This document shows, piece after piece, positions 1 to 64,000 of a stretch of 64,000 nucleotides of DNA. This DNA comes from JAWCQZ01 sp038869515 [NCBI: Halobacteria archaeon] (GTDB lineage: Archaea > Halobacteriota > Syntropharchaeia > JACQPP01): the NCBI GenBank assembly GCA_038869515.1, contig JAWCQZ010000006.1, forward strand, positions 14,112-78,111. The letters are read 5' to 3'. The stretch's first letter is position 1, and each line of letters starts with the position of its first letter. The translations under genes and the position numbers were made by a program. The notes below the pieces were generated by a model. It saw nothing but the letters and a program-made list of their open reading frames with translations, had not been told where the DNA came from and did not search any database.

Positions 1-2
1 CC

Positions 3-2618
3 TACGGCGGCGTCCTGACCTATGAGAACGCTTCGGACTCCGTCACCATCCCGCTCCTGCGGAGCGGTTCCAGCACCACCCTCACCCTCCGCGCGACCCT
101 CCCCGCCTCCGCCTTCGGCCCCGCGGAGCCCCGGTTCACCGACCTGAGACGCGAAATCCGCGCCTACTACACGGTCGAGCGGACCTTCACCCAGGAACCC
201 ACGCCGGGCCGGACTGCGGAGCGGGAGGCCGAGTTCCAGTCCCGCCTCCTCACGGTCCTCGCGGGCGAGCAGGAGCAGATTGTCCGCGACACCGACCCCT
301 TCGAGTTGCTCGACTTCGCGAAGACCCTGGGAACCCTCCAGGAGTTGCCCGGGACCCTCCGCCAGGAGGCTTTCGCCCGCGCCGCGGCCCTCGGCATCCC
401 GTTGGACAACCAGACCTTCGCCGCCGAACTGGAGAACCAGACCCGGGCCCGCGCCCGCGATGTCGTGAAGCCCCTCGACGACACCCTCAACTTCAGCCGC
501 GAGAGGTTCGGCCGGTTCATCACCAACTACGGCCGCCTCGCGGCCCTGACCTTCGAGGCGAACCGGACCCTGCAGAGCATCCTCGCCCCCCTCAACATCA
601 CCGTCAACGAGACCGACCGCCGCGAGGCGCTGCAGAACCTCTCCGAGAGCGGCTTCCCGGCCGAAATCGTGCAGGTCCTGCACAACGAGAGTTTGAACGA
701 CACCCAAATCGAGGAGTTGCGCCAGTTCCTGCTGAACAACTCCGAAACCCTCGCCAACACCAGCCTCGAACGGTCCCTCCGGAACCTCCAGAAGACCTAT
801 CTCTCCGCCGGTGGAGAGTTCCTCAACATGAGCACCCAGGTGCTCGCCAACCGGGTGATGCTGGCGGAGAGCCTGGGCCTCCGCGGCAACCTCACCGGTG
901 CCGAAATCCAATCCTTGCACTCGGTGCGGACCGCCCTCAACGCCTCCCTGCAGGTCCGCAACTGGACCCAAATCCGCGACCTCGGGAAACAGCTCATGGA
1001 CCTCGGTTGGAACTACACGCTCCGGACCGGCGACGTCCTCTTCGCCGGCGTCTACTGGAAGGCGGCCCGCTTCCACCAAGCGGGCATCCTGGGAGTCGCC
1101 GGAGACAACGCCTCCGCGGAGTCCCTCATCCTCAACCTCACCCCAGAGTCCCACATCTACGGCTTCCTCACCGCCACCAGCGCCACGATTTCCGGGGGCG
1201 ATCCGGTCACCATCCCCCTCCGGGTCCTCACCTCCGACCTCCCCGAGAGGAGCTCCGGACTCCTCCACCTCCGGGTCGTCGACCCCGACGACAACGTCCT
1301 CACCGAAGACCTCATCTGCGGCGACTTCGAGGCCACCCAAGGCGGCGTGTCCGAGGCGTGCTCCATCCCCGCCACGGTCTCCAGCGCCCTCTTCTCCTCG
1401 GTGGGCAACTACCGCGCCAACGTCCGGTGGCTCTCGAACCACGAGACCGGGGCCATCGGCCAGACTTTCCTCGTGGTGGTCACGACCCCGGCTCCGCCCC
1501 CGGGAGGGGGCGGCGGCGCGCCGTCGCCCACCCCGACCCCCTTCCCGAGCCCCGCCCCCACCCCCACACCGCCCGCGGGCCCCAAGGTCACCATCCGCGT
1601 CGTGGTGAAGGACGCGAGCGGGCAATCGGTGCCGAATGCGAAACTAACGATTCTGGACAAGGACGGGAGGTGGTCCACCTCCGGCACCTTCTTCGGGACC
1701 GTCCCCGCGGGAATCTCCGTGGACTGGCGCGAGGCCCTCTCCTTCTTCCTGTTCTGCTCGAACCGGGGGTACGACCCCTCGATGGCCAAGGTGGAGGTCG
1801 CGCAGCTCCAGCTCGCCCCCGGGACCTCTTCCCCGGTCTTCGAGTGCAAGTTGGGATCCCCCGCCTCCCCGGAGGCCGGGAAGGTTCCCGTGACCGTCCA
1901 CCTGCCGGAGGTCATCACGGTCGACACCCGGTTCCTGTCGATTTCCACGGCGGCCGTCCTCGCCTCGGGCGAAGACGTCCCTCTCATCCGCACCCCCATC
2001 GCGGGCGCCGAGGTCCGAGTGTTCGACCGGCAGAACGTCCTGCAGGGGAGGACGCTCACGGACCCGAATGGCGACGCCCTGTTCAACCTGAAGCCGAACC
2101 AGCACTACTCCGCCGAGGTGTCGCAGGCCGTCATCTTCCTCGACCACGCCTGGACCAGCCTGCCCCGAGGGAGGGTGGAGTTCGACGTGCAGGCTATCGG
2201 TGTGGGCGGGGTCGCCCAGGGGCTCGTTGTGAACTGGGACCAGCCGTGGGTGGAGAATGTGAAGTTCAGGTTGCGGTCTGCAACATGTCCGTTAAATAAT
2301 GCATTCTCTGCACTTCCCCCGGAAGTGCCTGCCGCTCTTTGGGGGGGTGCCCAGACACTCAATCGAAAATGGTCGATTCAGACTACTTTGTCTGGGTTGA
2401 AAGGCTTCGAATTAATTAAAGCGGTCAAGGAGTTACAAGCAACACTGAAGCCAATTGTAGCCGAAGCCCGTTCCAGTCTCAATTACTTGGGAATCATTAA
2501 TGCGGCCCTGTTTGGGACCTGCACCGCAACGGGCGGAGAGGGGAAATTCTTTGGAGCCAGTGTTGATTTAGTACAGCGGAAAGCAGTTGTACCAATTTTA
2601 GGTGAGATACGATGGTGA
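3..2618 (+). CDS. Large secreted surface-type protein, 5' end outside window
   Basis: The frame is open from the left edge, so the true start lies outside; 871 codons are visible. The protein is rich in Asn-X-Ser/Thr sequons, as in archaeal surface glycoproteins. A helical, Asn-rich first half is followed by a beta-type domain, then a Gly/Pro/Thr linker (encoded near 1490-1575), then domains resembling carboxypeptidase-regulatory or Ig-like folds that start with a KVTIRVVVKDASG-type strand. Codon use is strongly GC-biased until about base 2270; after that the sequence becomes visibly AT-richer, as if the C-terminus had been replaced. No signal peptide can be judged because the start is missing. 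Function is unknown; a cell-surface or adhesion role is inferred only from composition. The stop overlaps the next start by seven bases. Confidence 0.7.
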   Translation, partial: YGGVLTYENASDSVTIPLLRSGSSTTLTLRATLPASAFGPAEPRFTDLRREIRAYYTVERTFTQEPTPGRTAEREAEFQSRLLTVLAGEQEQIVRDTDPFELLDFAKTLGTLQELPGTLRQEAFARAAALGIPLDNQTFAAELENQTRARARDVVKPLDDTLNFSRERFGRFITNYGRLAALTFEANRTLQSILAPLNITVNETDRREALQNLSESGFPAEIVQVLHNESLNDTQIEELRQFLLNNSETLANTSLERSLRNLQKTYLSAGGEFLNMSTQVLANRVMLAESLGLRGNLTGAEIQSLHSVRTALNASLQVRNWTQIRDLGKQLMDLGWNYTLRTGDVLFAGVYWKAARFHQAGILGVAGDNASAESLILNLTPESHIYGFLTATSATISGGDPVTIPLRVLTSDLPERSSGLLHLRVVDPDDNVLTEDLICGDFEATQGGVSEACSIPATVSSALFSSVGNYRANVRWLSNHETGAIGQTFLVVVTTPAPPPGGGGGAPSPTPTPFPSPAPTPTPPAGPKVTIRVVVKDASGQSVPNAKLTILDKDGRWSTSGTFFGTVPAGISVDWREALSFFLFCSNRGYDPSMAKVEVAQLQLAPGTSSPVFECKLGSPASPEAGKVPVTVHLPEVITVDTRFLSISTAAVLASGEDVPLIRTPIAGAEVRVFDRQNVLQGRTLTDPNGDALFNLKPNQHYSAEVSQAVIFLDHAWTSLPRGRVEFDVQAIGVGGVAQGLVVNWDQPWVENVKFRLRSATCPLNNAFSALPPEVPAALWGGAQTLNRKWSIQTTLSGLKGFELIKAVKELQATLKPIVAEARSSLNYLGIINAALFGTCTATGGEGKFFGASVDLVQRKAVVPILGEIRW
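935..1168 (+). repeat. Source copy of a 234-bp repeat (second copy at 3005-3238)
   Basis: This stretch inside the large secreted-protein gene recurs 2070 bases downstream in the same orientation and frame. The copies differ by a handful of bases, and most differences sit in one cluster at 1050-1070. Confidence 0.9.
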
Positions 2619-2980
2619 GGCGCCGTACCGGAACCATAATTCCTTTACGAATTGTAGGGCTGGCCTCAGGTTTCATCCTGCTCGGAGCGTCACATTTTAC
2701 AAGTACTCCTTTATATGGAGTCGTCGGATTCGTGGCGCTGCTCCTGTTCGCATCTCCTTGGGATAGAACTATCGGACGTTTCATGAAAAAGTCATTGGCC
2801 GAATTCTTCGTTCTATTTGGGTTCGGATTAGGAATTGGCATAGCTTTACTCGCAGTAGCATACGTTGCAAGTAACATACTTCTGGGCTTGGCTGGAGGCG
2901 TCCTCGTTGTATTGTATTTCATACTACTCCCCTCTGGCCTTCGTGTCGACTCTCCAACCCAGAAGAAGATGAAGGAATGA
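2612..2980 (+). CDS. Small integral membrane protein, unknown function
   Basis: This 122-residue protein has a basic N-terminus (MVRRRTG) followed by about four hydrophobic segments and a charged tail ending KKMKE. It starts inside the stop region of the upstream secreted-protein gene (ATGGTGA overlap), which suggests translational coupling. The base composition is clearly AT-richer than the surroundings and shared with the last 350 bases of the upstream gene, so the two pieces may have arrived together. I do not recognise the family. A partner or membrane anchor for the upstream surface protein is possible but unproven. Confidence 0.6.
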   Translation: MVRRRTGTIIPLRIVGLASGFILLGASHFTSTPLYGVVGFVALLLFASPWDRTIGRFMKKSLAEFFVLFGFGLGIGIALLAVAYVASNILLGLAGGVLVVLYFILLPSGLRVDSPTQKKMKE

Positions 2981-3004
2981 GCTTTTTCGAGGAACACTAA
3001 GCGT

Positions 3005-3238
3005 CCTCAACGCCTCCCTGCAGGTCCGCAACTGGACCCAAATCCGCGACTTCGGGAAACAGCTCATGGACCTCGGTTGGAACTACACGCTCCGGACCGG
3101 TGACGTCCTCTTCGCCGGAGTTTATTGGAAGGCTGCAAGGTTCCACCAAGCGGGCATCCTGGGAGTCGCCGGAGACAACGCCTCCGCGGAGTCCCTCATC
3201 CTCAACCTCACCCCAGAGTCCCACATCTACGGGTTCCT
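3005..3238 (+). pseudogene. Promoterless fragment duplicated from the large secreted-protein gene
   Basis: The fragment matches 935-1168 at a fixed offset of 2070 bases and keeps the reading frame, but has no start codon before an internal ATG at 3066 and runs out at a stop near 3249. Of the differences, one changes an amino acid (Leu to Phe); the others, including about seven bases packed into eight codons, are synonymous. That pattern suggests the donor was a diverged functional paralogue, or recombination between paralogues, rather than random decay of a recent copy. Confidence 0.75.
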
Positions 3239-3436
3239 GGAGTATTCGTGAAAGGAGGCTCTACTTTGGCGAAATTCGGGGCCTGACGGGGCTCCAGAGT
3301 TGGCGCTGATGGGTGAGCGCGCTCGCGCGCCGTTCCACTCCTCCAACCGGGGAGCCTGAGCCCCGGACTCAAGCCCACTCTCCGCTCTCGCCAAATACCG
3401 GGTTGCCGAACTCGTTTTTCTCTCAGACGCCCGTTC

Positions 3437-3780
3437 TCATCCGCCCTTCCGGACCATCTCGGCCAGCAGTTGCAGGCCCAGAGGCAGCCGGCCCCCGAGG
3501 TCCCTCTTGGCCTCCTCCAAGAGCCGTTCGACCACATGGTTCACCACACCCCTCCGGGCTTCGGGCAGCGTCGGCATGGGCGCGTCCGGCTTCTCCCGGT
3601 TCTTCCACCGCCACCACGTGAGGTAGGCGTAGGCCATCTGGGTCAGCACCGCATGGTGGTGGAAGCCGTTCCACGTCCGCCCCTCGAAGTGGGTCCAGCC
3701 CAGTTCGGACTTCATGTGCCCGTTGGAATATCCTTCCCCGCGTCCTGAGTCAGTGAACGGATAACCGCACTTTATCGGGT
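3437..3780 (-). pseudogene. C-terminal remnant of an IS701/IS4-type transposase
   Basis: Translated on the minus strand this gives about 114 residues containing GHMKSELGWTHFEG followed by GFHHHAVLTQMAYAYL, which resembles the last catalytic-glutamate block and C-terminal helix of IS701-like DDE transposases. There is no N-terminal half with the two catalytic aspartates next to it. It sits between the complete IS5-like transposase gene and the proposed left terminal repeat, so it is a leftover or a captured fragment and cannot act alone. Confidence 0.6.
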
Positions 3781-4692
3781 TCAGAGAGCCCGCAGAATCG
3801 ACCGGGCCGCCCTCGGGCTCATTCCCATCCGCTTCCCGAGGAACGCGAATACGTTCATTCCGATGAACGCCACGAGGACCACCGAGGCCACCCGCTCCGT
3901 CCCCCGCCAGCGCATCTGGCGGAGGTGGAACCAGTCGAGCAGGCGGGCGAACATCCGCTCCACCGCGGTCCGCCTCTTGTACTTCGGGCCCCGCTTGTTC
4001 TCGGGCCTCCCGGGGCCCGGGTTCCTCCGCGGGTTCTTCTGGATGACCGGCTTGATGCCGACGTTCGCGCAGGAGGCCCGATGCTCGGCGCTGTCGAAGG
4101 CCGAGTCCGCCACCACCCGCTCGATGTCCAGGCCGAGGACCTGCCCCAGGAGTTTCGGGAAGGGAACAGAGTCGTGGACGCTCGCCGGGGTGAAGTGGAA
4201 GGCCATGGGGAGCTCGGACCGGCCGGAGGCCACCGCGTGCGTTTTGTAGCCCCAGAACAGGCCCAGCCTCGTGGAGAAGCCGTGGTTGGCACCCCAGTCC
4301 GCGCGGTGGGCCTCCAGGGGGAACGAGTCGGGGACCGCCGTGCGGACCCGGAGGACACCGCGCTTCGCGAGTTGCAGCACCAGGTCGCGGAAGATGGGCT
4401 CGAACCGGGGGCCGACTCGGGCGAGGAAATCGGTGTAGCAGGAGTGGTCGGGGGCCTCGCGGAACCCCAAGTAGCGCTTCCAGTAGTCGCTTTTGGCCAG
4501 GAAGTCCTCCATGTCGCGGTAGGTGAACCCCTTCGCCAGCATGACGGCGAAGGAGAACAGCATGCCCTGTGGGGAGTGGGGCGGGCGGCCGGGGCCGCCC
4601 AGGCGCCACTTGTAGCAGGACCGGAGGAGGGGAACTATATTACCGAGGTCCAACGAATCGATAACGTGCCTGAGTCGTGCTCGGCTCACCAA
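3781..4692 (-). CDS. IS5-family DDE transposase
   Basis: The protein has 303 residues, normal for this family. The N-terminal part carries helices typical of IS5-like transposases (FSFAVMLAKGFTYRDMEDFL). Likely catalytic residues are the Asp in VPDSFPLEAHRADWG, the Asp in VVADSAFDS and the Glu in RRTAVERMFARLLDWF, which matches the R-x6-E style of IS5 elements. The frame is intact. The start is TTG or the next codon GTG. It catalyses cut-and-paste movement of its element; whether the element is still mobile depends on the odd left end. Confidence 0.85.
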   Translation of the reverse strand: MVSRARLRHVIDSLDLGNIVPLLRSCYKWRLGGPGRPPHSPQGMLFSFAVMLAKGFTYRDMEDFLAKSDYWKRYLGFREAPDHSCYTDFLARVGPRFEPIFRDLVLQLAKRGVLRVRTAVPDSFPLEAHRADWGANHGFSTRLGLFWGYKTHAVASGRSELPMAFHFTPASVHDSVPFPKLLGQVLGLDIERVVADSAFDSAEHRASCANVGIKPVIQKNPRRNPGPGRPENKRGPKYKRRTAVERMFARLLDWFHLRQMRWRGTERVASVVLVAFIGMNVFAFLGKRMGMSPRAARSILRAL

Positions 4693-4716
4693 ACCAGAGT
4701 CGGCTCAGGCTCCCCA

Positions 4717-4941
4717 TCAACTACGTGGTTTTCCAACAGGCACGTCCCTATCAATCCGCAAGACGACTTCGCTGTCTTCGGTGAGGACTGCCGCAGCATG
4801 GGCGATTGAAATCTGAGATAGCGAGATACAGAGGAGTAATAGCGCTACACGGGTAAAATTGGAAGGGCTCGCCAATCGTCTTCGGTTTTTTGGTGGCGGT
4901 GATATACGTTGAATGGGTTGGATTTCGTCGGAAGGGTGCAT
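4717..4941 (-). pseudogene. Secreted-protein gene cut off by the insertion sequence
   Basis: The first 74 codons contain a basic segment (KNRRR), a hydrophobic run (VALLLLCISLSQISI) and an AHAAA signal-peptidase-like site, so this looks like the N-terminus of an exported protein. The frame runs straight to the proposed right end of the insertion sequence and stops two bases outside it, consistent with disruption by insertion. The rest of the gene is not recognisable on the other side of the element. Confidence 0.45.
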
Positions 4942-5713
4942 CGTGGCTTTGCAACTTTGGCATGGCGACTTTAAGGGATGCGAGAGCGGAGTGAAAGTAT
5001 TCAGAGAAGGGTGACTCCACGCCGAGTCGAACGCCGATACAGGCCACGACCATGCCCAAACTCCAATTCGGGCAAGGTCCGGTCGCAGTAGGGCCAAACG
5101 GCGAAGGGTCCAATCAAGCGGCAAGGGAAGCAAGCGTGACAGCCTTGAGTCTCCTCAGCCGCCGCAGGACCAACCGCATCCGGGTCGAGTGGTGTCTCCG
5201 ATTCTTCTTGGCGTCCCGAGCGCTGTGACCGCCGCAGTAGCAGGCCTTGGGCTTCCGGGCACGAACAACCTCAGCCGGGGGATTTGACCCCGGGGGAACC
5301 TTGGGCACAGGATTGCAAGGTAGGCTTGGTGCAAATAAACCCCACACCTCTCCACTGCCAACCCCACTGCCGGAACCCGCTACCGCCACCGTTGATACGC
5401 CGCGGGTCCTGCCGACACTGGAGGCCGCGGCTGCAGCCAAACGCGGTCTCCCGCTGTGGTCGCCGCGCCGGCTCCCCACAGAGGCGGTCGCAGAGGCCGC
5501 CGCGACCCAGCCGCTGAGGCCGCCGCAGAGGTTGCCCCTCGACCCCACTGCGAATCGGACCGCAGTTTGTGGGGGGTAGGGGGACGCGCGCACGCGCGCG
5601 CGTACGCGTGCGCGCGCGTGCCGCCACTGGCCCGAGTGGAGGCCAGGGTGCCGCCGCCGACTTATGTGCTATTCGGAGGGGCAAGAGGGACACGCGCGCA
5701 GGGACTATGCACG
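4942..5713. other. Long stretch without a convincing gene, inside accessory DNA
   Basis: Several open frames exist on both strands, but they are low in complexity and overlap one another. The best on the minus strand (5114-5593) ends in a basic, Cys/His-containing tail around CYCGGHSARDAKKNRRHH, which could be a remnant of a nucleic-acid-binding protein. The region 5390-5560 is made of GCC/GCN-rich imperfect repeats. The 3' part contains the alternating purine/pyrimidine tract listed separately. I see no RNA gene here. Confidence 0.4.
5584..5621. repeat. 38-base alternating purine/pyrimidine (Z-DNA-prone) tract
   Basis: Every step alternates purine and pyrimidine, nearly all as CG with a few CA/TG and TA steps, and the block is close to palindromic around CGTACG. 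Such tracts can adopt Z-DNA or a cruciform under supercoiling. It lies about 90 bases beyond the 3' end of the recombinase gene. Confidence 0.8.
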
Positions 5714-6919
5714 TCAAACCAGCCCTTTTTTGGCCATGAACCGCGCCAGGATGTCGCGGAACCCCTCGTCCTCCAGGACAGTTTCCAATTTCTTCAGCTT
5801 CTCCTCGTACTCCAGGGCGGTCTCCTGGGTCAGGGGCGACCCGCACCGTCCGCAGTACCGCATCCCGTCGGCGTTGATGAACCCGCACCGGCAGCGGATG
5901 GGCTTCAGTTTCCTCTCCTCACGCTGCCCCTCTTCGGTTTCCAAGCCGTGGTGCCTGAGGATGGCGCCGTCGGTGTCGCGGCCGGAGAGATGGACGTAGA
6001 CCGCGGCCATCGAGGAGTCCTGGGTCCAGCCGAAGTACTCCTTCATCTGGGCCTCGGTCATGAAGGTGGCCGCCCGGGTGGCAGCCGCGTGGCGGAAGGA
6101 GTGGGGGTTCACGCGCTTTTCGATTCCCGCCTGCCCCGCGACGGTCTGGAGCATCTTCCGGACCCCGGGGTAGTCCATGGACTCCCCGTTGCGGGTCGCC
6201 CCAATGTTGACCCAGAGGGGAGCGTCGTTCTTGAGGATGGGGTGGGCGTTGAGCCAGGCGGTCAGATAGGCGGTGGAGAACACGACCCGGGCCCTCCGGG
6301 GGCCGGTCTTACCGGTCACTGTGACAACGGCCCCCTTGTCGTCGACGGTGACGCTTTTGCGCCGCATGGTGAGGAGCTCACCGATGCGCAGACCGCTCTC
6401 TGCGAGGAGCGAGAGGAGGGCCTTGTCCCTCGGATGGCGGGCGGCCTCGACCATCTTCTTGATCTCCTCCTCGGTGAGGAGGTCCTCGGGGAGGCGGTGG
6501 TTGTTGTTCTTGACCCGGGCCTTGATCCAGTCGGCGGCCTCGGGCAACTCGCCTCCGTTGAGGACGGCGAGGAACTTCTTCAGGGCCACCTTGTAGTCGT
6601 GTTTGGTCCACTCCGACATCTCCCCGGAGCGGCGGCTCCCGGGGACCCGGAGGGTGCTGGACTCGACCTTCATCACCAGCTGCTCAAGGTCGTGCCGGGA
6701 GGCCTTGCGGAACTCTCCCGGGAAGTTCCGGGCTAGGATGAAGACATGGCGCAGGAGTTTCTCGGTCCGCTCGACGCTGAGGCCGCCGGCCAGGCACTTG
6801 TCGTGGAAGTCAAGGAGGGCGCGCCTGTTGGCCTCCGAGATCTTCGAGGCCAGGACGGAGCGGAGCAGCCCCTCCATCTTCTGCCGCCGGTGGTGGGGGT
6901 CGTTGTCTCCGGGGCCCAT
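5714..6919 (-). CDS. Tyrosine recombinase (integrase) with C-terminal zinc ribbon
   Basis: The protein has 401 residues from the ATG at 6919. An N-terminal SAM-like core-binding region is followed by the catalytic domain: Arg178 in SGLRIGELL, Lys204 in the TGKTGPRR hairpin, His273-x-x-Arg276 in NPHSFRHA, Trp298 and the nucleophile Tyr308 in AAVYVHLSG. A four-cysteine zinc ribbon follows (Cys343, 345, 356, 359; CRCGF and CGRCG), then a coiled C-terminus. This layout is common in archaeal recombinases. The gene begins 42 bases past the end of tRNA-Ser and points away from it, as expected for an element integrated at that tRNA. A TATA-like GTATAACC at the tRNA end (about 6955-6962) could drive it. 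Confidence 0.9.
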   Translation of the reverse strand: MGPGDNDPHHRRQKMEGLLRSVLASKISEANRRALLDFHDKCLAGGLSVERTEKLLRHVFILARNFPGEFRKASRHDLEQLVMKVESSTLRVPGSRRSGEMSEWTKHDYKVALKKFLAVLNGGELPEAADWIKARVKNNNHRLPEDLLTEEEIKKMVEAARHPRDKALLSLLAESGLRIGELLTMRRKSVTVDDKGAVVTVTGKTGPRRARVVFSTAYLTAWLNAHPILKNDAPLWVNIGATRNGESMDYPGVRKMLQTVAGQAGIEKRVNPHSFRHAAATRAATFMTEAQMKEYFGWTQDSSMAAVYVHLSGRDTDGAILRHHGLETEEGQREERKLKPIRCRCGFINADGMRYCGRCGSPLTQETALEYEEKLKKLETVLEDEGFRDILARFMAKKGLV

Positions 6920-6961
6920 CCCACGCGTGGAGGGCCCCTCGGACTTGAACCTATGGTTATA

Positions 6962-7106
6962 CGCCGGGGAGGGGACTTGAACCCCCGCGTCCCTTACGGG
7001 ACAGCTGGTTTCGGGTTCGGAAATGGGGTTTGGGGCGTGGGAACCAAAATCCCCCGATGGTTTCCGAATCTCGAGCCAGCCGCAATAGCCACTATGCGAC
7101 CCCGGC
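6962..7106 (-). tRNA. tRNA-Ser(CGA) with a 60-base intron
   Basis: On the minus strand the gene starts GCCGGGG and ends CCCCGGC plus discriminator G, a perfect seven-pair acceptor stem. The anticodon stem is GCTGG/CCAGC with anticodon CGA at 7073-7071, and there is a long variable arm (GTCCC-GTAA-GGGAC), as in serine tRNAs. The T arm is GGGGG-TTCAAGT-CCCCT. Bases 7069-7010 are an intron in the usual archaeal place, one base after the anticodon; its ends pair (TTCGGAAA with TTTCCGAA) to give a bulge-helix-bulge-like fold. CCA is not encoded. Confidence 0.92.
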
Positions 7107-7112
7107 TGTCGC

Positions 7113-7151
7113 CGGGAGGGGGGAGAGGGCGAAGCCCCCTCCCCCCTCCCG
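7113..7151. repeat. GC-rich hairpin upstream of tRNA-Ser
   Basis: CGGGAGGGGGG at 7113-7123 pairs perfectly with CCCCCCTCCCG at 7141-7151, and the loop contains GGGCGAAGCCC. A related string (GGGGAGGGGGGCTTCGCC) ends the window at 63980-63997, so this may be a dispersed motif or terminator-like structure. Confidence 0.5.
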
Positions 7152-7266
7152 TCCACAGGCCCACTCTCCCCCCTCCCCGCTGAAAACTTTGCCCTCCATC
7201 CCCTGCGCCACGAGCCAATCCCCACCCCACCGGAAAGCCCATCTATCCCGTCTCCCGTTCCGGGGG

Positions 7267-7737
7267 ATGGTCCGGCGCACCCGGGGCTTCCGCGCCCCCT
7301 CGCGGAACATGCCCGCGCTCCCCCTCCGCGCCCCCCGGGTCGCCTCCTCCTGGCCCCTCCGCCTCCGCATCGTGGAGAGCGCGCACCGGGTCCTGCAGGC
7401 GGAGGGGGTCGGGGGCTACTTCGTCACCGTGAAGCCGGGGGTCTGGTCCACCTACACCGACTGGCGCAAGGGGCGCATCCAGTTCGGGGAGCGGATGGTT
7501 CTCTACTCGAACAACGGGCGCCCCTTCGCCCGCATGGGGGGGCTCCGGGGGCGGGAAACGCTCCTGCGGGAGCCACGGGCCAAACTCGGCGTCCTGGTTC
7601 TCCACGAGTGCGCCCACGCGGTCACCCACCTCCGGTTCCCGGCGGCCCGCCCCCACGGGGTCGAGTTCTACCGGACCGAGCGGGAGCTCCAGGACCGCCA
7701 CCTGGGCGACGTGGTCTCCACCCTCTCGGAGGCGTGA
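7267..7737 (+). CDS. SprT-like zinc metalloprotease, putative
   Basis: The protein has 156 residues from the ATG at 7267; an ATG at 7309 is equally possible. The C-terminal half carries HECAH (residues 113-117) followed by ARPHGVEFYRTER, matching the HExxH plus downstream HG-x-x-F pattern of SprT/M48-like zinc proteases. The zinc-ribbon tail seen in full SprT proteins is missing, so it is a minimal form. SprT/Spartan relatives degrade DNA-protein crosslinks, but that role is inferred here from the motif alone. The stop lies four bases before the GTG of the next gene, so they probably share a transcript. Confidence 0.6.
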   Translation: MVRRTRGFRAPSRNMPALPLRAPRVASSWPLRLRIVESAHRVLQAEGVGGYFVTVKPGVWSTYTDWRKGRIQFGERMVLYSNNGRPFARMGGLRGRETLLREPRAKLGVLVLHECAHAVTHLRFPAARPHGVEFYRTERELQDRHLGDVVSTLSEA

Positions 7738-7741
7738 CGCC

Positions 7742-8758
7742 GTGCGGGTCGCGGTCCTCGGCGCCGGGGCCATGGGGAGCGCCCTCGCCCTCCACCTCCA
7801 GCGGAGGGGCCACCGGGTCCGCCTCTGGGCGACGCCGAGGGACGGGCCGGTCATGGAGGCGCTCGCGGCCGGGGAGGTCCACCCGGCCCTGGGGGTCAGG
7901 GTACCGGCCGAATTGGTCCGACCCGGGACCGCCGAGGAGGGGTTCCGGCGCTCCCAGAAGGTCATTCTCTTCGAGAACCGCGCCCTGGAGGGGGCCCTGG
8001 AGGGGGCCGACGCCGTCCTCCTGGGCCTCTCCTCGGAGGGGCTTGGCGCGGAGTGGCGCAGGCTCAAATCCCGCATCGGCGGCCGCCCCGTCCTCAACAT
8101 CGCCAAGGGGCTCTACCGCGGTCCCCGCGGGCGGGTCGTCCCCTTCTCCTCCCTTGCGGGGCGGAAGGAGGCTGCCCTCGGGGGCCCCACCATCGCCCGG
8201 GAGGTGGGTCTTGGCCGCCCCTCGGCGGCGGTCGTGGCGGGGGAGCGGGGACCCCGGGCCCTCTGGACCCGAGCCCTCGACGGGCCGGGCCTCCGCGTCG
8301 TCCCCCTCCGGGACCGGGTCGGCGTGGAGGTGTGCGGCGCCCTGAAAAACGTCTACGCCATCGGGCTCGGCGCGGTGGAGGGGCTCCGCCGGAAGCGGGG
8401 GTGGGAGACGCTTGACAACCTCCACGCCGCCCTCTTCGCCCGCTCCCTCGGGGAGATGTCGGCCCTGAGCCGGGCCGCGGGCGGGGAGGCCTCGACGGCC
8501 TACACGGTGGCGGGCGCGGGGGACCTGGAGGTCACCGCCCGGGCGGGGCGCAACTACGGCTTCGGGGTCCTCCTCGGCTCCGGCCACTCGGTGGATGGGG
8601 CTGCGGGCCGCGTCGGCTCCACCGTGGAGGGGGCCCGGACCGCCCGCCTCGCGGCCCGGATGGCCGCCCAGCGGGGGCTCGACCTGCCGCTGCTGAAGGC
8701 GGTGCGGAGCCTCCTGGGAGGCGGGGGGAGGGCGGAGGACCTGCTCGATCTCGCGTGA
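7742..8758 (+). CDS. gpsA: NAD(P)-dependent glycerol-3-phosphate dehydrogenase-like protein
   Basis: This 338-residue protein starts with a Rossmann motif (VAVLGAGAMGSALA). It carries the family lysine in CGALKNVYAIGLG and the substrate-binding GAGDLEVTARAGRNYGFG, all characteristic of bacterial-type GpsA, which interconverts dihydroxyacetone phosphate and sn-glycerol 3-phosphate. The start is GTG. Archaea make membrane lipids from glycerol 1-phosphate, so a GpsA relative here points to glycerol catabolism, a different substrate, or a horizontally acquired activity. The N-terminal domain contains an insertion around ELVRPGTAEEGFRRSQK. It is coupled closely to the protease-like gene upstream. 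Confidence 0.85.
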   Translation: MRVAVLGAGAMGSALALHLQRRGHRVRLWATPRDGPVMEALAAGEVHPALGVRVPAELVRPGTAEEGFRRSQKVILFENRALEGALEGADAVLLGLSSEGLGAEWRRLKSRIGGRPVLNIAKGLYRGPRGRVVPFSSLAGRKEAALGGPTIAREVGLGRPSAAVVAGERGPRALWTRALDGPGLRVVPLRDRVGVEVCGALKNVYAIGLGAVEGLRRKRGWETLDNLHAALFARSLGEMSALSRAAGGEASTAYTVAGAGDLEVTARAGRNYGFGVLLGSGHSVDGAAGRVGSTVEGARTARLAARMAAQRGLDLPLLKAVRSLLGGGGRAEDLLDLA

Positions 8759-8761
8759 GGC

Positions 8762-9376
8762 CTACTTCTTGACGACGTAGGTGCAGAAGTTCTGCTTCCC
8801 GTAGGCCCGGCTCTCCAGGGCGACCGGCCGGCCGACCACGTTCCGGAAGAACCCCTCGTCGAAGCGGCAGATCAGGGGGAACTTCCGCATCACGTCGTGG
8901 TAGGGGCAGGACATCTCCTTGACGAGGAACTCGCCGTCGGTCTCCTCCATGCTCGCCTCGACCCCCATCTCGTTGAGGATGCGGGCGAAGAGGGAGACCC
9001 GGTCCCGCAGCCCCATGCTCGCCACCTCGGGGCCGTAGCGCTGGGCGAAACGGGCCGCGATGGAGTCGGTGATCTCCTTCGCCTGCTTCCCGTTCTCCAG
9101 GAGCTCCTCGAGCAGGAGCTCCGCCACGAGGCTGTATTGCTTTGGGAAGGTCGCCTCGCCCCGGTCGGTGATGGAGTAGAGGATGCGGGGCCGCCCCATC
9201 CCCTTGCGCAGGGGCGCCTTTTTCACCAGGCCGTCCGCCTCAAGGATGGCGAGGTGCTGCCGGATGGCGGTCTTGCTCATCGAGAGGCGCTGGCTCAGGT
9301 CCTCGACGCCGAGCCCCTCGCTCCGCAGGAGCTTCAGAATCTCCAGGCGCGAGTCCTTGACGACCGGGTTGGCCAT
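8762..9376 (-). CDS. SufR/ArsR-type Fe-S-cluster-sensing repressor, putative
   Basis: The protein has 204 residues from the ATG at 9376. An N-terminal winged helix (LSMSKTAIRQHLAILEADGLV, GRPRILYSITDRG wing) is followed by a helical region and a C-terminal cysteine block with Cys157-x12-Cys170 and Cys198. SufR repressors bind an Fe-S cluster with a C-x12-C spacing and control Fe-S assembly genes; one of their usual four cysteines is absent here. The gene is divergent from an IscS-like gene, and a perfect inverted repeat in the shared promoter overlaps its own likely TATA box, so self-repression and control of the neighbour are both expected. Confidence 0.75.
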   Translation of the reverse strand: MANPVVKDSRLEILKLLRSEGLGVEDLSQRLSMSKTAIRQHLAILEADGLVKKAPLRKGMGRPRILYSITDRGEATFPKQYSLVAELLLEELLENGKQAKEITDSIAARFAQRYGPEVASMGLRDRVSLFARILNEMGVEASMEETDGEFLVKEMSCPYHDVMRKFPLICRFDEGFFRNVVGRPVALESRAYGKQNFCTYVVKK

Positions 9377-9399
9377 GGCTCCGTTTCGAGTGTGAAAAC

Positions 9400-9419
9400 T
9401 GATAAAACTTTGTTTATCA
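9400..9419. promoter_or_regulatory. Inverted-repeat operator TGATAAA-N6-TTTATCA
   Basis: TGATAAA (9400-9406) and TTTATCA (9413-9419) form a perfect 7-bp inverted repeat with six bases between, in the 122-base divergent gap. On the minus strand the TTTTATCA half is about 27 bases before the repressor start, so it doubles as that gene's TATA element. Confidence 0.75.
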
Positions 9420-9452
9420 AAAAAGCGAGAGCGGCAAAGCAGAGCCGTCACC

Positions 9453-9480
9453 CTTTTAAGCGGCCCCGGGAAGTTTATGC
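9453..9480 (+). promoter_or_regulatory. Promoter of the IscS-like gene
   Basis: Two TATA-like strings, CTTTTAAG at 9453-9460 and AAGTTTATGC at 9471-9480, precede the ATG at 9499. The second would give a leaderless message, the first a leader of about 17 bases. Confidence 0.5.
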
Positions 9481-9498
9481 AAGGAAAAGCGAGGAAAC

Positions 9499-10791
9499 AT
9501 GGCCGCCCCGACCGCCACCCGAATCGTCAATACCGACTACATCGCCGCCCGACCGGTCGACCCCCGGGTGGTGGAGGCGATGGTCCCCTGGTTCCGGGAG
9601 AGCCTCGCCAACCCGTCGAGCGCCCACTCGGCGGGCCACAACGCCCGCGTGGCGGTGGAGGAGGCGCGGGCCAAGCTCGCGGCGCTCGTCGGCGCGGCCA
9701 AGCCGCGGGAGGTGGTCTTCACCGGGACCGCCACCGAGTCGAACAACATCGCCATCACCGGCCTCGCCCGGCGCAACAAGGCCGCCGGGAACCACATCGT
9801 CATCTCCGCCATCGAGCACATCTCCATCCTCAACATCGCCAAGGCCCTCGAGAAGGAGGGGTTTCAGGTGACCAAGGTCCCCGTGGAGAAGGAGACGGGG
9901 CTCCTCGACCTCGCCGCCTTCCGGGAGGCGCTGAGGAAGGAGACGGTCCTCGCCTCGGTCCAGTACGCCAATCCCGAAATCGGCACGGTCCAGCCGGTCG
10001 CCGATGTCGGGAACATCTGCCGGGAGAAGGACGTCTACCTCCACGTGGACGCCACCGACGCCGCGGGCCACATCCCGGTGGACGTCCAGAAGGAGGGGGT
10101 GGACCTGCTCACCTTCTCCTCCAACGACATGTACGGCCCGATGGGGGTCGCCGCCCTCTACACCAAGGATGGGACGAAGGTCGAGCCGGTCCTCCACGGA
10201 GGGGGGCAGGAGAAGGGGCTCCGCTCGGGGACCGAGAACGTCCCCGCCATCGTGGGCTTCGGCCTCGCGGCGGAGATAGCGAAACTGGAAATGGGGGCCG
10301 AGGGGGCCCGTCTGGCGAAGTTCCGCGACCGGCTCATCGGGGAGGCCCTGAAGCGCATCCCCCGCAGCCACCTCTCGGGCCACCCGACGAAGCGGCTCCC
10401 CTACCACGCCTCCCTCTGGTTCGAGGCGGTCGAGGGGGAGGCCCTCACCCTCAACCTGAACGACCGGGGCATCCTCACCGCGACCGGATCCTCCTGCATG
10501 TCGAAGACCCTCGCCCCCTCCCACGTCCTCCACGCCATCGGGCTCAACGAGGTCCAGGCCCACGGCTCGCTCATCTTCTCGATGGGGCGGTGGACCACTG
10601 CAGAGGAGGTGGACTACCTCCTCGAGCACCTGCCGCAGGTCCTCGAGAAGTTGCGGCGCCTCTCGCCGCTCTGGGGCAAGGACTGGGAGCCCCTCTACGC
10701 CGCCGGGATGAAGTCCGAGGAGGAGCTGAAGAAGAGGGTCCTCGACGCGGAGAGGTCCCGGGGGCCGGCCGCGACCGCCCGGGGGCCCTGA
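9499..10791 (+). CDS. IscS/NifS-like protein lacking the PLP lysine
   Basis: This 430-residue aminotransferase-fold protein keeps many cysteine desulfurase landmarks: TGTATESNN, His107 in SAIEHISI, Asp184 in HVDATDAAG, the RSGTEN block and the persulfide-carrying Cys333 in ATGSSCMS. The segment that should read SxHKxxGPKG reads SSNDMYGPMG, so Asp210 replaces the Schiff-base lysine and Asn209 the histidine. The Gln that stacks near PLP is Asp187. An Archaeoglobus fulgidus IscS with Asp in place of this lysine has been described structurally. Normal PLP-based desulfuration is therefore unlikely; a scaffold or cysteine-donor role in cluster assembly is more plausible, and the divergent SufR-like gene supports an Fe-S role. 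No IscU is adjacent. Confidence 0.85.
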   Translation: MAAPTATRIVNTDYIAARPVDPRVVEAMVPWFRESLANPSSAHSAGHNARVAVEEARAKLAALVGAAKPREVVFTGTATESNNIAITGLARRNKAAGNHIVISAIEHISILNIAKALEKEGFQVTKVPVEKETGLLDLAAFREALRKETVLASVQYANPEIGTVQPVADVGNICREKDVYLHVDATDAAGHIPVDVQKEGVDLLTFSSNDMYGPMGVAALYTKDGTKVEPVLHGGGQEKGLRSGTENVPAIVGFGLAAEIAKLEMGAEGARLAKFRDRLIGEALKRIPRSHLSGHPTKRLPYHASLWFEAVEGEALTLNLNDRGILTATGSSCMSKTLAPSHVLHAIGLNEVQAHGSLIFSMGRWTTAEEVDYLLEHLPQVLEKLRRLSPLWGKDWEPLYAAGMKSEEELKKRVLDAERSRGPAATARGP

Positions 10792-10798
10792 GCGGAAA

Positions 10799-11989
10799 TC
10801 AATTGGACGAGGGCGGTTTCTGGGCGAGTTTGACGGAGAATCCTTGCCGCTTGGGGGGCGGGAGCCACAACTGCCACCCTCCCGCCAGGAGGTGCGCGGC
10901 CGCGTACTCGGGGACCTCGTGGAGCCCGGGACCGAGGTGGAATCGCTCGGGGCCGAGGCGGAACCGTATTTCTCCGGCCACCTCCAGGGCGACCGGGTCC
11001 CTCCCGAGGACCACCGCCTCCCTCAGGGGGTCGAAGTCCTTGAGGCGGTCGGGAGGGAGGGGCGTGACCTGGAGGGCGGTGGTCCCGTGGAGGCTGGTGG
11101 GGGTCCGGGCCAGCCGGTGGACGTCGCCGGTGACCAGCTGGTCGGGCTTGGCGAGCATGGGGACGGTCATCCGCTCCACCAGTTTGGCCCATGGAAACCC
11201 CTTGATCTGGTCGATCTCGCCCCGCTCCAGGATCCGCGCGAGGGCCTTCGGGTCGCGGCCCTTCGCAACCAGGCTGCGGGCCTGGGCGGGGGAGAGGAAG
11301 TCGAACTCCGACCGCACCCGGGCGACCGCCTCTTTCTCCGGCAGGGGGGCCAACTCCTCCAGGAGGGAGACGACCCGGCGGGCCATCCTGCGGCCCCACC
11401 CCCCCTCCGCGCGTATGCGGCGGGCCCTCGTCCCCTCCTCCCGGTAGAGGACGGAGCCCTCCAACTCCAGCCCGGTCGCGGTGATGTAGTCCACGATCTC
11501 CCTCCGCCCCGGGCCGCCGAGGGGGATCACCTCCGGGTCACGGACGTGGAGGTGGTAACCCTTCTGCCCCGAGAAGACCGTGGCGACGCTCTTCAGGGCG
11601 AAGTCGTCGAGGAGGAAGTCGAGGAGCTTCCGGGTCTCCTCCTGGATGCGCTTCAGGAGGGCCTCGTAGGTCCGCTGCTCGGGCGGCACGCTCATCGGGT
11701 CCAAGTCGAGGTCGAAGAAGAGGTCGGCCCCGCGCCACCCCTTCTTGCCCATCACCGGCTCCCCGGGGCGGTCGAAGTAGGCGGAGGAGTAGAAGAGGTG
11801 GGCGGGGGCCTGGGACTTCACCGTGGCCCGGAGGGCCTCCACGGTGGGGAACGCCTTGTGGCGCTCCATCATCCTGTCCGGGAACATGAAGGCCCACTCG
11901 CGGCGGACCGGGTCGGGGGGGAACTCCAACTCGCGGGCCGCGTAGTAGCGGCGGAAGCACTCCCGGACAAACTGCGCCTCGGGGGTCAT
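10799..11989 (-). CDS. priS: DNA primase small (catalytic) subunit PriS
   Basis: This 396-residue protein carries the archaeal/eukaryotic primase catalytic core: the metal-binding DLDLD around Asp93 and Asp95 (ADLFFDLDLDP), the nucleotide-binding SGQKGYHLHV, and DVHRLARTPTSLHGTT near residue 290, where the second metal aspartate and conserved Arg lie. Length is slightly above the usual 330-370, the extra being C-terminal. It synthesises RNA/DNA primers with PriL, which is not in the window. It ends seven bases past the convergent IscS-like gene. Confidence 0.95.
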   Translation of the reverse strand: MTPEAQFVRECFRRYYAARELEFPPDPVRREWAFMFPDRMMERHKAFPTVEALRATVKSQAPAHLFYSSAYFDRPGEPVMGKKGWRGADLFFDLDLDPMSVPPEQRTYEALLKRIQEETRKLLDFLLDDFALKSVATVFSGQKGYHLHVRDPEVIPLGGPGRREIVDYITATGLELEGSVLYREEGTRARRIRAEGGWGRRMARRVVSLLEELAPLPEKEAVARVRSEFDFLSPAQARSLVAKGRDPKALARILERGEIDQIKGFPWAKLVERMTVPMLAKPDQLVTGDVHRLARTPTSLHGTTALQVTPLPPDRLKDFDPLREAVVLGRDPVALEVAGEIRFRLGPERFHLGPGLHEVPEYAAAHLLAGGWQLWLPPPKRQGFSVKLAQKPPSSN

Positions 11990-12278
11990 GGCGGAACAGG
12001 TGGCTCCCGACGTTTAGCCCTTGGGGAGTTGCGGAGGGGGGCCGTCCCCGTCCCCCTCCCTCGGCCGAAGGAGGGTCCCGGAGCGGCCTTCGGGGGCTCG
12101 TGCCCCCTCCCCGTCCAGCGCGAGACCGGGAGCGCGCGGGGCCCGCCGGTCCGCCCCCCCTGGACGCCGGAGGTCAAGGGGGTGCGCCGGGCGGAGGGTG
12201 AAAGTGGGTGCGACTTTCAACGCTTTTCGCTCTACAGGGCAGCCGGATGCCGATGTCCCCAGCCTTTTTCGCCCACGG
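11990..12278. other. Intergenic region with GC-rich hairpins
   Basis: No gene is seen. A perfect hairpin GGGGGC-TCGT-GCCCCC lies at 12092-12107, preceded by overlapping smaller inverted repeats (CCCTCC/GGAGGG, CGAAGG/CCTTCG). The region separates two divergently transcribed genes. No clear TATA box was recognised for either. Confidence 0.5.
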
Positions 12279-13427
12279 ATGCGACGGCTCGCCATGGCCA
12301 TCCCCCGGGACGCCCAGGGCCCCCTCGAGGTCCCGCCCGAGCTCTGGACGGTCCCGGGCATCCGCAGGGAGAGCAGCCTGGAGGCCGCCGCCGACCGGGA
12401 GGCGCCCCTCCACTACTTCTTCACGCCGGTGGCGAAGGCGCGCTTCCTCAAGGGGCTCCTGCCGGTCCTCTGGTTCCGCATCCCGAGCCTCGCCCTGCGG
12501 CTCTGGAGGGGGAGGCGGTCGGCCTCGGTCCGGCCCGCCGGGACGAAGTTTCCCGGGAGTCCGGCCGAACTGACCGCGGCCCTGAAGGCGGAGGCGGCGC
12601 GGCTCGGCCTCAGGGCGGGCGTCGCGAAGTATGACCCCCTCTACGTCTTCTCCGAATTCCGGGGCTACTACCGGTTCGCGACCGTGGTCCCGCTCATCCA
12701 CGAGCAGCGCCACGCCGAGACCAACACGCTGCCGTCGTGGAGAGCGGAGAACGAGGCGATGGCGGCCTACGCGCGGCTGGCGCGCCGGGGGTTCAAACTC
12801 GCCCGGTGGCTCCGGAGGCGGGGCTACCGCGTCCAGTTCCACGACCCGATGCTCGGGGACGCCATCTACCAGAGGTTCGCGGTGGAGGCGGGGCTGGGAC
12901 AGATGGGCGGGAACGGGCAGCTGCTCTCCCCCGACTTCGGCTCCCGCCTGCGGCTGATGCTCCTGACCACCGACGCCCCCCTCCTCCCCGACGGGCCGGT
13001 GGACTACGGCATCCCGGGCCTATGCGCGAAGTGCCAGGTCTGCATCCAGAGGTGCCCCGCGCGGGCGCTGGGACGGGAGGTCGTCGAATACCGCGGCGTC
13101 TGGAAATACAAGACCGCGACCGAGCGCTGCTTCCCCCTGGTCCTGAACTACAAGGGGTGCGCGGTTTGCATGAAGGTCTGCCCCGTCCAGAAGTTCGGTC
13201 TGAGGCCGGTCCTGGAGCACTACAAGAGGACGGGAGAAATCCTCGGCAAGGGGGGCGCGGACCTGGAGTTCTACGAACTTCCTGGCAAGGGCGCCTTCGG
13301 GCCCGGGGAGTTGCCCGCCTGGAGGCCGGAGGAGTTCCGCGTGAAGGGGTGGCACGGGCCGCCGACGAAGCCGGTGGCGGCGCATCGAGTGCCGAAGGGG
13401 TCGGGCAACGGTCCCGGGGGCCGGTAA
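12279..13427 (+). CDS. 4Fe-4S oxidoreductase of the epoxyqueuosine reductase/RdhA-like group
   Basis: From the ATG at 12279 (another at 12294) the protein has 382 residues. A central stretch GLGQMGGNGQLLSPDFGSRL resembles the QueG/reductive dehalogenase corrinoid-binding core. It is followed by a two-cluster ferredoxin segment: Cys249, 252, 255, 259 (CAKCQVCIQRCP) and Cys284, 294, 297, 301, the last group being a spaced variant. Related proteins reduce substrates with a corrinoid or transfer electrons from ferredoxin. There is no Tat signal and no membrane anchor gene. The actual substrate cannot be told; the length suggests a QueG-like stand-alone enzyme rather than a respiratory dehalogenase. 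Confidence 0.65.
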   Translation: MRRLAMAIPRDAQGPLEVPPELWTVPGIRRESSLEAAADREAPLHYFFTPVAKARFLKGLLPVLWFRIPSLALRLWRGRRSASVRPAGTKFPGSPAELTAALKAEAARLGLRAGVAKYDPLYVFSEFRGYYRFATVVPLIHEQRHAETNTLPSWRAENEAMAAYARLARRGFKLARWLRRRGYRVQFHDPMLGDAIYQRFAVEAGLGQMGGNGQLLSPDFGSRLRLMLLTTDAPLLPDGPVDYGIPGLCAKCQVCIQRCPARALGREVVEYRGVWKYKTATERCFPLVLNYKGCAVCMKVCPVQKFGLRPVLEHYKRTGEILGKGGADLEFYELPGKGAFGPGELPAWRPEEFRVKGWHGPPTKPVAAHRVPKGSGNGPGGR

Positions 13428-13457
13428 CCTTCTTTTTGCAGACGACGGTCTCCCGGC

Positions 13458-13721
13458 GTGGCCTTCTCCGTCTCCCCGACTCCTCTCCAGCAGCAGCGGC
13501 TCGACGAGGCGCGCCGGGTCGCCCGCAAGTGGGTCGCCCCCCGGGCCGCCGGGATTGGCGGGAAGAACGAGGTGCCGAGGGGCCTCCTCCGGAGGGAGCA
13601 ACGGCGGAGGCCCCTCCCCACGATCTCCCTCGGGAAGCGCTTCCCCTGCTTCGCACTCACCGAGCGGCAGGCGGGGGATGGCGCGGCGCGGGTCATGGGA
13701 GCCGCCGGGGACGATCCGTGA
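13458..13721 (+). pseudogene. Shrunken acyl-CoA dehydrogenase copy
   Basis: The 87-codon frame starts like an acyl-CoA dehydrogenase N-terminus (QQQRLDEARRVARKWVAPRA). After a short bridge it jumps to CFALTERQAGDGAARV, which resembles the flavin-binding ALTEPxAGSD motif about 100 residues further on in real enzymes. This looks like a copy with large internal deletions. Its stop overlaps the GTG of the intact paralogue (GTGA), so translation may still be coupled. It could instead be a genuine small protein, but the decayed motif argues against that. Confidence 0.5.
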
Positions 13722-14959
13722 ACACCCGTGAAGGGCAGGTAGCCGTGGACCTCGCCCTGCCACCCCACCTCGCGGAGCTGCAGGCGAAAGTGCGGGGATT
13801 CGCCGAGGGGCCGATGCGGGCCGCGGCCCCGGCGGCCGAGGCGCGGGAGGAGTATCCGCAGGAGTTCGCCCGGGAGGCGCTGAGGTTCGCCCGGGCTCTC
13901 GACATCCTCGACCTGCGGCGGATGATTGCGATGCCGGGGACCGCGGTCCCGTGGGCGGCCGACAAGCACTTCGCCACGGTTCTCGTCGTCGAAGAGCTCG
14001 CGCGCGGGGACGTCGGACTCACGATGAACCTCCCCGGCCCGCAGCTCGGGGGCTCGGCGCTGATGGTCGTCGGCACCGAGGCGCAGAAGGCGCGCTGGCT
14101 CAAACCCTTCACCGGCCCGGAGCCCGCCTGGGGGGCGATGGCGATGACCGAGCCCGGGGCGGGGAGCGACACCGCCTCCATCCGGACGACAGCGGTGCGC
14201 GACGGGGACTCCTGGGTCCTCAGCGGCGAGAAGGTCTTCTGCACCTCCGGGGGCCTGGGGCTGGAGCGCTCGAAGGGGTGGGTCGTGGTCTGGGCGAAGG
14301 TGGTGAACAAGGGGGCATCCGGAGACGCCGTCAAGCACGCCGCCATGCGCCCCTTCCTCGTCCCCGCCGGAACGCCGGGGGTCCGGGTCACCAAGCACGA
14401 GCGGAAGATGGGCATCCGCGCCTCCGACACGGTCGCCTTCGTGATGGAGGAGGCGCGAATCCCCGCCGACCATCTTCTCGGCGCCGAGGGGGATGATGCC
14501 GGGTTCAAGGGGGCGATGCAGACATTCAACGTCGGCCGCCTCAACGTGGCCGCCATCGGCCTCGGCATCGCCCGGGCGGCGCTCGACCTCCTGCGGGAAC
14601 TGCTCGGGCCGGTCCCCGCCGTCCACTCGCTGACGGCGGCCCAGCGCGAACTCCTCCGGATGGAGGCGGAGTTGCAGGCGGCCCGCCTCCTCACCTGGCG
14701 CGCTGCGTGGCTCGCCGACCGGGGACTCCCGATGGCGGCGGAGGCTTCGATGGCGAAGGTGGTGGCGGGGCGGGCGGCGGCTTCGATTCCGCAGAGGTGC
14801 GCGGCGCTGGCGGGGCCGCTCGGGGTGCGGGCGCGGGACCGGTTCGAGCGGCTGGTGCGGGATTCGAAAATCGTGGACATCTTCGAGGGGACCGGGCAAA
14901 TCAACACCCTGATTGTGGCGCGGAGGATTCTGGGGTATTCGAGGGAGCAGTTGAAATGA
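13718..14959 (+). CDS. Acyl-CoA dehydrogenase
   Basis: The protein has 413 residues from a GTG start. It shows the FAD-binding AMTEPGAGSD motif followed by TTAVRDGDSWVLSGEKVFCTSGG, the middle beta domain, and the C-terminal helical domain ending RDSKIVDIFEGTGQINTLIVARRILG; the Glu of FEGT corresponds to the catalytic base of short/medium-chain enzymes. It oxidises an acyl-CoA to the enoyl-CoA with electron transfer to ETF. Substrate length cannot be told. No ETF or enoyl-CoA hydratase is adjacent, but a thiolase and carboxylases elsewhere in the window fit acyl-CoA metabolism. Confidence 0.9.
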   Translation: MNTREGQVAVDLALPPHLAELQAKVRGFAEGPMRAAAPAAEAREEYPQEFAREALRFARALDILDLRRMIAMPGTAVPWAADKHFATVLVVEELARGDVGLTMNLPGPQLGGSALMVVGTEAQKARWLKPFTGPEPAWGAMAMTEPGAGSDTASIRTTAVRDGDSWVLSGEKVFCTSGGLGLERSKGWVVVWAKVVNKGASGDAVKHAAMRPFLVPAGTPGVRVTKHERKMGIRASDTVAFVMEEARIPADHLLGAEGDDAGFKGAMQTFNVGRLNVAAIGLGIARAALDLLRELLGPVPAVHSLTAAQRELLRMEAELQAARLLTWRAAWLADRGLPMAAEASMAKVVAGRAAASIPQRCAALAGPLGVRARDRFERLVRDSKIVDIFEGTGQINTLIVARRILGYSREQLK

Positions 14960-14975
14960 CGAAATCCGAATCCTC

Positions 14976-16019
14976 TCAACCGCTCGTCCCCGGCATGGAG
15001 AACCGGTCGGGATGGAGAAGTTTCGCGATGCTCCGGACCGCCTCGGCGTTGCGGACCCCGGGGGTGAGCGCCGCATAGGGCAGGGCGAGGAAACAGTCGC
15101 TCTTCACCGCCGTTAAATTCCGGAAGGCCGGGTTCGTCTTCATGAAATCGCGCTTGTGCTGCCAGGTCACCTCGCCGTAGTCGACAATCACGATGCACTC
15201 CGGATTCCGGGAGGCGACCTGCTCCCACGAAACCGTCGTCCACGTTTTCTTGAGGTCCGCAAAAATGTTCACGCCCCCGGCCCGTTCGATGAGGTCGGTC
15301 GGAATCGAGAGCCCGGGAGCGGTGAAGGGGGCGTCCTCGGCGCTGTCGTAAACGAATACCCGGACGGGCTTCGAGCCTCGGACCCGGTCTCTCACTTCCG
15401 CAAGAATCGCCTGCTGCGAGGCGACGAGTTCCTCCGCCTTCGGTGTGACGTTGAAGATGGCCCCGATGTTGCGGATGTCGCCAAAAGTCTCCTCGATGCT
15501 CGTCGCGTTCTTCCCGGGCATCACGTGGGCGCACGACTCGGTCAGGACGTAGGTCTTCACTCCGCGCTGCGCGAGGTGGTTCGGGGTCATGCCCGCCGCC
15601 TCCCCCAGTCCGTAGTTCCAGCCGGCGAAGAGGAAGTCGGGGTTGACACCCAGGAGCGGTTCAAGTTCGATGTATTTTTTCGAGATGACCTTGACCTTCT
15701 CGAAGTCGCTGCGGAGTTCCGGCAGAATCTCCCGGTCCTGGAAACCGGCGATGCCCGCCATCCGGTCCGCGAGGCCCAGGGCGAGCATCATCTCGACCAT
15801 GTTGATGTCGTTCGCGACCGCCCGCTTCGGGGATGCGTTGAAGGTGAGCCCCTCACCGCAACTCGTGACGGTCACAGGGTATCCCGCCTCCGCCGCGTGC
15901 ACTCTTCCATCACCGGGGTTCGAGGTGCAGGCGCTGAGCAGCAAGACAGGGATGACGAACCCGGCGAACGTCGCGAGGAGGCGAGGGGGGGCGCAGGTGG
16001 CGGCGCGTCGTCCCCTCAT
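14976..16019 (-). CDS. ABC transporter substrate-binding lipoprotein (siderophore/cobalamin type)
   Basis: This 347-residue protein begins with a basic N-terminus, a hydrophobic segment and an LLLSAC lipobox, so it is exported and membrane-anchored. The mature part has the two-lobed BtuF/FhuD-like fold: SPKRAVANDINMVEMMLALGLADRM, then ELEPLLGVNPDFLFAG and a C-terminal lobe with AGGVNIFADL. Ligand selectivity (ferric siderophore, haem or corrinoid) cannot be read from sequence. It is the last gene of a three-gene operon; its start overlaps the ATPase stop by four bases. Confidence 0.88.
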   Translation of the reverse strand: MRGRRAATCAPPRLLATFAGFVIPVLLLSACTSNPGDGRVHAAEAGYPVTVTSCGEGLTFNASPKRAVANDINMVEMMLALGLADRMAGIAGFQDREILPELRSDFEKVKVISKKYIELEPLLGVNPDFLFAGWNYGLGEAAGMTPNHLAQRGVKTYVLTESCAHVMPGKNATSIEETFGDIRNIGAIFNVTPKAEELVASQQAILAEVRDRVRGSKPVRVFVYDSAEDAPFTAPGLSIPTDLIERAGGVNIFADLKKTWTTVSWEQVASRNPECIVIVDYGEVTWQHKRDFMKTNPAFRNLTAVKSDCFLALPYAALTPGVRNAEAVRSIAKLLHPDRFSMPGTSG

Positions 16020-16816
16020 GGCTCCCTCCGAGGCGTGTTCCCGGACGACGGGGACGGCAGCGTGGGAACGATGTGCCGCCTGCCGTTGCCGGGGTGCGTC
16101 ACCAGCGCCGCGTCGACGCCGAAGACGGAGCGGATGACTCGGGGCTCGATGGCCTCGTCGGGAGTCCCGGACGCGTAGATCTTGCCTCCGGCAAGAATGT
16201 GCGCCTGGTCGCAGTAGGCGGCGGCGAGGTTGAGGTCGTGGAGGGCGGCCAGCACCGTCACCCCCAGACCGGAGAGGAGTTCGAGGACCTCCAGCTGGTA
16301 GCGGACGTCGAGGTGGTTCGTGGGTTCGTCGAGGAGGAGATGGTCCGCCTGCTGGGCCAGGGCCCGGGCAATCAGGACGCGCTGCTTCTCGCCTCCCGAG
16401 AGAGCGAGGAAACTCCTCTCCGCGAAGCGCTCCATCCCGACTCGCTGAAGGGCTTCTGCGACCAGACGATGGTCTTCAGAGTTGTCCGGGTCGAACGCCG
16501 CCTTGTGGGGGGCGCGGCCGAGCATCACCATCTCCCAGACCGAGTAGTCGAACTCGACGGAGGCCTCCTGGGCTACGACCGCCAGGCGCCGGGCCACCTC
16601 CCGGGGCTCCATCGCGTGCACGCTCTTTCCATCGAGCGCCACCTCCCCGGAACGGGGGCGGTGCATGCGATAGATGGTCCGGAGCAGTGTCGATTTTCCG
16701 CTGCCGTTGGGCCCGAGGAGCCCGACGAATGTCCCGTCCTCGACCCGCAGGGAGACCGATTCGAGGATTCGGTGACCCCCCAGCTCCACGGAAACGTCGC
16801 GCACTTCGATGCTCAT
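16016..16816 (-). CDS. ABC transporter ATP-binding protein (FecE/BtuD type)
   Basis: This 266-residue protein has Walker A GPNGSGKST, the Q-loop in VVAQEAS, the signature LSGGEKQR, Walker B HLLLDEPTNHLD and the switch histidine in LAALHDLNLA, so it is a complete cytoplasmic ATPase that powers import with the permease next door. The sequence from about residue 215 (DEAIEPRVIRSVFGVDAALV) is the usual FecE C-terminus. Four-base overlaps with both neighbours show a tight operon. Confidence 0.93.
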   Translation of the reverse strand: MSIEVRDVSVELGGHRILESVSLRVEDGTFVGLLGPNGSGKSTLLRTIYRMHRPRSGEVALDGKSVHAMEPREVARRLAVVAQEASVEFDYSVWEMVMLGRAPHKAAFDPDNSEDHRLVAEALQRVGMERFAERSFLALSGGEKQRVLIARALAQQADHLLLDEPTNHLDVRYQLEVLELLSGLGVTVLAALHDLNLAAAYCDQAHILAGGKIYASGTPDEAIEPRVIRSVFGVDAALVTHPGNGRRHIVPTLPSPSSGNTPRREP

Positions 16817-17955
16817 GACCTACTCCCGAAGGAGTACACGCTCCTCCGCAGCAGCAGCAGGAAAAACGGCGCCCCCAGGAACGCGGTGATGACCCCGATG
16901 GGCATCTCTTGGGGAGCCACGATGGTCCGGGCCAGCAGGTCCCCCCAGACCATGAACGAAGCCCCCAGGAGCGCGCCGACCGGGAGCGCCGCGCGGTGGT
17001 CCGAGCCGAAGAGCAGCCGTGTCATGTGCGGAACCACCAGGCCCACGAACCCGATGGCGCCGCTCGCGGCCACGGCGACCCCCGTCATGAGAGAGGCGGT
17101 GACGAACAGGCCCCGGCGGAGAGCCGCAACGTCGACGCCGAGGGAGAGCGCCGCCTCCTCGCCCAGGGAGAGCGCGTTCGTCGAGCGCGCCCGGGCCATG
17201 GCGTAGAGGAGGCCCAAGATGAGGACGATGGCTGGCGCCGCAAGCAGCGACCAGGAGGCACGCCCGAAACTCCCGAGGAGCCAGAAGAGGACGGCCTGGC
17301 TGGCCCGGGGGTCGGCCCAGAAGACGAGGAAGCCTGTGATGGCCTGGAATACGAAGGCCATCGCAACTCCGACGAGGACCAGGCGCAGGGGGTTGATGCG
17401 GCCGCGCTCCTGGGCGATGGCGAAGACGGCAACCATTGCCACGAGGGCCCCCAGGAACCCGCCCACGGAGATGGCGTAAATCCCGAACGCGCCCAACGCC
17501 CCGAGAAGAATGACGCCCGCCGCCCCGACCGAGGCCCCCGCCGAAAGCCCCAGAATGAATGGGTCGGCGAGCGGATTGCGCACGAGGGCCTGGATGACCG
17601 TGCCCGCCACGGTCAGGGCCGCCCCCACCACCGCAGCCAGAAACACCCGCGGCAGGCGCAACTCCCAGACGATCTGCTCGTGGCCCTGCGGCCAGTTCTG
17701 TGCCGAGCCGCCGAACAGTTTGCTCCAAACAATGGACCATACATCGGTCGGGCTGATGGGGACCGAGCCCCACGTGACCCCGCCGGTCACAGAGACCCCG
17801 AGGAGCACGGCCAGCACCGCCACCACCAGCGTGAGGGGTGCCCCGCCGAACATGCCGCGGCGCCGGGGCCTCGACCCGGGTGCTGGGGAGGCGCCTGGAA
17901 GCGTGGCGCTCACGGCCCATTGCCTCATTCCCTCGCCAGGAGCATCGCCATGCAT
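16813..17955 (-). CDS. ABC transporter permease (FecCD/BtuC type)
   Basis: From the ATG at 17955 (GTG at 17988 and ATG at 17928 are alternatives) the protein has 380 residues with about ten membrane helices. It has the family landmarks LRLPRVFLAAVVGAALTVAGTVIQALVRNPLADPFILG near the N-terminus and GAIGFVGLVVPHMTR before the last helices. It forms the membrane channel of a siderophore/corrinoid importer and is the first gene of the operon. The strong TATA-like TTTAAATATA at 18044-18053 lies upstream on this strand. Confidence 0.9.
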   Translation of the reverse strand: MHGDAPGEGMRQWAVSATLPGASPAPGSRPRRRGMFGGAPLTLVVAVLAVLLGVSVTGGVTWGSVPISPTDVWSIVWSKLFGGSAQNWPQGHEQIVWELRLPRVFLAAVVGAALTVAGTVIQALVRNPLADPFILGLSAGASVGAAGVILLGALGAFGIYAISVGGFLGALVAMVAVFAIAQERGRINPLRLVLVGVAMAFVFQAITGFLVFWADPRASQAVLFWLLGSFGRASWSLLAAPAIVLILGLLYAMARARSTNALSLGEEAALSLGVDVAALRRGLFVTASLMTGVAVAASGAIGFVGLVVPHMTRLLFGSDHRAALPVGALLGASFMVWGDLLARTIVAPQEMPIGVITAFLGAPFFLLLLRRSVYSFGSRS

Positions 17956-18043
17956 GGACAGCCCGCCTCGCCGTGCTGGGCGTCGCACGCCAGGTGAAAC
18001 CGCTCAAGCCGCATGGTTGGTCGGGCCGGAGGCTGCGGAATGG

Positions 18044-18090
18044 TTTAAATATAGTTTTTTAGGTATAATATGTTATCCAAATAGGTATCA
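18044..18090. promoter_or_regulatory. Divergent promoter with AGGTAT direct repeats
   Basis: TTTAAATATA at 18044-18053 can serve the importer operon on the minus strand. GGTATAATAT at 18062-18071 is about 25 bases before the regulator ATG and would make it leaderless. AGGTAT occurs at 18061-18066 and again at 18083-18088, 22 bases (two helical turns) apart, and GGTATAATATGTTATCC is an imperfect palindrome; these are candidate operator sites. Confidence 0.6.
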
Positions 18091-18606
18091 ATGTTGCTGA
18101 AAACAGTAGCCAGCCCCACCCGGGTCAAAATCCTCAAACTTCTCCTCCAGGAGGAACTCCACATCTCCGCCCTGGCGAGAAGGTTGGGCATCTCGGTCCC
18201 GGTGGCCGGGAAACACATCCGGAGGCTTGAAAAGGAGGGCCTGATTGAGCGCCGGCCCGTCGGCCGTTCCCACGTTCTCCGTCCTCGGTTGGACCGGCTC
18301 TACGCCGACCTCGAACTGCTCTGCGACAACAGGACCGTCGAAGTAGGTCCGGGCTCCACCCTCGTTGAGGCGCTTCAGCGGTCCGGTGTGGCCGTCGAGA
18401 AGCAGGGGGACCGGGAGTGGATGATTTCAGTGGATGGTTTGCCGGGCTACTTCGTCTACGAGGTGGACGGGAAGATGCCCGAGGTCAGCATTGGCAGATA
18501 CAGGGTCGAGCGGGATGTGACCATTGTGGTGCGCCGCATCGTCCCGGTGCCGGTCAAGCGGGTTAGAGTCCGGATTTCCAGAGAGAAATCGTCCAAACAA
18601 GCGTGA
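18091..18606 (+). CDS. Winged-helix regulator with a DUF4430-like ligand domain
   Basis: The protein has 171 residues. Residues 1-70 form an ArsR-like winged helix (LLLQEELHISALARRLGISVPVAGKHIRRLEKEGLIERR). Residues about 83-155 (STLVEALQRSGVAVEK, then the WMISVDGLPGYFVYEVDGK stretch, then a YRVERDVTIVVRR end) look like the transcobalamin-type C-terminal fold of DUF4430. A basic tail follows. It is divergent from a siderophore/cobalamin-type importer, so it probably controls that operon. A ligand-sensing role for the second domain is inferred. Confidence 0.7.
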   Translation: MLLKTVASPTRVKILKLLLQEELHISALARRLGISVPVAGKHIRRLEKEGLIERRPVGRSHVLRPRLDRLYADLELLCDNRTVEVGPGSTLVEALQRSGVAVEKQGDREWMISVDGLPGYFVYEVDGKMPEVSIGRYRVERDVTIVVRRIVPVPVKRVRVRISREKSSKQA

Positions 18607-18663
18607 GGCATCCCTGGGCAGCCCGTGGGTGAGGGGCTCGCGGCGGGCGATGGGGGCACTTTT

Positions 18664-20508
18664 TTATGCCGTCCCCCACAAATCCTTCGCCACCGTCCCC
18701 ATCCCGAGTTGGCTCAACTTCTCCGCCTTCGGCTTCCCCGTGGCGATGTCCCAGTTCCGGAAGGCGTAGTAGTCCTGCAACTGGACCTTCAGGTCGGGCA
18801 CCTTCCCCCGGGTCCCGCCGGTGGCGAGGGGCTGCATCGCAATTTCGGGCATCGTGTCGTCCTTGACCGAGAGCCCTGCCCGGATGTTGTAGGCCCGCTT
18901 GATGTTGTTGATGCGCTCGCCGACGACCTTGAGGTCCGGAATGGTGTATTCGGTCCCGCTGACCGCGTTGAGAAGGTCGGCCATCTGCTGGACCGAGGGC
19001 TTGGCGAACTGGCAGATGACCAGCGCGTTGTAAATCGCCATGAAGTCCTGGCACTTGGCGGTGAGGGTCCCCTTCCCCTCGTTCACCATCCGGTTCGAGG
19101 GCTTCAGGTCCCACTCCGGCACGCCGGAGCCCATGTCCACCTCGAAGGGGTTGCCGTAGAGGTGGCAGGCGCCCCGGTTCGAGGTCGCGTACTCGGCGGC
19201 CATCGAGAAGAAGGCGCGGGCGTCGTGCATCGGGAGCTCCATCCCCTTGACGTGGGCCGCCCACTGGGGGCAGTTGTACTTCTGCCCCATCGCCCGGGTC
19301 CCCTCGGCGATGACGTTCCCGATTCCCTTCCGGTGGGCGGTCGCCTCGACAAGGTAGTTCATCGCGGCGGGGTCGCCCCAGGAGAGTTCGCGGCCCGCCG
19401 CCTCCTTGGTGATGAGCCCCTTCTCGTAGAGGAAGAGGGCGAAGGCGACGCTCACCCCGGCGGAGATGGTGTCCATCCCGTGCTTGTTGCAGAGCCAGTT
19501 GGCGTGGGCGATCGCCTCGAGGTTCTCGTTCATCACCAGAGGCCCGAAGACGCTGGCGGTCTCGTACTCGGGGCCGGCGGTCTCGCCCCCGGGGATGGCG
19601 AAGGGGCCCGAGGGGACCTCGACGACCCGTGCGCACCGGATCGGGCAGGAGTGGCACGCCTCGTTCCCGGTGAGGATGGAGGCCTTCATGGCCGAGCCGC
19701 TCACCTTCTTCGCCCCCGCCTTGAACGAGCCCTCGGTGAAGTACTTGATGGAGACGTCCCCCATCATCTCCGCCATCTCCATGTAGCCCGCGGTCCCGAG
19801 GGCCTGGAACATCTTGAAGACGGGCGACTTCTTCATGTGGGCGAAGGCGTGCTTGGTCGCCTCCTTGAACTTCTCCGGGTCCTGGATGGGGACCTTCCGG
19901 ACCCGCTTCGCCACGATCGCCTTGAGCCGCTTCGCCCCCATCACCGCCCCGGGGCCGCCGCGGGCCGCGGCGCGGCCGTCCTCCGAGACGATGGCGGCGT
20001 ACTTGACGAGATTCTCGCCGGCGGCGCCGATGCAGGCGACCCGGGTGTCGTAGTCCTTCGCCCCGAGCGCCTCCTGGGTCTGGTAGGTGTCCTTCCCGAC
20101 GAGGTCCCTGGCGGACTGGAACTTCACCGAGTCCCCCTCGATGGCGAGGGTCGTCCACTCCTTGGCGCGGCCGGTGACCGCGAGGCCGTCCCAGCCGGAG
20201 TAGCGGAGCCAGGAGCCCCAGTCGCCCCCGGAGTTCGCCTCCCCCCAGCACCCGGTCAGCGGAGACTTGAAGCAGACCGTGTGGCGGCCGGTGTCGGGCG
20301 CCCCGGAGCCCGTCAGGGGGCCGGGCTGGAAGAGGAGGATGTTCTCGGGCGAGAGCGGGTCCACGGAGAAGTTGGCGTGGTCGTAGAGCCACTTCGCCCC
20401 GAGGCCCGAGCCGCCGATAAACGCCTTGGCGTCGGCCGGGTCGTAGGCCTGCGGGGTCGCCTTCTCCTTCGAGAGGTCCACCACGAGGAGTTTCCGGAGC
20501 ATGCCCAC
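18664..20508 (-). CDS. aor: Aldehyde:ferredoxin oxidoreductase (tungsten enzyme)
   Basis: This 614-residue protein is full length for the AOR family. The N-terminal domain has the typical GGSGLGAKWLYD and PGPLTGSGAPDTGR segments that bind the two pterins. The [4Fe-4S] ligands are in NEACHSCPIRCARV (C-x2-C-x3-C) with a fourth Cys likely in ALVICQFAK near the end. AORs oxidise aldehydes to acids and reduce ferredoxin in the cytoplasm; the tungsten is held by bis-molybdopterin, and a MoaB gene occurs elsewhere in the window. ATGs at 20508 and 20502 are both possible starts. Confidence 0.93.
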   Translation of the reverse strand: MGMLRKLLVVDLSKEKATPQAYDPADAKAFIGGSGLGAKWLYDHANFSVDPLSPENILLFQPGPLTGSGAPDTGRHTVCFKSPLTGCWGEANSGGDWGSWLRYSGWDGLAVTGRAKEWTTLAIEGDSVKFQSARDLVGKDTYQTQEALGAKDYDTRVACIGAAGENLVKYAAIVSEDGRAAARGGPGAVMGAKRLKAIVAKRVRKVPIQDPEKFKEATKHAFAHMKKSPVFKMFQALGTAGYMEMAEMMGDVSIKYFTEGSFKAGAKKVSGSAMKASILTGNEACHSCPIRCARVVEVPSGPFAIPGGETAGPEYETASVFGPLVMNENLEAIAHANWLCNKHGMDTISAGVSVAFALFLYEKGLITKEAAGRELSWGDPAAMNYLVEATAHRKGIGNVIAEGTRAMGQKYNCPQWAAHVKGMELPMHDARAFFSMAAEYATSNRGACHLYGNPFEVDMGSGVPEWDLKPSNRMVNEGKGTLTAKCQDFMAIYNALVICQFAKPSVQQMADLLNAVSGTEYTIPDLKVVGERINNIKRAYNIRAGLSVKDDTMPEIAMQPLATGGTRGKVPDLKVQLQDYYAFRNWDIATGKPKAEKLSQLGMGTVAKDLWGTA

Positions 20509-20563
20509 CCCCTCTCGGACCGCTATCTTTTAAACGATTCGGCCCGGGGAGGGGGGAGCGGAC

Positions 20564-21151
20564 ATGAACCTCCAGGAACTCCACTCCCTCCTGGCCGCCG
20601 AGCGCCGTTCCGAGTCCCTCCGGGGCCTCCCGGCAGACTTCGAGGGGGGGGTGGCGAAATACATCGCCGACCTGGAGGCGGCCCGGGCCGAGGAGGGGGG
20701 AAGGGAGTTCGTGGAGGACGAGTTGCGCACGGCGCGGCAACTGGTGGAGCGGCTGGTGGACGAGCGCCTCCTCAAGATGGCGAAGGCGGCGGTCTTCCGC
20801 GCCCGGGGGATGGAGGAGGGGCCCGGAGGGCTGGGGCCCAAGGAGGCGGAGGTGTTCGGGAAACTGGAGGCGCTCCTCACCGAGGGGCGGAGAGGGCTCC
20901 TCGGCTCGACGGGGAGCCCGGAGGCTCCAGCCCGCAGGAGGGGCCGGAAGGGCGAGAGGCCCGCGCCGAGAGCCGAGGCTCCGAAGAGCGAGGGGGTGGC
21001 CCTCCGGGTCCTGCAGGACATCGCCCCCTTCACCGGGGCCGACGGGAAGGTCTACCGCCTCCGGAAGGAGGAGGTCGTGCGGCTCCCCCCGGCCAACGCG
21101 GAGCCGCTGCTGAAGCGGGGCGTGGTGGAGAAAATCGAGGCCCCGACCTAG
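20564..21151 (+). CDS. GINS complex subunit, GINS51 type
   Basis: The protein has 195 residues. The helical A domain comes first (LQELHSLLAAERRSESLRGLPADFEGGVAKYIADLEAA), then a basic linker around RRRGRKGERP, then the small beta B domain VALRVLQDIAPFTGADGKVYRLRKEEVVRLPPANAEPLLKRGVVEKI split by turns. This A-then-B order identifies archaeal GINS51 (Sld5/Psf1-like) rather than GINS23. GINS joins MCM and GAN/Cdc45 at the replication fork. No mcm gene is adjacent. It ends four bases into the convergent MFS gene. Confidence 0.82.
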   Translation: MNLQELHSLLAAERRSESLRGLPADFEGGVAKYIADLEAARAEEGGREFVEDELRTARQLVERLVDERLLKMAKAAVFRARGMEEGPGGLGPKEAEVFGKLEALLTEGRRGLLGSTGSPEAPARRRGRKGERPAPRAEAPKSEGVALRVLQDIAPFTGADGKVYRLRKEEVVRLPPANAEPLLKRGVVEKIEAPT

Positions 21152-22362
21152 TTCGGCATCAGGAGCGCGCGCCGCTTCAACGCGAGGGCGTGGCCCGGGA
21201 GGGCGACGAGCGCGAGCGCGTAGAAGGCGGTGGCGAAGCCGAAGCGGTCGTAGAGGAAGCCGCCGAGGGGGGCGCCCCCGATGAAGGCGAGGCTGATGGC
21301 GAAGGAGAGGAGGCCGAAGCCGCTCCCCCGGTGCTCGGGGGGCATGATGTCGGCGAGGAGCCCCCCGATCGCGGGTCCGGCGAGGGCCGCGCCGGCGCCG
21401 ATGGCGGCGGCCAGGAGGGCGAGGCCGGCGAGCCCTCCGGCCCAGGGGAGGAGGAGCCACGGGACGCCGGCGAGGAGGGCCCCCGCGAGGATGTAGCGCC
21501 TCCGCCGCAGGGTGCGGTCTGTCCTCCAGACCGCGGGGAGGAAGACGAGCAGCGCGACCAGCCCGGCGGGGAGGAGGGCCCGCGCAATCTGGTCGAGGGA
21601 GAGGCCGAGGCCTTTCGGGGGCGCGTCCTGGAGGAAGGGGAGGAGGACGACGCCGACGCCGACCACCGGCATGACCACCGGCACCGCCACCAGGAAGAGG
21701 GTCCGCATCCGCCTCTCCCGCAGAATCCCCCGCAGCGGGCTCAGGAGGCTCCCGGCAGGGGAGCTGCGGGGGACCTCGCGGAGCGCGAGGGCGAGGGCGA
21801 CGGGGATGAGCCCGAGGAGCGCGACGAGGGGAACCATCCCCTCGAACCCGAAGCGCGACAGCAGGTAGCCGGCGGCGAGGAACCCCGCGCCGAACCCGGC
21901 TGCGACGGTCGCCCCCGAGGCGCTCATCGCCTCGGCCCGCTGGTGGAGCGGCGCGCTGTCGGCGATGAGGGCTGTCCCTGCGACGCCCCCGGCCCCCAGG
22001 AAGCCCGCGAGGAGCGAGCGGAGGAGGAATTCGGGCCCGGTCGAGAGGGCGAGCAGCCAGAGGGCGAGCGGCGGGCCCGCGAGCGCCCCGACGAGCAGCA
22101 CCGGCTTCCGGCCCCACCGGTCGGCGGCGGCTCCCCAGAGGGGGAGGCCGAGGATGGTGGCGCCGCTGCCCAGGGCGCCCGCCACGCCGAGGGTCGTGAC
22201 GTCGATGGAGATGCGCTCCCGGAACCCGGGGGAGGTGAAGGTGGTGTAGAGGGCGGCCCCCGCAGCGGTGGAGACCAGCCCCATGGCGCAGACGAGGTTC
22301 ACGTTCCAGGGGAGGATGAAGGCGCGGACGGGGGCGGGGAGCCGGTCGAGGAGGGGGGCCAC
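21148..22362 (-). CDS. Major facilitator superfamily transporter
   Basis: I chose the GTG at 22362 because TTTACATC (22381-22389) is a TATA box at the right distance for a leaderless message, giving 404 residues, normal for the family; the frame is open further upstream to 22500. About twelve membrane helices are present. The loop 2-3 motif GAAADRWGRKPVLLVGAL and a second-half equivalent (GGFLYDRFGFATAFY) mark an MFS permease. The sequence resembles drug/metabolite exporters, but the substrate is unknown. Confidence 0.82.
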   Translation of the reverse strand: MAPLLDRLPAPVRAFILPWNVNLVCAMGLVSTAAGAALYTTFTSPGFRERISIDVTTLGVAGALGSGATILGLPLWGAAADRWGRKPVLLVGALAGPPLALWLLALSTGPEFLLRSLLAGFLGAGGVAGTALIADSAPLHQRAEAMSASGATVAAGFGAGFLAAGYLLSRFGFEGMVPLVALLGLIPVALALALREVPRSSPAGSLLSPLRGILRERRMRTLFLVAVPVVMPVVGVGVVLLPFLQDAPPKGLGLSLDQIARALLPAGLVALLVFLPAVWRTDRTLRRRRYILAGALLAGVPWLLLPWAGGLAGLALLAAAIGAGAALAGPAIGGLLADIMPPEHRGSGFGLLSFAISLAFIGGAPLGGFLYDRFGFATAFYALALVALPGHALALKRRALLMPN

Positions 22363-22563
22363 GGACCGGGATGGGGGCGGGATGTAAAGACCGTTTGTGG
22401 CCCGGGGTGCCGAGTCCGGCGGCCCTTGATCAGAAGGATGAAAATTAACTCCCGCCCAGATGCTGAATGACCGGCGTTCGAGCCATATGGCATCTCTCAC
22501 TCTTTCTGGAGGGGCCCGGAAGTCGATGGGCTACTTTCAGGGCAGAGTCCCGGCGACGGCGTC

Positions 22564-22944
22564 TCAGCCGGAGCCTTGCCCCTTCACCGGAATCGGCCGC
22601 CCCTGCGGGTCGACCGCCACGTAGGTCACCACCGCTTCGGTGACCCGGACGGGCTTCGCGTCGAGCCCGAGGCCGCGCTGCGTCTCGACGGCGACCTTCA
22701 CGGTCACCGATGTGCGCCCGACCTTCAGCGTCTCGGTGTAGAACGACACGATGTCCCCGACGCGGACCGGCGCGATGAACTCCACCTCCTTCATCGCGCG
22801 GGTCACGAAGAGGCGGGCGCCGTGCTTCCGCGCCTCCACGGCGCCGGCGAGGTCGATGTAGCTCAGAATCACGCCTCCGAAGATGTTGCCGAGGCCGCCG
22901 GTGTCCTTCGGCAGCAGCGTCACGCGGAGGGAGGGGTCGGGCAT
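22564..22944 (-). CDS. Hotdog-fold acyl-CoA thioesterase (YciA-like)
   Basis: From the ATG at 22944 the protein has 126 residues. It begins with LLPKDTGGLGNIFGGVILSYIDLAGAVEA, where the NIFGG-x-ILSYID segment is the long hotdog helix with the catalytic Asp and substrate-binding Gly. It continues with VEFIAPVRVGDIVSFY and TSVTVKVAVET strands typical of YciA/BFIT-type thioesterases, which hydrolyse acyl-CoAs in the cytoplasm. It follows the restriction operon at a 16-base gap and might share its transcript. Confidence 0.85.
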   Translation of the reverse strand: MPDPSLRVTLLPKDTGGLGNIFGGVILSYIDLAGAVEARKHGARLFVTRAMKEVEFIAPVRVGDIVSFYTETLKVGRTSVTVKVAVETQRGLGLDAKPVRVTEAVVTYVAVDPQGRPIPVKGQGSG

Positions 22945-22960
22945 ATTGTCGGGTATCGGG

Positions 22961-23263
22961 TCACCTCTCGAATGGGGTGAGGACGGCAATGAGCCTCCTC
23001 TTCCCCGCCTTGACTGTGTGGAACTTTTCAGGTGGAACATCGAGGTCGGTGATGTAGCCTCGGTTGTTGTATTCTTCGAGGGTCAGAAGTTCAAGGTGGT
23101 GAGGAGCCTTGTTGATGTAGATGGTGGCCAATAAGGCGGTCTCATCTCCCATGGTGTCCTCCAAATCTGTCGCAAAACCAAGGGTGGAATCTTCAGCCAA
23201 GGGGGTCCCAGGAGAGACAACGACGCGCGGGATTCGAACCATGGAGTGTGTAGCCATTTTCAT
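22961..23263 (-). CDS. Small protein at the end of a restriction-modification operon
   Basis: This 100-residue protein begins at an ATG that follows the endonuclease stop codon with no gap (TGAATG), so translation is coupled. Its middle (ALLATIYINKAPHHLELLTLEEYNNRGYITDLDVPPEKF) suggests a small alpha/beta domain; no cysteine pair or helix-turn-helix is visible. I do not recognise it. Position suggests a role with the restriction enzyme, such as a control or specificity factor, but nothing in the sequence proves it. Confidence 0.65.
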   Translation of the reverse strand: MKMATHSMVRIPRVVVSPGTPLAEDSTLGFATDLEDTMGDETALLATIYINKAPHHLELLTLEEYNNRGYITDLDVPPEKFHTVKAGKRRLIAVLTPFER

Positions 23264-23872
23264 TCACGCAAACTTGATGATGATCCCGTCCCCCTCCCGG
23301 GTGCTCGAATAGTAGATCACATTGGCGTCAATCCGTTCGGAGAGTGCGACCATCTCTTTGTACGAAACTGGCTTGATGGACACAGGTCGCTTCCCCACAT
23401 ATCCATCGATGCCCTTTGACTCCTCCGCGGGTGAAGCAAGCCGATATTCACAGGAGTTCATCTGCGATACTTTTCTCAGAATCGCCTCTTGAACCCGCAG
23501 GCCAATGAAGGTCTTGACGAGGACCAAGTCTCTGACCCATCGTTCCACCAGTCGGCGGTCAATTCCGCCCATCGACGTTTTGAACTGCTCAAGCATTGCC
23601 ACGATTTTGCTTGTCGCTGCCGCAATGGCTTCCGGGTGGCGTTCGAGATACCACTCCTCCCACTCCGCAAGCCGCTTGCCTGGAACCTGTTTTATGAGTT
23701 CGCTCAATTGACCGACCACCTTCGGGCGGGTTCCCTGCGAGAATCGATTGGCCCAGTTGATGAATAGCGTCGCATATTTTGGGAACTTTTTCAAGGATCC
23801 CCCGGTGATCTTCTCGACCTCTTCCTCCGTGAAGCCCATCTCGCGGTAGGTGAGACGAATCTCTTTAAGCAT
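23264..23872 (-). CDS. Type II restriction endonuclease, MjaI-like
   Basis: This 202-residue protein follows a DNA methyltransferase gene by 21 bases. The segment GIDGYVGKRPVSIKP (residues 154-168) gives Asp156 and, after eight residues, Ser-Ile-Lys167, a good PD-(D/E)XK nuclease centre; the C-terminus NVIYYSSTREGDGIIIKFA fits this fold. The overall look recalls MjaI, which cuts CTAG, but that is recall without alignment. It would cut unmodified foreign DNA at the sites protected by the neighbouring methylase. Confidence 0.65.
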   Translation of the reverse strand: MLKEIRLTYREMGFTEEEVEKITGGSLKKFPKYATLFINWANRFSQGTRPKVVGQLSELIKQVPGKRLAEWEEWYLERHPEAIAAATSKIVAMLEQFKTSMGGIDRRLVERWVRDLVLVKTFIGLRVQEAILRKVSQMNSCEYRLASPAEESKGIDGYVGKRPVSIKPVSYKEMVALSERIDANVIYYSSTREGDGIIIKFA

Positions 23873-23893
23873 GCAACGGCTTCCGACGGCCTC

Positions 23894-25252
23894 TCACCCC
23901 GAGCCCCGTTCCGCAATAAACTTCCTCTTGGTTCGGTAGTTGGAAGCATCATCCACCTCCACAAGACCCGACCGAACCAGATGCAGGTTCACGAAGGTCT
24001 TGTTCTTCAGAAAAAGATAGGCAAGGAGGTCCCCTCGTGCATCATATTTTTGGTCGTCGAACTTCAGGAACACCTTCTGCCCTCTCACCAGACCCTCGAC
24101 GAAGCGCAATGCCTCCTCTCTTGTCTGCGCCACCGGCTTGACGCCAAGCAAACGGACCCTCAAACCGGTATCAAGTTCTATGAGATCCGGTGCCTCGATA
24201 CTCTTGACAGTGTGCAATCGCGCGTCTGGCGTCTCGGTCCCGTCGATTTTGGAGCCGAAGCTAAGCTTCCTGGGATCCACTTTCTTATCGAAGCACACCG
24301 GATCTTTGAAAACGTAGGGCAACCCGGCGATCCGCTCGTTGAAACTGGGAAGGGGGCCTTCTTGTTCTGCGACTTCAAACCGCAGAGGTGCCTCGGCTTG
24401 CAATGAGATGAGGCGGTTTTCGATGGTCGCAAGGAACTTTCGATTGATCTCATAGCCAACAGAGTTCCGCCCGAGCCTGCCTGCGGCGACGGAGGCAGTC
24501 CCGCTTCCGAGAAATGGGTCGAGAACAGTGTCGCCTACGAAAGTAAACATCCGAATTAACCGCCGGGGCAACTCCTCGGGGAACGCCGCAAGGTGCTTAT
24601 CCTGTTTTTCGCCGGGAAAATTCCAATGGCCGTAAAAATATTCATTCCATTCCTCGGTTGTCAGCTTCGATCTTTCCTTCGCTTCCTCGCCGGGTTGTGG
24701 TGGTTTTCCGAGTTTCTTGAAGAGGAGGATGAATTCGTAGTCGATCTTGACAATGCCGTTCCGGGGGTAGGGAAACGAGCCCATGACCGTGGCACCTCCG
24801 GTTGTGTTGGTGGTGGTCACCTTCTGCCAGATGATGGCCCCCATGTAGTCGAAGCCGAGGGTCTCGCAGAATTTGGTAATCTCCGTCCGGATGGGGATGA
24901 CCTTGTAGCGCCCGTAATAGACCGACCGCGCGAACTGGTCCCCGATGTTGATGCAGAGGCGGCATCCCGGATGGAGGACCCGGTAGCACTCCTTCCAGAC
25001 GAGGTTGAGGTTGTTGATGTAGTCCTCATAGGTGTCGTTGAATCCGATCTGGTCCTCGTGGCCGTAGTCCTTCAACTGCCAATAGGGAGGTGAGGTCACA
25101 ACGAGATGAACGCTCTCGTCCGGGACCTCCTTCATGGCCCGAGAGTCCCCGAAAATGATCCGATGATGGGTCGGTGACGGGCCTGGAAAACCGGTCGTCG
25201 CGGGCAGTGTCCTTTCTGCACCTCCCCCCGCCTTGGTCCCGTTCGACGTCAT
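23894..25252 (-). CDS. Beta-class DNA methyltransferase fused to an SNase-like domain
   Basis: From the ATG at 25252 (in-frame GTG at 25270) the protein has 452 residues. The catalytic TSPPYW (53-58) precedes the AdoMet motif DPFLGSGT (245-252), the beta-class order; SPPY suggests N4-cytosine methylation. After a linker, residues about 348-447 (LIELDTGLRVRLLGVKP, DARGDLLAYLFLKN, TFVNLHLVRSGLVEV) match the OB fold of staphylococcal nuclease. Arg equivalents of the nuclease remain in VRLLG and ARGDLLAY, but the metal-binding Asp and general-base Glu are not in place, so it is probably a DNA-binding module. It is the first gene of the restriction operon. Confidence 0.85.
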   Translation of the reverse strand: MTSNGTKAGGGAERTLPATTGFPGPSPTHHRIIFGDSRAMKEVPDESVHLVVTSPPYWQLKDYGHEDQIGFNDTYEDYINNLNLVWKECYRVLHPGCRLCINIGDQFARSVYYGRYKVIPIRTEITKFCETLGFDYMGAIIWQKVTTTNTTGGATVMGSFPYPRNGIVKIDYEFILLFKKLGKPPQPGEEAKERSKLTTEEWNEYFYGHWNFPGEKQDKHLAAFPEELPRRLIRMFTFVGDTVLDPFLGSGTASVAAGRLGRNSVGYEINRKFLATIENRLISLQAEAPLRFEVAEQEGPLPSFNERIAGLPYVFKDPVCFDKKVDPRKLSFGSKIDGTETPDARLHTVKSIEAPDLIELDTGLRVRLLGVKPVAQTREEALRFVEGLVRGQKVFLKFDDQKYDARGDLLAYLFLKNKTFVNLHLVRSGLVEVDDASNYRTKRKFIAERGSG

Positions 25253-25321
25253 AGGATTTGGATTTTCCACGCTTTCATTTCAAACCACCCCAGAGCGCCG
25301 TGAAAGTGCTTTTCTTCCCGT

Positions 25322-25364
25322 CCGTTGCCGACGGGACGGGAGGGTTTCCGAGTGGACCGGCAAC
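25322..25364 (-). repeat. Hairpin element directly after the nrdJ stop codon
   Basis: GTTGCCG (25324-25330) and CGGCAAC (25358-25364) are inverted arms around a loop containing TTTCCGAGTGGA. A near-identical element with TTCCCGAGTGGA lies at 57996-58037, also directly after a stop codon. It is probably a transcription end signal or a conserved 3' RNA structure. Confidence 0.6.
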
Positions 25365-27893
25365 TCACCCGCACGGCCCCTGCCACTCGCAGAGGATGGA
25401 GGAGCACTTCTGGCACCCGCCGTGGAGGGTGATGGCCGCGCCGCAGAGCGGGCACCCGCCCTTGGTGGACTTCGGCGCCGCGGTGACCACGACCGGCTCG
25501 CCGCTCTCCTTGGCCGCCTTGCGATTCAGGTGGTACTCGAGGATGAGGGCGAGGGCGTGGTAGGGGGAGTGGACCTTCCGGATGGCGTTCCCCGCCGAGT
25601 CCACGAACCGGTTGTCGTCGGCGGGGAGCCAGTGCTCCTGCGTCTTGATGTTCCGCAGCATCTTGATGGCGACGTCGAGGCTCACCCCGGCCCGGAGGAG
25701 GCCCGAGACCAGTTTCCCGACGGCCTGGAGGGCCCCGTCCTCGTCGGTCCCCGAGTCGCCGAGGCGGCAGAAGACCTCGAAGGGCCTCCCCTGGACCTCG
25801 TTCACCGTCACGTAGAGGTTCCGGTTGGGGTAGGCCTCGATTTCGTAGGTGGTCCCGACGAGGTTCTTGGGGCGGTCGACCATCCGGACCTTGCCGAAGT
25901 ACTCGGGGGCGATGGTGAACTCCTCGCTCGAGTGCTGGACGACCCCCTGGGCCCCCGCCCCGTGGTAGAGCACTTGGACCGACTTGCAGCCGTCCCGGAA
26001 GACCGTGATGTTGCGGCAGCCGGTCTCCCAGGCGAGGCGGTAGGCGCGGTCCACGTCGGCTTCGGTGGCGGAGTTGGGCAGGTTGATGGTCTTGGAGATG
26101 GCGCTGCTCACGTAGCGGGTCCAGGCGGCGAGCATCTTCACGTGGCCCTCGATGGAGATTTCGTTGGCGGTGGAGAAGAGGCGCTTCAGCCGCTCCGGGA
26201 GCATCGACTGGACCTCGGCGGGGAGCGCGGAGAGGATGCCCGCCTTCTCCACCTCCTGGACGATGCGCGGGCCGCCCGGGAGCCCCTCCACCGCCTTGCG
26301 GAAGTAGGGGTTCACGTGCATGAGGTTGAACTGGGGGGTCACCCGGCGGTAGGCGAGGCTGAAGAAGGGCTCGCACCCCTGCCCCTCGCACCCCGCAATC
26401 TCGGCGGTGGTGCCGGTGGGGGCGACCGTCGTGACGTTGGAGTTCGCCAGCCCGTCCTTGGCGATTTTGCGGTCGAGGGCTGCCCAGTCCTGCCGGCCGT
26501 CGTGGAAGTGGTCGGCGAAGGTGAAGCCCCGGGCGAACACGCTCTTCTCCCACCAGGGGAAGCGCCCCCGCTCCCTGGCGAGGTCGGAAGAGGTCCAGAG
26601 GGTGTGGTAGGTGATGAACTCCTGGAGGCGCTCGGCGAGGCGGCGCGCCTCCTCCGAGTCGTAGGGGGTATGGAGGGCGACCAGGGCGTCCGCGAAGCCC
26701 ATGACTCCGAGGCCGATGCGGCGGGTTCCCCGGGAGACGGCGTCGATCTGGGGGATGGGGTACTTGTTGACCTCGACCACGTCGTCGAGGAATCGAGTCA
26801 ACGTCTGGACTGTGGCCTTCAGGGAGTCCCAGTCCACCGAGTGGCCGTTGCCGTTCGACTTCCCGTTCGTGACGAACTTGCCGAGGTTGATGTGGCCGAG
26901 GTTGCACGACTCGTAGGGGAGGAGCGGCTGCTCGCCGCAGGGGTTGGTCGCCGCGATCCGGTAGGGTGTTTCGTCGTTCCCGGCGAAGGCGTTGCAGAGC
27001 GGCCGGTTCGCGCGGTCCACGAAAAAGAGGCCGGGGTCCCCGGTGCGCCAGGCGTGTTTCACCAGGAGGTCCCAGAGCCAGCGCGCCTTCACCGACTCCG
27101 CCCGCTTCCAGACCCACCCGTCGGGAATCTCCTCGAACACCGCGAAGCCGTCGGGCTTGCCGCTCCGGGGGTTGACCGCCCGCCACTCGCCGTCCCGCTC
27201 CAGCGCCTCCATGAAGGCGTCGGTCACCGCGACCGAGATGTTGAAGTTGGCGATGTTCTTGTTCTCGGCGTCCTTGCAGGTGATGAAGCGGACCACGTCG
27301 GGGTGGTCGCACCGGAGGATGGCCATGTTGGCGCCGCGCCGCTTGCCGCCCTGCTTGATCTCCTCGGTGGACTTGTCGTAGAGGGAGAGGAAGGAGACGG
27401 GCCCCGAGGCCACCCCGCCGGAGCCCTGGACGACGTCGCTCTCGGGCCGGAGGGCGCTGAAGTCGAAGCCGGTCCCTCCCCCGGAGTGGTGGATGGTCGC
27501 CATGTCCTGCAGCGTCCCGTAGATGGAGGCCTCGCCGTCGGTCAAACTGTCCCGGATGGGGAGAACGAAGCATGCGCTCAGGAGGCCGCGCCGGGTCCCC
27601 GCGTTCATCAGCGTCGGGGAGTTGGGCATCACCCGACAGGTCGCCATGAGGCTGTAGAACTCCCGGGCCCAGAAGAGCACCTTCTCCTCGTCGGCGCCCC
27701 ACTTGCGCTCCGCCTGGGCCACGGCCCACGCGACGCGCCAGAAGAGTTCGCGCGGAGTCTCGATGATGTTCCGGTTCTCGTCCCGGAGGAGGTAGCGCCC
27801 CTTCAGAATCTCGAGGGCGTTGGGGCTCAGCTCGGGCTCGACAAGGTCCTGGGGGACCGCGGGAATCTGGAGGGCGAGGGCGGCGGCTTTCAT
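25365..27893 (-). CDS. nrdJ: Ribonucleotide reductase, class II (adenosylcobalamin-dependent)
   Basis: From the ATG at 27893 the protein has 842 residues, normal for NrdJ. Landmarks are MPNSPTLMNAGTRRGLLSACFVLP, split over the first active-site cysteine, IHHSGGGTGFDFSALRP, NPCGEQPLLPYESCNLG with the radical-site Cys and Glu, and VAPTGTTAEIAGCEGQGCEP. The C-terminus ends in a zinc ribbon (CPLCGAAITLHGGCQKC). It makes deoxyribonucleotides using B12 instead of oxygen. A palindromic TATA box CTAAATAG at 27994-28001 lies about 100 bases upstream, leaving room for a leader. Confidence 0.95.
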   Translation of the reverse strand: MKAAALALQIPAVPQDLVEPELSPNALEILKGRYLLRDENRNIIETPRELFWRVAWAVAQAERKWGADEEKVLFWAREFYSLMATCRVMPNSPTLMNAGTRRGLLSACFVLPIRDSLTDGEASIYGTLQDMATIHHSGGGTGFDFSALRPESDVVQGSGGVASGPVSFLSLYDKSTEEIKQGGKRRGANMAILRCDHPDVVRFITCKDAENKNIANFNISVAVTDAFMEALERDGEWRAVNPRSGKPDGFAVFEEIPDGWVWKRAESVKARWLWDLLVKHAWRTGDPGLFFVDRANRPLCNAFAGNDETPYRIAATNPCGEQPLLPYESCNLGHINLGKFVTNGKSNGNGHSVDWDSLKATVQTLTRFLDDVVEVNKYPIPQIDAVSRGTRRIGLGVMGFADALVALHTPYDSEEARRLAERLQEFITYHTLWTSSDLARERGRFPWWEKSVFARGFTFADHFHDGRQDWAALDRKIAKDGLANSNVTTVAPTGTTAEIAGCEGQGCEPFFSLAYRRVTPQFNLMHVNPYFRKAVEGLPGGPRIVQEVEKAGILSALPAEVQSMLPERLKRLFSTANEISIEGHVKMLAAWTRYVSSAISKTINLPNSATEADVDRAYRLAWETGCRNITVFRDGCKSVQVLYHGAGAQGVVQHSSEEFTIAPEYFGKVRMVDRPKNLVGTTYEIEAYPNRNLYVTVNEVQGRPFEVFCRLGDSGTDEDGALQAVGKLVSGLLRAGVSLDVAIKMLRNIKTQEHWLPADDNRFVDSAGNAIRKVHSPYHALALILEYHLNRKAAKESGEPVVVTAAPKSTKGGCPLCGAAITLHGGCQKCSSILCEWQGPCG

Positions 27894-27900
27894 GGCGGGC

Positions 27901-27963
27901 TCAGGCGCGGGCCCGGCGGAGCCGGGCGAAGAGCGACGAACCCCCTGCGCGGATTGTGACCAT
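27901..27963 (-). CDS. Possible 20-residue upstream open reading frame of nrdJ
   Basis: A short frame beginning MVTIRAGG and ending RLRRARA lies between the nrdJ TATA box and its start. Its ATG is about 9 bases after the predicted transcription start and its stop is 7 bases before the nrdJ ATG, an arrangement suited to a translated leader. It may equally be chance in GC-rich DNA. Confidence 0.25.
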   Translation of the reverse strand: MVTIRAGGSSLFARLRRARA

Positions 27964-28104
27964 GCGAGGAAGTGCCGTGTTAGCCGTTCGTTCCTATTTA
28001 GGTGTTTTTCCAAACCGACTTCAGACGAACGGGTCGGGACCTTCCCGAATACTCTCGATAGTCGGTTAAGATAAATCTTTTCCGGCAACGGGAAACCGAT
28101 TTTC

Positions 28105-28704
28105 ATGCTCCGCCTCTCCACTCCGGCCCTCCTCCTGGCGGCCGGGGCGGGACTGGCGGGGCTCTGGCTTCTGGGGTGGGCGGTCCCCCTGCCGGAACCG
28201 CCTCTGGGGGACCTCGCGCCCTACGACGGACAGCCGGTCGCCTTCGCCGGGGTGGCCCGCGACGTGGCTCCCCTCGCCGCCGGGACCCTCGTCCTCCTCG
28301 AGTCCCCCACCGGGTCCGCCCGGCTCTTCGTCGAGGCCAACGCGACCGTCGAGCCCGGGGACCGGGTGTCGGGGCGCGGACGCGTGGAGAGATTCCGGGG
28401 CGAGTGGGAGGTGGTGGCGCCGGAGGTCCGCGTGGAGCCGGGGCCCGGTGAAAGTGTCGGGGTCGCCCAGGTGGCGGCGGAGCCGTGGCGCTTCCTCGGG
28501 AGGAGCCTCAACCTGACCGGCCGGGTGGACCGGCTCTTCGAGAGGAGCCTCCACATGGAGGATGAGTTCAGCCTCACCGTCCTGAAAGTGGAGAACCCGC
28601 CCCCCGGGCTCCGGGCCGGAGAGCGGGCGACCGTGAAGGGGGCCCTGCTCTACGACCCGGAGCGGCTGGAGTTCCGGTTCCGGACCGCCAACGCCACCCG
28701 CTGA
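28105..28704 (+). CDS. Membrane-anchored OB-fold-like protein
   Basis: The protein has 199 residues. An N-terminal hydrophobic segment (LLLAAGAGLAGLWLLGW) acts as signal anchor, and the rest is a beta-rich outside domain. Two units, one around GQPVAFAGVARDVAP/SARLFVEANATVEPGDRVSGRGRV and one around RSLNLTGRVDRLFERS/GERATVKGALLYD, look like OB folds as in CcmE or nucleic-acid-binding proteins. TATA-like AAGATAAAT at 28068-28076 precedes the start. The stop is one base before the next start, so the two are co-transcribed. Function is unknown. Confidence 0.6.
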   Translation: MLRLSTPALLLAAGAGLAGLWLLGWAVPLPEPPLGDLAPYDGQPVAFAGVARDVAPLAAGTLVLLESPTGSARLFVEANATVEPGDRVSGRGRVERFRGEWEVVAPEVRVEPGPGESVGVAQVAAEPWRFLGRSLNLTGRVDRLFERSLHMEDEFSLTVLKVENPPPGLRAGERATVKGALLYDPERLEFRFRTANATR

Positions 28705-28705
28705 G

Positions 28706-29998
28706 ATGGAGGCGTTCCTCGGGGCCCTCCTCTTCGGCGGAGGGGGCGCCCTCCTCGGCCTCGCGGCGGGCCTCCTCCCCGGACTCCACTCCAACACCAC
28801 GGCCGCCCTCCTCGCCTCCCTCGCTCCCGCCGCCGCGGCGGGCCTTCCCGCCCCCCCGGAGACCGCGGCGCTCTGGCTCGCCTGCGCCATCGTGGCGGCC
28901 GCTGTGACGGAGACCTTCGCCACGTTCATCCCGGCCACCTTCTTCGGCGCCCCCGACGAGGGGACCGCGCTGGTCACCCTGCCGGGCCACCGGATGCTCA
29001 TGGAGGGGCGGGGCTACGAGGCGGTCGCCCTCTCCGCCCTCGGCTCCCTCGGCGCTGTGGCCGTCGGCTTCGGACTCCTCATCCCCTTCCGGCTCCTGGT
29101 GGGCCCCCCGGTGGATGGATACGGAACCCTCCGGGCCGCCCTCCTCCCCCTCCTCGCGGGAATCACCGCCCTCCTCATTCTCACCGACCACGACGTCCTG
29201 CGGCCCCGGGGGCCGCTGTGGGCGGCGGCGGTATTCCTACTCAGCGGGGCGCTGGGGATGGTCGCCCTCGACCTCCCGACCCCGGGGCTCCTCGGGCCGT
29301 GGGGCTCGCCCCTCATGCCCCTGCTCCTGGGACTCTTCGGCCTCCCCGCCCTCCTCGCCTCCTCCGACCGGCCCCCGGAGGTCCCTCCCCAGAGCCTCGG
29401 GGAGCCCAGGATCTCCCCCGGGCCCGCCGCCGCTTCGGTCGCCTCGGGGACCCTCTGGGGCGCCCTCATGGGATTTCTCCCGGGCGTCACCTCGGCCCAG
29501 GCGACCGTCCTCGCGATGCTGGCGCGCCGCCGGAGGGAGCCCGAACAGGTCATCCTCACCCTGAGCGCGGTGAACACCGCCAACGCCCTCTTCGTCCTCG
29601 CCGCCTACTTCACCATCCTCCGCCCCCGGAGCGGCGCGGTCGTCTCCATCAGCCACTTCCTGCCCCCCGAGCCCTGGAGCGGCCTGGCGCCCCCCGCGCC
29701 ACTCGCGGGCCTCCTCGCGGCGGTGGTGGTGGCGTCGGTGGTGGGCTACTTCGCCGTCCGCTGGATGGGGCGGAACCTCGCGCCGCTGATGGCACGGGTC
29801 TCCTACCGGGCGCTGAGCCGGGGGCTGCTCGCCGCGCTCGTGCTGCTGACCCTCCTCCTCACCGGCCCCGTCGGCCTCGCCATCCTCGCCCCGGCCACCG
29901 CGGTCGGGATGCTCCCGCCGAGGGTGGGAGTCCGGAGGACCCACGCGATGGGTGTGCTCCTCCTGCCGGTGATGCTCGGGCTGGCGGGACTGCGCTAG
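28706..29998 (+). CDS. TctA-family (DUF112) membrane protein
   Basis: This 430-residue protein is hydrophobic throughout with about ten helices. The N-terminal GALLGLAAGLLPGLHSNTTAALLASL and the second-half WGALMGFLPGVTSAQATVLAML are the two inverted P-G repeats that define TctA-like permeases. In archaea a one-gene version is widespread with unknown substrate, unlike bacterial TctABC, which needs a binding protein. Its only close partner is the membrane-anchored OB-fold-like protein upstream. It overlaps the convergent membrane kinase gene by four bases. Confidence 0.75.
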   Translation: MEAFLGALLFGGGGALLGLAAGLLPGLHSNTTAALLASLAPAAAAGLPAPPETAALWLACAIVAAAVTETFATFIPATFFGAPDEGTALVTLPGHRMLMEGRGYEAVALSALGSLGAVAVGFGLLIPFRLLVGPPVDGYGTLRAALLPLLAGITALLILTDHDVLRPRGPLWAAAVFLLSGALGMVALDLPTPGLLGPWGSPLMPLLLGLFGLPALLASSDRPPEVPPQSLGEPRISPGPAAASVASGTLWGALMGFLPGVTSAQATVLAMLARRRREPEQVILTLSAVNTANALFVLAAYFTILRPRSGAVVSISHFLPPEPWSGLAPPAPLAGLLAAVVVASVVGYFAVRWMGRNLAPLMARVSYRALSRGLLAALVLLTLLLTGPVGLAILAPATAVGMLPPRVGVRRTHAMGVLLLPVMLGLAGLR

Positions 29999-31503
29999 AG
30001 GCGGAGCGCGATGGCGGCCGCAGCCCCGATCATCGTCCCGAAGAGGTTCGACTCCTCCTTCGAGAGGAACTTCAGCCGCGACGTAGCCCGGACCACGAGC
30101 CAGCCGCCGAAGCCGCCGACCATCGAGGCGGTGAAGGCGGGGAGTCCCATCCCGGAGGGGTTGAAGAGTCCGAGGAGGAGGAGCCCCGTCACCGCGCTCC
30201 CCGCGAGGGCGGCCCCCGCCCGCGTCGCGATGGAGCGGGAGGCGATGCGGCCGCTGGCGGTGTCGGCGGCGGCGGTGGCGATGGAGCCGGCGAAGAGGAG
30301 GGTGGCGAAGGCCGGCGAGGCGGGGTAGAGGACCGCGGCGAACGCCGGGACCGCCCCGTTCGCCACGATGGAGGAGGCGGAGCGCTTCATCTCGGTCCCC
30401 CTCAGGGCGACCGCGAAGCCGAAGAAGAGGAGGAGCGCGAGGAAGAAGGAGGGGCCTGACGCCTGGTAGACCAGCGCCCCGAAGAAGACCGCCGCCCCCG
30501 CTCCGAGGCCGTCGAGGAACCGCGTGAGGTAGGCCGCCCCCGCCGCGCCGAGGAGGATCGGCATGATGACGAACCAGAACTGGGGGCTCGGGTTGAGGAG
30601 GGGGGCGTCGGCGCCGCTCACCAGGACCATCGCGGAGATGGTCGGCAGGATGAGGTTGTCCCCGATGCGGAGCGGCAGCGACTCGAAGAGCGCCGCGCTC
30701 ATCGCGACCATCAGCGCGAGGAGGGGGTGGATGCGCTCTTCCTCGGGGAAGAACAGGTTCAGGAGGAGGACCGAGTAGAAGGCGGCGAGGACGAAGGCGA
30801 TCGAGCCCTCCTTGGTCTTCTGCGGGTTGTGGGACCAGTGGCGCTTCCCGATGAGCCGCCCGACCAGGGCCGCGGCGGGGTCGGCGTAGGTGAGGACCGC
30901 GATGGAGACGGCGGCGACGAGGGGCGGGACCATGAGCGCCACCACCAGCGCCGCGCTCAGGAAGAAGAGCGGCGCGAGGAGCCCCTCCGCCTCCTCCCCG
31001 CGCATGGCGGGGTTCATGATGCGCCGGAGGAATGTGGTGACCGGGTTGGGGTCGTCCAGGCGGCGGAGATATTCCGCGACCATCAGCAGGGCGATGACCA
31101 CCCCGAAGGCGAGGATGAAGAGGCTGGGGCTCAACAGGAGGAGGGCGAGCCCCGCGCTGCCGGAGGTGAGGTGGACGAAAGAGCGGTAGACCTGGTGGGG
31201 GACCCGGCCGCTGAGGAGGTAGGCCGCCACGAGCCCGCCGGCCAGGATCGCCCCCGCCACCCAGACGCCCGAGGGGACCTCGGCGAGGAGGAGGGCCCAT
31301 ACGCGGAAGGTCTCCGCGTTCCAGGCGAGGGCGTCCCCCCGGTAGACCAGCAGAAGCATGGCGAGGGGGGCGCCGGCGAGCCCGACCGCGAGGGAAGGGA
31401 TTGCCGGGAGCCGACGTCGGGCGAGGTGGGTGAAGGCGAGGACGAGCCCGCCGAGGCCGATGTCCACCCCGAGAGTCTTCAGGACGAGGGGGTCGATGGC
31501 CAT
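29995..31503 (-). CDS. Fused SEC59/VTE5-like and DUF92/VTE6-like membrane kinase (copy 1)
   Basis: The protein has 502 residues and about fourteen helices. The first half contains YADPAAALVGRLIGKRHWSH, NPQKTKEGSIAFVLAAF and FESLPLRIGDNLILPTIS, the CTP-dependent polyprenol/phytol kinase signature (SEC59, VTE5). The second half contains RSASSIVANGAVPAFAAVLY and GSIATAAADTASGRI, as in DUF92 (plant VTE6, phytyl-phosphate kinase). One chain could thus phosphorylate a prenol twice to the diphosphate. Substrate is inferred; geranylgeraniol salvage would feed archaeal lipid synthesis. It lies 22 bases after the second copy in the same operon. Confidence 0.7.
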   Translation of the reverse strand: MAIDPLVLKTLGVDIGLGGLVLAFTHLARRRLPAIPSLAVGLAGAPLAMLLLVYRGDALAWNAETFRVWALLLAEVPSGVWVAGAILAGGLVAAYLLSGRVPHQVYRSFVHLTSGSAGLALLLLSPSLFILAFGVVIALLMVAEYLRRLDDPNPVTTFLRRIMNPAMRGEEAEGLLAPLFFLSAALVVALMVPPLVAAVSIAVLTYADPAAALVGRLIGKRHWSHNPQKTKEGSIAFVLAAFYSVLLLNLFFPEEERIHPLLALMVAMSAALFESLPLRIGDNLILPTISAMVLVSGADAPLLNPSPQFWFVIMPILLGAAGAAYLTRFLDGLGAGAAVFFGALVYQASGPSFFLALLLFFGFAVALRGTEMKRSASSIVANGAVPAFAAVLYPASPAFATLLFAGSIATAAADTASGRIASRSIATRAGAALAGSAVTGLLLLGLFNPSGMGLPAFTASMVGGFGGWLVVRATSRLKFLSKEESNLFGTMIGAAAAIALRL

Positions 31504-31525
31504 GGCGCTGGTTGCTCCTCCGGCC

Positions 31526-33022
31526 TTAAAGGGCGGCGGCAGCGGCCGCCCCCGCCAGGGTCCCGAAGAGGTTGGACTCCTCCTTGGAGATGAAGGGGAG
31601 GCGGGAGGTCACGCGGACCACGACCCAGCCGCCGAAGCCGCCCCCGAGGGTCGCGACGAGGAGGAGGCTCCCCGGGCCCGCGGAGCCCAGGACCCCGTAG
31701 AGAAGGAGCCCCATGAGGCCCGCGCCGGCGGGGGCGGCGACCCACTGCCGGCGGGGGCCGGAGACCCGGGAGGCGGCGGTGTCCGCGGCGGCCGCGCCGA
31801 TGGAGCCGGCGAAGAGGAGCATCGCGAGGGCGGGGGCGGTGGGGTAGAGGACGGCGGCGAAAGCGGGGATGGCGCCGTTGGCGACGATGGAGGCGGCCGA
31901 CCGCTTCACCGAGGGGCCCCGGAGAGCGACGGCAAACCCGAAGAGGAGCAGGAGGGCGAAGAAGAAGGGGCTCCCCGAGGCCTGGTAGACGATGGCGCCG
32001 AAGAAGATGGCGGCGCCCGCCCCGAGGCCGTCGAGGAGCCGCGTCAGGTAGGCCGCCCCCCCGACGCCGAGGAGGAGGGGGAAGACAACGAGCCAGAAGT
32101 GGGGGCTCGGGCTGAGGAGGGTCGCCTCCGCGCCGCTGACGAGGACCATCCCCGCGATGGCGGGGAGGACGAGGTTGTCCCCGATGCGGAGGGGGAGCGA
32201 CTCGAAGAGCGCCGCGCTCATGGCGACGAGGAGGGCGAGGAGCGGGTGGATGCGCTGCTCCGGCGGGAAGAGGAGGCCGAGGAGCAGGAGGGCGTAGAAG
32301 GCGACCAGGACGAAGGCGATCGAGCCCTCCTTGGTCTTCTGCGGGTTGTGGGACCAGTGGCGCTTGCCGATCTTCCTCCCGACGAAGCCCGCCGCGGGGT
32401 CGGCGAAGGTGAGGACGGCGATGGAGGCGGCGGCCGGCAGGAGGGGGAGGAAGAGGGCGACGAGGAGCGAGGAGACGAGGAAGAAGAGGGAGGCGACGTA
32501 GCCCTGCGTCTCCCCCGCGCGGAGGGCGGGGTTGAGGATGCGCCGGAGGAACCTCGGAATGGGACCGGGGTCGTCGCTCCGCCGCAGGTACTCCGAGAGG
32601 CAGAAGAGGACGATGGCGACCCCGACGGCGAAGAGGAAGAGGTTGGCGCCGAGGAGGAGGATGAAGAGGAGGAGCGTTCCTGCGGTCATGTGCATCAGCG
32701 AGCGGTAGGTCGGCCCCGCGAGGCGGGTGCTGAGGAGGTAGGCGATGGAGAGGCCGCCCGCCAGGAGCCCGGCCGAAATCCCCACCCCGGCGGAGGCCTC
32801 GGCGAGGAGGAGGGAGGCCATGGCGCTCCCCTCTCCGGCCCACGCCGCGGGGTCCCCCCGGAAGAGTGTGAGAAGAATTGTGGCCGGGGCTGCGGCGAGC
32901 GAGACCGCCAGGGCGGGGGCGAGGGGGAGCCGTTTCCGGAGGAGGTGGAGGGTCCCCACCACGAGGGCTCCGAAGAGCAGGAGGACCGCAAGGGAGCGGA
33001 GGGTGAGAGGGTCCACCGCCAT
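31526..33022 (-). CDS. Fused SEC59/VTE5-like and DUF92/VTE6-like membrane kinase (copy 2)
   Basis: This 498-residue paralogue of the downstream gene has the same two-part layout: FADPAAGFVGRKIGKRHWSH with NPQKTKEGSIAFVLVAF, then FESLPLRIGDNLVLPAIA, then RSAASIVANGAIPAFAAVLY and GSIGAAAADTAASRV. The central blocks are almost identical between copies, while the N-terminal helices and the linker after the ADT motif differ, suggesting an old tandem duplication with conserved catalysis and changed substrate or partner. It is the first gene of the pair; a TATA box (TTGATAAATG, minus strand, 33045-33054) overlaps an inverted repeat. Confidence 0.7.
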   Translation of the reverse strand: MAVDPLTLRSLAVLLLFGALVVGTLHLLRKRLPLAPALAVSLAAAPATILLTLFRGDPAAWAGEGSAMASLLLAEASAGVGISAGLLAGGLSIAYLLSTRLAGPTYRSLMHMTAGTLLLFILLLGANLFLFAVGVAIVLFCLSEYLRRSDDPGPIPRFLRRILNPALRAGETQGYVASLFFLVSSLLVALFLPLLPAAASIAVLTFADPAAGFVGRKIGKRHWSHNPQKTKEGSIAFVLVAFYALLLLGLLFPPEQRIHPLLALLVAMSAALFESLPLRIGDNLVLPAIAGMVLVSGAEATLLSPSPHFWLVVFPLLLGVGGAAYLTRLLDGLGAGAAIFFGAIVYQASGSPFFFALLLLFGFAVALRGPSVKRSAASIVANGAIPAFAAVLYPTAPALAMLLFAGSIGAAAADTAASRVSGPRRQWVAAPAGAGLMGLLLYGVLGSAGPGSLLLVATLGGGFGGWVVVRVTSRLPFISKEESNLFGTLAGAAAAAAL

Positions 33023-33040
33023 CGGTTGTCACTCGGAATT

Positions 33041-33077
33041 ACGTCATTTATCAACCTTTTTCTACGGCAAATGACGT
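33041..33077 (-). promoter_or_regulatory. Inverted repeat ACGTCATTT-N19-AAATGACGT over a promoter
   Basis: The arms at 33041-33049 and 33069-33077 are perfect 9-bp inverted repeats, and each is followed by ATCAAC or TTGAT-type bases. The minus-strand TATA box (CATTTATCAA read forward, 33045-33054) sits within the first arm, 27 bases before the kinase-pair start, so a dimeric regulator bound here would block transcription. Confidence 0.6.
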
Positions 33078-33104
33078 TGATTAAGTTGCCATTAAGACGA
33101 TGAT

Positions 33105-33464
33105 TCAGGGGGCCGGGGGGCCGAAGGTTTCGGCCACCAACTCCGCCCCCCGGGAGGCGATTTCGCCCCGGACCGCGACCCTCGCTCCGAGGGCGCGGGC
33201 GGACTCCAGGGCCGCAATGTCGGTGTGGCCGGTGAATGCGAGGACCGGGGTCGGACCCATCCCCTTCCGAAGCAGGGCGAGGAGGTCGAGGGCCCCGGGG
33301 GTCGAGAGGTCGAGGATGGCGCCCAGGGGCTCCCCCTTCAGCGCCTTCCGGACCTCCGCCTCGCCCCGCACCACGGCCACCGGGTAGCCCCGGCTCTCCA
33401 GGAGGGTCCGGAGGCGGGAGGACCAGAAGAGGTCGGAGATGATGAGGAGGAGCGGTTTCGTCAC
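33105..33464 (-). CDS. Atypical receiver-domain protein
   Basis: The 119-residue protein starts at a GTG that overlaps the mfnA stop codon (GTGA). It reads as a CheY-like alpha/beta fold: LLLIISDLFWSSRLRTLLESRGY, GAILDLSTPGALDLL with the phospho-acceptor Asp, and VLAFTGHTD with the switch Thr. The conserved lysine before the last helix is Arg (VAVRGE), and only one acidic residue precedes strand 1's end, so phosphorylation may be lost. No kinase is nearby. It could act as a regulatory or protein-interaction module. Confidence 0.6.
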   Translation of the reverse strand: MTKPLLLIISDLFWSSRLRTLLESRGYPVAVVRGEAEVRKALKGEPLGAILDLSTPGALDLLALLRKGMGPTPVLAFTGHTDIAALESARALGARVAVRGEIASRGAELVAETFGPPAP

Positions 33465-34576
33465 TCTTTCAGGACTCTGCGGTACTCCCTCAAAAACTCC
33501 CGCGCCACCCTGTCGGTCACGTGGGGCATCACCACCAGCCGGAGGCTCGGCGGCTTCGAGAGGGTGGAGACCGACCAGCCGCGCTTCCTCAAGCGGGCCA
33601 CCACCCGCTTCAGCCTCGGCACCGCGGCCACCACAATCGTCAGTTCGGGCTCCACCCTCGGCGGCGTCCCCGCCTCCTCCAGCCCCTCCCGCAGAAGCCG
33701 GGTCGTCCCCAGGCATCTCCGGGCGACCCTCCGGTACCCTTCCGGGCCGAGGCGGCTCCAGAGCGCCCACGCCGCAGCGGCGGGGCCGCCGCCCCTCGTC
33801 CCCACGAGGGTCGCTTGGCTCTTCGTCGGCAGATAGTCCACCGGAGTCTCGATCCGCCTGAGGTCGGCGGGGTCCCTGAAGAGCAGCGTCCCCGCCTGGA
33901 TCGGGACCATCCCGAACTTGTGGGGGTCGAGTCCGACCGAGGTGACGCCGGGGGCCCGGAAGTCGAAGGGCCTCCGGCCGTCGAGGAAGGGAAGGAGGAG
34001 CCCCCCGTAGGCGGCGTCCACGTGGAGGGGGAGGTTCCACTCCCGGGCGACCCTCCCGATTTCGGCGACCGGGTCCACCGCGCCGAACTCGGTGGTCCCC
34101 GCGACCGCCACCAGCCCGACGGTCTTGTCGCTCACCGCCGCCTCCATCGCCGCGGGGTCGGCGCGGAAGCGGGGGTCGAGCCGTGTCCGCCGCAGTTCGA
34201 GCCCCATGAGGCGCGCCGCCTTGTTGAAGGAGAGGTGGGCCGATGCGGGGAGGACTACGTTCCCGCCCCGGATTTCGGACCTCCGCGCCATGGCGGCGAC
34301 CGCCAGGAGGTTGCTCTCGGTCCCCCCGGTGGTGAAGGTCCCGGGGGCCCCCGGCTTGCCGAGGAGCCGCGCGTAAGCGGCGAGCACCTCCTGCTCCAGC
34401 CTCCGGGTCCCTGGGAAGAGGGCGTGGTCACCGAGGTTGGTCGCGAGGAAGAGGGAGTGGGCGCGGACCGCGACGGGATGGGGCGGGGTGCACATCGAGG
34501 AGAGGATGCGGCCCCAGGGGAGGTCCCGGGCCCGGGCGGCCTTCAGTTGCCGGAGCAGAGGGTCGGCCCGCGCCAT
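33461..34576 (-). CDS. mfnA: L-tyrosine/L-aspartate decarboxylase MfnA
   Basis: The protein has 371 residues from the ATG at 34576 (ATG at 34588 also possible). It has the archaeal MfnA landmarks ILSSMCTPPHPVAVRAH, NLGDHALFPGT, TTGGTESNLLAV, LHVDAAYGGLLLPF and the PLP lysine in VGLDPHKFGM. MfnA makes tyramine for methanofuran in methanogens and beta-alanine for coenzyme A in others; without methanogenesis genes in view the second role is likelier, but this is inference. A minus-strand CTTTATGG about 27 bases upstream would give a leaderless transcript. Confidence 0.9.
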   Translation of the reverse strand: MARADPLLRQLKAARARDLPWGRILSSMCTPPHPVAVRAHSLFLATNLGDHALFPGTRRLEQEVLAAYARLLGKPGAPGTFTTGGTESNLLAVAAMARRSEIRGGNVVLPASAHLSFNKAARLMGLELRRTRLDPRFRADPAAMEAAVSDKTVGLVAVAGTTEFGAVDPVAEIGRVAREWNLPLHVDAAYGGLLLPFLDGRRPFDFRAPGVTSVGLDPHKFGMVPIQAGTLLFRDPADLRRIETPVDYLPTKSQATLVGTRGGGPAAAAWALWSRLGPEGYRRVARRCLGTTRLLREGLEEAGTPPRVEPELTIVVAAVPRLKRVVARLRKRGWSVSTLSKPPSLRLVVMPHVTDRVAREFLREYRRVLKE

Positions 34577-34612
34577 CGGCCCTTTCATTTCCCCCGGACC
34601 ATAAAGGGTCCG

Positions 34613-35209
34613 ATGCGCCAGCGACAACTCGAAATTCTCCTGGAGCGGGTCCGCCCCTTCCCGAGCCCGAAGGCCGAGATGGAGCAATACTCCCTGCCCG
34701 CCCCGGCCGCCGCTGCGCTGCTCCACTTCGCCCACCTCCGCGGGGAGTTGCGGGGCGCGGTCTACGACCTCGGATGCGGGACGGGCATCCTCGCCATCGG
34801 GGCGGGACTCCTCGGGGCGCGGCGGGCGGTGGGGGTGGATCGGGACCCGGAAGCGCTGGCGGTGGCCCGCGAGAACGCCGGCGCCCTCGGGGCCGGGGTC
34901 GAGTGGGTGGAGGCGGACGTCGCCTCCCTCGACCCGGCGGCCCACCGGGCCGACACAGTCCTGATGAACCCCCCCTTCGGGGCGCAGGTGAAGGGGGCGG
35001 ACCGTCCCTTCCTCCGGAAGGCGCTCGAATTGGCGCCGGTGGCCTACGGATTCGGGAACCGCGGGAGCGCGGAGTTCGTGAAAAGGTTCATATCCCCGGC
35101 CCGTCTGACGGCCACCATGTCCCTCGACATCCCCCTGAAGCGGACCTTCTCGTGGCACCGGAAAGTGGTCCGGGCGCAGGAAATCGAACTCTACCGGATG
35201 GAGCGCTGA
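34613..35209 (+). CDS. METTL5-like RNA N6-adenine methyltransferase
   Basis: This 198-residue protein starts RQRQLEILLERVRPFPSPKAEMEQYSLPAPAA, then the AdoMet motif VYDLGCGTGILAIGAGLLGARRAVGVDRD and catalytic NPPFGAQ. This is the pattern of archaeal relatives of human METTL5, which methylates one adenine of small-subunit rRNA with TRMT112. The gene heads a plus-strand run with Csl4, RpoL and GGGP synthase, each overlapping or one to two bases apart, a typical archaeal housekeeping operon. Confidence 0.88.
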   Translation: MRQRQLEILLERVRPFPSPKAEMEQYSLPAPAAAALLHFAHLRGELRGAVYDLGCGTGILAIGAGLLGARRAVGVDRDPEALAVARENAGALGAGVEWVEADVASLDPAAHRADTVLMNPPFGAQVKGADRPFLRKALELAPVAYGFGNRGSAEFVKRFISPARLTATMSLDIPLKRTFSWHRKVVRAQEIELYRMER

Positions 35210-35210
35210 G

Positions 35211-35777
35211 ATGGCGGAGTCCAAAACCGTTCTCCCCGGCGACTTCCTCGGCACCTCCGAGGAGTTCATGCCCGGGCCCGGGACGTGCGACGAGGACGGC
35301 AAGATCTACGCGGTGGCCCGGGGGACGCTCAACGTCAACACCCAGGAGCGGGTGGTGTCGGTCCTCGCCCCGAACGCCCCCCCGGAGATCAAGGAGGGGA
35401 CGGTGGTTTACGGGCGGGTGAACGACGCGCGCGGCACCTTCGTCCTCCTCGAGGTCGCCTGCGTCCAGGGCCAGGAGACCCGGGCGGTCCCGAAACTCGA
35501 GAACGCCCTCATCCACGTCTCCAACATCCGCGACTCCTATGTGGAGTACGCCGACCGGGAGTTCGCCTACATGGACATCGTCCGGGCGAAAATCATCGAC
35601 GCCAAGGCCCTGAAGCTCGGGACCGCCGGCAAGAACCTCGGGGTCGTCAAGGCCTACTGCTCCTCCTGCCGGGTCGCCATGGTGAAGAAGGGGGAGAACC
35701 GCGTGGAGTGCCCCCTCTGCCTCCGGACGGAGAGCCGGAAACTCGCGGACGACTACGGAAGGGGGCTCCCGGCATGA
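35211..35777 (+). CDS. csl4: Exosome RNA-binding subunit Csl4
   Basis: This 188-residue protein has the three Csl4 parts: an N-terminal beta domain (VLPGDFLGTSEEFMPGPGTC), a central S1 RNA-binding domain (VVYGRVNDARGTFVLLEVA, IHVSNIRDSYVEYADREFAYMDIVRAKI) and a C-terminal zinc ribbon (CSSC and CPLC). It forms part of the cap of the RNA-degrading exosome. Start lies one base after the methyltransferase stop; its own stop overlaps the rpoL start (ATGA). Confidence 0.93.
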   Translation: MAESKTVLPGDFLGTSEEFMPGPGTCDEDGKIYAVARGTLNVNTQERVVSVLAPNAPPEIKEGTVVYGRVNDARGTFVLLEVACVQGQETRAVPKLENALIHVSNIRDSYVEYADREFAYMDIVRAKIIDAKALKLGTAGKNLGVVKAYCSSCRVAMVKKGENRVECPLCLRTESRKLADDYGRGLPA

Positions 35778-36049
35778 GCGCCGAGGCCGTCCGGGTCGAG
35801 GTGACCGAGCAGAAGAACCAGGGCGTCCTCACCTTCGACCGGGAGGGCTACACCCTCCTCAACCTCCTGCGGACCGAAATCCTGCGGGACGAGCGGGTCG
35901 AGGCGGCCAACTACCGGGTGGACCCCGCCACCGGGCGGAAGTCCACCTTCACCGTCGTGGCCAAGTCCAAGCCCCTGGAGGCGGTCTCCAAGGCCGCCGG
36001 GCGCATCGCGGAGCGCTGCGACGAACTGCTCGGACTGCTGAAGAAGTAG
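35774..36049 (+). CDS. rpoL: RNA polymerase subunit L (Rpo11)
   Basis: This 91-residue protein has the Rpb11-like dimerisation signature: GVLTFDREGYTLLNLLRTEILRD followed by VEAANYRVDPATGRKSTFTVV and an amphipathic final helix. It pairs with subunit D, encoded near the right end of this window, in the polymerase assembly platform. The start overlaps the csl4 stop by four bases and the following gene begins one base after its stop. Confidence 0.92.
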   Translation: MSAEAVRVEVTEQKNQGVLTFDREGYTLLNLLRTEILRDERVEAANYRVDPATGRKSTFTVVAKSKPLEAVSKAAGRIAERCDELLGLLKK

Positions 36050-36050
36050 G

Positions 36051-36737
36051 ATGGCCCGCGACGGGTCGCCTCCCTGGAGGGGGTGGACCCACATCACCAA
36101 ACTCGACCCCGACCGGCCCATCGCCCCCGAGGCGGTGAAGGCGGTCGCCGAGGGGGGGACGAGCGCCGTCATGGTGTCGGGGACCCAGAACGTCACCTCG
36201 AAGAAAATCGCGCGCCTGGTGGAGTTGCTCCGGCCCTACGACCTGCCGAAGGTCCTGGAGCCGGTGGACGGCTCGATGGTGACCTACGACCCCTTCGATT
36301 ACGTCTTCGTCCCCACCGTGCTCAACAGCGGGAATCCCGCCTTCATCGTCGGCAAGCACGCGGCCTGGCTGAAGCGGGGCGAGGTCCGGTGGGAGCGGGT
36401 GGTCCCCGAGGCCTACCTGGTGCTGAACCCCGACTCCGCCGTGGGGCGTCTCACCCAGGCCAAGCCCCTCGACGCCGAGACGGCGGCGGCCTACGCGGCG
36501 GCGGCGGAGGGATACTTCAACTTCCCGGTCGTCTACATCGAGTGCTCCGGGACCTTCGGCAGCCCGGAGGTGGTGGAGGCGGTGAAGAGGCGGCTGAAGG
36601 GGGCCGCGCTCTTCTACGGCGGGGGCATCGACGGCGCGGAGAGGGCGAAGACGATGAAGCGGTGGGCCGACGCCGTCGTGGTGGGGAACGTCCTCTACGA
36701 GAAGGGGCTCGACGCCTACCTCGAGACCGTTGTCTGA
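36051..36737 (+). CDS. Geranylgeranylglyceryl phosphate synthase
   Basis: This 228-residue TIM-barrel protein has the PcrB/GGGPS landmarks THITKLDPD, SGTQNVTSKK, NSGNPAFIVGKHA, YIECSGTFG and the phosphate-binding LFYGGGIDGAERA. It makes the first ether bond of archaeal lipids from sn-glycerol 1-phosphate and geranylgeranyl diphosphate. Its presence confirms an archaeal membrane and gives context for the prenol kinase-like pair upstream. It sits one base after rpoL. Confidence 0.93.
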   Translation: MARDGSPPWRGWTHITKLDPDRPIAPEAVKAVAEGGTSAVMVSGTQNVTSKKIARLVELLRPYDLPKVLEPVDGSMVTYDPFDYVFVPTVLNSGNPAFIVGKHAAWLKRGEVRWERVVPEAYLVLNPDSAVGRLTQAKPLDAETAAAYAAAAEGYFNFPVVYIECSGTFGSPEVVEAVKRRLKGAALFYGGGIDGAERAKTMKRWADAVVVGNVLYEKGLDAYLETVV

Positions 36738-36738
36738 C

Positions 36739-37530
36739 ATGGCGGTCCGCGTCGGGCTCATCGGCTGCGGCGCCATCGGGCGCGCCCTCGCCCGCGCGGT
36801 CTCCCGCGGGGAGGTCCCTGGCGCGCGGATGGCGCTCCTCTTCGACGCGGATCCCGCACGGGCCCGCTCCCTCGCCGCGGCCCTGAGGCCGCGGCCGCGC
36901 GTCGCCCCCGCCTTCGCGGAGTTCCAGCGCGCCGCCCCCCTCGACGTGGCGGTGGAGGCCGCTTCCCAGGAGGCCGCCGCGGAGTATGCGGTCCCGCTGC
37001 TCGCCGCCGGCCGCGACCTGCTGGTGATGAGCGCGGGGGTTCTCCTCCGGCCCCGGTGGCTCGCCCGGGCGGAAGCGGCGGCGCGGAGGTCGGGGGCGCG
37101 CCTGGTGGTCCCCTCCGGTGCAGTCGCGGGGCTCGACGGGCTCCGGGCGATCCGGGACGAGATCGAATCGGTCGCCCTCACCACCCGGAAGCCCCCCGCC
37201 TCTCTGGGATTGAAAGTCTCCCGCCGGAGGCTCCTCTACGCGGGACCGGCGCGGGAGGCGGTCCGGAGGTTCCCGAGGAACGTCAACGTCGCCGCCACCC
37301 TCGCCGCAGCGACCCTCGGGGGGGAGAGGACCCGCGTCCGGCTGGTGGCGGAGCCGGGGCTGCGGAGGAACATCCACGAAATCGAGGCTCGGGGAGGGTT
37401 CGGGCGGATGGCGTTCCTCCTCGAGAACGTCCCGAGCCCGGAGAACCCCGCCACGTCGCGGCTCGCCATCCGGTCCGCCGTGGAGGCGCTGCGGGGGCTG
37501 GCGGGCGGGCCGGTGAGGGTGGGGAGTTGA
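36739..37530 (+). CDS. nadX: L-aspartate dehydrogenase NadX
   Basis: From the ATG at 36739 the protein has 263 residues. GLIGCGAIGRALA is the Rossmann NAD(P) motif; MSAGVLLRP, RLVVPSGAVAGLDGLRA and FPRNVNVAATLAAATLGG follow in family order, with the catalytic His in RNIHEIEARG. It oxidises aspartate to iminoaspartate for NAD synthesis with NadA. No nadA or nadC is adjacent. It is the last gene of the plus-strand run. Confidence 0.92.
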   Translation: MAVRVGLIGCGAIGRALARAVSRGEVPGARMALLFDADPARARSLAAALRPRPRVAPAFAEFQRAAPLDVAVEAASQEAAAEYAVPLLAAGRDLLVMSAGVLLRPRWLARAEAAARRSGARLVVPSGAVAGLDGLRAIRDEIESVALTTRKPPASLGLKVSRRRLLYAGPAREAVRRFPRNVNVAATLAAATLGGERTRVRLVAEPGLRRNIHEIEARGGFGRMAFLLENVPSPENPATSRLAIRSAVEALRGLAGGPVRVGS

Positions 37531-37554
37531 CGGGCGCCGGGGCGACCGCCACCA

Positions 37555-37564
37555 TTTTTTAACC
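37555..37564 (+). promoter_or_regulatory. TATA box of the acetyl-CoA synthetase gene
   Basis: TTTTTTAACC is centred 24 bases before the ATG at 37584, which selects that ATG over an in-frame GTG at 37569 and predicts a leaderless message. Confidence 0.65.
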
Positions 37565-37583
37565 CTCCGTGCGAAGAGCCGCC

Positions 37584-39524
37584 ATGGCCTCCGACGACCT
37601 GGGCGCCCTCCCCGTCGGGGAGCGCTTCTTCCCCACCGCCCGGCTGGAGGAGGCGCGGAGGCGGGCCCGGGAGGACCCCGGGGGGTTCTGGGCGCCCATC
37701 GCCCGCAACCTGGACTGGACCCGGACCTGGGACCAGGTCCTCGACTGGTCGGAGCCCCCCTTCGCGAAGTGGTTCAAGGGCGGGGTCCTGAACGCTTCCG
37801 CCAACTGCCTCGACCGCCACCTGGCGACCTGGCGGCGGAACAAGGCGGCCCTCCTCTGGGAGGGGGAGCCGGGGGACCGGCGGGCGCTCACCTACCAGGA
37901 CCTCCACCGGGAGGTGAACCGGTTCGCCTCGGGGCTCCGGAAACTCGGGGTCGGCAAGGGGGACCGGGTCACCCTCTACATGCCGATGGTCCCGGAGGCC
38001 ATCGTCGGGATGCTCGCCTGCGCCCGGCTCGGCGCGACCCACTCGGTGGTCTTCTCCGGCTTCTCGGCGCAGAGCCTCGCCGACCGCATCAATGACGCGA
38101 AGGCGAAGGTGCTCCTCACCGCGGACGGCGCCTACCGGAGGGGGAACGTCGTCCCGCTGAAGACCACGGCGGACGAGGCGGTGAAGCGCTGCCCGTCGGT
38201 GGAGAGGGTGGTTGTCCTCCAGCGCACCGGCAGCGACATCTCCTGGACGAAGGGGCGCGACCTCTGGTGGAGCGAGGTCGTGACCTCGGGCGACGCCGCC
38301 GTCGCCCCGGAGCCGGTGGGGGCGGACCACCCGCTCTACATCCTCTACACCTCGGGGACGACCGGCAGGCCCAAGGGGTGCGTCCACGCCACCGGAGGAT
38401 ACCTGGTGTGGCTCTGGGCGACGATGGAGTGGGTCTTCGACATCCGGGACGAGGACGTCTACTGGTGCACCGCCGACGTGGGGTGGGTCACCGGCCACTC
38501 CTACGTCGCCTACGGACCGCTGCTGCGGGGGGCGACCCAGGTGATCTACGAGGGGGCCCCCGACACCCCCGGCCCCGACCGGTGGTGGTCCCTGGTGGAC
38601 CGCTGCAAGGTGAACACCCTCTACACCACTCCGACGGCAATTCGGATGTTCATGAGACTCGGAGAGGAGTGGCCGAAAAAGCACGACCTCACCAGCCTCC
38701 GGCTCCTCGGGAGCGTGGGCGAGCCCATCAACGCCGAGGCGTGGCGCTGGTACCGCCGGAACATCGGCCGCGATCTCCTCCCCATCGTGGACACCTGGTG
38801 GCAGACCGAGACCGGGGGCATCATGATCTCCCCGGCGCCCGGCCTCGGGCTCGTCCCCCTCAAGCCCGGCTCGGCCACCCTCCCCCTCCCGGGGATCGAG
38901 GCGGAGGTGGTGGACGAGAAGGGGCAGCCATGCCCGCCGGGCGGGAAGGGGTTCATCGTCATCCGGAAGCCGTGGCCCGGAATGTTCGCGACGCTCTGGG
39001 GCGACCCGGAGCGGTTCAAGCAGGTCTACTGGTCGAGGTTCCCCGAGACCTACTACCCCGGGGACTACGCGGTCCGGGACGGCGACGGATACTTCTGGTT
39101 CCTCGGGCGGGCCGACGAGGTCATCAAGGTGGCGGGCCACCGGCTCGGGACCCTCGAAATCGAGAGCGCGCTGGTGAGCCACCCCTCGGTGGCCGAGGCG
39201 GCCGCGGCCGGGGTCCCCGACGCGGTGAAGGGGGAGGTCATCGCCGCATTCGCGGTGCTCCGGCAGGGGAAGCAGCCGAGCGACGCGCTCAAGAAAGAGC
39301 TCCGCGACCACGTGCGGAAGGTCATCGGCCCGGTCGCCACGCCGGAGCAGATCTACTTCGCCACCAAGTTGCCGAAAACCCGCAGCGGGAAAATCATGCG
39401 GCGGGTGGTGAAGGCGGTCATGAGCGGCCAGCCGGTCGGGGACATCTCGACCCTCGAGGACGAGGCGAGCGTCGCCGAGATGAAGGCGGCGCACGACGAA
39501 CTGGCGAGGGAGATGAAGGGGTAG
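37584..39524 (+). CDS. acs: Acetyl-CoA synthetase (AMP-forming)
   Basis: This 646-residue protein is full length. It has the P-loop [14 protein letters not shown], then [27 protein letters not shown] and the hinge/ATP motif [20 protein letters not shown], and ends with [12 protein letters not shown], which carries the catalytic and acetylation-controlled lysine. It activates acetate (or a similar short acid) to the CoA ester with ATP. The upstream TATA box and the downstream MFS gene 38 bases away suggest a two-gene unit, perhaps with uptake of an organic acid. Confidence 0.95.
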
Positions 39525-39562
39525 CCACCCCCCCATTTTCTTCGGGAGGTCGTTGACGCGGG

Positions 39563-40741
39563 ATGGCCCGCGACTCCGTCCTGCTCATCACCACTCGGTC
39601 GCTCCGCGGGTTCTCGACGGGTCTCCTCGCGGTGCTCATCGGGCCCTACCTCGCAGGGCTCGGATATGGCCCTGGGGCCGTGGGGCTCCTGGTCGCCCTC
39701 CCGGTCGCGGGGGGCGCGGCGTGGACCCTCCTGGCGCTCCTCAAGGCCGACGCCTTCGGCCGACGGCGGATGCTCGCCCTCTTCTCCCTCCTCGGGGCGG
39801 CCTCAGCCCTCGGCCTTTTCCTCACCCCCGAGCCGGCGGTCCTCGTGCTCGCCCTCCTCGCGGGCGGCCTCGCCCTCTCCGGCGCAGACGCGGCCGCCTT
39901 CATCCCGGTGGAGCAGGCGCTCCTCCCCCAGACCGTCCCCCCCGAGAGGCGGAACCGCCTCTTCGGCTCCTACGCCACGGCGGGGACCCTCTCCATCGCC
40001 CTCGGCGCCCTCGCGGCGGGGGCGGGGGAGGCGCTGCGGGCGGGGGCGGGGGAGCGGGTGCTCTTCCTCCTCCCCGCCGCCCTCAATCTCGCCGCCTTCG
40101 CCCTCTACCTCACCCTCTCCCCCCTCGTGGAGCGCGCGGGAGCGGCCCGGAGCCTGCGGACCGACCCGGAGTCGCGGGGGCGGGTCGCCCGCCTCGGCCT
40201 CCTCTTCTCCCTCGACTCCTTCGCCGGGGGGTTCGTCCTCTACTCCCTCGTGGCCTACTGGTTCCACCACCGGTTCGGGTGGGACCTGGCGGCCCTCGGG
40301 CCCCTGCTGTTCGCCGTGAACGCCCTGGTGGCGCTCTCCTTCCCGCTGGCGGCCCGCCTCGGCGACCGGTTCGGCTTGGTGAACACGATGGTCTTCACCC
40401 ACCTGCCCTCCGATTTCCTCCTCATGGCGGTCCCCTTCATGCCGACCGCGGAGGCTTCGGCCGCCCTCTGGTTGGTCCGGGCGCCCTTGAGCCAGATGGA
40501 CGTCCCGACCCGGCAGGCCTACACGGTGGCCATCGTCCCCCCGGAGGAGCGGACCGCCGCCGCGGGGCTCACCCACCTCGCCCGCACCGCGGCCCAGGCC
40601 CCGGCGCCCTGGGTCTCGGGGTGGAGCCTCTCGCTGGCGGCCTCCGCCCCTTTCCTCTTCGGCGGGGGGCTGAAGGTGGCCTACGACCTGATGCTCTACC
40701 GCGCGTTCCGCAGGGTGAAGCCCCTGGAAGGGCGGGGCTAG
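39563..40741 (+). CDS. Major facilitator superfamily transporter
   Basis: This 392-residue protein has about twelve helices. RSLRGFSTGLLAVLIGPYLAGLGYGPGAVG opens helix 1-2, FGRRRMLALF marks the cytoplasmic loop, and RLGDRFGLVNTMVFTHLPSD its second-half counterpart; VRAPLSQMDVPTRQAYTVAIVPPEERT is a feature of a prokaryotic MFS group often placed near metal or sugar genes. Substrate is unknown. It ends four bases inside the convergent methionine-synthase gene. Confidence 0.82.
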   Translation: MARDSVLLITTRSLRGFSTGLLAVLIGPYLAGLGYGPGAVGLLVALPVAGGAAWTLLALLKADAFGRRRMLALFSLLGAASALGLFLTPEPAVLVLALLAGGLALSGADAAAFIPVEQALLPQTVPPERRNRLFGSYATAGTLSIALGALAAGAGEALRAGAGERVLFLLPAALNLAAFALYLTLSPLVERAGAARSLRTDPESRGRVARLGLLFSLDSFAGGFVLYSLVAYWFHHRFGWDLAALGPLLFAVNALVALSFPLAARLGDRFGLVNTMVFTHLPSDFLLMAVPFMPTAEASAALWLVRAPLSQMDVPTRQAYTVAIVPPEERTAAAGLTHLARTAAQAPAPWVSGWSLSLAASAPFLFGGGLKVAYDLMLYRAFRRVKPLEGRG

Positions 40742-41724
40742 GAGTATTTCGCGCGGAGCTGGCGGGCCGCCGCCGCCATGTTCCTCAACTTGGCGTTGGC
40801 GATCTCGCGGGGGAGCAGTTTGAGGCCGCAGTCGGGGTTGACGTAGATTTTCTCCACGCCGACGATGTCGATGCCCCGCTCGAGGTTCTTCACGATCTGC
40901 TCCACCGGCTCGGCCACCCGGGTGTGGGCGTCCATGCACCCCATGCCCAGGTCCTTGGTGAGTTCGTGCTCCTCGAAGAGGTCGAGGGTCCGGAAGTCGT
41001 TGTTGAGGAATTCCAGAGCGAACTGGTCCACCGGGATATCGAGCATGTCGGGGTAGACCTTGGAGAAGTCGCCGTAGCAGGAGTGCATGCCGGTGTAGGC
41101 CTTCACGCCGCGCACGGTGGCCCGGGTCACCTCGACGAAGAGTTCCATCTCCTCCGGCCGCGAGGAGAATGCGGGCTCGTCGATCTGGATGAAGTCGGCC
41201 CCCGCCGCCACGAGGGTCTTGCACTCCTGGTTGAGGGCTTTGGCGAGGGCCATCATCGCCTCCGCGCGGGTGTCGTAGGCCTCGATGAAGGACCAGTCGG
41301 CGATGGTGTAGGCCCCGGTGATGGGGACCTTGACCGGACGGTCGGTGACCGAGCGGAGGAACTTCAACTCCTCCACCAGCATGGGGCCCCGGTACTTGAT
41401 TTCGCTGAAAATCGCCGGCCGGTCGTAGTAGTTGTTGCCCCACACCCGCACGGGGCCGTAGAAGCGGAATCCGTCGAGCCGCTTGGCGAAATACTCGGTC
41501 ATCTCGTCGCGCCGCATCTCGCCGTCCCACAGGATGTCGATGCCGATCTTCTCGTGGTCCCGGACCGTCGTGACGACCGCGTCGTCGAAGGCCTCGTTCA
41601 ACTGCTCGTCGGTGATGCGCCCCGCCCGGTGGGCCTGGAGGGCCAGCCGGAGCCAACGGGGCCGGGGATGGGAGCCGATGATGGTCGTCGGCAGGACGGG
41701 CAGCCCCGCGATTTTCCTGCCCAT
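40738..41724 (-). CDS. Core methionine synthase (MetE C-terminal-like)
   Basis: This 328-residue protein corresponds to the catalytic barrel of cobalamin-independent methionine synthase. LPTTIIGSHPRP opens it. Zinc ligands are in GMHSCYGDF (His and Cys) and VNPDCGLKLLP (Cys), with a Glu in FALEFLNND. IQIDEPAFSSRP is the substrate loop. Such one-domain enzymes in archaea take methyl groups from donors other than folate polyglutamate, for example methylcobalamin proteins. The start overlaps the stop of the upstream paralogue (ATGA), so they are made together. Confidence 0.85.
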   Translation of the reverse strand: MGRKIAGLPVLPTTIIGSHPRPRWLRLALQAHRAGRITDEQLNEAFDDAVVTTVRDHEKIGIDILWDGEMRRDEMTEYFAKRLDGFRFYGPVRVWGNNYYDRPAIFSEIKYRGPMLVEELKFLRSVTDRPVKVPITGAYTIADWSFIEAYDTRAEAMMALAKALNQECKTLVAAGADFIQIDEPAFSSRPEEMELFVEVTRATVRGVKAYTGMHSCYGDFSKVYPDMLDIPVDQFALEFLNNDFRTLDLFEEHELTKDLGMGCMDAHTRVAEPVEQIVKNLERGIDIVGVEKIYVNPDCGLKLLPREIANAKLRNMAAAARQLRAKYS

Positions 41725-42674
41725 CACGACACCCCCTTCGCGACGCGGGAGAGGAGGACCAGTTTGCGCTTGGCGACGGCCCGCGGGATGAACTCGAGGC
41801 CGCAGGAGGAGGTGATGAGGAGTTCGGCGGGCTTCGCCTTGGCGGCGATTTTCTGGACGCGGGCCCGCACGGCCGCCGGGTCCTCCATCTTGGTGTTCCG
41901 GCCGTTGACGCACCCGAGAGCCAGGACACGCCCCTCCATCTTCGGCAGGGGCACGCCGTCGGAGGTGGCGTCCACCACGACGCCGCCGGCCATCTCCAGG
42001 AGCCCGCTCAGCACTTTCTGCGTGGGTTTCCCGAAGTAGAGGGAGACGAGGGTCGTCGCCTTCCGCCCCTTGAGGACCGGGGCGAGGGCGAGGCGGGCGA
42101 GGTCGAGGTCCTTCGGGTTCGCCGCGAGCGCGGGCTCGTCGAACTGGAGGAGTTTCGCCCCGGCCCGCTCCAGCGACGCCGCCTCCTTCTTGAGCGCCTC
42201 GGCGTAGGCCCTCGCGACCCTCTCGACCGAGCCGTAGTGGTGGTCCTCGGAGTAGCGGGCGAGGGTGACCGGGCCGGGGAGGACCCCCTTGACCCGAGGG
42301 GCGGAGCGCCGGGCGGATTTCGCGTCGGCCGCGAAGGCGGGCGCCGACCAGGAGACCGCCCCGCGGATCCGCGGCCGCCGGTAGTAGAAGTTGTTGTCGG
42401 CGAACCGGATGAGCCCCCCCATCTCGATCCCCTTGAGGCGGGCGCAGAGGGAGACCGGCCCGTCGTCCCACTTGAGTTGCCCGTCGGTGACCCAGGCGAC
42501 CCCGGAGGTTTTCTGTTCCCGGACCACCTCGGCGAGGGCCCGGTCGTAGGCCTTGGAGACCTCCGGGCCGGGGCGGGCCTTGGGGTGCTTCTGGAGCCCC
42601 AGGCTCTTCTTGAGGACCTTGACCAGGGAGTCGGGGCGGGGGTAGGAGCCGAAGTTCATCGCCCGGGCGGCCAT
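41724..42674 (-). CDS. MetE-like paralogue without a full zinc site
   Basis: From the ATG at 42674 the protein has 316 residues. MNFGSYPRPDSL, FDEPALAANPKDL and TSSCGLEFIP match the MetE-type barrel, and the last Cys is kept. The His-x-Cys pair of the active enzyme is missing; the equivalent strand reads VSLYFGK. It may be the partner or substrate-presenting half of the downstream enzyme, like the N-terminal half of MetE. A TATA box lies 27 bases before this start. Confidence 0.75.
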   Translation of the reverse strand: MAARAMNFGSYPRPDSLVKVLKKSLGLQKHPKARPGPEVSKAYDRALAEVVREQKTSGVAWVTDGQLKWDDGPVSLCARLKGIEMGGLIRFADNNFYYRRPRIRGAVSWSAPAFAADAKSARRSAPRVKGVLPGPVTLARYSEDHHYGSVERVARAYAEALKKEAASLERAGAKLLQFDEPALAANPKDLDLARLALAPVLKGRKATTLVSLYFGKPTQKVLSGLLEMAGGVVVDATSDGVPLPKMEGRVLALGCVNGRNTKMEDPAAVRARVQKIAAKAKPAELLITSSCGLEFIPRAVAKRKLVLLSRVAKGVS

Positions 42675-42696
42675 GGGGGGAGGGGAGGTAGAAGGG

Positions 42697-42705
42697 TGAT
42701 AATAC
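42697..42705 (-). promoter_or_regulatory. TATA box of the MetE-like gene pair
   Basis: GTATTATCA on the minus strand is 27 bases from the ATG at 42674, which supports that start and a leaderless message. Confidence 0.6.
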
Positions 42706-42823
42706 TTGCCCCCAAATGGGCCCAGGAAGAGGGGGGGCACGGGCCCGGCGGGTCGCCGCCGAGTCCCCGCCTCGCACGGGTGCGCCGGGACAACTTATCG
42801 TTGCCCCGGCGTCCCCTGGGGAT

Positions 42824-42898
42824 GGGCGCGTGGCCAAGCCAGGACAAGGCACCAGTTTCCTAAACTGGGGATCAGGGGTTCAAATCCCCTCGCGCCCG
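42824..42898 (+). tRNA. tRNA-Arg(CCT)
   Basis: A complete cloverleaf is visible: acceptor GGGCGCG/CGCGCCC with discriminator G, D arm GCC...GGC, anticodon stem CCAGT/ACTGG with loop TTCCTAA (anticodon CCT, reads AGG), and T arm AGGGG-TTCAAAT-CCCCT. There is no intron and CCA is not encoded. Confidence 0.95.
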
Positions 42899-42908
42899 AC
42901 CCCTTGGA

Positions 42909-42923
42909 GGGGGCTCCGCCCCC
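42909..42923 (+). terminator. GC hairpin after tRNA-Arg
   Basis: GGGGGC-TCC-GCCCCC forms a perfect six-pair stem ten bases past the tRNA. No T-run follows directly, so an end-of-transcript role is likely but unproven. The same hairpin type occurs at 12092-12107. Confidence 0.4.
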
Positions 42924-43027
42924 ATCTCCATTACGGTCCGATTCCTCTCCCCCACCCCCACGCTTTTCGGGGAACATTCACTCCCGTAACGCGTAGTTCA
43001 ATTGGGGTTGCATGCCCAGATCGGGAC

Positions 43028-44110
43028 ATGCCGAATCGGATCATCTTCCACGTGGACATGGACTCCTTCTACGCCTCCGTCGAACTGCTCGACCACCCGG
43101 AGTACCGGGGCAGGCCGCTGGTGGTCGGGGCGGACCCGAAAGAGGGGAGGGGGCGGGGGGTCGTCCTCACCGCCTCCTACGAGGCGCGCCCCGCCGGGGT
43201 CCGCTCCGGGATGCCGATCTCCCGGGCGTGGAAACTCCTCCCCGGCGGCCTCTACGTCCGCCCCCGGTTCGAGAGGTACGAGGAGGTCTCCCGCCAGGTG
43301 ATGGGGGTCCTGAGGGGGTTCGCCGACAAGTTCGAGCCGGTCTCCATCGACGAGGCGTTTCTCGACGTCACCGCGCGGACCGGGGGGGACTGGGGCCGGG
43401 CCGAGGCCCTGGCGGGCGAGGTGAAGGGGGCGGTCCGGGAGCGGGTCGGCCTCACCTGCACGGTGGGCATCGCTCCGAGCAAACTGGTCGCGAAAATCGC
43501 CTCCGACCGGAGGAAGCCCGACGGCCTTACGGCGGTGAAACCGGGGGAAGAGGAGGCGTTCCTCGCCCCCCTCCCGGTCCGGAGTTTGCCGGGCATCGGC
43601 CCGAAGAGCGAGGCGCGGCTGCTGGCGATGGGGATTGAGCGGCTGGAGCAGCTGGCGCGGGCAGACCCGGAGGCCCTCCGGAGGGAGTTCGGGGTGTGGG
43701 GCCCCCGGTTCACCGAGGAGGCGCGGGGGGTGGACCCCGGCCCGGTCGAGGAGTCCACCGAAATCAAATCCATCGGCCGGGAGGGGACCCTGGAGGAGGA
43801 CACCGGCGACATGGAGCAGGTCCGGGCCACACTCCGGGGGCTGGCCGACGAGGTGGCCGCCGCCGCGCGGGCGCAGGGGCTGGCGTGGCGGACGGCGACC
43901 CTGAAGGTCCGCTTCTCCAGCTTCGACACCCACACGAGGAGCACCACGACCCGGCAGCCCCGGGAGGGGGCCGGACCCCTCGCCGAGGCGGTCCTCCGCC
44001 TGGCCGACATCTACCGGGAAGAGGTCGAGCGCCGCAAGGTGCGCCACCTGGGGGTGCGGGTCTCGGCCCTCTCCCCCGCGGGGCGGCAAAAAACGCTCAT
44101 GGACGGCTGA
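43028..44110 (+). CDS. dinB: DNA polymerase IV (Y family)
   Basis: This 360-residue protein has the Y-family core: IIFHVDMDSFYASVE with the first metal Asp, YEARPAGVRSGMP, and FEPVSIDEAFLDVT with the second Asp-Glu pair. Then follow the thumb helix-hairpin-helix SLPGIGPKSEARL and the little finger. It copies damaged DNA. The C-terminus ends QKTLMDG, which has the position but not the aromatic residues of a PCNA-binding box. Start is the ATG at 43028, well past the tRNA. The gene ends 14 bases into convergent moaB. Confidence 0.95.
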   Translation: MPNRIIFHVDMDSFYASVELLDHPEYRGRPLVVGADPKEGRGRGVVLTASYEARPAGVRSGMPISRAWKLLPGGLYVRPRFERYEEVSRQVMGVLRGFADKFEPVSIDEAFLDVTARTGGDWGRAEALAGEVKGAVRERVGLTCTVGIAPSKLVAKIASDRRKPDGLTAVKPGEEEAFLAPLPVRSLPGIGPKSEARLLAMGIERLEQLARADPEALRREFGVWGPRFTEEARGVDPGPVEESTEIKSIGREGTLEEDTGDMEQVRATLRGLADEVAAAARAQGLAWRTATLKVRFSSFDTHTRSTTTRQPREGAGPLAEAVLRLADIYREEVERRKVRHLGVRVSALSPAGRQKTLMDG

Positions 44111-44627
44111 CCTCGCGGCGCAGGAGCCCCACCAGATGGGGCAGCTCCGGGAGGAGGATGCGCTTCAGGGCGACGCGGACGCCGTCGGGGCTCCCCGGGA
44201 CGCAGAAAATCGCCGTCGACTTGACGACTCCCGCCGTCGCCCGGCTGAGGAAGGCGGCGCTCCCCAGGCGCCGGGTGCTCAGGGAGCGGAACATCTCCCC
44301 GAAGCCCGGCAACTCCTTCTCGAACAGGGGCCGGACCGCCTCCACTGTGACGTCGTCCCGGGTGACTCCCGTCCCGCCGGTCACCACCACCACATCCACC
44401 TTCTGGACCCATCCCCGGACAGCGGCGGCGATGGCGCGCCGGTCGTCCCGCACCACGCGGTAGTCGGCGACCGTGTGGCCCGCCGCGGCCAGGAGGTCCC
44501 TCGCCGAGCGGCCCGAGGCGTCGGCGGCGGGAGTCTTGGAGGAGGAGACGGTGAGGAGGGCGACGTGGGCCCGGAGTTCCCCGTACTGGCGCTTGTGCTC
44601 CTCGTGGGGCCTCCCATTCGAAACCAT
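44097..44627 (-). CDS. moaB: Molybdopterin adenylyltransferase family protein MoaB
   Basis: From the ATG at 44627 the protein has 176 residues. ALLTVSSSKTPAADASGR, VVVVTGGTGVTRDDVTVEAVRPLF and FCVPGSPDGVRVAL are the MoaB/MogA substrate-binding loops. It adenylates molybdopterin on the way to the molybdenum or tungsten cofactor, which fits the tungsten-type aldehyde oxidoreductase at 18664-20508. The rest of the pathway is not in the window. Confidence 0.92.
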   Translation of the reverse strand: MVSNGRPHEEHKRQYGELRAHVALLTVSSSKTPAADASGRSARDLLAAAGHTVADYRVVRDDRRAIAAAVRGWVQKVDVVVVTGGTGVTRDDVTVEAVRPLFEKELPGFGEMFRSLSTRRLGSAAFLSRATAGVVKSTAIFCVPGSPDGVRVALKRILLPELPHLVGLLRREVSRP

Positions 44628-44663
44628 CCCGGGTCTTTTCCCTCCCCACGGAAAAGGGCCCCC

Positions 44664-45638
44664 ATGCTTCGGGTGTGGGTGGAGTTCCTCTCCGCCCGGG
44701 AGTTGGCGGCCCACCTCGACCTCCTCGCCCGCCGCCGCATCTCGCCCTGCCTCGCGGTCGAGGGGTGGTCCCCCGACCTGGGGAGCCTCCTGAAGGGGTG
44801 CGCCGCGCGCGGCCTCGAGCCCGGACTCTGGCCCCTCCTGCCGCTGGAGCAGGGCTACTTCCCCAACGAACGGAACCTGGAGCCCTTCGGCCGACTGCTC
44901 TCGGACCTGGTCCACGGGGCCGAAACCGCGGGGGCGGAGCCCGCCTGGATGGTCTTCGACCTCGAGCCGCCGCTCGACCGGGGGGTGGAGCTCCTGCGCG
45001 GCCCGCCGCTGCGGCGGTTCTCCCGGCTCGTGCGGTGGCCGCTGGAGACCCTCCGGCCGGAGCGGTTCGAGGCGGCCCGGCGGAGGCTGGAGGAGATGGT
45101 CCGCCGCCTCCGGAGGGGAGGGTGGCGCACCCTCTGCGCGGCCGCCCCCTTCCTCCTCGACCAGCCCGAGGGCACGGCGGGCCTCGAGGACCTGCTCGAG
45201 AGCCCGGTCCTCGGGGTCGGGTTCGACCGGGTCTCCTTCATGCTCTACTCCTCCATGCTTCCCGGCCCGGGCGGCCCCGGGGGCAATCCGGCGTGGGTCC
45301 ACTCCTACGCACGGGAGGCGCGGAGGAGGCTCGGGGGCGCCGCCGCGGTCTCCCTCGGGGTCACGGGCCGCGGCGTGCTGGAGGTGGAGACGCTGATGGC
45401 GGGGCCGGAGGTCCTTGCGCGGGACGTGGGGGCCGCCCGGGCAGCCGGAATCGAGGATGTCGCCCTCTACAACCTGGAGGGCTCGCTCCGCGACCCGGAG
45501 GGGTGGCTCGGGGCTCTCCGGGCCCCGGCGCAGGAGCCGCGGGAATCGATTGCGGTAGAGGCCTCTCGGGCCGCGGTGCGAGCGGGAGCGGTGGCGGCCG
45601 AGTGGGGGCGGAAAACCGCGCGAGCCCTCGGGCGCTGA
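44664..45638 (+). CDS. Hypothetical protein, possible TIM barrel
   Basis: This 324-residue protein has no signal peptide. Alternating strands and helices such as LRVWVEFLSARELAAHLDLLARRR, ISPCLAVEGW, EPAWMVFDLEPPL, DRVSFMLYSSML and AAVSLGVTGRGV suggest a barrel, and a run of acidic and aromatic residues at strand ends (FDLEPPL, FMLYSS) resembles glycoside-hydrolase-type active sites. I do not recognise the family. It stands alone, between convergent-divergent neighbours, and has normal codon use, so it is very likely a real gene. Confidence 0.7.
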   Translation: MLRVWVEFLSARELAAHLDLLARRRISPCLAVEGWSPDLGSLLKGCAARGLEPGLWPLLPLEQGYFPNERNLEPFGRLLSDLVHGAETAGAEPAWMVFDLEPPLDRGVELLRGPPLRRFSRLVRWPLETLRPERFEAARRRLEEMVRRLRRGGWRTLCAAAPFLLDQPEGTAGLEDLLESPVLGVGFDRVSFMLYSSMLPGPGGPGGNPAWVHSYAREARRRLGGAAAVSLGVTGRGVLEVETLMAGPEVLARDVGAARAAGIEDVALYNLEGSLRDPEGWLGALRAPAQEPRESIAVEASRAAVRAGAVAAEWGRKTARALGR

Positions 45639-45665
45639 AGTTTCAACAAACCTCGAAGGGTCGGA

Positions 45666-46871
45666 CTAGCAAAAGGGCAGCGGCTCGCAGATGAGCTTCG
45701 CGACGTCCACCCCGGTCCACCGGAAGACGAGGTAGGGTCCCGCCAGCCACGCCCCGACCATCGTCCCGACGTTGGTGAGGGCCGCGACCATGAGGACCCG
45801 GAAGGCGCGGTTCCTCCAGAGGCTCCCGAGCGAGGCGGCCGACATCAACTCCTTGAAATCCCCGGTCCCGGGGGGCCGCAAGGCGAACTGGGCGAGCCCT
45901 GAGAACCAGCCGGTCGCGAGGAGCGGGTGGAGCACCCCGAACCAGGCGAGACCCAAGGCCACGACGACGGCCAGGGGGTGGCCCCCGGCGAGGGCGGCGC
46001 CGCCGGCGGCGAACGCCCCGGTGACCAGCGACCAGACGAGAAAGGCCCAGAGGAAGGTCTGGACCGGGACCGAGACCGCGATGGCGGCGAAGAAGGCGAG
46101 GATGAGCCCGAAGAGCCCGATGCCCACGACCCGGCCCGCCGAGACCCGCCTCCGCCGGACCTCCATGAGGCTCCGGGGCGGCGGGAGGGTCTCCGGGTTC
46201 CCGAGGTAGCGCTCGATGCCCTCCCGGTGGCCCGCGCCCACGACCGCCACCACCCTCCGGTGGCTCGCGGAGAGGGCGGCGAGGTGCGCCGCCATCGTCG
46301 CGTCCCGCTCATCCACCAGGACCCGCGCCGCGGTCGGGGAGAACTTCCGCAACTCGCCGACGAGCCGGTCCACGGTCGCCCTCTCGGTGATGTTCCCGAG
46401 GTCCACCTCCTCCCCGCGCCCCGCGAGGGAGCCCATGAGGGCGCGGAAGAGGCGCAACTTCTCCCGGAGCCCCATCTCGGCGAAGAGGCGCTGGAAGGTG
46501 ACTCCCACGTCGCGGTCGATCAGCGCAACTGCGGCTCCCGCCCTCTTCGCCTCCTCGTAGGCCGCCTTCATCTCCGCGCCCGGCTCGACCCCGACCTCCG
46601 CGCCCAGTTTGCGCTGCAGCGTCGCGAGGAGCCAGTGGGCGAGGAGCAGGTACAATTTCCCGGACTTCAGCACCTCCCGCAGCGGGACCTCCTTGACCTG
46701 CCCGAGGAGCGCGCTGAGCCGGGCCGGGTCCAACTCCAGGGCGACGACGTCGGGCTTCTCGCGGGCGATGGTCTCCTTCACCTCGGCGATGGACCTGTCG
46801 AGGATGTGGGCGGTGCCGACGATGACGACGTTCTCAGGCGCGGGCATGGGGAGGGGTGGGGTAGTTCGCAT
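45666..46871 (-). CDS. TraB/PrgY-family membrane protein
   Basis: This 401-residue protein starts NVVIVGTAHILDRSIAEVKETI, continues with KPDVVALELDPARL and, near residue 215, RRVVAVVGAGHREGI; these GTAH, LE and GxGH motifs define the TraB (ChaN/Tiki-like) domain. The last 160 residues hold four to five membrane helices. TraB proteins reduce peptide-pheromone activity in enterococci, and Tiki relatives are metal-dependent proteases; the archaeal role is unknown. ATG at 46871 or 46847 may be the start. A zinc/manganese protease acting at the membrane is plausible. Confidence 0.85.
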   Translation of the reverse strand: MRTTPPLPMPAPENVVIVGTAHILDRSIAEVKETIAREKPDVVALELDPARLSALLGQVKEVPLREVLKSGKLYLLLAHWLLATLQRKLGAEVGVEPGAEMKAAYEEAKRAGAAVALIDRDVGVTFQRLFAEMGLREKLRLFRALMGSLAGRGEEVDLGNITERATVDRLVGELRKFSPTAARVLVDERDATMAAHLAALSASHRRVVAVVGAGHREGIERYLGNPETLPPPRSLMEVRRRRVSAGRVVGIGLFGLILAFFAAIAVSVPVQTFLWAFLVWSLVTGAFAAGGAALAGGHPLAVVVALGLAWFGVLHPLLATGWFSGLAQFALRPPGTGDFKELMSAASLGSLWRNRAFRVLMVAALTNVGTMVGAWLAGPYLVFRWTGVDVAKLICEPLPFC

Positions 46872-46916
46872 AACAATCTTTCCCGCGCCGTCCTGAAGCC
46901 CGGAGTGCCACCCGTC

Positions 46917-47000
46917 TCAGCGGTAGAGCAGAATGAAACCCACCCCGAGGAAGAGGGCGAGAATCAGAAGGAAGAGCAGAGGGTTGATTTTGAACTTCAC
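46917..47000 (-). CDS. Possible 27-residue single-helix membrane protein
   Basis: A GTG-started frame of 27 codons begins 21 bases after the reductase stop codon. It encodes a basic start (MKFKINP), one hydrophobic helix (LLFLLILALFLGVGFILL) and a YR end, the usual look of bacterial and archaeal membrane microproteins. It is far too regular for chance, but nothing else supports it. Confidence 0.4.
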   Translation of the reverse strand: MKFKINPLLFLLILALFLGVGFILLYR

Positions 47001-47021
47001 ATCGGACGGTGCTGCGCCGGT

Positions 47022-48878
47022 TCACGACCCGCCCGGGTAGTTCGGGTTGTTGACCTTCTCCGGCCTCTTCGCCGCGGGCGCCACCGGCGCCGAGGAGTCG
47101 ACGCCGGCGCATTCGCCGGCCCCGATGTCGGCGGTGCTGAAGGAGGCGAGAGCCCCGTAGTCGGTGTAGAATTCGGCGCTCTCCGCGAACTTCGGCACGC
47201 TCTCGAACTGCTCGAGGAACTGCTTCATGGTGCCGTGGGGGTTGCCGGTGCCCTTCATGCCTTCCTGGTTGTATCTCTCGACGAATTGGTTAAAGGTTTC
47301 CCCGCTTTTCCGCTTCCGCTTGTAGAGCTCCAGCAGGCCACGAATCGCCTCGGGGACCCGCTTCGCCGGGAGGCGGATGACCACCTTCCCGTACTCGACG
47401 GGACCGTGGCCCGCGTCGCCGCCGAGGTGGAACATGTAGTGGGGGACCTCGCGGCCGTCGATGTTCCGCGACGCGCCGTAGAGGCCGATGCTGGCGATGG
47501 TGTGCTGGCCGCAGCCGTTGAAGCAGCCGCTGATTTTCACCGAGAGGGGCCCGAGGTCGTCGAATTCCGGACTGTTGAGCATCTCGGTGACGACGCGGCC
47601 GACGCCCTTCGAGGAGGTGATGGCGAGGTTGCAGGTGTCCGCCCCGGGGCAGACCGTGACGTCCTGCACCCGGTCCGCCCCGGCGAGGGCGAGTCCGGCC
47701 GCATAGAGGTCGCGGTAGAGCGGCTCGACGTCCCTCTCCCGGACCCAACGGAGGAGGACGTTCTGGAGGATGGTGGTGCGGGAGTAGACGCCGTATCTGC
47801 GGAGGATGGCGGCGAGGGCGCGCGTCTGCTTCGGGGTGAGGTCGCCGAGGATGGTCCGGACGGTGACCGCGACGTACCCCTTCTGCTTCTGGGGGACGAC
47901 GTTGGTCTTGCGCCACCTCCGGTAGTTCTCCGTCGGCTGGAATCCCTCCCCATCCACCGGGGGCGCGTCGAGCGGTTTCGGGTTTTCGGGGGGCGACTCC
48001 AGGTTCCGGATTCGGCGGTCGGGCAACTCCTTCAGCCGATCGTACTCCTTCTGCCAGAGTTTGCGGAACCCCTCGATGCCCAGCTTCTCCACGAGAAACT
48101 TGATGCGGGCGCGGTTCCGGTTCTTCCGGTCGAGGTGGGTGTCGAAGTGGAACTGGTAGGCGGCGACCACCGCCTCCCAGGCCGCGAGGGTGAGCTCGGC
48201 AGGGATGAAGTCGGAGAGGAGCTCCGCCTTCTTGGCGTGGGTGGAGAGCCCGCCCCCGACGTAGACCTTGAACCCCCGCTCCTCCTTCCCGTTCCGCTTC
48301 CGGACCACCGGAATCGCCCCGATGTCGTGGATGCCGGTGACTGCCCGGTCGCTCTCGCAGCAGGAGAAGGCGATTTTGAACTTCCGGGGGAGGTCCTCGT
48401 TCAGTTTCCGCCGCAGGAAGTGGAGGGTGACCGCTCGGGAGTAGGGCCAGGGGTCGAAGGGCTCGTCTTTGCAAATCCCCGCCCACGGGTCGCAGGTCAC
48501 GTTCCGGACGGTGTTCCCGCACGCCTCCCGGGTGGTGAGCCCGACGGCGGCGAGCCTCCGCATCATCTCGGGGGCGCTGTCCAGCTGGACGAAGTGCAAC
48601 TGGACGTTCTGGCGGGTGGTGATGTGGACCTTCCCGTGGGCGTGCTTCTCGGCGAGGTCGGCCATCGTCTCCCACTGCTCCGGCGTGACCGTGCCGCCCT
48701 GGGGGAGTTTGATGCGCATCATGTGGCCCGCCTCCTCCTCCTGCCCCCGCTGGCCGTAGGTCCCCTGGAGGAGCCGCCGGAACCGCAACTCGTCGCGGGT
48801 GATCTCCCCCTTGTGGAACTTCCTGATTTCGCCCTCCACCCACTCGATCTCCTTCGCGTCGGTCAGCGCGCTCGCCAT
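47022..48878 (-). CDS. Ferredoxin-type sulfite/nitrite reductase (siroheme)
   Basis: This 618-residue protein has the assimilatory NIR/SIR two-fold repeat. It has YGQRGQEEEAGHMMRIKLPQG and THAKKAELLSDFIPAE-type substrate loops, and the siroheme and [4Fe-4S] ligands TVCPGADTCNLAITSSKG (C-x5-C) and KISGCFNGCGQH (C-x3-C). It reduces sulfite to sulfide or nitrite to ammonia with ferredoxin; the sequence does not decide which. The last 60 residues (GAGECAGVDSS, KRPEKVNNPNYPGGS) are a poorly ordered tail. A CCTTTAAGT TATA box lies 27 bases upstream. Confidence 0.92.
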   Translation of the reverse strand: MASALTDAKEIEWVEGEIRKFHKGEITRDELRFRRLLQGTYGQRGQEEEAGHMMRIKLPQGGTVTPEQWETMADLAEKHAHGKVHITTRQNVQLHFVQLDSAPEMMRRLAAVGLTTREACGNTVRNVTCDPWAGICKDEPFDPWPYSRAVTLHFLRRKLNEDLPRKFKIAFSCCESDRAVTGIHDIGAIPVVRKRNGKEERGFKVYVGGGLSTHAKKAELLSDFIPAELTLAAWEAVVAAYQFHFDTHLDRKNRNRARIKFLVEKLGIEGFRKLWQKEYDRLKELPDRRIRNLESPPENPKPLDAPPVDGEGFQPTENYRRWRKTNVVPQKQKGYVAVTVRTILGDLTPKQTRALAAILRRYGVYSRTTILQNVLLRWVRERDVEPLYRDLYAAGLALAGADRVQDVTVCPGADTCNLAITSSKGVGRVVTEMLNSPEFDDLGPLSVKISGCFNGCGQHTIASIGLYGASRNIDGREVPHYMFHLGGDAGHGPVEYGKVVIRLPAKRVPEAIRGLLELYKRKRKSGETFNQFVERYNQEGMKGTGNPHGTMKQFLEQFESVPKFAESAEFYTDYGALASFSTADIGAGECAGVDSSAPVAPAAKRPEKVNNPNYPGGS

Positions 48879-48900
48879 CGTGGGGATGGTTCACCTTCCC

Positions 48901-48927
48901 ACTTAAAGGTCACCAGTTTTAATAAAC
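48901..48927. promoter_or_regulatory. Divergent promoters of reductase and thiolase
   Basis: ACTTAAAGG at 48901-48909 reads as a TATA box for the minus-strand reductase (27 bases to its ATG). TTTTAATAAAC at 48917-48927 serves the plus-strand thiolase, whose ATG also has a purine-rich AGGGAGGGG just before it, so that message may use a leader. Confidence 0.6.
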
Positions 48928-48949
48928 ATGCGAACTCCCCAGGGAGGGG

Positions 48950-50116
48950 ATGGTCGGAAAGCCCCCCGCCGCCATCATCGGCGCGGGTTGCACCCGGTTC
49001 GGCGACCGCCTCGACGCGGGGCTGAAGGAGCTCTTCGTCGAGGCGTGGCGCGAGGCCGCGGCCTCCGTGGAGAGGGGGTTCGACCCGAAGCGGGTGAAGG
49101 AGGCGTTCATCGGCTCGATGGGCTCCTCGGGCCACCAGATCGGAAACCTCGCCGGCGGGCTCGTGGAGCAGGTCGGACTCCGGGGCATCCCCGCGGTCCG
49201 GGTGGAGAACGCCTGCGCCTCGGGCTCCTGGGCCTTCCGCCTCGGCCTCCGGGCCATAGCCGACGGCGCCGACCTCGTCCTCGTCGGCGGGGTGGAGAAG
49301 ATGCGGGAGGTCACCGGCTGGGAGTCGCGGCGGTGGCTCGGGGTCGGGGGCGACACCGACAACGAGCGGTGGCACGGCCTCACCTTCCCCGGGGTCTTCG
49401 CCCTCATGGCCCGCCGCCACATGGAGGAGTTCGGGACGAAGCGCGAGCACTTCGCGGCGGTGGCGGTCAAGAACCACTCGAACGGGGCGGAGAACCCAAA
49501 GGCGGCGCTCCGGAACCGCGTGGCGCTGGAGGAGGCGGTCAAGGCCCCGATGGTCGCCGCGCCCCTCGGGCTCTACGACTGCTGCCCCGCCGCCGACGGA
49601 GCCGCCGCGCTCCTGCTCTGCCGCGCCGAAGACGCAAAAAAATACACCGACACCCCGGTCTACGTGGCGGGCCACGGGGCGGCCACCGACACCCTGGGGG
49701 TCGTGGACCGGAAGTCCCTCACCACCCTCGACGCCACGGTCGCCGCCTCCCGGGAGGCCTACCGGCAGGCCGGGGTCGGGCCGAAGGACCTCCACCTGGC
49801 CGAGGTCCACGACTGCTTCACCCCGACCGAAATCGTCGCTTGCGAGGACCTCGGCTTCTGCGAGAAAGGGAAGGGGGGCCCCTGGGTCGCCTCGGGCGCC
49901 TCGGGGCTCGACGGCGACCTGCCGGTGAACGCCAGCGGCGGCCTCAAGGCGAAGGGCCACCCCATCGGGGCGACCGGCGTCGGCCAGCTCTGCGAGGTGT
50001 GGACCCAGCTCCGGGGCGCGGCGGGGAAGCGGCAGGTGAGGGGGGCCGAGGTCGGATTGACCCACAACATGGGGGGGTTCGGGGTCGCCTGCGCGGTGAC
50101 GGTGCTCCGGACGTAG
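48950..50116 (+). CDS. Thiolase (acetyl-CoA acetyltransferase, SCP-x type)
   Basis: This 388-residue protein carries the acylated Cys in ENACASGSWAF, His in EVHDCFTPTEI and the second active-site block NASGGLKAKGHPIGATGVGQL. It belongs to the archaeal thiolase group that in many euryarchaeota works in a complex with HMG-CoA synthase and a DUF35 protein for mevalonate synthesis. No DUF35 or HMG-CoA synthase is next to it here, so a beta-oxidation role is also possible, in keeping with the acyl-CoA dehydrogenase at 13718-14959. Confidence 0.88.
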   Translation: MVGKPPAAIIGAGCTRFGDRLDAGLKELFVEAWREAAASVERGFDPKRVKEAFIGSMGSSGHQIGNLAGGLVEQVGLRGIPAVRVENACASGSWAFRLGLRAIADGADLVLVGGVEKMREVTGWESRRWLGVGGDTDNERWHGLTFPGVFALMARRHMEEFGTKREHFAAVAVKNHSNGAENPKAALRNRVALEEAVKAPMVAAPLGLYDCCPAADGAAALLLCRAEDAKKYTDTPVYVAGHGAATDTLGVVDRKSLTTLDATVAASREAYRQAGVGPKDLHLAEVHDCFTPTEIVACEDLGFCEKGKGGPWVASGASGLDGDLPVNASGGLKAKGHPIGATGVGQLCEVWTQLRGAAGKRQVRGAEVGLTHNMGGFGVACAVTVLRT

Positions 50117-50151
50117 GAAAGATTCAAAACCCCTCCCTCGAAACCGGGCCC

Positions 50152-51153
50152 ATGGGCAAGGTCCGCGTCGGCGTGAACGGCTTCGGCCGCATCGGCCGCA
50201 ACTTCCTCCGGGCAAGCCTAGGGCGGAACCTTGAGTTCGTCGCGGTGAACGACCTCACCGACGCGAAGACGCTCGCCCACCTCCTGAAGTGGGATTCGGT
50301 CCACGGGCCCCTGGGGAAGCCGGTCCAGGCGACCGGCAGGGGATTCACCGTGGACGGCCAGGAGGTCCGGGTCCTCGCCGAGAAGGAGCCGGCGAAACTG
50401 CCGTGGGGAGAGCTCGGGGTGGACGTGGTGGTCGAGTCGACGGGGCGGTTCACCGACCGGGAGCCTGCGGCCCTCCACCTGAAGGGCGGGGCGAAGAAGG
50501 TGGTCATCTCCGCGCCGTCGAAGAACGCCGACGCGACGCTGGTGATGGGCGTGAACGAAAAGGCCTACGACCCGGCCAAGCACTCCGTGGTGTCGAACGC
50601 CTCCTGCACGACCAACTGCCTCGCGCCGGTCGCCCACGTGCTGCACTCGAAGTTCAAAATCCAGCGGGGGTTCATGACCACCGTCCACTCCTACACCAAC
50701 GACCAGTCCATCCTCGACCTCCAGCACAAGGACCTCCGGCGCGCGCGGGCAGCCGCGGTCTCCATCATCCCCTCCACCACGGGCGCCGCCTCCGCCCTCC
50801 ACCTGGTCCTCCCGGACCTCAAGGGCAAGATGGACGGCATCGCGCTCCGCGTCCCGACGCCCAACGTCTCGATGATCGACCTGAACGCGGTCCTCGAGAA
50901 ACCCGCCACAAAGGAGGAGGTCAACGCCGCCCTCAAGGAGGCGGCCAGGGGGCCCCTGAAGGGAATCCTCGACTACACCGACGAGCCCCTGGTCAGCGTG
51001 GACTTCAACGACAACCCCCACTCCGCCATCGTGGACGGCCCCTCCACGAACGCCATCGGGAACCTCGCCAAGGTCTTCGCCTGGTACGACAACGAGTGGG
51101 GATACTCCAACCGGCTGGTGGACCTGGTGGAGTTCATCGGCAAGAAACTGTGA
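50152..51153 (+). CDS. gap: Glyceraldehyde-3-phosphate dehydrogenase, bacterial type
   Basis: This 333-residue protein has VGVNGFGRIGRNFLRA, Asp34 in VNDLTD (favouring NAD), and the catalytic SNASCTTNCLAP with Cys152, MTTVHSYTNDQ and WYDNEWGYSNRL. These are landmarks of the classical bacterial/eukaryotic enzyme, whereas most archaea use a different GAPDH type with little sequence identity. It interconverts glyceraldehyde 3-phosphate and 1,3-bisphosphoglycerate. The pgk gene follows 32 bases later, so the two are one transcription unit. Confidence 0.95.
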   Translation: MGKVRVGVNGFGRIGRNFLRASLGRNLEFVAVNDLTDAKTLAHLLKWDSVHGPLGKPVQATGRGFTVDGQEVRVLAEKEPAKLPWGELGVDVVVESTGRFTDREPAALHLKGGAKKVVISAPSKNADATLVMGVNEKAYDPAKHSVVSNASCTTNCLAPVAHVLHSKFKIQRGFMTTVHSYTNDQSILDLQHKDLRRARAAAVSIIPSTTGAASALHLVLPDLKGKMDGIALRVPTPNVSMIDLNAVLEKPATKEEVNAALKEAARGPLKGILDYTDEPLVSVDFNDNPHSAIVDGPSTNAIGNLAKVFAWYDNEWGYSNRLVDLVEFIGKKL

Positions 51154-51185
51154 GGGTTTTTCCCTCCCCCCGGTCCCTCTGACCC

Positions 51186-52361
51186 ATGCCCCCGAACGGT
51201 CCCTTCCCCTACCGCACCCTCGACTCGGTGGAGTGGAAGGGCAAGCGGCTCCTCGTCCGCATCGACATCAACTCCCCCGTGGAGGAGGGGAAGGCCCGCA
51301 TGTCCCGCCGCATCCAGGAGCACGCCCGGACCCTGCAGGAGTTCTCCAAGGCGAAGGCGAAGACGGTCCTGCTCGCCCACCAGGGGCGGCCCGGGGACGA
51401 CGACTTCACCACCCTGGAACAGCACGCCCGGCTCCTCTCCGAGGCCTCGGGGCTCCCCGTGGGCTACGTGAACGACGTCATCGGCGAGCGGGCCAAGGAG
51501 TCCATCGGGAAGATGAAGCCGGGGGATGTCCTCCTCCTCGAGAACGTGCGGACGGTGCCCGGGGAGACCGACGCCCGGACCCCCGAGGAGCACGCCCGGG
51601 GGCCCCTGGTCCGCGCCCTCGCCCCCGGGGCCGACCTCTACGTGAACGACGCCTTCCCCACCTCCCACCGGGCCCACGCCTCGGTCGTGGGGTTCTCCGC
51701 GGTCCTCCCCTCGGTGGCGGGGCGCCTGATGGAGCGCGAGCTCCGCTCCCTGGAGAAGGTCCGGCACCCCGAGCGGCCGAGCCTCTTCCTCCTCGGGGGG
51801 GCCAAGCCGGCCGACTCCTTCCGGGTGATGAAGCACCTCGTCAAGGAGAAACTGGTGGACAAGGTCCTCACCTGCGGGGTCGTCGGGAACATCTTCCTCT
51901 GGGCCCGCGCCTTCCAGGGCTCGCAGTTCGAGTCCTTCTACGACGACGCGCAACTGCTCGCCCTCTGGGCCGAGGTCCCGATGGACGTCGCCATCGAGAA
52001 GGAGGGCGAGCGCATCGAGATTCCCGCGGACGACGTGCGGGCGGAGCACCGGGCGTGGGACATCGGGGAGAAAACCATCGCCCGCTACAAGGAGGAGATC
52101 ACCCGCGCCCGGACCATCGTGGTCAGCGGGCCCGCCGGCAAGTACGAGGCCCCCGCCTTCTCCAAGGGGACCAAGGAGCTCTTCCGGGCCGTGGCGCGCT
52201 CCTCCGCCTACTCGGTGGTCGGGGGCGGAGACTCGGTGACCGCCCTCGAGTCGCTCGGCCTCTCGGTGGAGTCCTTCTCCTACGTCAGCCTCGGGGGCCA
52301 CGCGCTGCTCGACTTCCTGACCGGGGCCAAACTGCCCGGGGTCGAAATCCTCCGGGCATGA
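51186..52361 (+). CDS. pgk: Phosphoglycerate kinase
   Basis: This 391-residue protein carries LLVRIDINSPV, AHQGRPGDDDF, LLLENVRTVPGE, YVNDAFPTSHRAHAS and the C-terminal YSVVGGGDSVTALESLG, in the divergent archaeal version. It transfers phosphate between 1,3-bisphosphoglycerate and ADP in glycolysis or the reverse. The stop overlaps the ATG of the next gene by four bases. Confidence 0.94.
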   Translation: MPPNGPFPYRTLDSVEWKGKRLLVRIDINSPVEEGKARMSRRIQEHARTLQEFSKAKAKTVLLAHQGRPGDDDFTTLEQHARLLSEASGLPVGYVNDVIGERAKESIGKMKPGDVLLLENVRTVPGETDARTPEEHARGPLVRALAPGADLYVNDAFPTSHRAHASVVGFSAVLPSVAGRLMERELRSLEKVRHPERPSLFLLGGAKPADSFRVMKHLVKEKLVDKVLTCGVVGNIFLWARAFQGSQFESFYDDAQLLALWAEVPMDVAIEKEGERIEIPADDVRAEHRAWDIGEKTIARYKEEITRARTIVVSGPAGKYEAPAFSKGTKELFRAVARSSAYSVVGGGDSVTALESLGLSVESFSYVSLGGHALLDFLTGAKLPGVEILRA

Positions 52362-53332
52362 CCTCCGACAAGGCGCGCGACCGCAAGAAGAAGACCTACG
52401 CCCTCGTCATGTTCGCGGTCATGTTCATGGGGATTTTCGTGGTCGCGGGGGTCGCCGGGCTCGAGGGGGTCATCCGCGCCATCACCGGGGGCAACCAGAG
52501 CGGCCCCCCGCTCGGCTCGGCTCCGACTCCGACCCCCGCCCCGCCGCCCCTCTTCCGGCGGAACCTCACCTCCTTCGCCGACGCCCTCTCCCTGACCCCG
52601 TCGGGCGCGGCGCGGGTCTCCTTCACCAGCGACCGGGGGCTCTTCGGGAGCGATTTCGGGGCCTTCGTCGGCCAGCGCCACACCGCCTGGACCCAAATCT
52701 ACGGGAGCCCCGTCTCGGCTGAGGTGCGCATCCTCCTCCCGCCCGAGGGGCTCCCCCTCTGGCTCCACGGCCTCTCGGGACCCGCCCCCCGGCCCCCGCC
52801 CGCCTTCACCTACAGGAACGCCACCCTCATCGAGTTCTTCCCGGGGCAGCAGCCCTGGCTCGGCATCGCCACCAACCTCCAGCCCCTCGTGGCCGGGGTC
52901 CGCCTCCCGGGGCCCCCCGCGCCCCCCTACATCGCCGGGCTCGACCCGGTCCTCGACGTCCTCGAGAACGGCTCCCGGGGGAGCGCCCTCGACCGCTTCG
53001 GCGACCTCGCCCGCCGCCTGCCCCCGGAGGCGCGCTTCGCCGGGGCTGCGGCCTCGCCCATCCAGGGGTGGGACAACCGCTCGGTATTCGGGGTCGTTTC
53101 CGAAGGGAACGAGAGCTACCGGCTCCAGGCCTACCTGGCGGGGGGTTCGCCCAACGAGGCGGGCCTCGAGGCCCTCCGGGCGAACGCCACGGCCGCCGGA
53201 ACCGGGCTCCTCTGGGGCCGGGAGGCGGGAGCCGCGGGCGGGGAAGAGGTGGTCCGGATCGAGGCGCGGGGGAACTGGAGCCAGGTGCGCGCCGTCCTCT
53301 CCTCCGGCGGGTTCCTCCTGCCGGGCGAGTGA
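52358..53332 (+). CDS. Membrane-anchored exported protein, unknown function
   Basis: The protein has 324 residues. A charged start (MTSDKARDRKKK) precedes one helix (ALVMFAVMFMGIFVVAGVAG), followed by a Pro/Thr linker (TPTPAPPP) and an external domain with several sequons (NLTSF, NATLIEF, NRSVF, NESY). It contains no enzyme motif I know. Its start overlaps pgk, so it is probably expressed with the glycolytic pair, though a functional link is not evident. DNA polymerase D small subunit begins 59 bases after its stop. Confidence 0.65.
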   Translation: MTSDKARDRKKKTYALVMFAVMFMGIFVVAGVAGLEGVIRAITGGNQSGPPLGSAPTPTPAPPPLFRRNLTSFADALSLTPSGAARVSFTSDRGLFGSDFGAFVGQRHTAWTQIYGSPVSAEVRILLPPEGLPLWLHGLSGPAPRPPPAFTYRNATLIEFFPGQQPWLGIATNLQPLVAGVRLPGPPAPPYIAGLDPVLDVLENGSRGSALDRFGDLARRLPPEARFAGAAASPIQGWDNRSVFGVVSEGNESYRLQAYLAGGSPNEAGLEALRANATAAGTGLLWGREAGAAGGEEVVRIEARGNWSQVRAVLSSGGFLLPGE

Positions 53333-53391
53333 GGAGCGTTTCTTTCGGCCCGCCCGCAAACTCTTTCAATCGGGCTCCTTGTTCCCGGGAT

Positions 53392-54789
53392 ATGGACCCC
53401 TTCCTGGAGCGCGTCCTCTCCCTCGGCTACCAGTTGCACCCCGACGCCCTCGCCCTCCTCCGCTCCATCCCGAGCGAGCAGGCCGCGACCCTCCTGGCCC
53501 GCCTCCCCGAAGTCTGCAGCGACCTGGTGGTGGAGCCGCACCACCTCCGTGAGGCCCTCGGCTCCTCGGAGAGTCCCCGGGAGAACGGCTCTATCCATGT
53601 CCTCAAGGAGGGGGTCGCGGCCGCGGCGCGGCGGGACTTCACCCCCCTCTTCCGCCACCGCCTCGCCCAGCTCGGGGGGCTCCTCCGGTCCCGGGGGGAG
53701 CCGGTGGCCATGGCCGACCTGCCCCGCCGGGAGGGGCAGGAGGTGACGGCCCTCGGGCTGGTCTCCGACATCCGCTCCACCCGCAGGGGGCCCCTCGTGA
53801 CCCTGGAGGACGCCACGGGGCGGGTGAAGGTCTTCCTCCGCTCCGGGCGGGAGGAGAGGCTCCTCGCCGACGAGGTGGTCGCCGTCACCGGCGCCTACCG
53901 CGGCGGCTTCCTCCTGGCGAACTCCGTCCGGTGGCCCGACGTGCCCTACGACCACGCCCCCCGCCGGGGCAAGGGGGTGGCCCTCTTCCTGTCGGACACC
54001 CACTTCGGCAGCCGCGAGTTCCTCGGGAGCGTCTGGGAGCGGTTCGTGGAGTGGCTCAACGCCGGCGAGGGGCTGGCGCCCCAGGTCCGTTACCTCTTCG
54101 TCGCGGGCGACGTGGTGGACGGGGTGGGGGTCTACCCCGGCCAGGAGAAGGAGCTGGAGATCCAGGACGTCCTGAAGCAGTACGAGTTCGCCGCGGCCCA
54201 GATGGACCGGTTCCCGAAGCAGATCCAGGTGGTCCTATCGCCGGGGAACCACGACGCCGTCCCGCTCCCGGAGCCCCAGCCCCGCTTCTCCTCCGAGGTC
54301 ACCTCCCTCTTCCCGGGCCGGGTCGCCTTCGCGGGCAACCCCGCCCTGGTGGAGGCGGGGGGGGTCCGGGTCCTGATGTACCACGGAGTCTCCATCCTCG
54401 ACTACATGAAGGGGCTCGGCCTCTCCCTCGACGCCCCGGAGCAGGTGATGACCGAGATGGTGAAGCGGCGCCACCTCGCGCCGGTCTACGGGGGCGAGGT
54501 CCCCTTCATCCCGCGGGAGGAGGACCTGCACGTGATGGAGGAGGTTCCCGACATCCTCCACACCGGCCACGTCCACACCGTCGGCGTCGGCCGCTACCGG
54601 GGGGTCACCCTCGTCAACTCCGGGGCGTGGCAGGGGCAGACCGAGTTCCAGAAGCGGCACAACCTGGTGCCGGTGCCCGGGGTGGCGACGGCCGTCGATT
54701 TGGAGACGATGAAGCGGCGGCTGCTGCCGTTCGAGGAGGCGTCGCGGGAACTGCTGAAGAAGAGGATGGCGGCGAAGGCTAACTCGTAA
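53392..54789 (+). CDS. polB: DNA polymerase D small subunit DP1 (exonuclease)
   Basis: This 465-residue protein has an OB fold (VTALGLVSDIRSTRRGPLVTLEDATGRVKVFL) followed by the calcineurin-like phosphoesterase: FLSDTHFGS, FVAGDVVDG, LSPGNHDAVP and HTGHVHTVGVG. All the metal-binding residues are present, so its 3'-5' exonuclease should be active. It is part of the euryarchaeal replicative PolD; the large subunit is not in the window. Confidence 0.95.
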   Translation: MDPFLERVLSLGYQLHPDALALLRSIPSEQAATLLARLPEVCSDLVVEPHHLREALGSSESPRENGSIHVLKEGVAAAARRDFTPLFRHRLAQLGGLLRSRGEPVAMADLPRREGQEVTALGLVSDIRSTRRGPLVTLEDATGRVKVFLRSGREERLLADEVVAVTGAYRGGFLLANSVRWPDVPYDHAPRRGKGVALFLSDTHFGSREFLGSVWERFVEWLNAGEGLAPQVRYLFVAGDVVDGVGVYPGQEKELEIQDVLKQYEFAAAQMDRFPKQIQVVLSPGNHDAVPLPEPQPRFSSEVTSLFPGRVAFAGNPALVEAGGVRVLMYHGVSILDYMKGLGLSLDAPEQVMTEMVKRRHLAPVYGGEVPFIPREEDLHVMEEVPDILHTGHVHTVGVGRYRGVTLVNSGAWQGQTEFQKRHNLVPVPGVATAVDLETMKRRLLPFEEASRELLKKRMAAKANS

Positions 54790-54948
54790 GGCCATGCCCC
54801 CGGATTGCTTTCGACCCCCGCTTTCAGAGATTGAGCCCACGCCATCCTTTAGGACAAACTTCTCCGCATTTTAAACCCCCAAGCCCATCAACCCCCGCCT
54901 CCCGGGGTCAGGATGCGATGACACACATTGCTCCTGACGCCCGAGGGG

Positions 54949-55200
54949 ATGGAAGAGTTGCGCCGGGAGAACGAGAGGCTCGAGGAACGGGTCGGACTCC
55001 TCCAGAAAAAAGATCGAGAGCCGCCACCGCCGTCGGCCCCCGGGGCCGCCCGAGGGCCACCCGGGCGCGACCCGGCCGCCCCCGGAACGCGTGGACGAGA
55101 CCCGGACCCGCGCCGCCCGAGAACGCCCGGAGGTCCGGAACCACCCGCGAGTTCTGGAGGTTCGCCCGGTGGCTCCGGAGCAGGGGGGAGGGGGCGTTAG
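54949..55200 (+). CDS. Doubtful small coiled-coil-like frame in an intergenic stretch
   Basis: The gap 54790-55196 holds no sure gene. This frame begins with a plausible helix (MEELRRENERLEERVGLLQKK), then turns into Pro/Gly/Arg-rich low complexity after an A6 run at 55005-55010, where a frame change could join another frame. A TATA-like ATTTTAAACC at 54869-54878 lies upstream. It overlaps the convergent carboxylase stop by four bases. It may be a decayed gene. Confidence 0.22.
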   Translation: MEELRRENERLEERVGLLQKKDREPPPPSAPGAARGPPGRDPAAPGTRGRDPDPRRPRTPGGPEPPASSGGSPGGSGAGGRGR

Positions 55201-57023
55201 ACCCCTCTCCCCGGCGACAGCACCACAATCCCCGCCCCCGCCTGCACCGTCCGCCCCGGCTGGACGAGAATCTCCTTCACCACGCCGTCCCTCGGCGCCA
55301 CGACGTCGTTCTCCATCTTCATCGCCTCCAGCACCGCGAGGACCTGCCCCGCCTTGACCGCGTCCCCCACCGTCACCTTGACACGCAGGATGGTCCCCTG
55401 CATCGGGGCGCGCACCGCCCCTTCGGGGGCGGGGGGGAGCGCTTTCGAAGTGGGGGCGGCCCGCTCGCTTGGGGCGGAACCGGAAGGGGGCCGCGGCCCC
55501 GATGGTGCCGCCGGCGCCCGGAACGCAGGGTCCCCGGGCCGCCCCGGCTCCACCACCCGCACGGTGTAGGACTTCGCCCCTACCTCCACGGTGAAGATGC
55601 GGCCCGGGCCAGCCGACGGCGGCGCAGCGGTGGCGGCCGTTTCCGGTTTCTTGAGCGGCAATTGGTCCGAGGTGAACTCCGGCTTGACCTCCCCCCTGAG
55701 AAAGCGGGTCGCCACGTCGGGGTAGAGCGCATAGGTGAGGACATCCTCGGGCTTCTTCACCAGCCCGAGGTCCTCCGCCTCCTGGCGCAGGGCCGACATC
55801 CGCGGGGCGAGGAGGTCGGCGGGGCGGCCCCGGATGACCTGCTCCTTCCAGTCGGGCCCGAGGATTTTCTTCCGGATGTCGTCGGAGATGGGCCCCGGAG
55901 GCTCGCCGTACATCCCCCGCACGTAGTCCTTCACCTCCTTCGGAATCCCCTTGTAGCGCTCCCCGAGGAGCACGTTTAGGACCGCCTGGGTGCCGACGAT
56001 CTGGCTCGTCGGCGTCACCAGCGGGGGGAACCCGAGGTCGGCCCGGACCCGCGGCACCTCGCTCAGCACCCGGGGCAGCTGGTCGAGGGCCCCCTGCTGC
56101 TTCAGCTGGGAGACCAGGTTCGAGTACATCCCCCCGGGAATCTGGTGGAGAATGACGCTCGGGTCGACCCGCAGCGTCTCCTCGCTGTGGAGGTGGGCGT
56201 ACTTCCTCCAGACCTTCTCGAAGTAGCGGTTGATCTCGGCGAGCAGCCCGAGGTCGTAGCGGGTGTCGTGGTCGGTCCCCCGCAGGGCCGCCACGACCGA
56301 CTCCGTGGGCGGGTGGCTCGTCCCCCACGCCATCGCCGACATCGAGGTGTCGAGGATATCGGCGCCCGCGCGCAGAGCCTCCATGTGGGCCATCATCGCC
56401 ATTCCAGAAGTGCAGTGGGTGTGGACCGCGACCGGGAGTTTCGTCGCCTCCTTCAGGGCCCGCACCAGGTCGTAGGCCTCCTTCGGCCCGAGGAGCCCCG
56501 CCATGTCCTTGACGCAGAGGGAGTCGGCCCCCATGCGCTGGAGCTCCCTCGCCTTCTGCACGTAGAGCTCGGTGGTGTGGATCGGGCTCACCGTGTAGCA
56601 GACGCACGCCTGGGCGTGCTTCCCCTCCTTCTTCACGGACCGGAGGGCGGTCTTCACGTTCCGCAGGTCGTTGAGGGCGTCGAAGACGCGGAAGAGGTCC
56701 ACGCCGTTCTTCGCCGAGTGGTGGACGAACGCCTCGACCACGTCGTCGGGGAAGTTGGCGTAGGCGACGGCGTTCTGCCCCCGCTCGAGCATCTGCAGCG
56801 GCGTGTTGGGCAGCGCTGCGCGCAGTTTCCGCAGCCGCTCCCACGGGTCCTCGGCGAGGAAGCGGATGCAGGCGTCGAAGGTCGCCCCGCCCCACACCTC
56901 GAGGGAGTGGAAGCCGACCTTGTCGAGAGCCGCGCAGGCCGGCAGCATATCCTCGGTCCTCATCCGGGTCGCCAGGAGGGACTGGTGGGCGTCCCGGAGG
57001 ATGACCTCGGTGAGGCGGACCAT
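55197..57023 (-). CDS. Pyruvate carboxylase subunit B / oxaloacetate decarboxylase alpha
   Basis: From the ATG at 57023 the protein has 608 residues. The carboxyltransferase barrel begins TEVILRDAHQSLLATRMRTED, includes LQMLERGQNAVAYANFPDD and KDMAGLLGPKEAY, with metal-site histidines in AVHTHCTSGMA. After a conserved helical domain and a Pro-rich linker comes the biotinyl domain APMQGTILRVKV with the biotin lysine in LEAMKMEND. It makes oxaloacetate from pyruvate with a separate biotin carboxylase, or works as a sodium-pump decarboxylase alpha chain. Neither partner is adjacent, so the choice stays open. Confidence 0.88.
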   Translation of the reverse strand: MVRLTEVILRDAHQSLLATRMRTEDMLPACAALDKVGFHSLEVWGGATFDACIRFLAEDPWERLRKLRAALPNTPLQMLERGQNAVAYANFPDDVVEAFVHHSAKNGVDLFRVFDALNDLRNVKTALRSVKKEGKHAQACVCYTVSPIHTTELYVQKARELQRMGADSLCVKDMAGLLGPKEAYDLVRALKEATKLPVAVHTHCTSGMAMMAHMEALRAGADILDTSMSAMAWGTSHPPTESVVAALRGTDHDTRYDLGLLAEINRYFEKVWRKYAHLHSEETLRVDPSVILHQIPGGMYSNLVSQLKQQGALDQLPRVLSEVPRVRADLGFPPLVTPTSQIVGTQAVLNVLLGERYKGIPKEVKDYVRGMYGEPPGPISDDIRKKILGPDWKEQVIRGRPADLLAPRMSALRQEAEDLGLVKKPEDVLTYALYPDVATRFLRGEVKPEFTSDQLPLKKPETAATAAPPSAGPGRIFTVEVGAKSYTVRVVEPGRPGDPAFRAPAAPSGPRPPSGSAPSERAAPTSKALPPAPEGAVRAPMQGTILRVKVTVGDAVKAGQVLAVLEAMKMENDVVAPRDGVVKEILVQPGRTVQAGAGIVVLSPGRGV

Positions 57024-57062
57024 CGCCGGGGATGGCCGCGGCCCCCCCAAAGGGTTTTCCCC

Positions 57063-57080
57063 CGCGGAGCGCGCTCCGCG
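57063..57080. repeat. 18-base perfect palindrome upstream of zinc-ribbon gene 1
   Basis: CGCGGAGCGCGCTCCGCG is self-complementary over all 18 bases. It lies 40 bases beyond the carboxylase start codon, in the divergent gap, and could bind a dimeric regulator or form a cruciform. Confidence 0.5.
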
Positions 57081-57100
57081 CGCCCGGAGAAACGCCGGGG

Positions 57101-57117
57101 CGGAGACGGCGTTACCC
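57101..57117 (+). repeat. Upstream repeat, copy 1 (second copy at 57510-57526)
   Basis: CGGAGACGGCGTTACCC recurs at 57510-57526 with a single T-to-C change. Copy 1 ends 96 bases before the first zinc-ribbon gene and copy 2 ends 93 bases before the second, each followed by a TATA-like string close to the gene. Confidence 0.65.
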
Positions 57118-57212
57118 TGGAAAACCGGCACCGGAGGGGCGCTAGGGGAGAAGAGCGGAAACGGGTTTCCGGTCCGAAGACAATATCCGTCGGGAGCGCG
57201 CCATAGGGGGAG

Positions 57213-57500
57213 ATGGTCGGGGAGGTGAGGTCCGGGGAGTCCTCGGTTTTCTTCTGCGTCGACTGCTACACCCGGTTCAAGCTCCGGACCACCCCCCAGG
57301 GGCCCGAGGTCGCCTGGATCATCCTCGACCGCGCGGTCTACCAGAACCGGGACCTGATGACGGTTTATCCGCTCCTCTCCCGCACCCTGGAGGACCTCCG
57401 CTGCCCGGTCTGCGGGACCGACTGCCTGAAGCGCCTCCAGACCCCCATCCGCGCGGCCCCGGAGCCCCTCCCCCTGGAGGCCTCCCCGCCCGCCCCCTGA
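57213..57500 (+). CDS. Small zinc-ribbon protein (copy 1)
   Basis: The protein has 95 residues. CVDCYTRFKLRTTPQGPEVAWIILDRAVYQ, then RCPVCGTDCLKRL: two CxxC pairs about 50 residues apart make one zinc ribbon with a long beta insert, and a Pro-rich tail follows. CAATATCC at 57181-57188 may be its TATA box. Its nearest relative is the next gene, so it arose by tandem duplication. The flanking genes are both biotin-dependent carboxylase components. No known family; RNA-, protein- or carboxylase-binding are all possible. Confidence 0.65.
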   Translation: MVGEVRSGESSVFFCVDCYTRFKLRTTPQGPEVAWIILDRAVYQNRDLMTVYPLLSRTLEDLRCPVCGTDCLKRLQTPIRAAPEPLPLEASPPAP

Positions 57501-57509
57501 AGCCACCGT

Positions 57510-57526
57510 CGGAGACGGCGTCACCC
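57510..57526 (+). repeat. Upstream repeat, copy 2
   Basis: CGGAGACGGCGTCACCC matches copy 1 at 57101-57117 except for one base and lies at nearly the same distance from its zinc-ribbon gene. Confidence 0.65.
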
Positions 57527-57618
57527 CATGAAACCGATATCTGTGAGTCCGCTCCAGGCCCCGGGCCGGGGGGGGACCCCCCCTCGGAAGTATATCTTCT
57601 CCCGCGATAGAGAGAGTG

Positions 57619-57957
57619 ATGGCGACCCCCCTCTTCACCCCCTCGACCCCCGCCCCCTCCGCCCAGCTCTCCTGGGTCTACGGCTGCGAGAAGTGCCGGA
57701 GCAAGGTCAAGCTCCGGTGGGCCTCGGGGAGCGTCCAGGTCTCCTGGATTCTCCTCGACCGCGCCCTCTATCAGGGGAAGGAGACGGTGATGGTCTACCC
57801 CTCGGTCTTCCAGGAGAAGCCGGGCGAGCTCCGCTGCCCGGTCTGCGGGGCCGCCGCCCTCAAGAAGATCCAGGGCGGGGTGGGCGCCGGGGAGGCCCCG
57901 CGGCCCGCGGCCGCCCGCCCCTCGTGGATGCAGTCTATCCCGCCCCAGATGCGGTAG
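57619..57957 (+). CDS. Small zinc-ribbon protein (copy 2)
   Basis: This 112-residue protein starts at the ATG at 57619, 24 bases past the TATA box TATATCTT (57591-57598), hence leaderless. CEKCRSKVKLRWASGSVQVSWILLDRALYQ and RCPVCGAAALKKI correspond line for line with copy 1 (shared WI-LDRA-YQ and RCPVCG). It has a longer Ala/Pro-rich N-terminus and tail. Its stop codon lies in a 17-base inverted repeat shared with the end of the convergent carboxylase gene. Function is unknown. Confidence 0.68.
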   Translation: MATPLFTPSTPAPSAQLSWVYGCEKCRSKVKLRWASGSVQVSWILLDRALYQGKETVMVYPSVFQEKPGELRCPVCGAAALKKIQGGVGAGEAPRPAAARPSWMQSIPPQMR

Positions 57958-58040
57958 TTGTTGCCGCTCCGGGCCCCTCGCAGCGACCATGCCAACCGTT
58001 GCCGACGATGCGAGAGAGTTCCCGAGTGGAGCGGCAACAA

Positions 58041-58044
<4 letters not shown>
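57954..58044. terminator. Inverted repeat joining two convergent gene ends
   Basis: GTAGTTGTTGCCGCTCC (57954-57970) and its complement (58028-58044) form a perfect 17-bp stem that includes both TAG stop codons. Inside are CTCGCA/TGCGAG and a copy of the GTTGCCG...TTCCCGAGTGGA...CGGCAAC element seen after nrdJ. A two-way transcription end signal is the simplest reading. Confidence 0.65.
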
Positions 58045-60273
<2,229 letters not shown>

Positions 60274-60319
60274 CCCCCGTTAACGTTTATTAGGGGCCGG
60301 GGCCCAAGTGGGACCCGCG

Positions 60320-61504
60320 ATGCCCAAGCTGGTGTGGATCAAGGCCGACCGGGGGCCATGGGAGGAGCGGAAGCAGCGCATCACCGCCGCCCTCGAACTG
60401 GGGGCCGACGCGGTCCTGGTGAACGAGGAGGATGTGAAGCGGGTCCGGGAGCTCGGGAAAATCACCGTGGCCGCCTTCCACCGGGACGGGACGAGGCCCC
60501 CGACCCAGCCCCGTTCACAGACCGAAACGCGAGGGTCGGGGGCCGAGGAGTCGGGAGCCGACCTCCTGGTGGTCGGGAAGAACGGGGAGGGGGACGGCTC
60601 CAGCCCGATGCCCAAGGACCCCGCCCAGAGCCGGGACCTCGCGCTCCTCAAGTCGCTCGGCAAGCCCGCGGCCGCCTACGTCGAAATCCGCTCCAAGGAG
60701 CACGAGCGGCTCGCCGCCCTCGCCGCCAAGGCGGCGAAGACCGTCCTCGTGGTCGGAGGGGACTGGAAAATCATCCCGCTGGAGAACATCATCGCCGAGC
60801 TGCAGCCGACCGGGGCGACCATCCTCGCGGGCGCCCGCGACTCCACCGAAGCGAAGGTGGCGCTGGAGACCCTCGAGGTCGGGGCCACCGGGGTCCTCCT
60901 CGACACCTCCGACCGCTTCGAAATACAGAAGAGCGTCGCCGCCGCGCGGGGCCAGGAGGCCACCATCGCCCTGGAGACCGCCCGGGTGGTGAAGGTGAAG
61001 CCGGTGGGGATGGGGGACCGGGTCTGCGTCGACACCGCTTCGGTCCTCTCCCTCGGGGAGGGGATGCTGGTGGGCTCCCAGAACCAGGGGCTCTTCCTCA
61101 TCCACGCCGAGGTGGAGGAGTCCCCCTACGTCGCCTCGCGCCCCTTTCGGGTGAACGCGGGAGCGGTCCACGCCTACGTCCTCCTCGGGGAGAAGACCAA
61201 GTACCTGAGCGAGCTCCAGGCGGGTGACGAGGTCCTGGTGGTCAACGCGCAGGGGCGCTCCGGCCGCGCCGTGGTGGGCCGGGTGAAAATCGAGCGGCGC
61301 CCCCTCACCCTGGTGGAGGCGGAGGCGCGGGGGCAGGTGGTCAAGACCCTCGTCCAGAACGCTGAGACCATCAAGTTCGTCGCCCCGGGGGGCAAGACGG
61401 TCCCGGTGACCCGGCTGAAGGAGGGGGACGAGGTGCTGGTCCACCTCTCCGGGGGAGGGCGACACTTCGGGATGAAGGTCGAGGAGACGGTGATCGAGCG
61501 ATGA
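60320..61504 (+). CDS. 3-dehydroquinate synthase II
   Basis: This 394-residue protein opens KLVWIKADRG and has ALELGADAVLVNEEDV, then VVGGDWKIIPLENIIAELQ, VALETLEVGATGVLLDT, VCVDTASVLSLGEGMLVGSQNQGLFLIHAE (split) and VNAGAVHAYVLLG. These are landmarks of archaeal AroB', which makes 3-dehydroquinate from an aminodeoxysugar and aspartate semialdehyde, replacing AroB in aromatic amino acid synthesis. A GTTTATTAG TATA box lies about 30 bases upstream. An insertion at residues 62-79 (QPRSQTETRGSGAEESG) looks unstructured. Confidence 0.93.
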   Translation: MPKLVWIKADRGPWEERKQRITAALELGADAVLVNEEDVKRVRELGKITVAAFHRDGTRPPTQPRSQTETRGSGAEESGADLLVVGKNGEGDGSSPMPKDPAQSRDLALLKSLGKPAAAYVEIRSKEHERLAALAAKAAKTVLVVGGDWKIIPLENIIAELQPTGATILAGARDSTEAKVALETLEVGATGVLLDTSDRFEIQKSVAAARGQEATIALETARVVKVKPVGMGDRVCVDTASVLSLGEGMLVGSQNQGLFLIHAEVEESPYVASRPFRVNAGAVHAYVLLGEKTKYLSELQAGDEVLVVNAQGRSGRAVVGRVKIERRPLTLVEAEARGQVVKTLVQNAETIKFVAPGGKTVPVTRLKEGDEVLVHLSGGGRHFGMKVEETVIER

Positions 61505-61535
61505 GGCCGGCCCGGCCTCCCGCCTCCCCCACGAA

Positions 61536-61545
61536 CTTTATATCC
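61536..61545 (+). promoter_or_regulatory. TATA box of the ribosomal protein/RpoD operon
   Basis: CTTTATATCC is centred about 25 bases before the S13 ATG at 61565, so transcription should begin at or next to that ATG. It is the only clear promoter before the four overlapping or abutting genes that follow. Confidence 0.75.
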
Positions 61546-61564
61546 GCCCCGGGAAGGGACCCCC

Positions 61565-62134
61565 ATGGCCTCTGAAGCCGGAGCCGCCTCCAAGGCGGAT
61601 TTCCGCCACATCGTCCGGCTGGTCGAGACCGACCTCGACGGCCGGAAAACGGTCGCCTACGCCCTCCGGGGGGTCAAGGGCATCGGCACCCGGACCGCCC
61701 ACGTCGTCGCCGCGATGGCCAACGTGGACCCCGGGCGGCGCATCGGCCTCCTGAAGGACGAGGAGGTGGAGCGCCTCGGGGCGGCGGTGGAGCAGCTCGC
61801 CCAGAAGTCCCCCCCCTGGCTCCTGAACCGCCCCCGGGACCCGGCCACCGGCGAGAACCAGATGCGGGTCGGGACCGACTGGGTCGTCATGGTCCGGGAG
61901 GACGTCGAGGGCATGAAGCGCATCCGCTCCTACAAGGGGGTCCGCCACGAGTTCGGCTACAAGGTCCGGGGCCAGCGGACCCGCTCCACCGGTCGCGGCG
62001 GCGCGGTGGTGGGCGTCGTGAGGACCAAGGAACTCGCCAAGTTGAAGGCCGCCAAAACAGCGGAGGGCGGGAAGGGCGCCGCGGCCGCCGCCCCTGCGGC
62101 CGCCGAGGCGAAGAAGGAGGAGAAGAAGCCGTGA
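61565..62134 (+). CDS. rps13: 30S ribosomal protein S13 (uS13)
   Basis: This 189-residue protein has FRHIVRLVETDLDGRKTVAYALRGVKGIGTRTAHVV with the helix-two-turn-helix, and ends the globular part with YKGVRHEFGYKVRGQRTRSTGRGG. An Ala/Lys/Glu tail of about 35 residues is added. It sits in the small-subunit head. First gene of the S13-S4-S11-rpoD order typical of archaea; the stop overlaps the S4 GTG (GTGA). Confidence 0.97.
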   Translation: MASEAGAASKADFRHIVRLVETDLDGRKTVAYALRGVKGIGTRTAHVVAAMANVDPGRRIGLLKDEEVERLGAAVEQLAQKSPPWLLNRPRDPATGENQMRVGTDWVVMVREDVEGMKRIRSYKGVRHEFGYKVRGQRTRSTGRGGAVVGVVRTKELAKLKAAKTAEGGKGAAAAAPAAAEAKKEEKKP

Positions 62135-62679
62135 GGCGCTCCCGCAAGCACTACGAGACGCCGGTCCGGCCCTGGGAGGAGGGGCGGATGGCCGAAGAGG
62201 CGGCCCTGGTCCGGAAATACGGCCTCAAGACCCTGCGGGAGCTCTGGCGCGTCCAGTCGGTCCTCCGGCGCTACCGGCGGGTGGCCCGCGAACTGCTGGG
62301 GAGCCACGGTCCCTCCCGCGAGACGCGGGAGAGGGAGGTGGTGGCCGCCCTCCACCGTCGGGGAATCCTCAAGGAGGGGGCCTCGCTGGACGACGTCCTC
62401 TCCCTGAACATCGAGGACCTCCTGGAGCGCCGCCTCCAGACCCAGGTCGTCCGCCGGGGGCTCGCCCGCTCCATGACCCAGGCCCGCCAGCTCATCGTCC
62501 ACGGCCACATCGCCCTCGGGGGGCGAAGGGCCCGGGTCCCGAGCCTCCAGGTGGAACGGGGGCAGGAGGAGACCCTCGCCTACTCCCCCGCATCGCCCCT
62601 CGCCAGCGACCTCCACCCCGTCCGGGTCGCGGCCAAGGCCGCGCCCGCCGCCGAGGCGGGGCCGGGAGCGGAGGAGTAG
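62131..62679 (+). CDS. rps4: 30S ribosomal protein S4 (uS4)
   Basis: This 182-residue protein starts GTG and has YETPVRPWEEGRMAEEAALVRKYGLKTLRELWRVQSVLRRYRR, split by turns, then LEDLLERRLQTQVVRRGLARSMTQARQLIVHGHIALGG, the S4 RNA-binding domain. It is a primary binder of 16S rRNA. An Ala/Glu-rich tail ends the protein. S11 starts directly after its stop codon. Confidence 0.97.
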   Translation: MRRSRKHYETPVRPWEEGRMAEEAALVRKYGLKTLRELWRVQSVLRRYRRVARELLGSHGPSRETREREVVAALHRRGILKEGASLDDVLSLNIEDLLERRLQTQVVRRGLARSMTQARQLIVHGHIALGGRRARVPSLQVERGQEETLAYSPASPLASDLHPVRVAAKAAPAAEAGPGAEE

Positions 62680-63129
62680 ATGGCGCAGGAGGAGGCCCCC
62701 GCCGCCGAGGCCGCGAAGACCGGCCCCGAGACTCCCAGGGGGGGGAAGATGGTGTGGGCGGTGGCCAACATCTTCGCCTCCTTCAACAACACCATCATCA
62801 CCGTCACCGACGTGACCGGCGCCGAGACCATCGCCAAGTCCTCCGGGGGGATGATGACCAAGACGCAGCGGGACGAGTCGAGCCCCTACATCGCGATGCA
62901 GATGGCGTCGGCCCTCGCCGAGCAGCTGAAGGCGAAGGGCATCACCGGGCTCCACATCCGGGTCCGTGCTCCCGGGGGCAAGCTCCAGCGCTCGCCGGGC
63001 CCCGGGGCCCAGGCGGCCATCCGGACCTTCCTGCGGGCGGGCATCAAGGTGGGCCGCATCGAGGAGGCGACCCCCATCCCGCGCAACGGCACCAAGCCGC
63101 CCGGGGGACGGCGGGGGAGGAGGGTGTAG
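62680..63129 (+). CDS. rps11: 30S ribosomal protein S11 (uS11)
   Basis: This 149-residue protein has an Ala/Glu/Pro-rich N-terminal extension of about 20 residues, then [37 protein letters not shown] in pieces and [36 protein letters not shown]. The C-terminus [17 protein letters not shown] is the usual basic tail. It binds 16S rRNA in the platform. The rpoD GTG follows one base after its stop. Confidence 0.97.
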
Positions 63130-63130
63130 G

Positions 63131-63916
63131 GTGGAGCTCAAGTTCCTCGAGAAGAAGGAGACGGAGGCCCGGTTCCTCCTCCACGGCGTGCCTGCCTCCT
63201 TCGCCAACGCCCTGCGGCGCATCATGGTCGGGGAGGTCCCGAAGATGGCCGTGGCCGAACTCAACATCTACGAGAACAACTCGGCCCTCTACGACGAGAT
63301 GCTCGGCCTCCGGCTGGCCCTGGTCCCGCTCAAGACGCCGCCCGACGGCTTCGTCCTCCCGGCCGAGTGCTCCTGCGGCGGCCAGGGGTGCGCCTCCTGC
63401 CAGGTCACCCTCACCCTGAGCGCCGACGGCCCCCGCACCGTCCTCTCCAGGGACCTCCTCTCCAGCGACCCCCGGGTGGCGCCGGCCGACGGCAACGTCC
63501 CCCTCATCCGGCTCAAGCAGGGCCAGCGGGTCTACCTCGAGGCGTTCGCCCGCCTCGGCCGGGGGAGGGATCACGCCAAGTGGCAGCCGGTGGTCGCCGC
63601 GGGCTACAAGGAGGTCCCCCGGGTCAAGGTGAAGGGAGTCTCCAACTGGGAGAGGGTCGCCGCCTCCTGCCCGGTGAAGGTCTTCGCCGAGGAGCCCGGG
63701 AAGGTCCGGGACGAGATGGCCTGCACCTTCTGCGGCGAATGCATGGTGGTCTGCGAGCCCAAGGGCTCGGTCCAGGTCACCCCGGAGAGGGACGCCTTCC
63801 TCTTCACCTTCGAGACCGACGGGAGCCTCCCGGCGGCGGAGGTCCTCCGGCGGGCCGTCGAGATTCTGAAGTCGAAGGCCGAGGGCCTCAAGGCCGCGAT
63901 AGGCGACAAGTCCTAG
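63131..63916 (+). CDS. rpoD: RNA polymerase subunit D (Rpo3) with iron-sulfur domain
   Basis: This 261-residue protein starts GTG. FLLHGVPASFANALRRIMVGEVPKMAV is the alpha-like dimerisation strand. An inserted domain carries ECSCGGQGCASCQ, and further on SCPVKVFAEEPGK with ACTFCGECMVVCEPKG, a C-x2-C-x2-C-x3-C set, so at least one and perhaps two [4Fe-4S] clusters can bind, as in Methanosarcina and Sulfolobus subunit D. It pairs with RpoL, encoded at 35774-36049. Confidence 0.96.
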   Translation: MELKFLEKKETEARFLLHGVPASFANALRRIMVGEVPKMAVAELNIYENNSALYDEMLGLRLALVPLKTPPDGFVLPAECSCGGQGCASCQVTLTLSADGPRTVLSRDLLSSDPRVAPADGNVPLIRLKQGQRVYLEAFARLGRGRDHAKWQPVVAAGYKEVPRVKVKGVSNWERVAASCPVKVFAEEPGKVRDEMACTFCGECMVVCEPKGSVQVTPERDAFLFTFETDGSLPAAEVLRRAVEILKSKAEGLKAAIGDKS

Positions 63917-64000
63917 TTCGAGCCGCGGGCGGGCCAGCAGAATTTTGGGGGGAGGGGGTGAAGGTGTCCAGAGGACGGGGGGGAGGGGGGCTTCGCCACC
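63917..64000. other. Window end with G-rich sequence
   Basis: After the rpoD stop the last 84 bases hold three or more G5-G7 runs and end GGGGGGCTTCGCCACC. The last part resembles the inverted string beside tRNA-Ser at 7113-7151. No gene is seen before the edge. Confidence 0.4.

What the first reader, a model, noticed from the sequence alone, without database searches (positions are those of the whole stretch)
29995..33022. Tandem pair of giant membrane proteins that appear to join both prenol-kinase steps in one chain
Each protein has a SEC59/VTE5-like half (ADPAA..GR.IGKRHWSH, NPQKTKEGS, IGDNL) and a DUF92/VTE6-like half (R.A.SIVANG, AAADTA). In plants VTE5 and VTE6 phosphorylate phytol and then phytyl phosphate. 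A fused, duplicated version in an archaeon that also has GGGP synthase nearby suggests a salvage route for geranylgeraniol or another polyprenol into lipids. The two copies keep the motifs but differ elsewhere, hinting at two substrates. Fusion and duplication are seen directly; family names and chemistry are inferred.
Basis: partly seen in the sequence, partly recalled or inferred. Interest (0 to 1): 0.72.

Follow-up and report, generated by a model that had tools for sequence, protein, structure and literature searches.

The report
Tandem fused prenol kinases, half disabled
Two neighbouring archaeal membrane proteins each join two lipid-kinase-like halves; the first half looks like a working kinase for long-chain lipid alcohols, while the second seems to have lost most of its expected active-site residues, and relatives show the two parts as separate genes and as a fusion with both halves largely intact.

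Summary
Two tandem ORFs (498 and 502 aa, 64% identical, 22 bases apart) each carry a SEC59/CTP-transferase-like half and a DUF92-derived half. The claim that both kinase steps are joined here is only half right. The N-half keeps all 12 signature positions checked against standalone archaeal SEC59-like proteins. The C-half descends from DUF92, but of 32 columns invariant in 29 DUF92 domains P0001 keeps 12 and P0002 keeps 9, with three conserved loops shortened or replaced. Relatives suggest the history: one genome has the parts as adjacent genes (28 of 32 columns kept), another has a fused protein, 44% identical to P0002, keeping 24 of 32 without gaps. So a plausible two-step chain exists, but in the window it was duplicated and its second site apparently disabled. 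Conversely, 31 long DUF92 proteins sampled elsewhere lack the N-half signature. The SEC59-DUF92 fusion itself was described in 2015 (PMC5898192). Best reading: two CTP-dependent polyprenol kinases with a non-catalytic DUF92 half. Chemistry is inferred; the structure model was unusable and no genome of this organism is held.

The parts
31526..33022 (-). P0002, first gene of the pair, 498 aa: N-terminal stretch, SEC59-like half, DUF92-derived half
29995..31503 (-). P0001, second gene of the pair, 502 aa, same layout
32123..32725 (-). P0002 SEC59/CTP-transferase-like half, residues 100-300
   Evidence: PF01148 31.9 bits on a slightly longer excised piece
30604..31206 (-). P0001 SEC59/CTP-transferase-like half, residues 100-300
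   Evidence: PF01148 26.7 bits on a slightly longer excised piece
32324..32401 (-). P0002 kinase signature, residues D208 to G233 (DPAA..GRKIGKRHWSHNPQKTKEG)
30805..30882 (-). P0001 kinase signature, residues D208 to G233
31529..32122 (-). P0002 DUF92-derived half, residues 301-498, conserved loops missing
   Evidence: 18.3 bits against cut-off 27.5
29998..30603 (-). P0001 DUF92-derived half, residues 301-502, conserved loops missing
   Evidence: 26.4 bits against cut-off 27.5
31515..31521 (-). GGAGGAG, possible ribosome-binding site of P0001 in the 22-base gap
   Evidence: sequence printed; reading as a binding site is inference
36051..36737 (+).

Best explanation
P0002 and P0001 are tandem paralogues derived from a fused two-domain membrane enzyme: a SEC59/VTE5-like, CTP-dependent polyprenol kinase (residues 100-300) joined to a DUF92/VTE6-like prenyl-phosphate kinase (residues 301-end). 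In the window's lineage the DUF92 half lost its active site before the duplication and was kept as a structural, lipid-binding or partner-binding half. Each protein most likely phosphorylates a polyprenol (geranylgeraniol or a longer one) to its monophosphate at the N-half site and does not make the diphosphate itself. Shown here: fusion, duplication, intact N-half signature, missing DUF92 motifs in both copies, and relatives with separate genes and with a more intact fusion. Inferred: CTP as donor, a polyprenol as substrate, loss of catalysis in the C-half, and the order of events.
For: N-half: 12 of 12 checked signature positions kept in both copies; both excised N-halves pass PF01148; profile match 98.7% to standalone SEC59-like proteins. 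C-half: 12 and 9 of 32 invariant DUF92 columns kept, against 24 in the L085 fusion and 28 in the L087 gene. Whole-protein DUF92 scores 13.1 and 18.7 bits against 133.7 for L085 and 154.2 for L087. Trees of each half group the window pair with the L085 fusion (93/89 for N, 98/95 for C); the pair's shared stem is 2.84 in the C tree and 0.43 in the N tree. Since the duplication dN/dS is 0.40 in the C-half and 0.41 in the N-half, so the C-half still seems constrained. The L085 contig also holds UbiA and geranylgeranyl-reductase-like genes.
Against: The C-half is not random: Arg374, Asn382, Asp414, Thr415 and a late Asn remain, the P0001 C-half misses the DUF92 cut-off by only 1.1 bits, and dN/dS is the same in both halves, so some activity is possible. 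The DUF92 active site has no solved structure by sequence (no PDB match to A3), so which residues are catalytic is inferred from conservation. Even L085 lacks 8 of the 32 invariant columns. No usable model. The N-halves of L086 and L087 do not reach PF01148. The long C stem may be a long-branch or composition effect (flagged), and dS is probably underestimated at this GC.
Confidence: 0.5

Rival explanations
1. Truly bifunctional: both halves are active and each chain turns a prenol into its diphosphate; the C-half has a rebuilt active site.
For: C-half keeps Arg374, Asn382, Asp414, Thr415 and shows the same dN/dS as the N-half. A fused relative with more of the DUF92 residues exists.
Against: The glutamate of DTxASExG, the glycine-rich loop and the Asp of DSxxGA, invariant in the 29 reference domains and kept as columns in L085 and L087, are lost in both copies.
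Confidence: 0.12
2. Dolichol-type kinases: the pair phosphorylates long polyprenols or dolichols for protein glycosylation, not geranylgeraniol for membrane lipids.
For: The N-half is SEC59-like; PMC5898192 assigns archaeal dolichol kinase to the same superfamily and reports uppS as the conserved neighbour of DUF92 genes.
Against: No uppS or glycosylation gene was recognised among the window proteins scanned, which are not all of its genes. The L085 fusion lies on a contig with a UbiA prenyltransferase and a geranylgeranyl-reductase-like gene.
Confidence: 0.25
3. Not kinases but cytidylyltransferases of the CdsA type, making CDP-activated lipids.
For: Same Pfam family PF01148; the profile finds CdsA structures 4q2e/4q2g at E about 1e-4.
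Against: The CdsA signature ending in HGG..DR.D (recalled) does not occur in either protein, and there is no HGG.
Confidence: 0.08

Closest known systems
arCOG02245 / COG1836 / PF01940 (DUF92) proteins with an N-terminal SEC59-like domain, e.g. Mbar_A3310 (PMC5898192; passages and section 11 read)
   Same: Same order of domains, SEC59-like then DUF92, in one chain; in the 28 N-halves I compared, profile similarity to standalone SEC59-like proteins is 96.5%.
   Different: Those sampled here keep the DUF92 motifs and lack the SEC59 signature; the window pair keeps the SEC59 signature and lacks the DUF92 motifs. Mbar_A3310 itself was not examined.
   Same: 44% identical to P0002 over the full length, same layout, same SKEE.NL.GT ending.
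   Different: Keeps 24 of 32 invariant DUF92 columns without gaps, against 12 and 9 in the window; single copy of the fusion found, plus an unfused N-half relative.
Plant VTE5 and VTE6 (phytol kinase and phytyl-phosphate kinase)
   Same: VTE5-type kinases resemble dolichol kinase, and VTE6 belongs to COG1836 according to PMC9782597 (passages); both domain types occur in the window proteins.
   Different: Two separate proteins in plants; no plant sequence was compared here.
CdsA phosphatidate cytidylyltransferase (4q2e/4q2g)
   Same: Shared core motif D..A...G..FG......KSLEG.
   Different: CdsA-type signature absent.

Membership tests
SEC59/VTE5-like polyprenol kinase (PF01148 superfamily, COG0170) | PF01148 score over the curated cut-off | tested here: met
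   26.7 and 31.9 bits on excised N-halves, cut-off 24; not seen on the whole proteins
SEC59/VTE5-like polyprenol kinase (PF01148 superfamily, COG0170) | Signature residues D, G, G, K/R, E, G then E...DN as in standalone archaeal proteins | tested here: met
   12 of 12 positions in both copies; 11 standalone proteins compared
SEC59/VTE5-like polyprenol kinase (PF01148 superfamily, COG0170) | CTP-dependent phosphorylation of a polyprenol | not testable with these tools
   needs an assay
DUF92 / VTE6 / COG1836 (PF01940) | PF01940 score over the curated cut-off | tested here: not met
   13.1 and 18.7 bits whole, 26.4 and 18.3 excised, cut-off 27.5; TIGR00297 19 and 10.5 against 205.85
DUF92 / VTE6 / COG1836 (PF01940) | Homology by profile-profile comparison | tested here: met
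   97.5%, E 6.6e-12, 193 columns
DUF92 / VTE6 / COG1836 (PF01940) | Conserved motifs DT..[ST]E.G, glycine-rich loop, D[ST]..G[AS] | tested here: not met
   absent from both copies, also in loose form; present in L085 and L087 in loose form and strict form in 32 of 32 sampled proteins
CdsA cytidylyltransferase | Signature with HGG..DR.D (pattern recalled) | tested here: not met
   no match and no HGG in either protein

The most novel reading that the evidence does not exclude
After the fused enzyme lost its DUF92 active site, tandem duplication replaced it: the SEC59-type site of one copy phosphorylates the prenol and that of the other phosphorylates the prenyl phosphate, so two copies of one kinase fold do the work of VTE5 and VTE6, probably as a heteromer held together by the disabled DUF92 halves.
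Probability: 0.1. Interest if true: 0.75.

Novelty: new variant of a known kind. Interest (0 to 1): 0.5.

Why it matters
[quoted passage not shown] passages and reference entry seen); the passages I read name no genes for them. The fusion L085 and the adjacent gene pair in L087 put both candidate steps in one chain or one pair and can be assayed directly. The window pair offers a natural comparison in which the second site seems lost, and the long DUF92 proteins sampled here show the opposite loss. If right, the SEC59-DUF92 fusion was a bifunctional enzyme whose descendants became single-function by losing one half or the other.

Tried and rejected
Pattern scans with both copies found no relative in genome contigs or viral contigs, and tblastn of P0002 found none in plasmids. 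A uS11 scan gave 18 loci, of which seven gave genome handles. In the phylum of the Methanophagales genome G004 the two-row profile matched in 58 of 196 genomes, no listed match covering both halves. In the phylum of G002 and G003, 58 of 148 genomes matched in each of two nearly identical draws, with N-half type matches. Relatives of G006: 0 of 61 at E 1e-12, with no positive control. The 16-row N-half profile matched in 327 of 392 genomes; its match list is cut, and of six listed frames over 300 codons I fetched five, not G564. In the class of G416, 2 of 58 genomes match, G416 and G484.

Considered and dropped: assembly error (two copies 64% identical share the losses); foreign contig as the source of L085 (contig GC 0.67-0.68; of three other G416 contigs sampled for composition, two have GC 0.66 and 0.69 and one reads as N, and C101 has 0.64; this does not settle its taxonomy); placing the window in the G004 phylum (phosphoglycerate kinase at most 49% identical in 60 genomes; 44-47% in G484, G004 and G022 and no match in G416; phylum left open); operon link to GGGP synthase (other strand, 3.0 kb off).

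Results against a simple picture: my profiles show no clear SEC59-DUF92 kinship (SEC59 against DUF92 C-half 4.0%, DUF92 N-half against C-half 7.3%), whereas PMC5898192 reports one by HHpred. The 72.3% between the window's own halves is an artefact: my two pieces shared ten residues. Two of the 16 doubly gapped columns lie before the point where I cut the C-half. L086 lacks the Glu of the K.EG motif. The strict patterns do not match the L085 C-half and match L087 in two of four; looser ones match both. One strict pattern (KYxYK) is in 28 of 32 reference proteins and in neither L085 nor L087. PMC5898192 says two aspartates are conserved in the N-domain of Mbar_A3310; in my 28 N-halves the D208 column is Asp in 1 and E232 is kept in none, but Mbar_A3310 was not examined and the alignment near DN can shift by one.

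Rows dropped: L024, L025, L044 from the SEC59 set and 3 of 32 DUF92 proteins that my split rule missed, leaving 29 C-halves and 28 N-halves. One of the 32 (L035, 329 codons) is not a long protein. The 32 come mostly from the best-scoring rows, so they are not a random sample.

Full report
What is there. Two tandem genes on the minus strand encode P0002 (31526-33022, 498 aa) and P0001 (29995-31503, 502 aa), 64% identical along their length. The gap is 22 bases and holds GGAGGAG before the P0001 start. Both have coding-type composition. Identity is 0.84 in alignment columns 201-250, around the kinase motif, and 0.46 in columns 101-150 (printed before that script failed).

N-half. Residues 100-300 match standalone archaeal SEC59-like proteins (98.7%, E 2.5e-16), and both excised halves pass PF01148 (26.7 and 31.9 bits, cut-off 24), although the whole proteins do not. 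Twelve of 12 signature positions are kept in both copies. The N-half alignment finds only CdsA in the PDB, through the shared D..A...G..FG......KSLEG stretch, while the CdsA signature, recalled, is absent. A CTP-dependent polyprenol kinase is the likeliest function, by inference.

C-half. Residues 301-end align with DUF92 over 193 columns (97.5%, E 6.6e-12; controls at most 0.7%). Yet Pfam gives 13.1 and 18.7 bits for the whole proteins and 26.4 and 18.3 for the excised halves against a cut-off of 27.5. Of 32 columns invariant in 29 DUF92 domains, P0001 keeps 12 and P0002 9, with 10 and 11 gaps. Of 22 columns invariant when L085 and L087 are added, they keep 10 and 9. The missing pieces are three loops: the one with Y....K before the R..x..N stretch, the stretch from the Glu after DT to the glycine-rich loop, and the one with the Asp of DSxxGA. 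Arg374, Asn382, Asp414, Thr415 and a late Asn remain.

Relatives. In G416 (L085) one frame of 561 codons carries both halves; it is 44% identical to P0002, scores 133.7 bits for DUF92, passes PF01148 narrowly with its excised N-half (24.7 bits) and keeps 24 of the 32 columns without gaps. G416 also has an unfused relative of the N-half, L086, which lacks the Glu of K.EG. On the L085 contig lie UbiA (120.5 bits) and a geranylgeranyl-reductase-like gene (PF22578, 42.2 bits), 2.3 and 4.2 kb from the kinase frame. Only the two kinase genes of the window matched that contig at E 1e-10. In the class of G416 these are the only 2 of 58 genomes with a match at E 1e-20.

Trees. The N-half tree puts the window pair with the L085 fusion (93/89), then L086 and L087; the C-half tree puts it with the L085 fusion (98/95). 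The pair's shared stem is 2.84 in the C tree and 0.43 in the N tree, so the C-half seems to have changed fast before the duplication; unusual letter make-up and long branches make that length unsure. Since duplication dN/dS is 0.40 in the C-half and 0.41 in the N-half, with dS probably underestimated at this GC. The simplest history is adjacent genes, fusion, loss of the DUF92 site, duplication; the first two stages each rest on one genome.

Mirror case. DUF92 occurs in 193 of 196 genomes of the G004 phylum; in the listed rows, which are capped, many frames have 390-510 codons and a minority 250-315. The 28 N-halves compared are SEC59-like by profile (96.5%), but the SEC59 signature is absent from 32 of 32 sampled DUF92 proteins, 31 of them long, whose DUF92 motifs are kept. 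The fusion was described in 2015 for Mbar_A3310 (PMC5898192, passages and section 11), so the architecture is not new.

Verdict. For these two proteins the evidence favours one working kinase site per chain. The L085 fusion is the better candidate for the proposed two-step enzyme. In print: searches for DUF92/COG1836/TIGR00297 (30 of 35 papers listed), VTE5/VTE6 with fusion (25 of 37 listed), SEC59 dolichol kinase in archaea (4), arCOG02245 and related tags (2) and polyprenol kinase in archaea (4) listed no paper that I recognised as describing this pattern of loss; apart from passages of PMC5898192, PMC3223725, PMC11542857, PMC9782597, PMC10849223 and PMC9385802 I saw listings only.

Noticed in passing
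L025:1486-2502 (-), same protein L089:2013-3029 (-), genome G133: A PAP2-type phosphatase domain and a SEC59-like kinase domain in one 339-codon frame (PAP2 matched one member of A2 at 2.6e-10; assigned to this protein from its length and sequence).
   Followed up: partly
L095:4134-7210: Geranylgeranyl-reductase-like and UbiA prenyltransferase genes on the same contig as the fused kinase L085.
   Followed up: partly
33105-34588 (-): A 119-aa receiver-like protein (PF00072 21.7 bits, below cut-off) between a PLP-dependent decarboxylase and P0002 on the same strand.
   Followed up: no
28706-29998 (+): A TctA-family membrane protein (171.7 bits) whose 3' end overlaps the 3' end of P0001 by 4 bases, tail to tail.
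   Followed up: no
52445-52542 (+): ARAGORN reports a tRNA-Asp with anticodon atc, unusual for an archaeon and possibly a false call.
   Followed up: no
L031, L054, L045 and other long DUF92 proteins of the G004 phylum: Their N-halves look like SEC59-type domains that lost the signature, which sits uneasily with the 2015 statement that the N-domain aspartates of Mbar_A3310 are conserved.
   Followed up: partly
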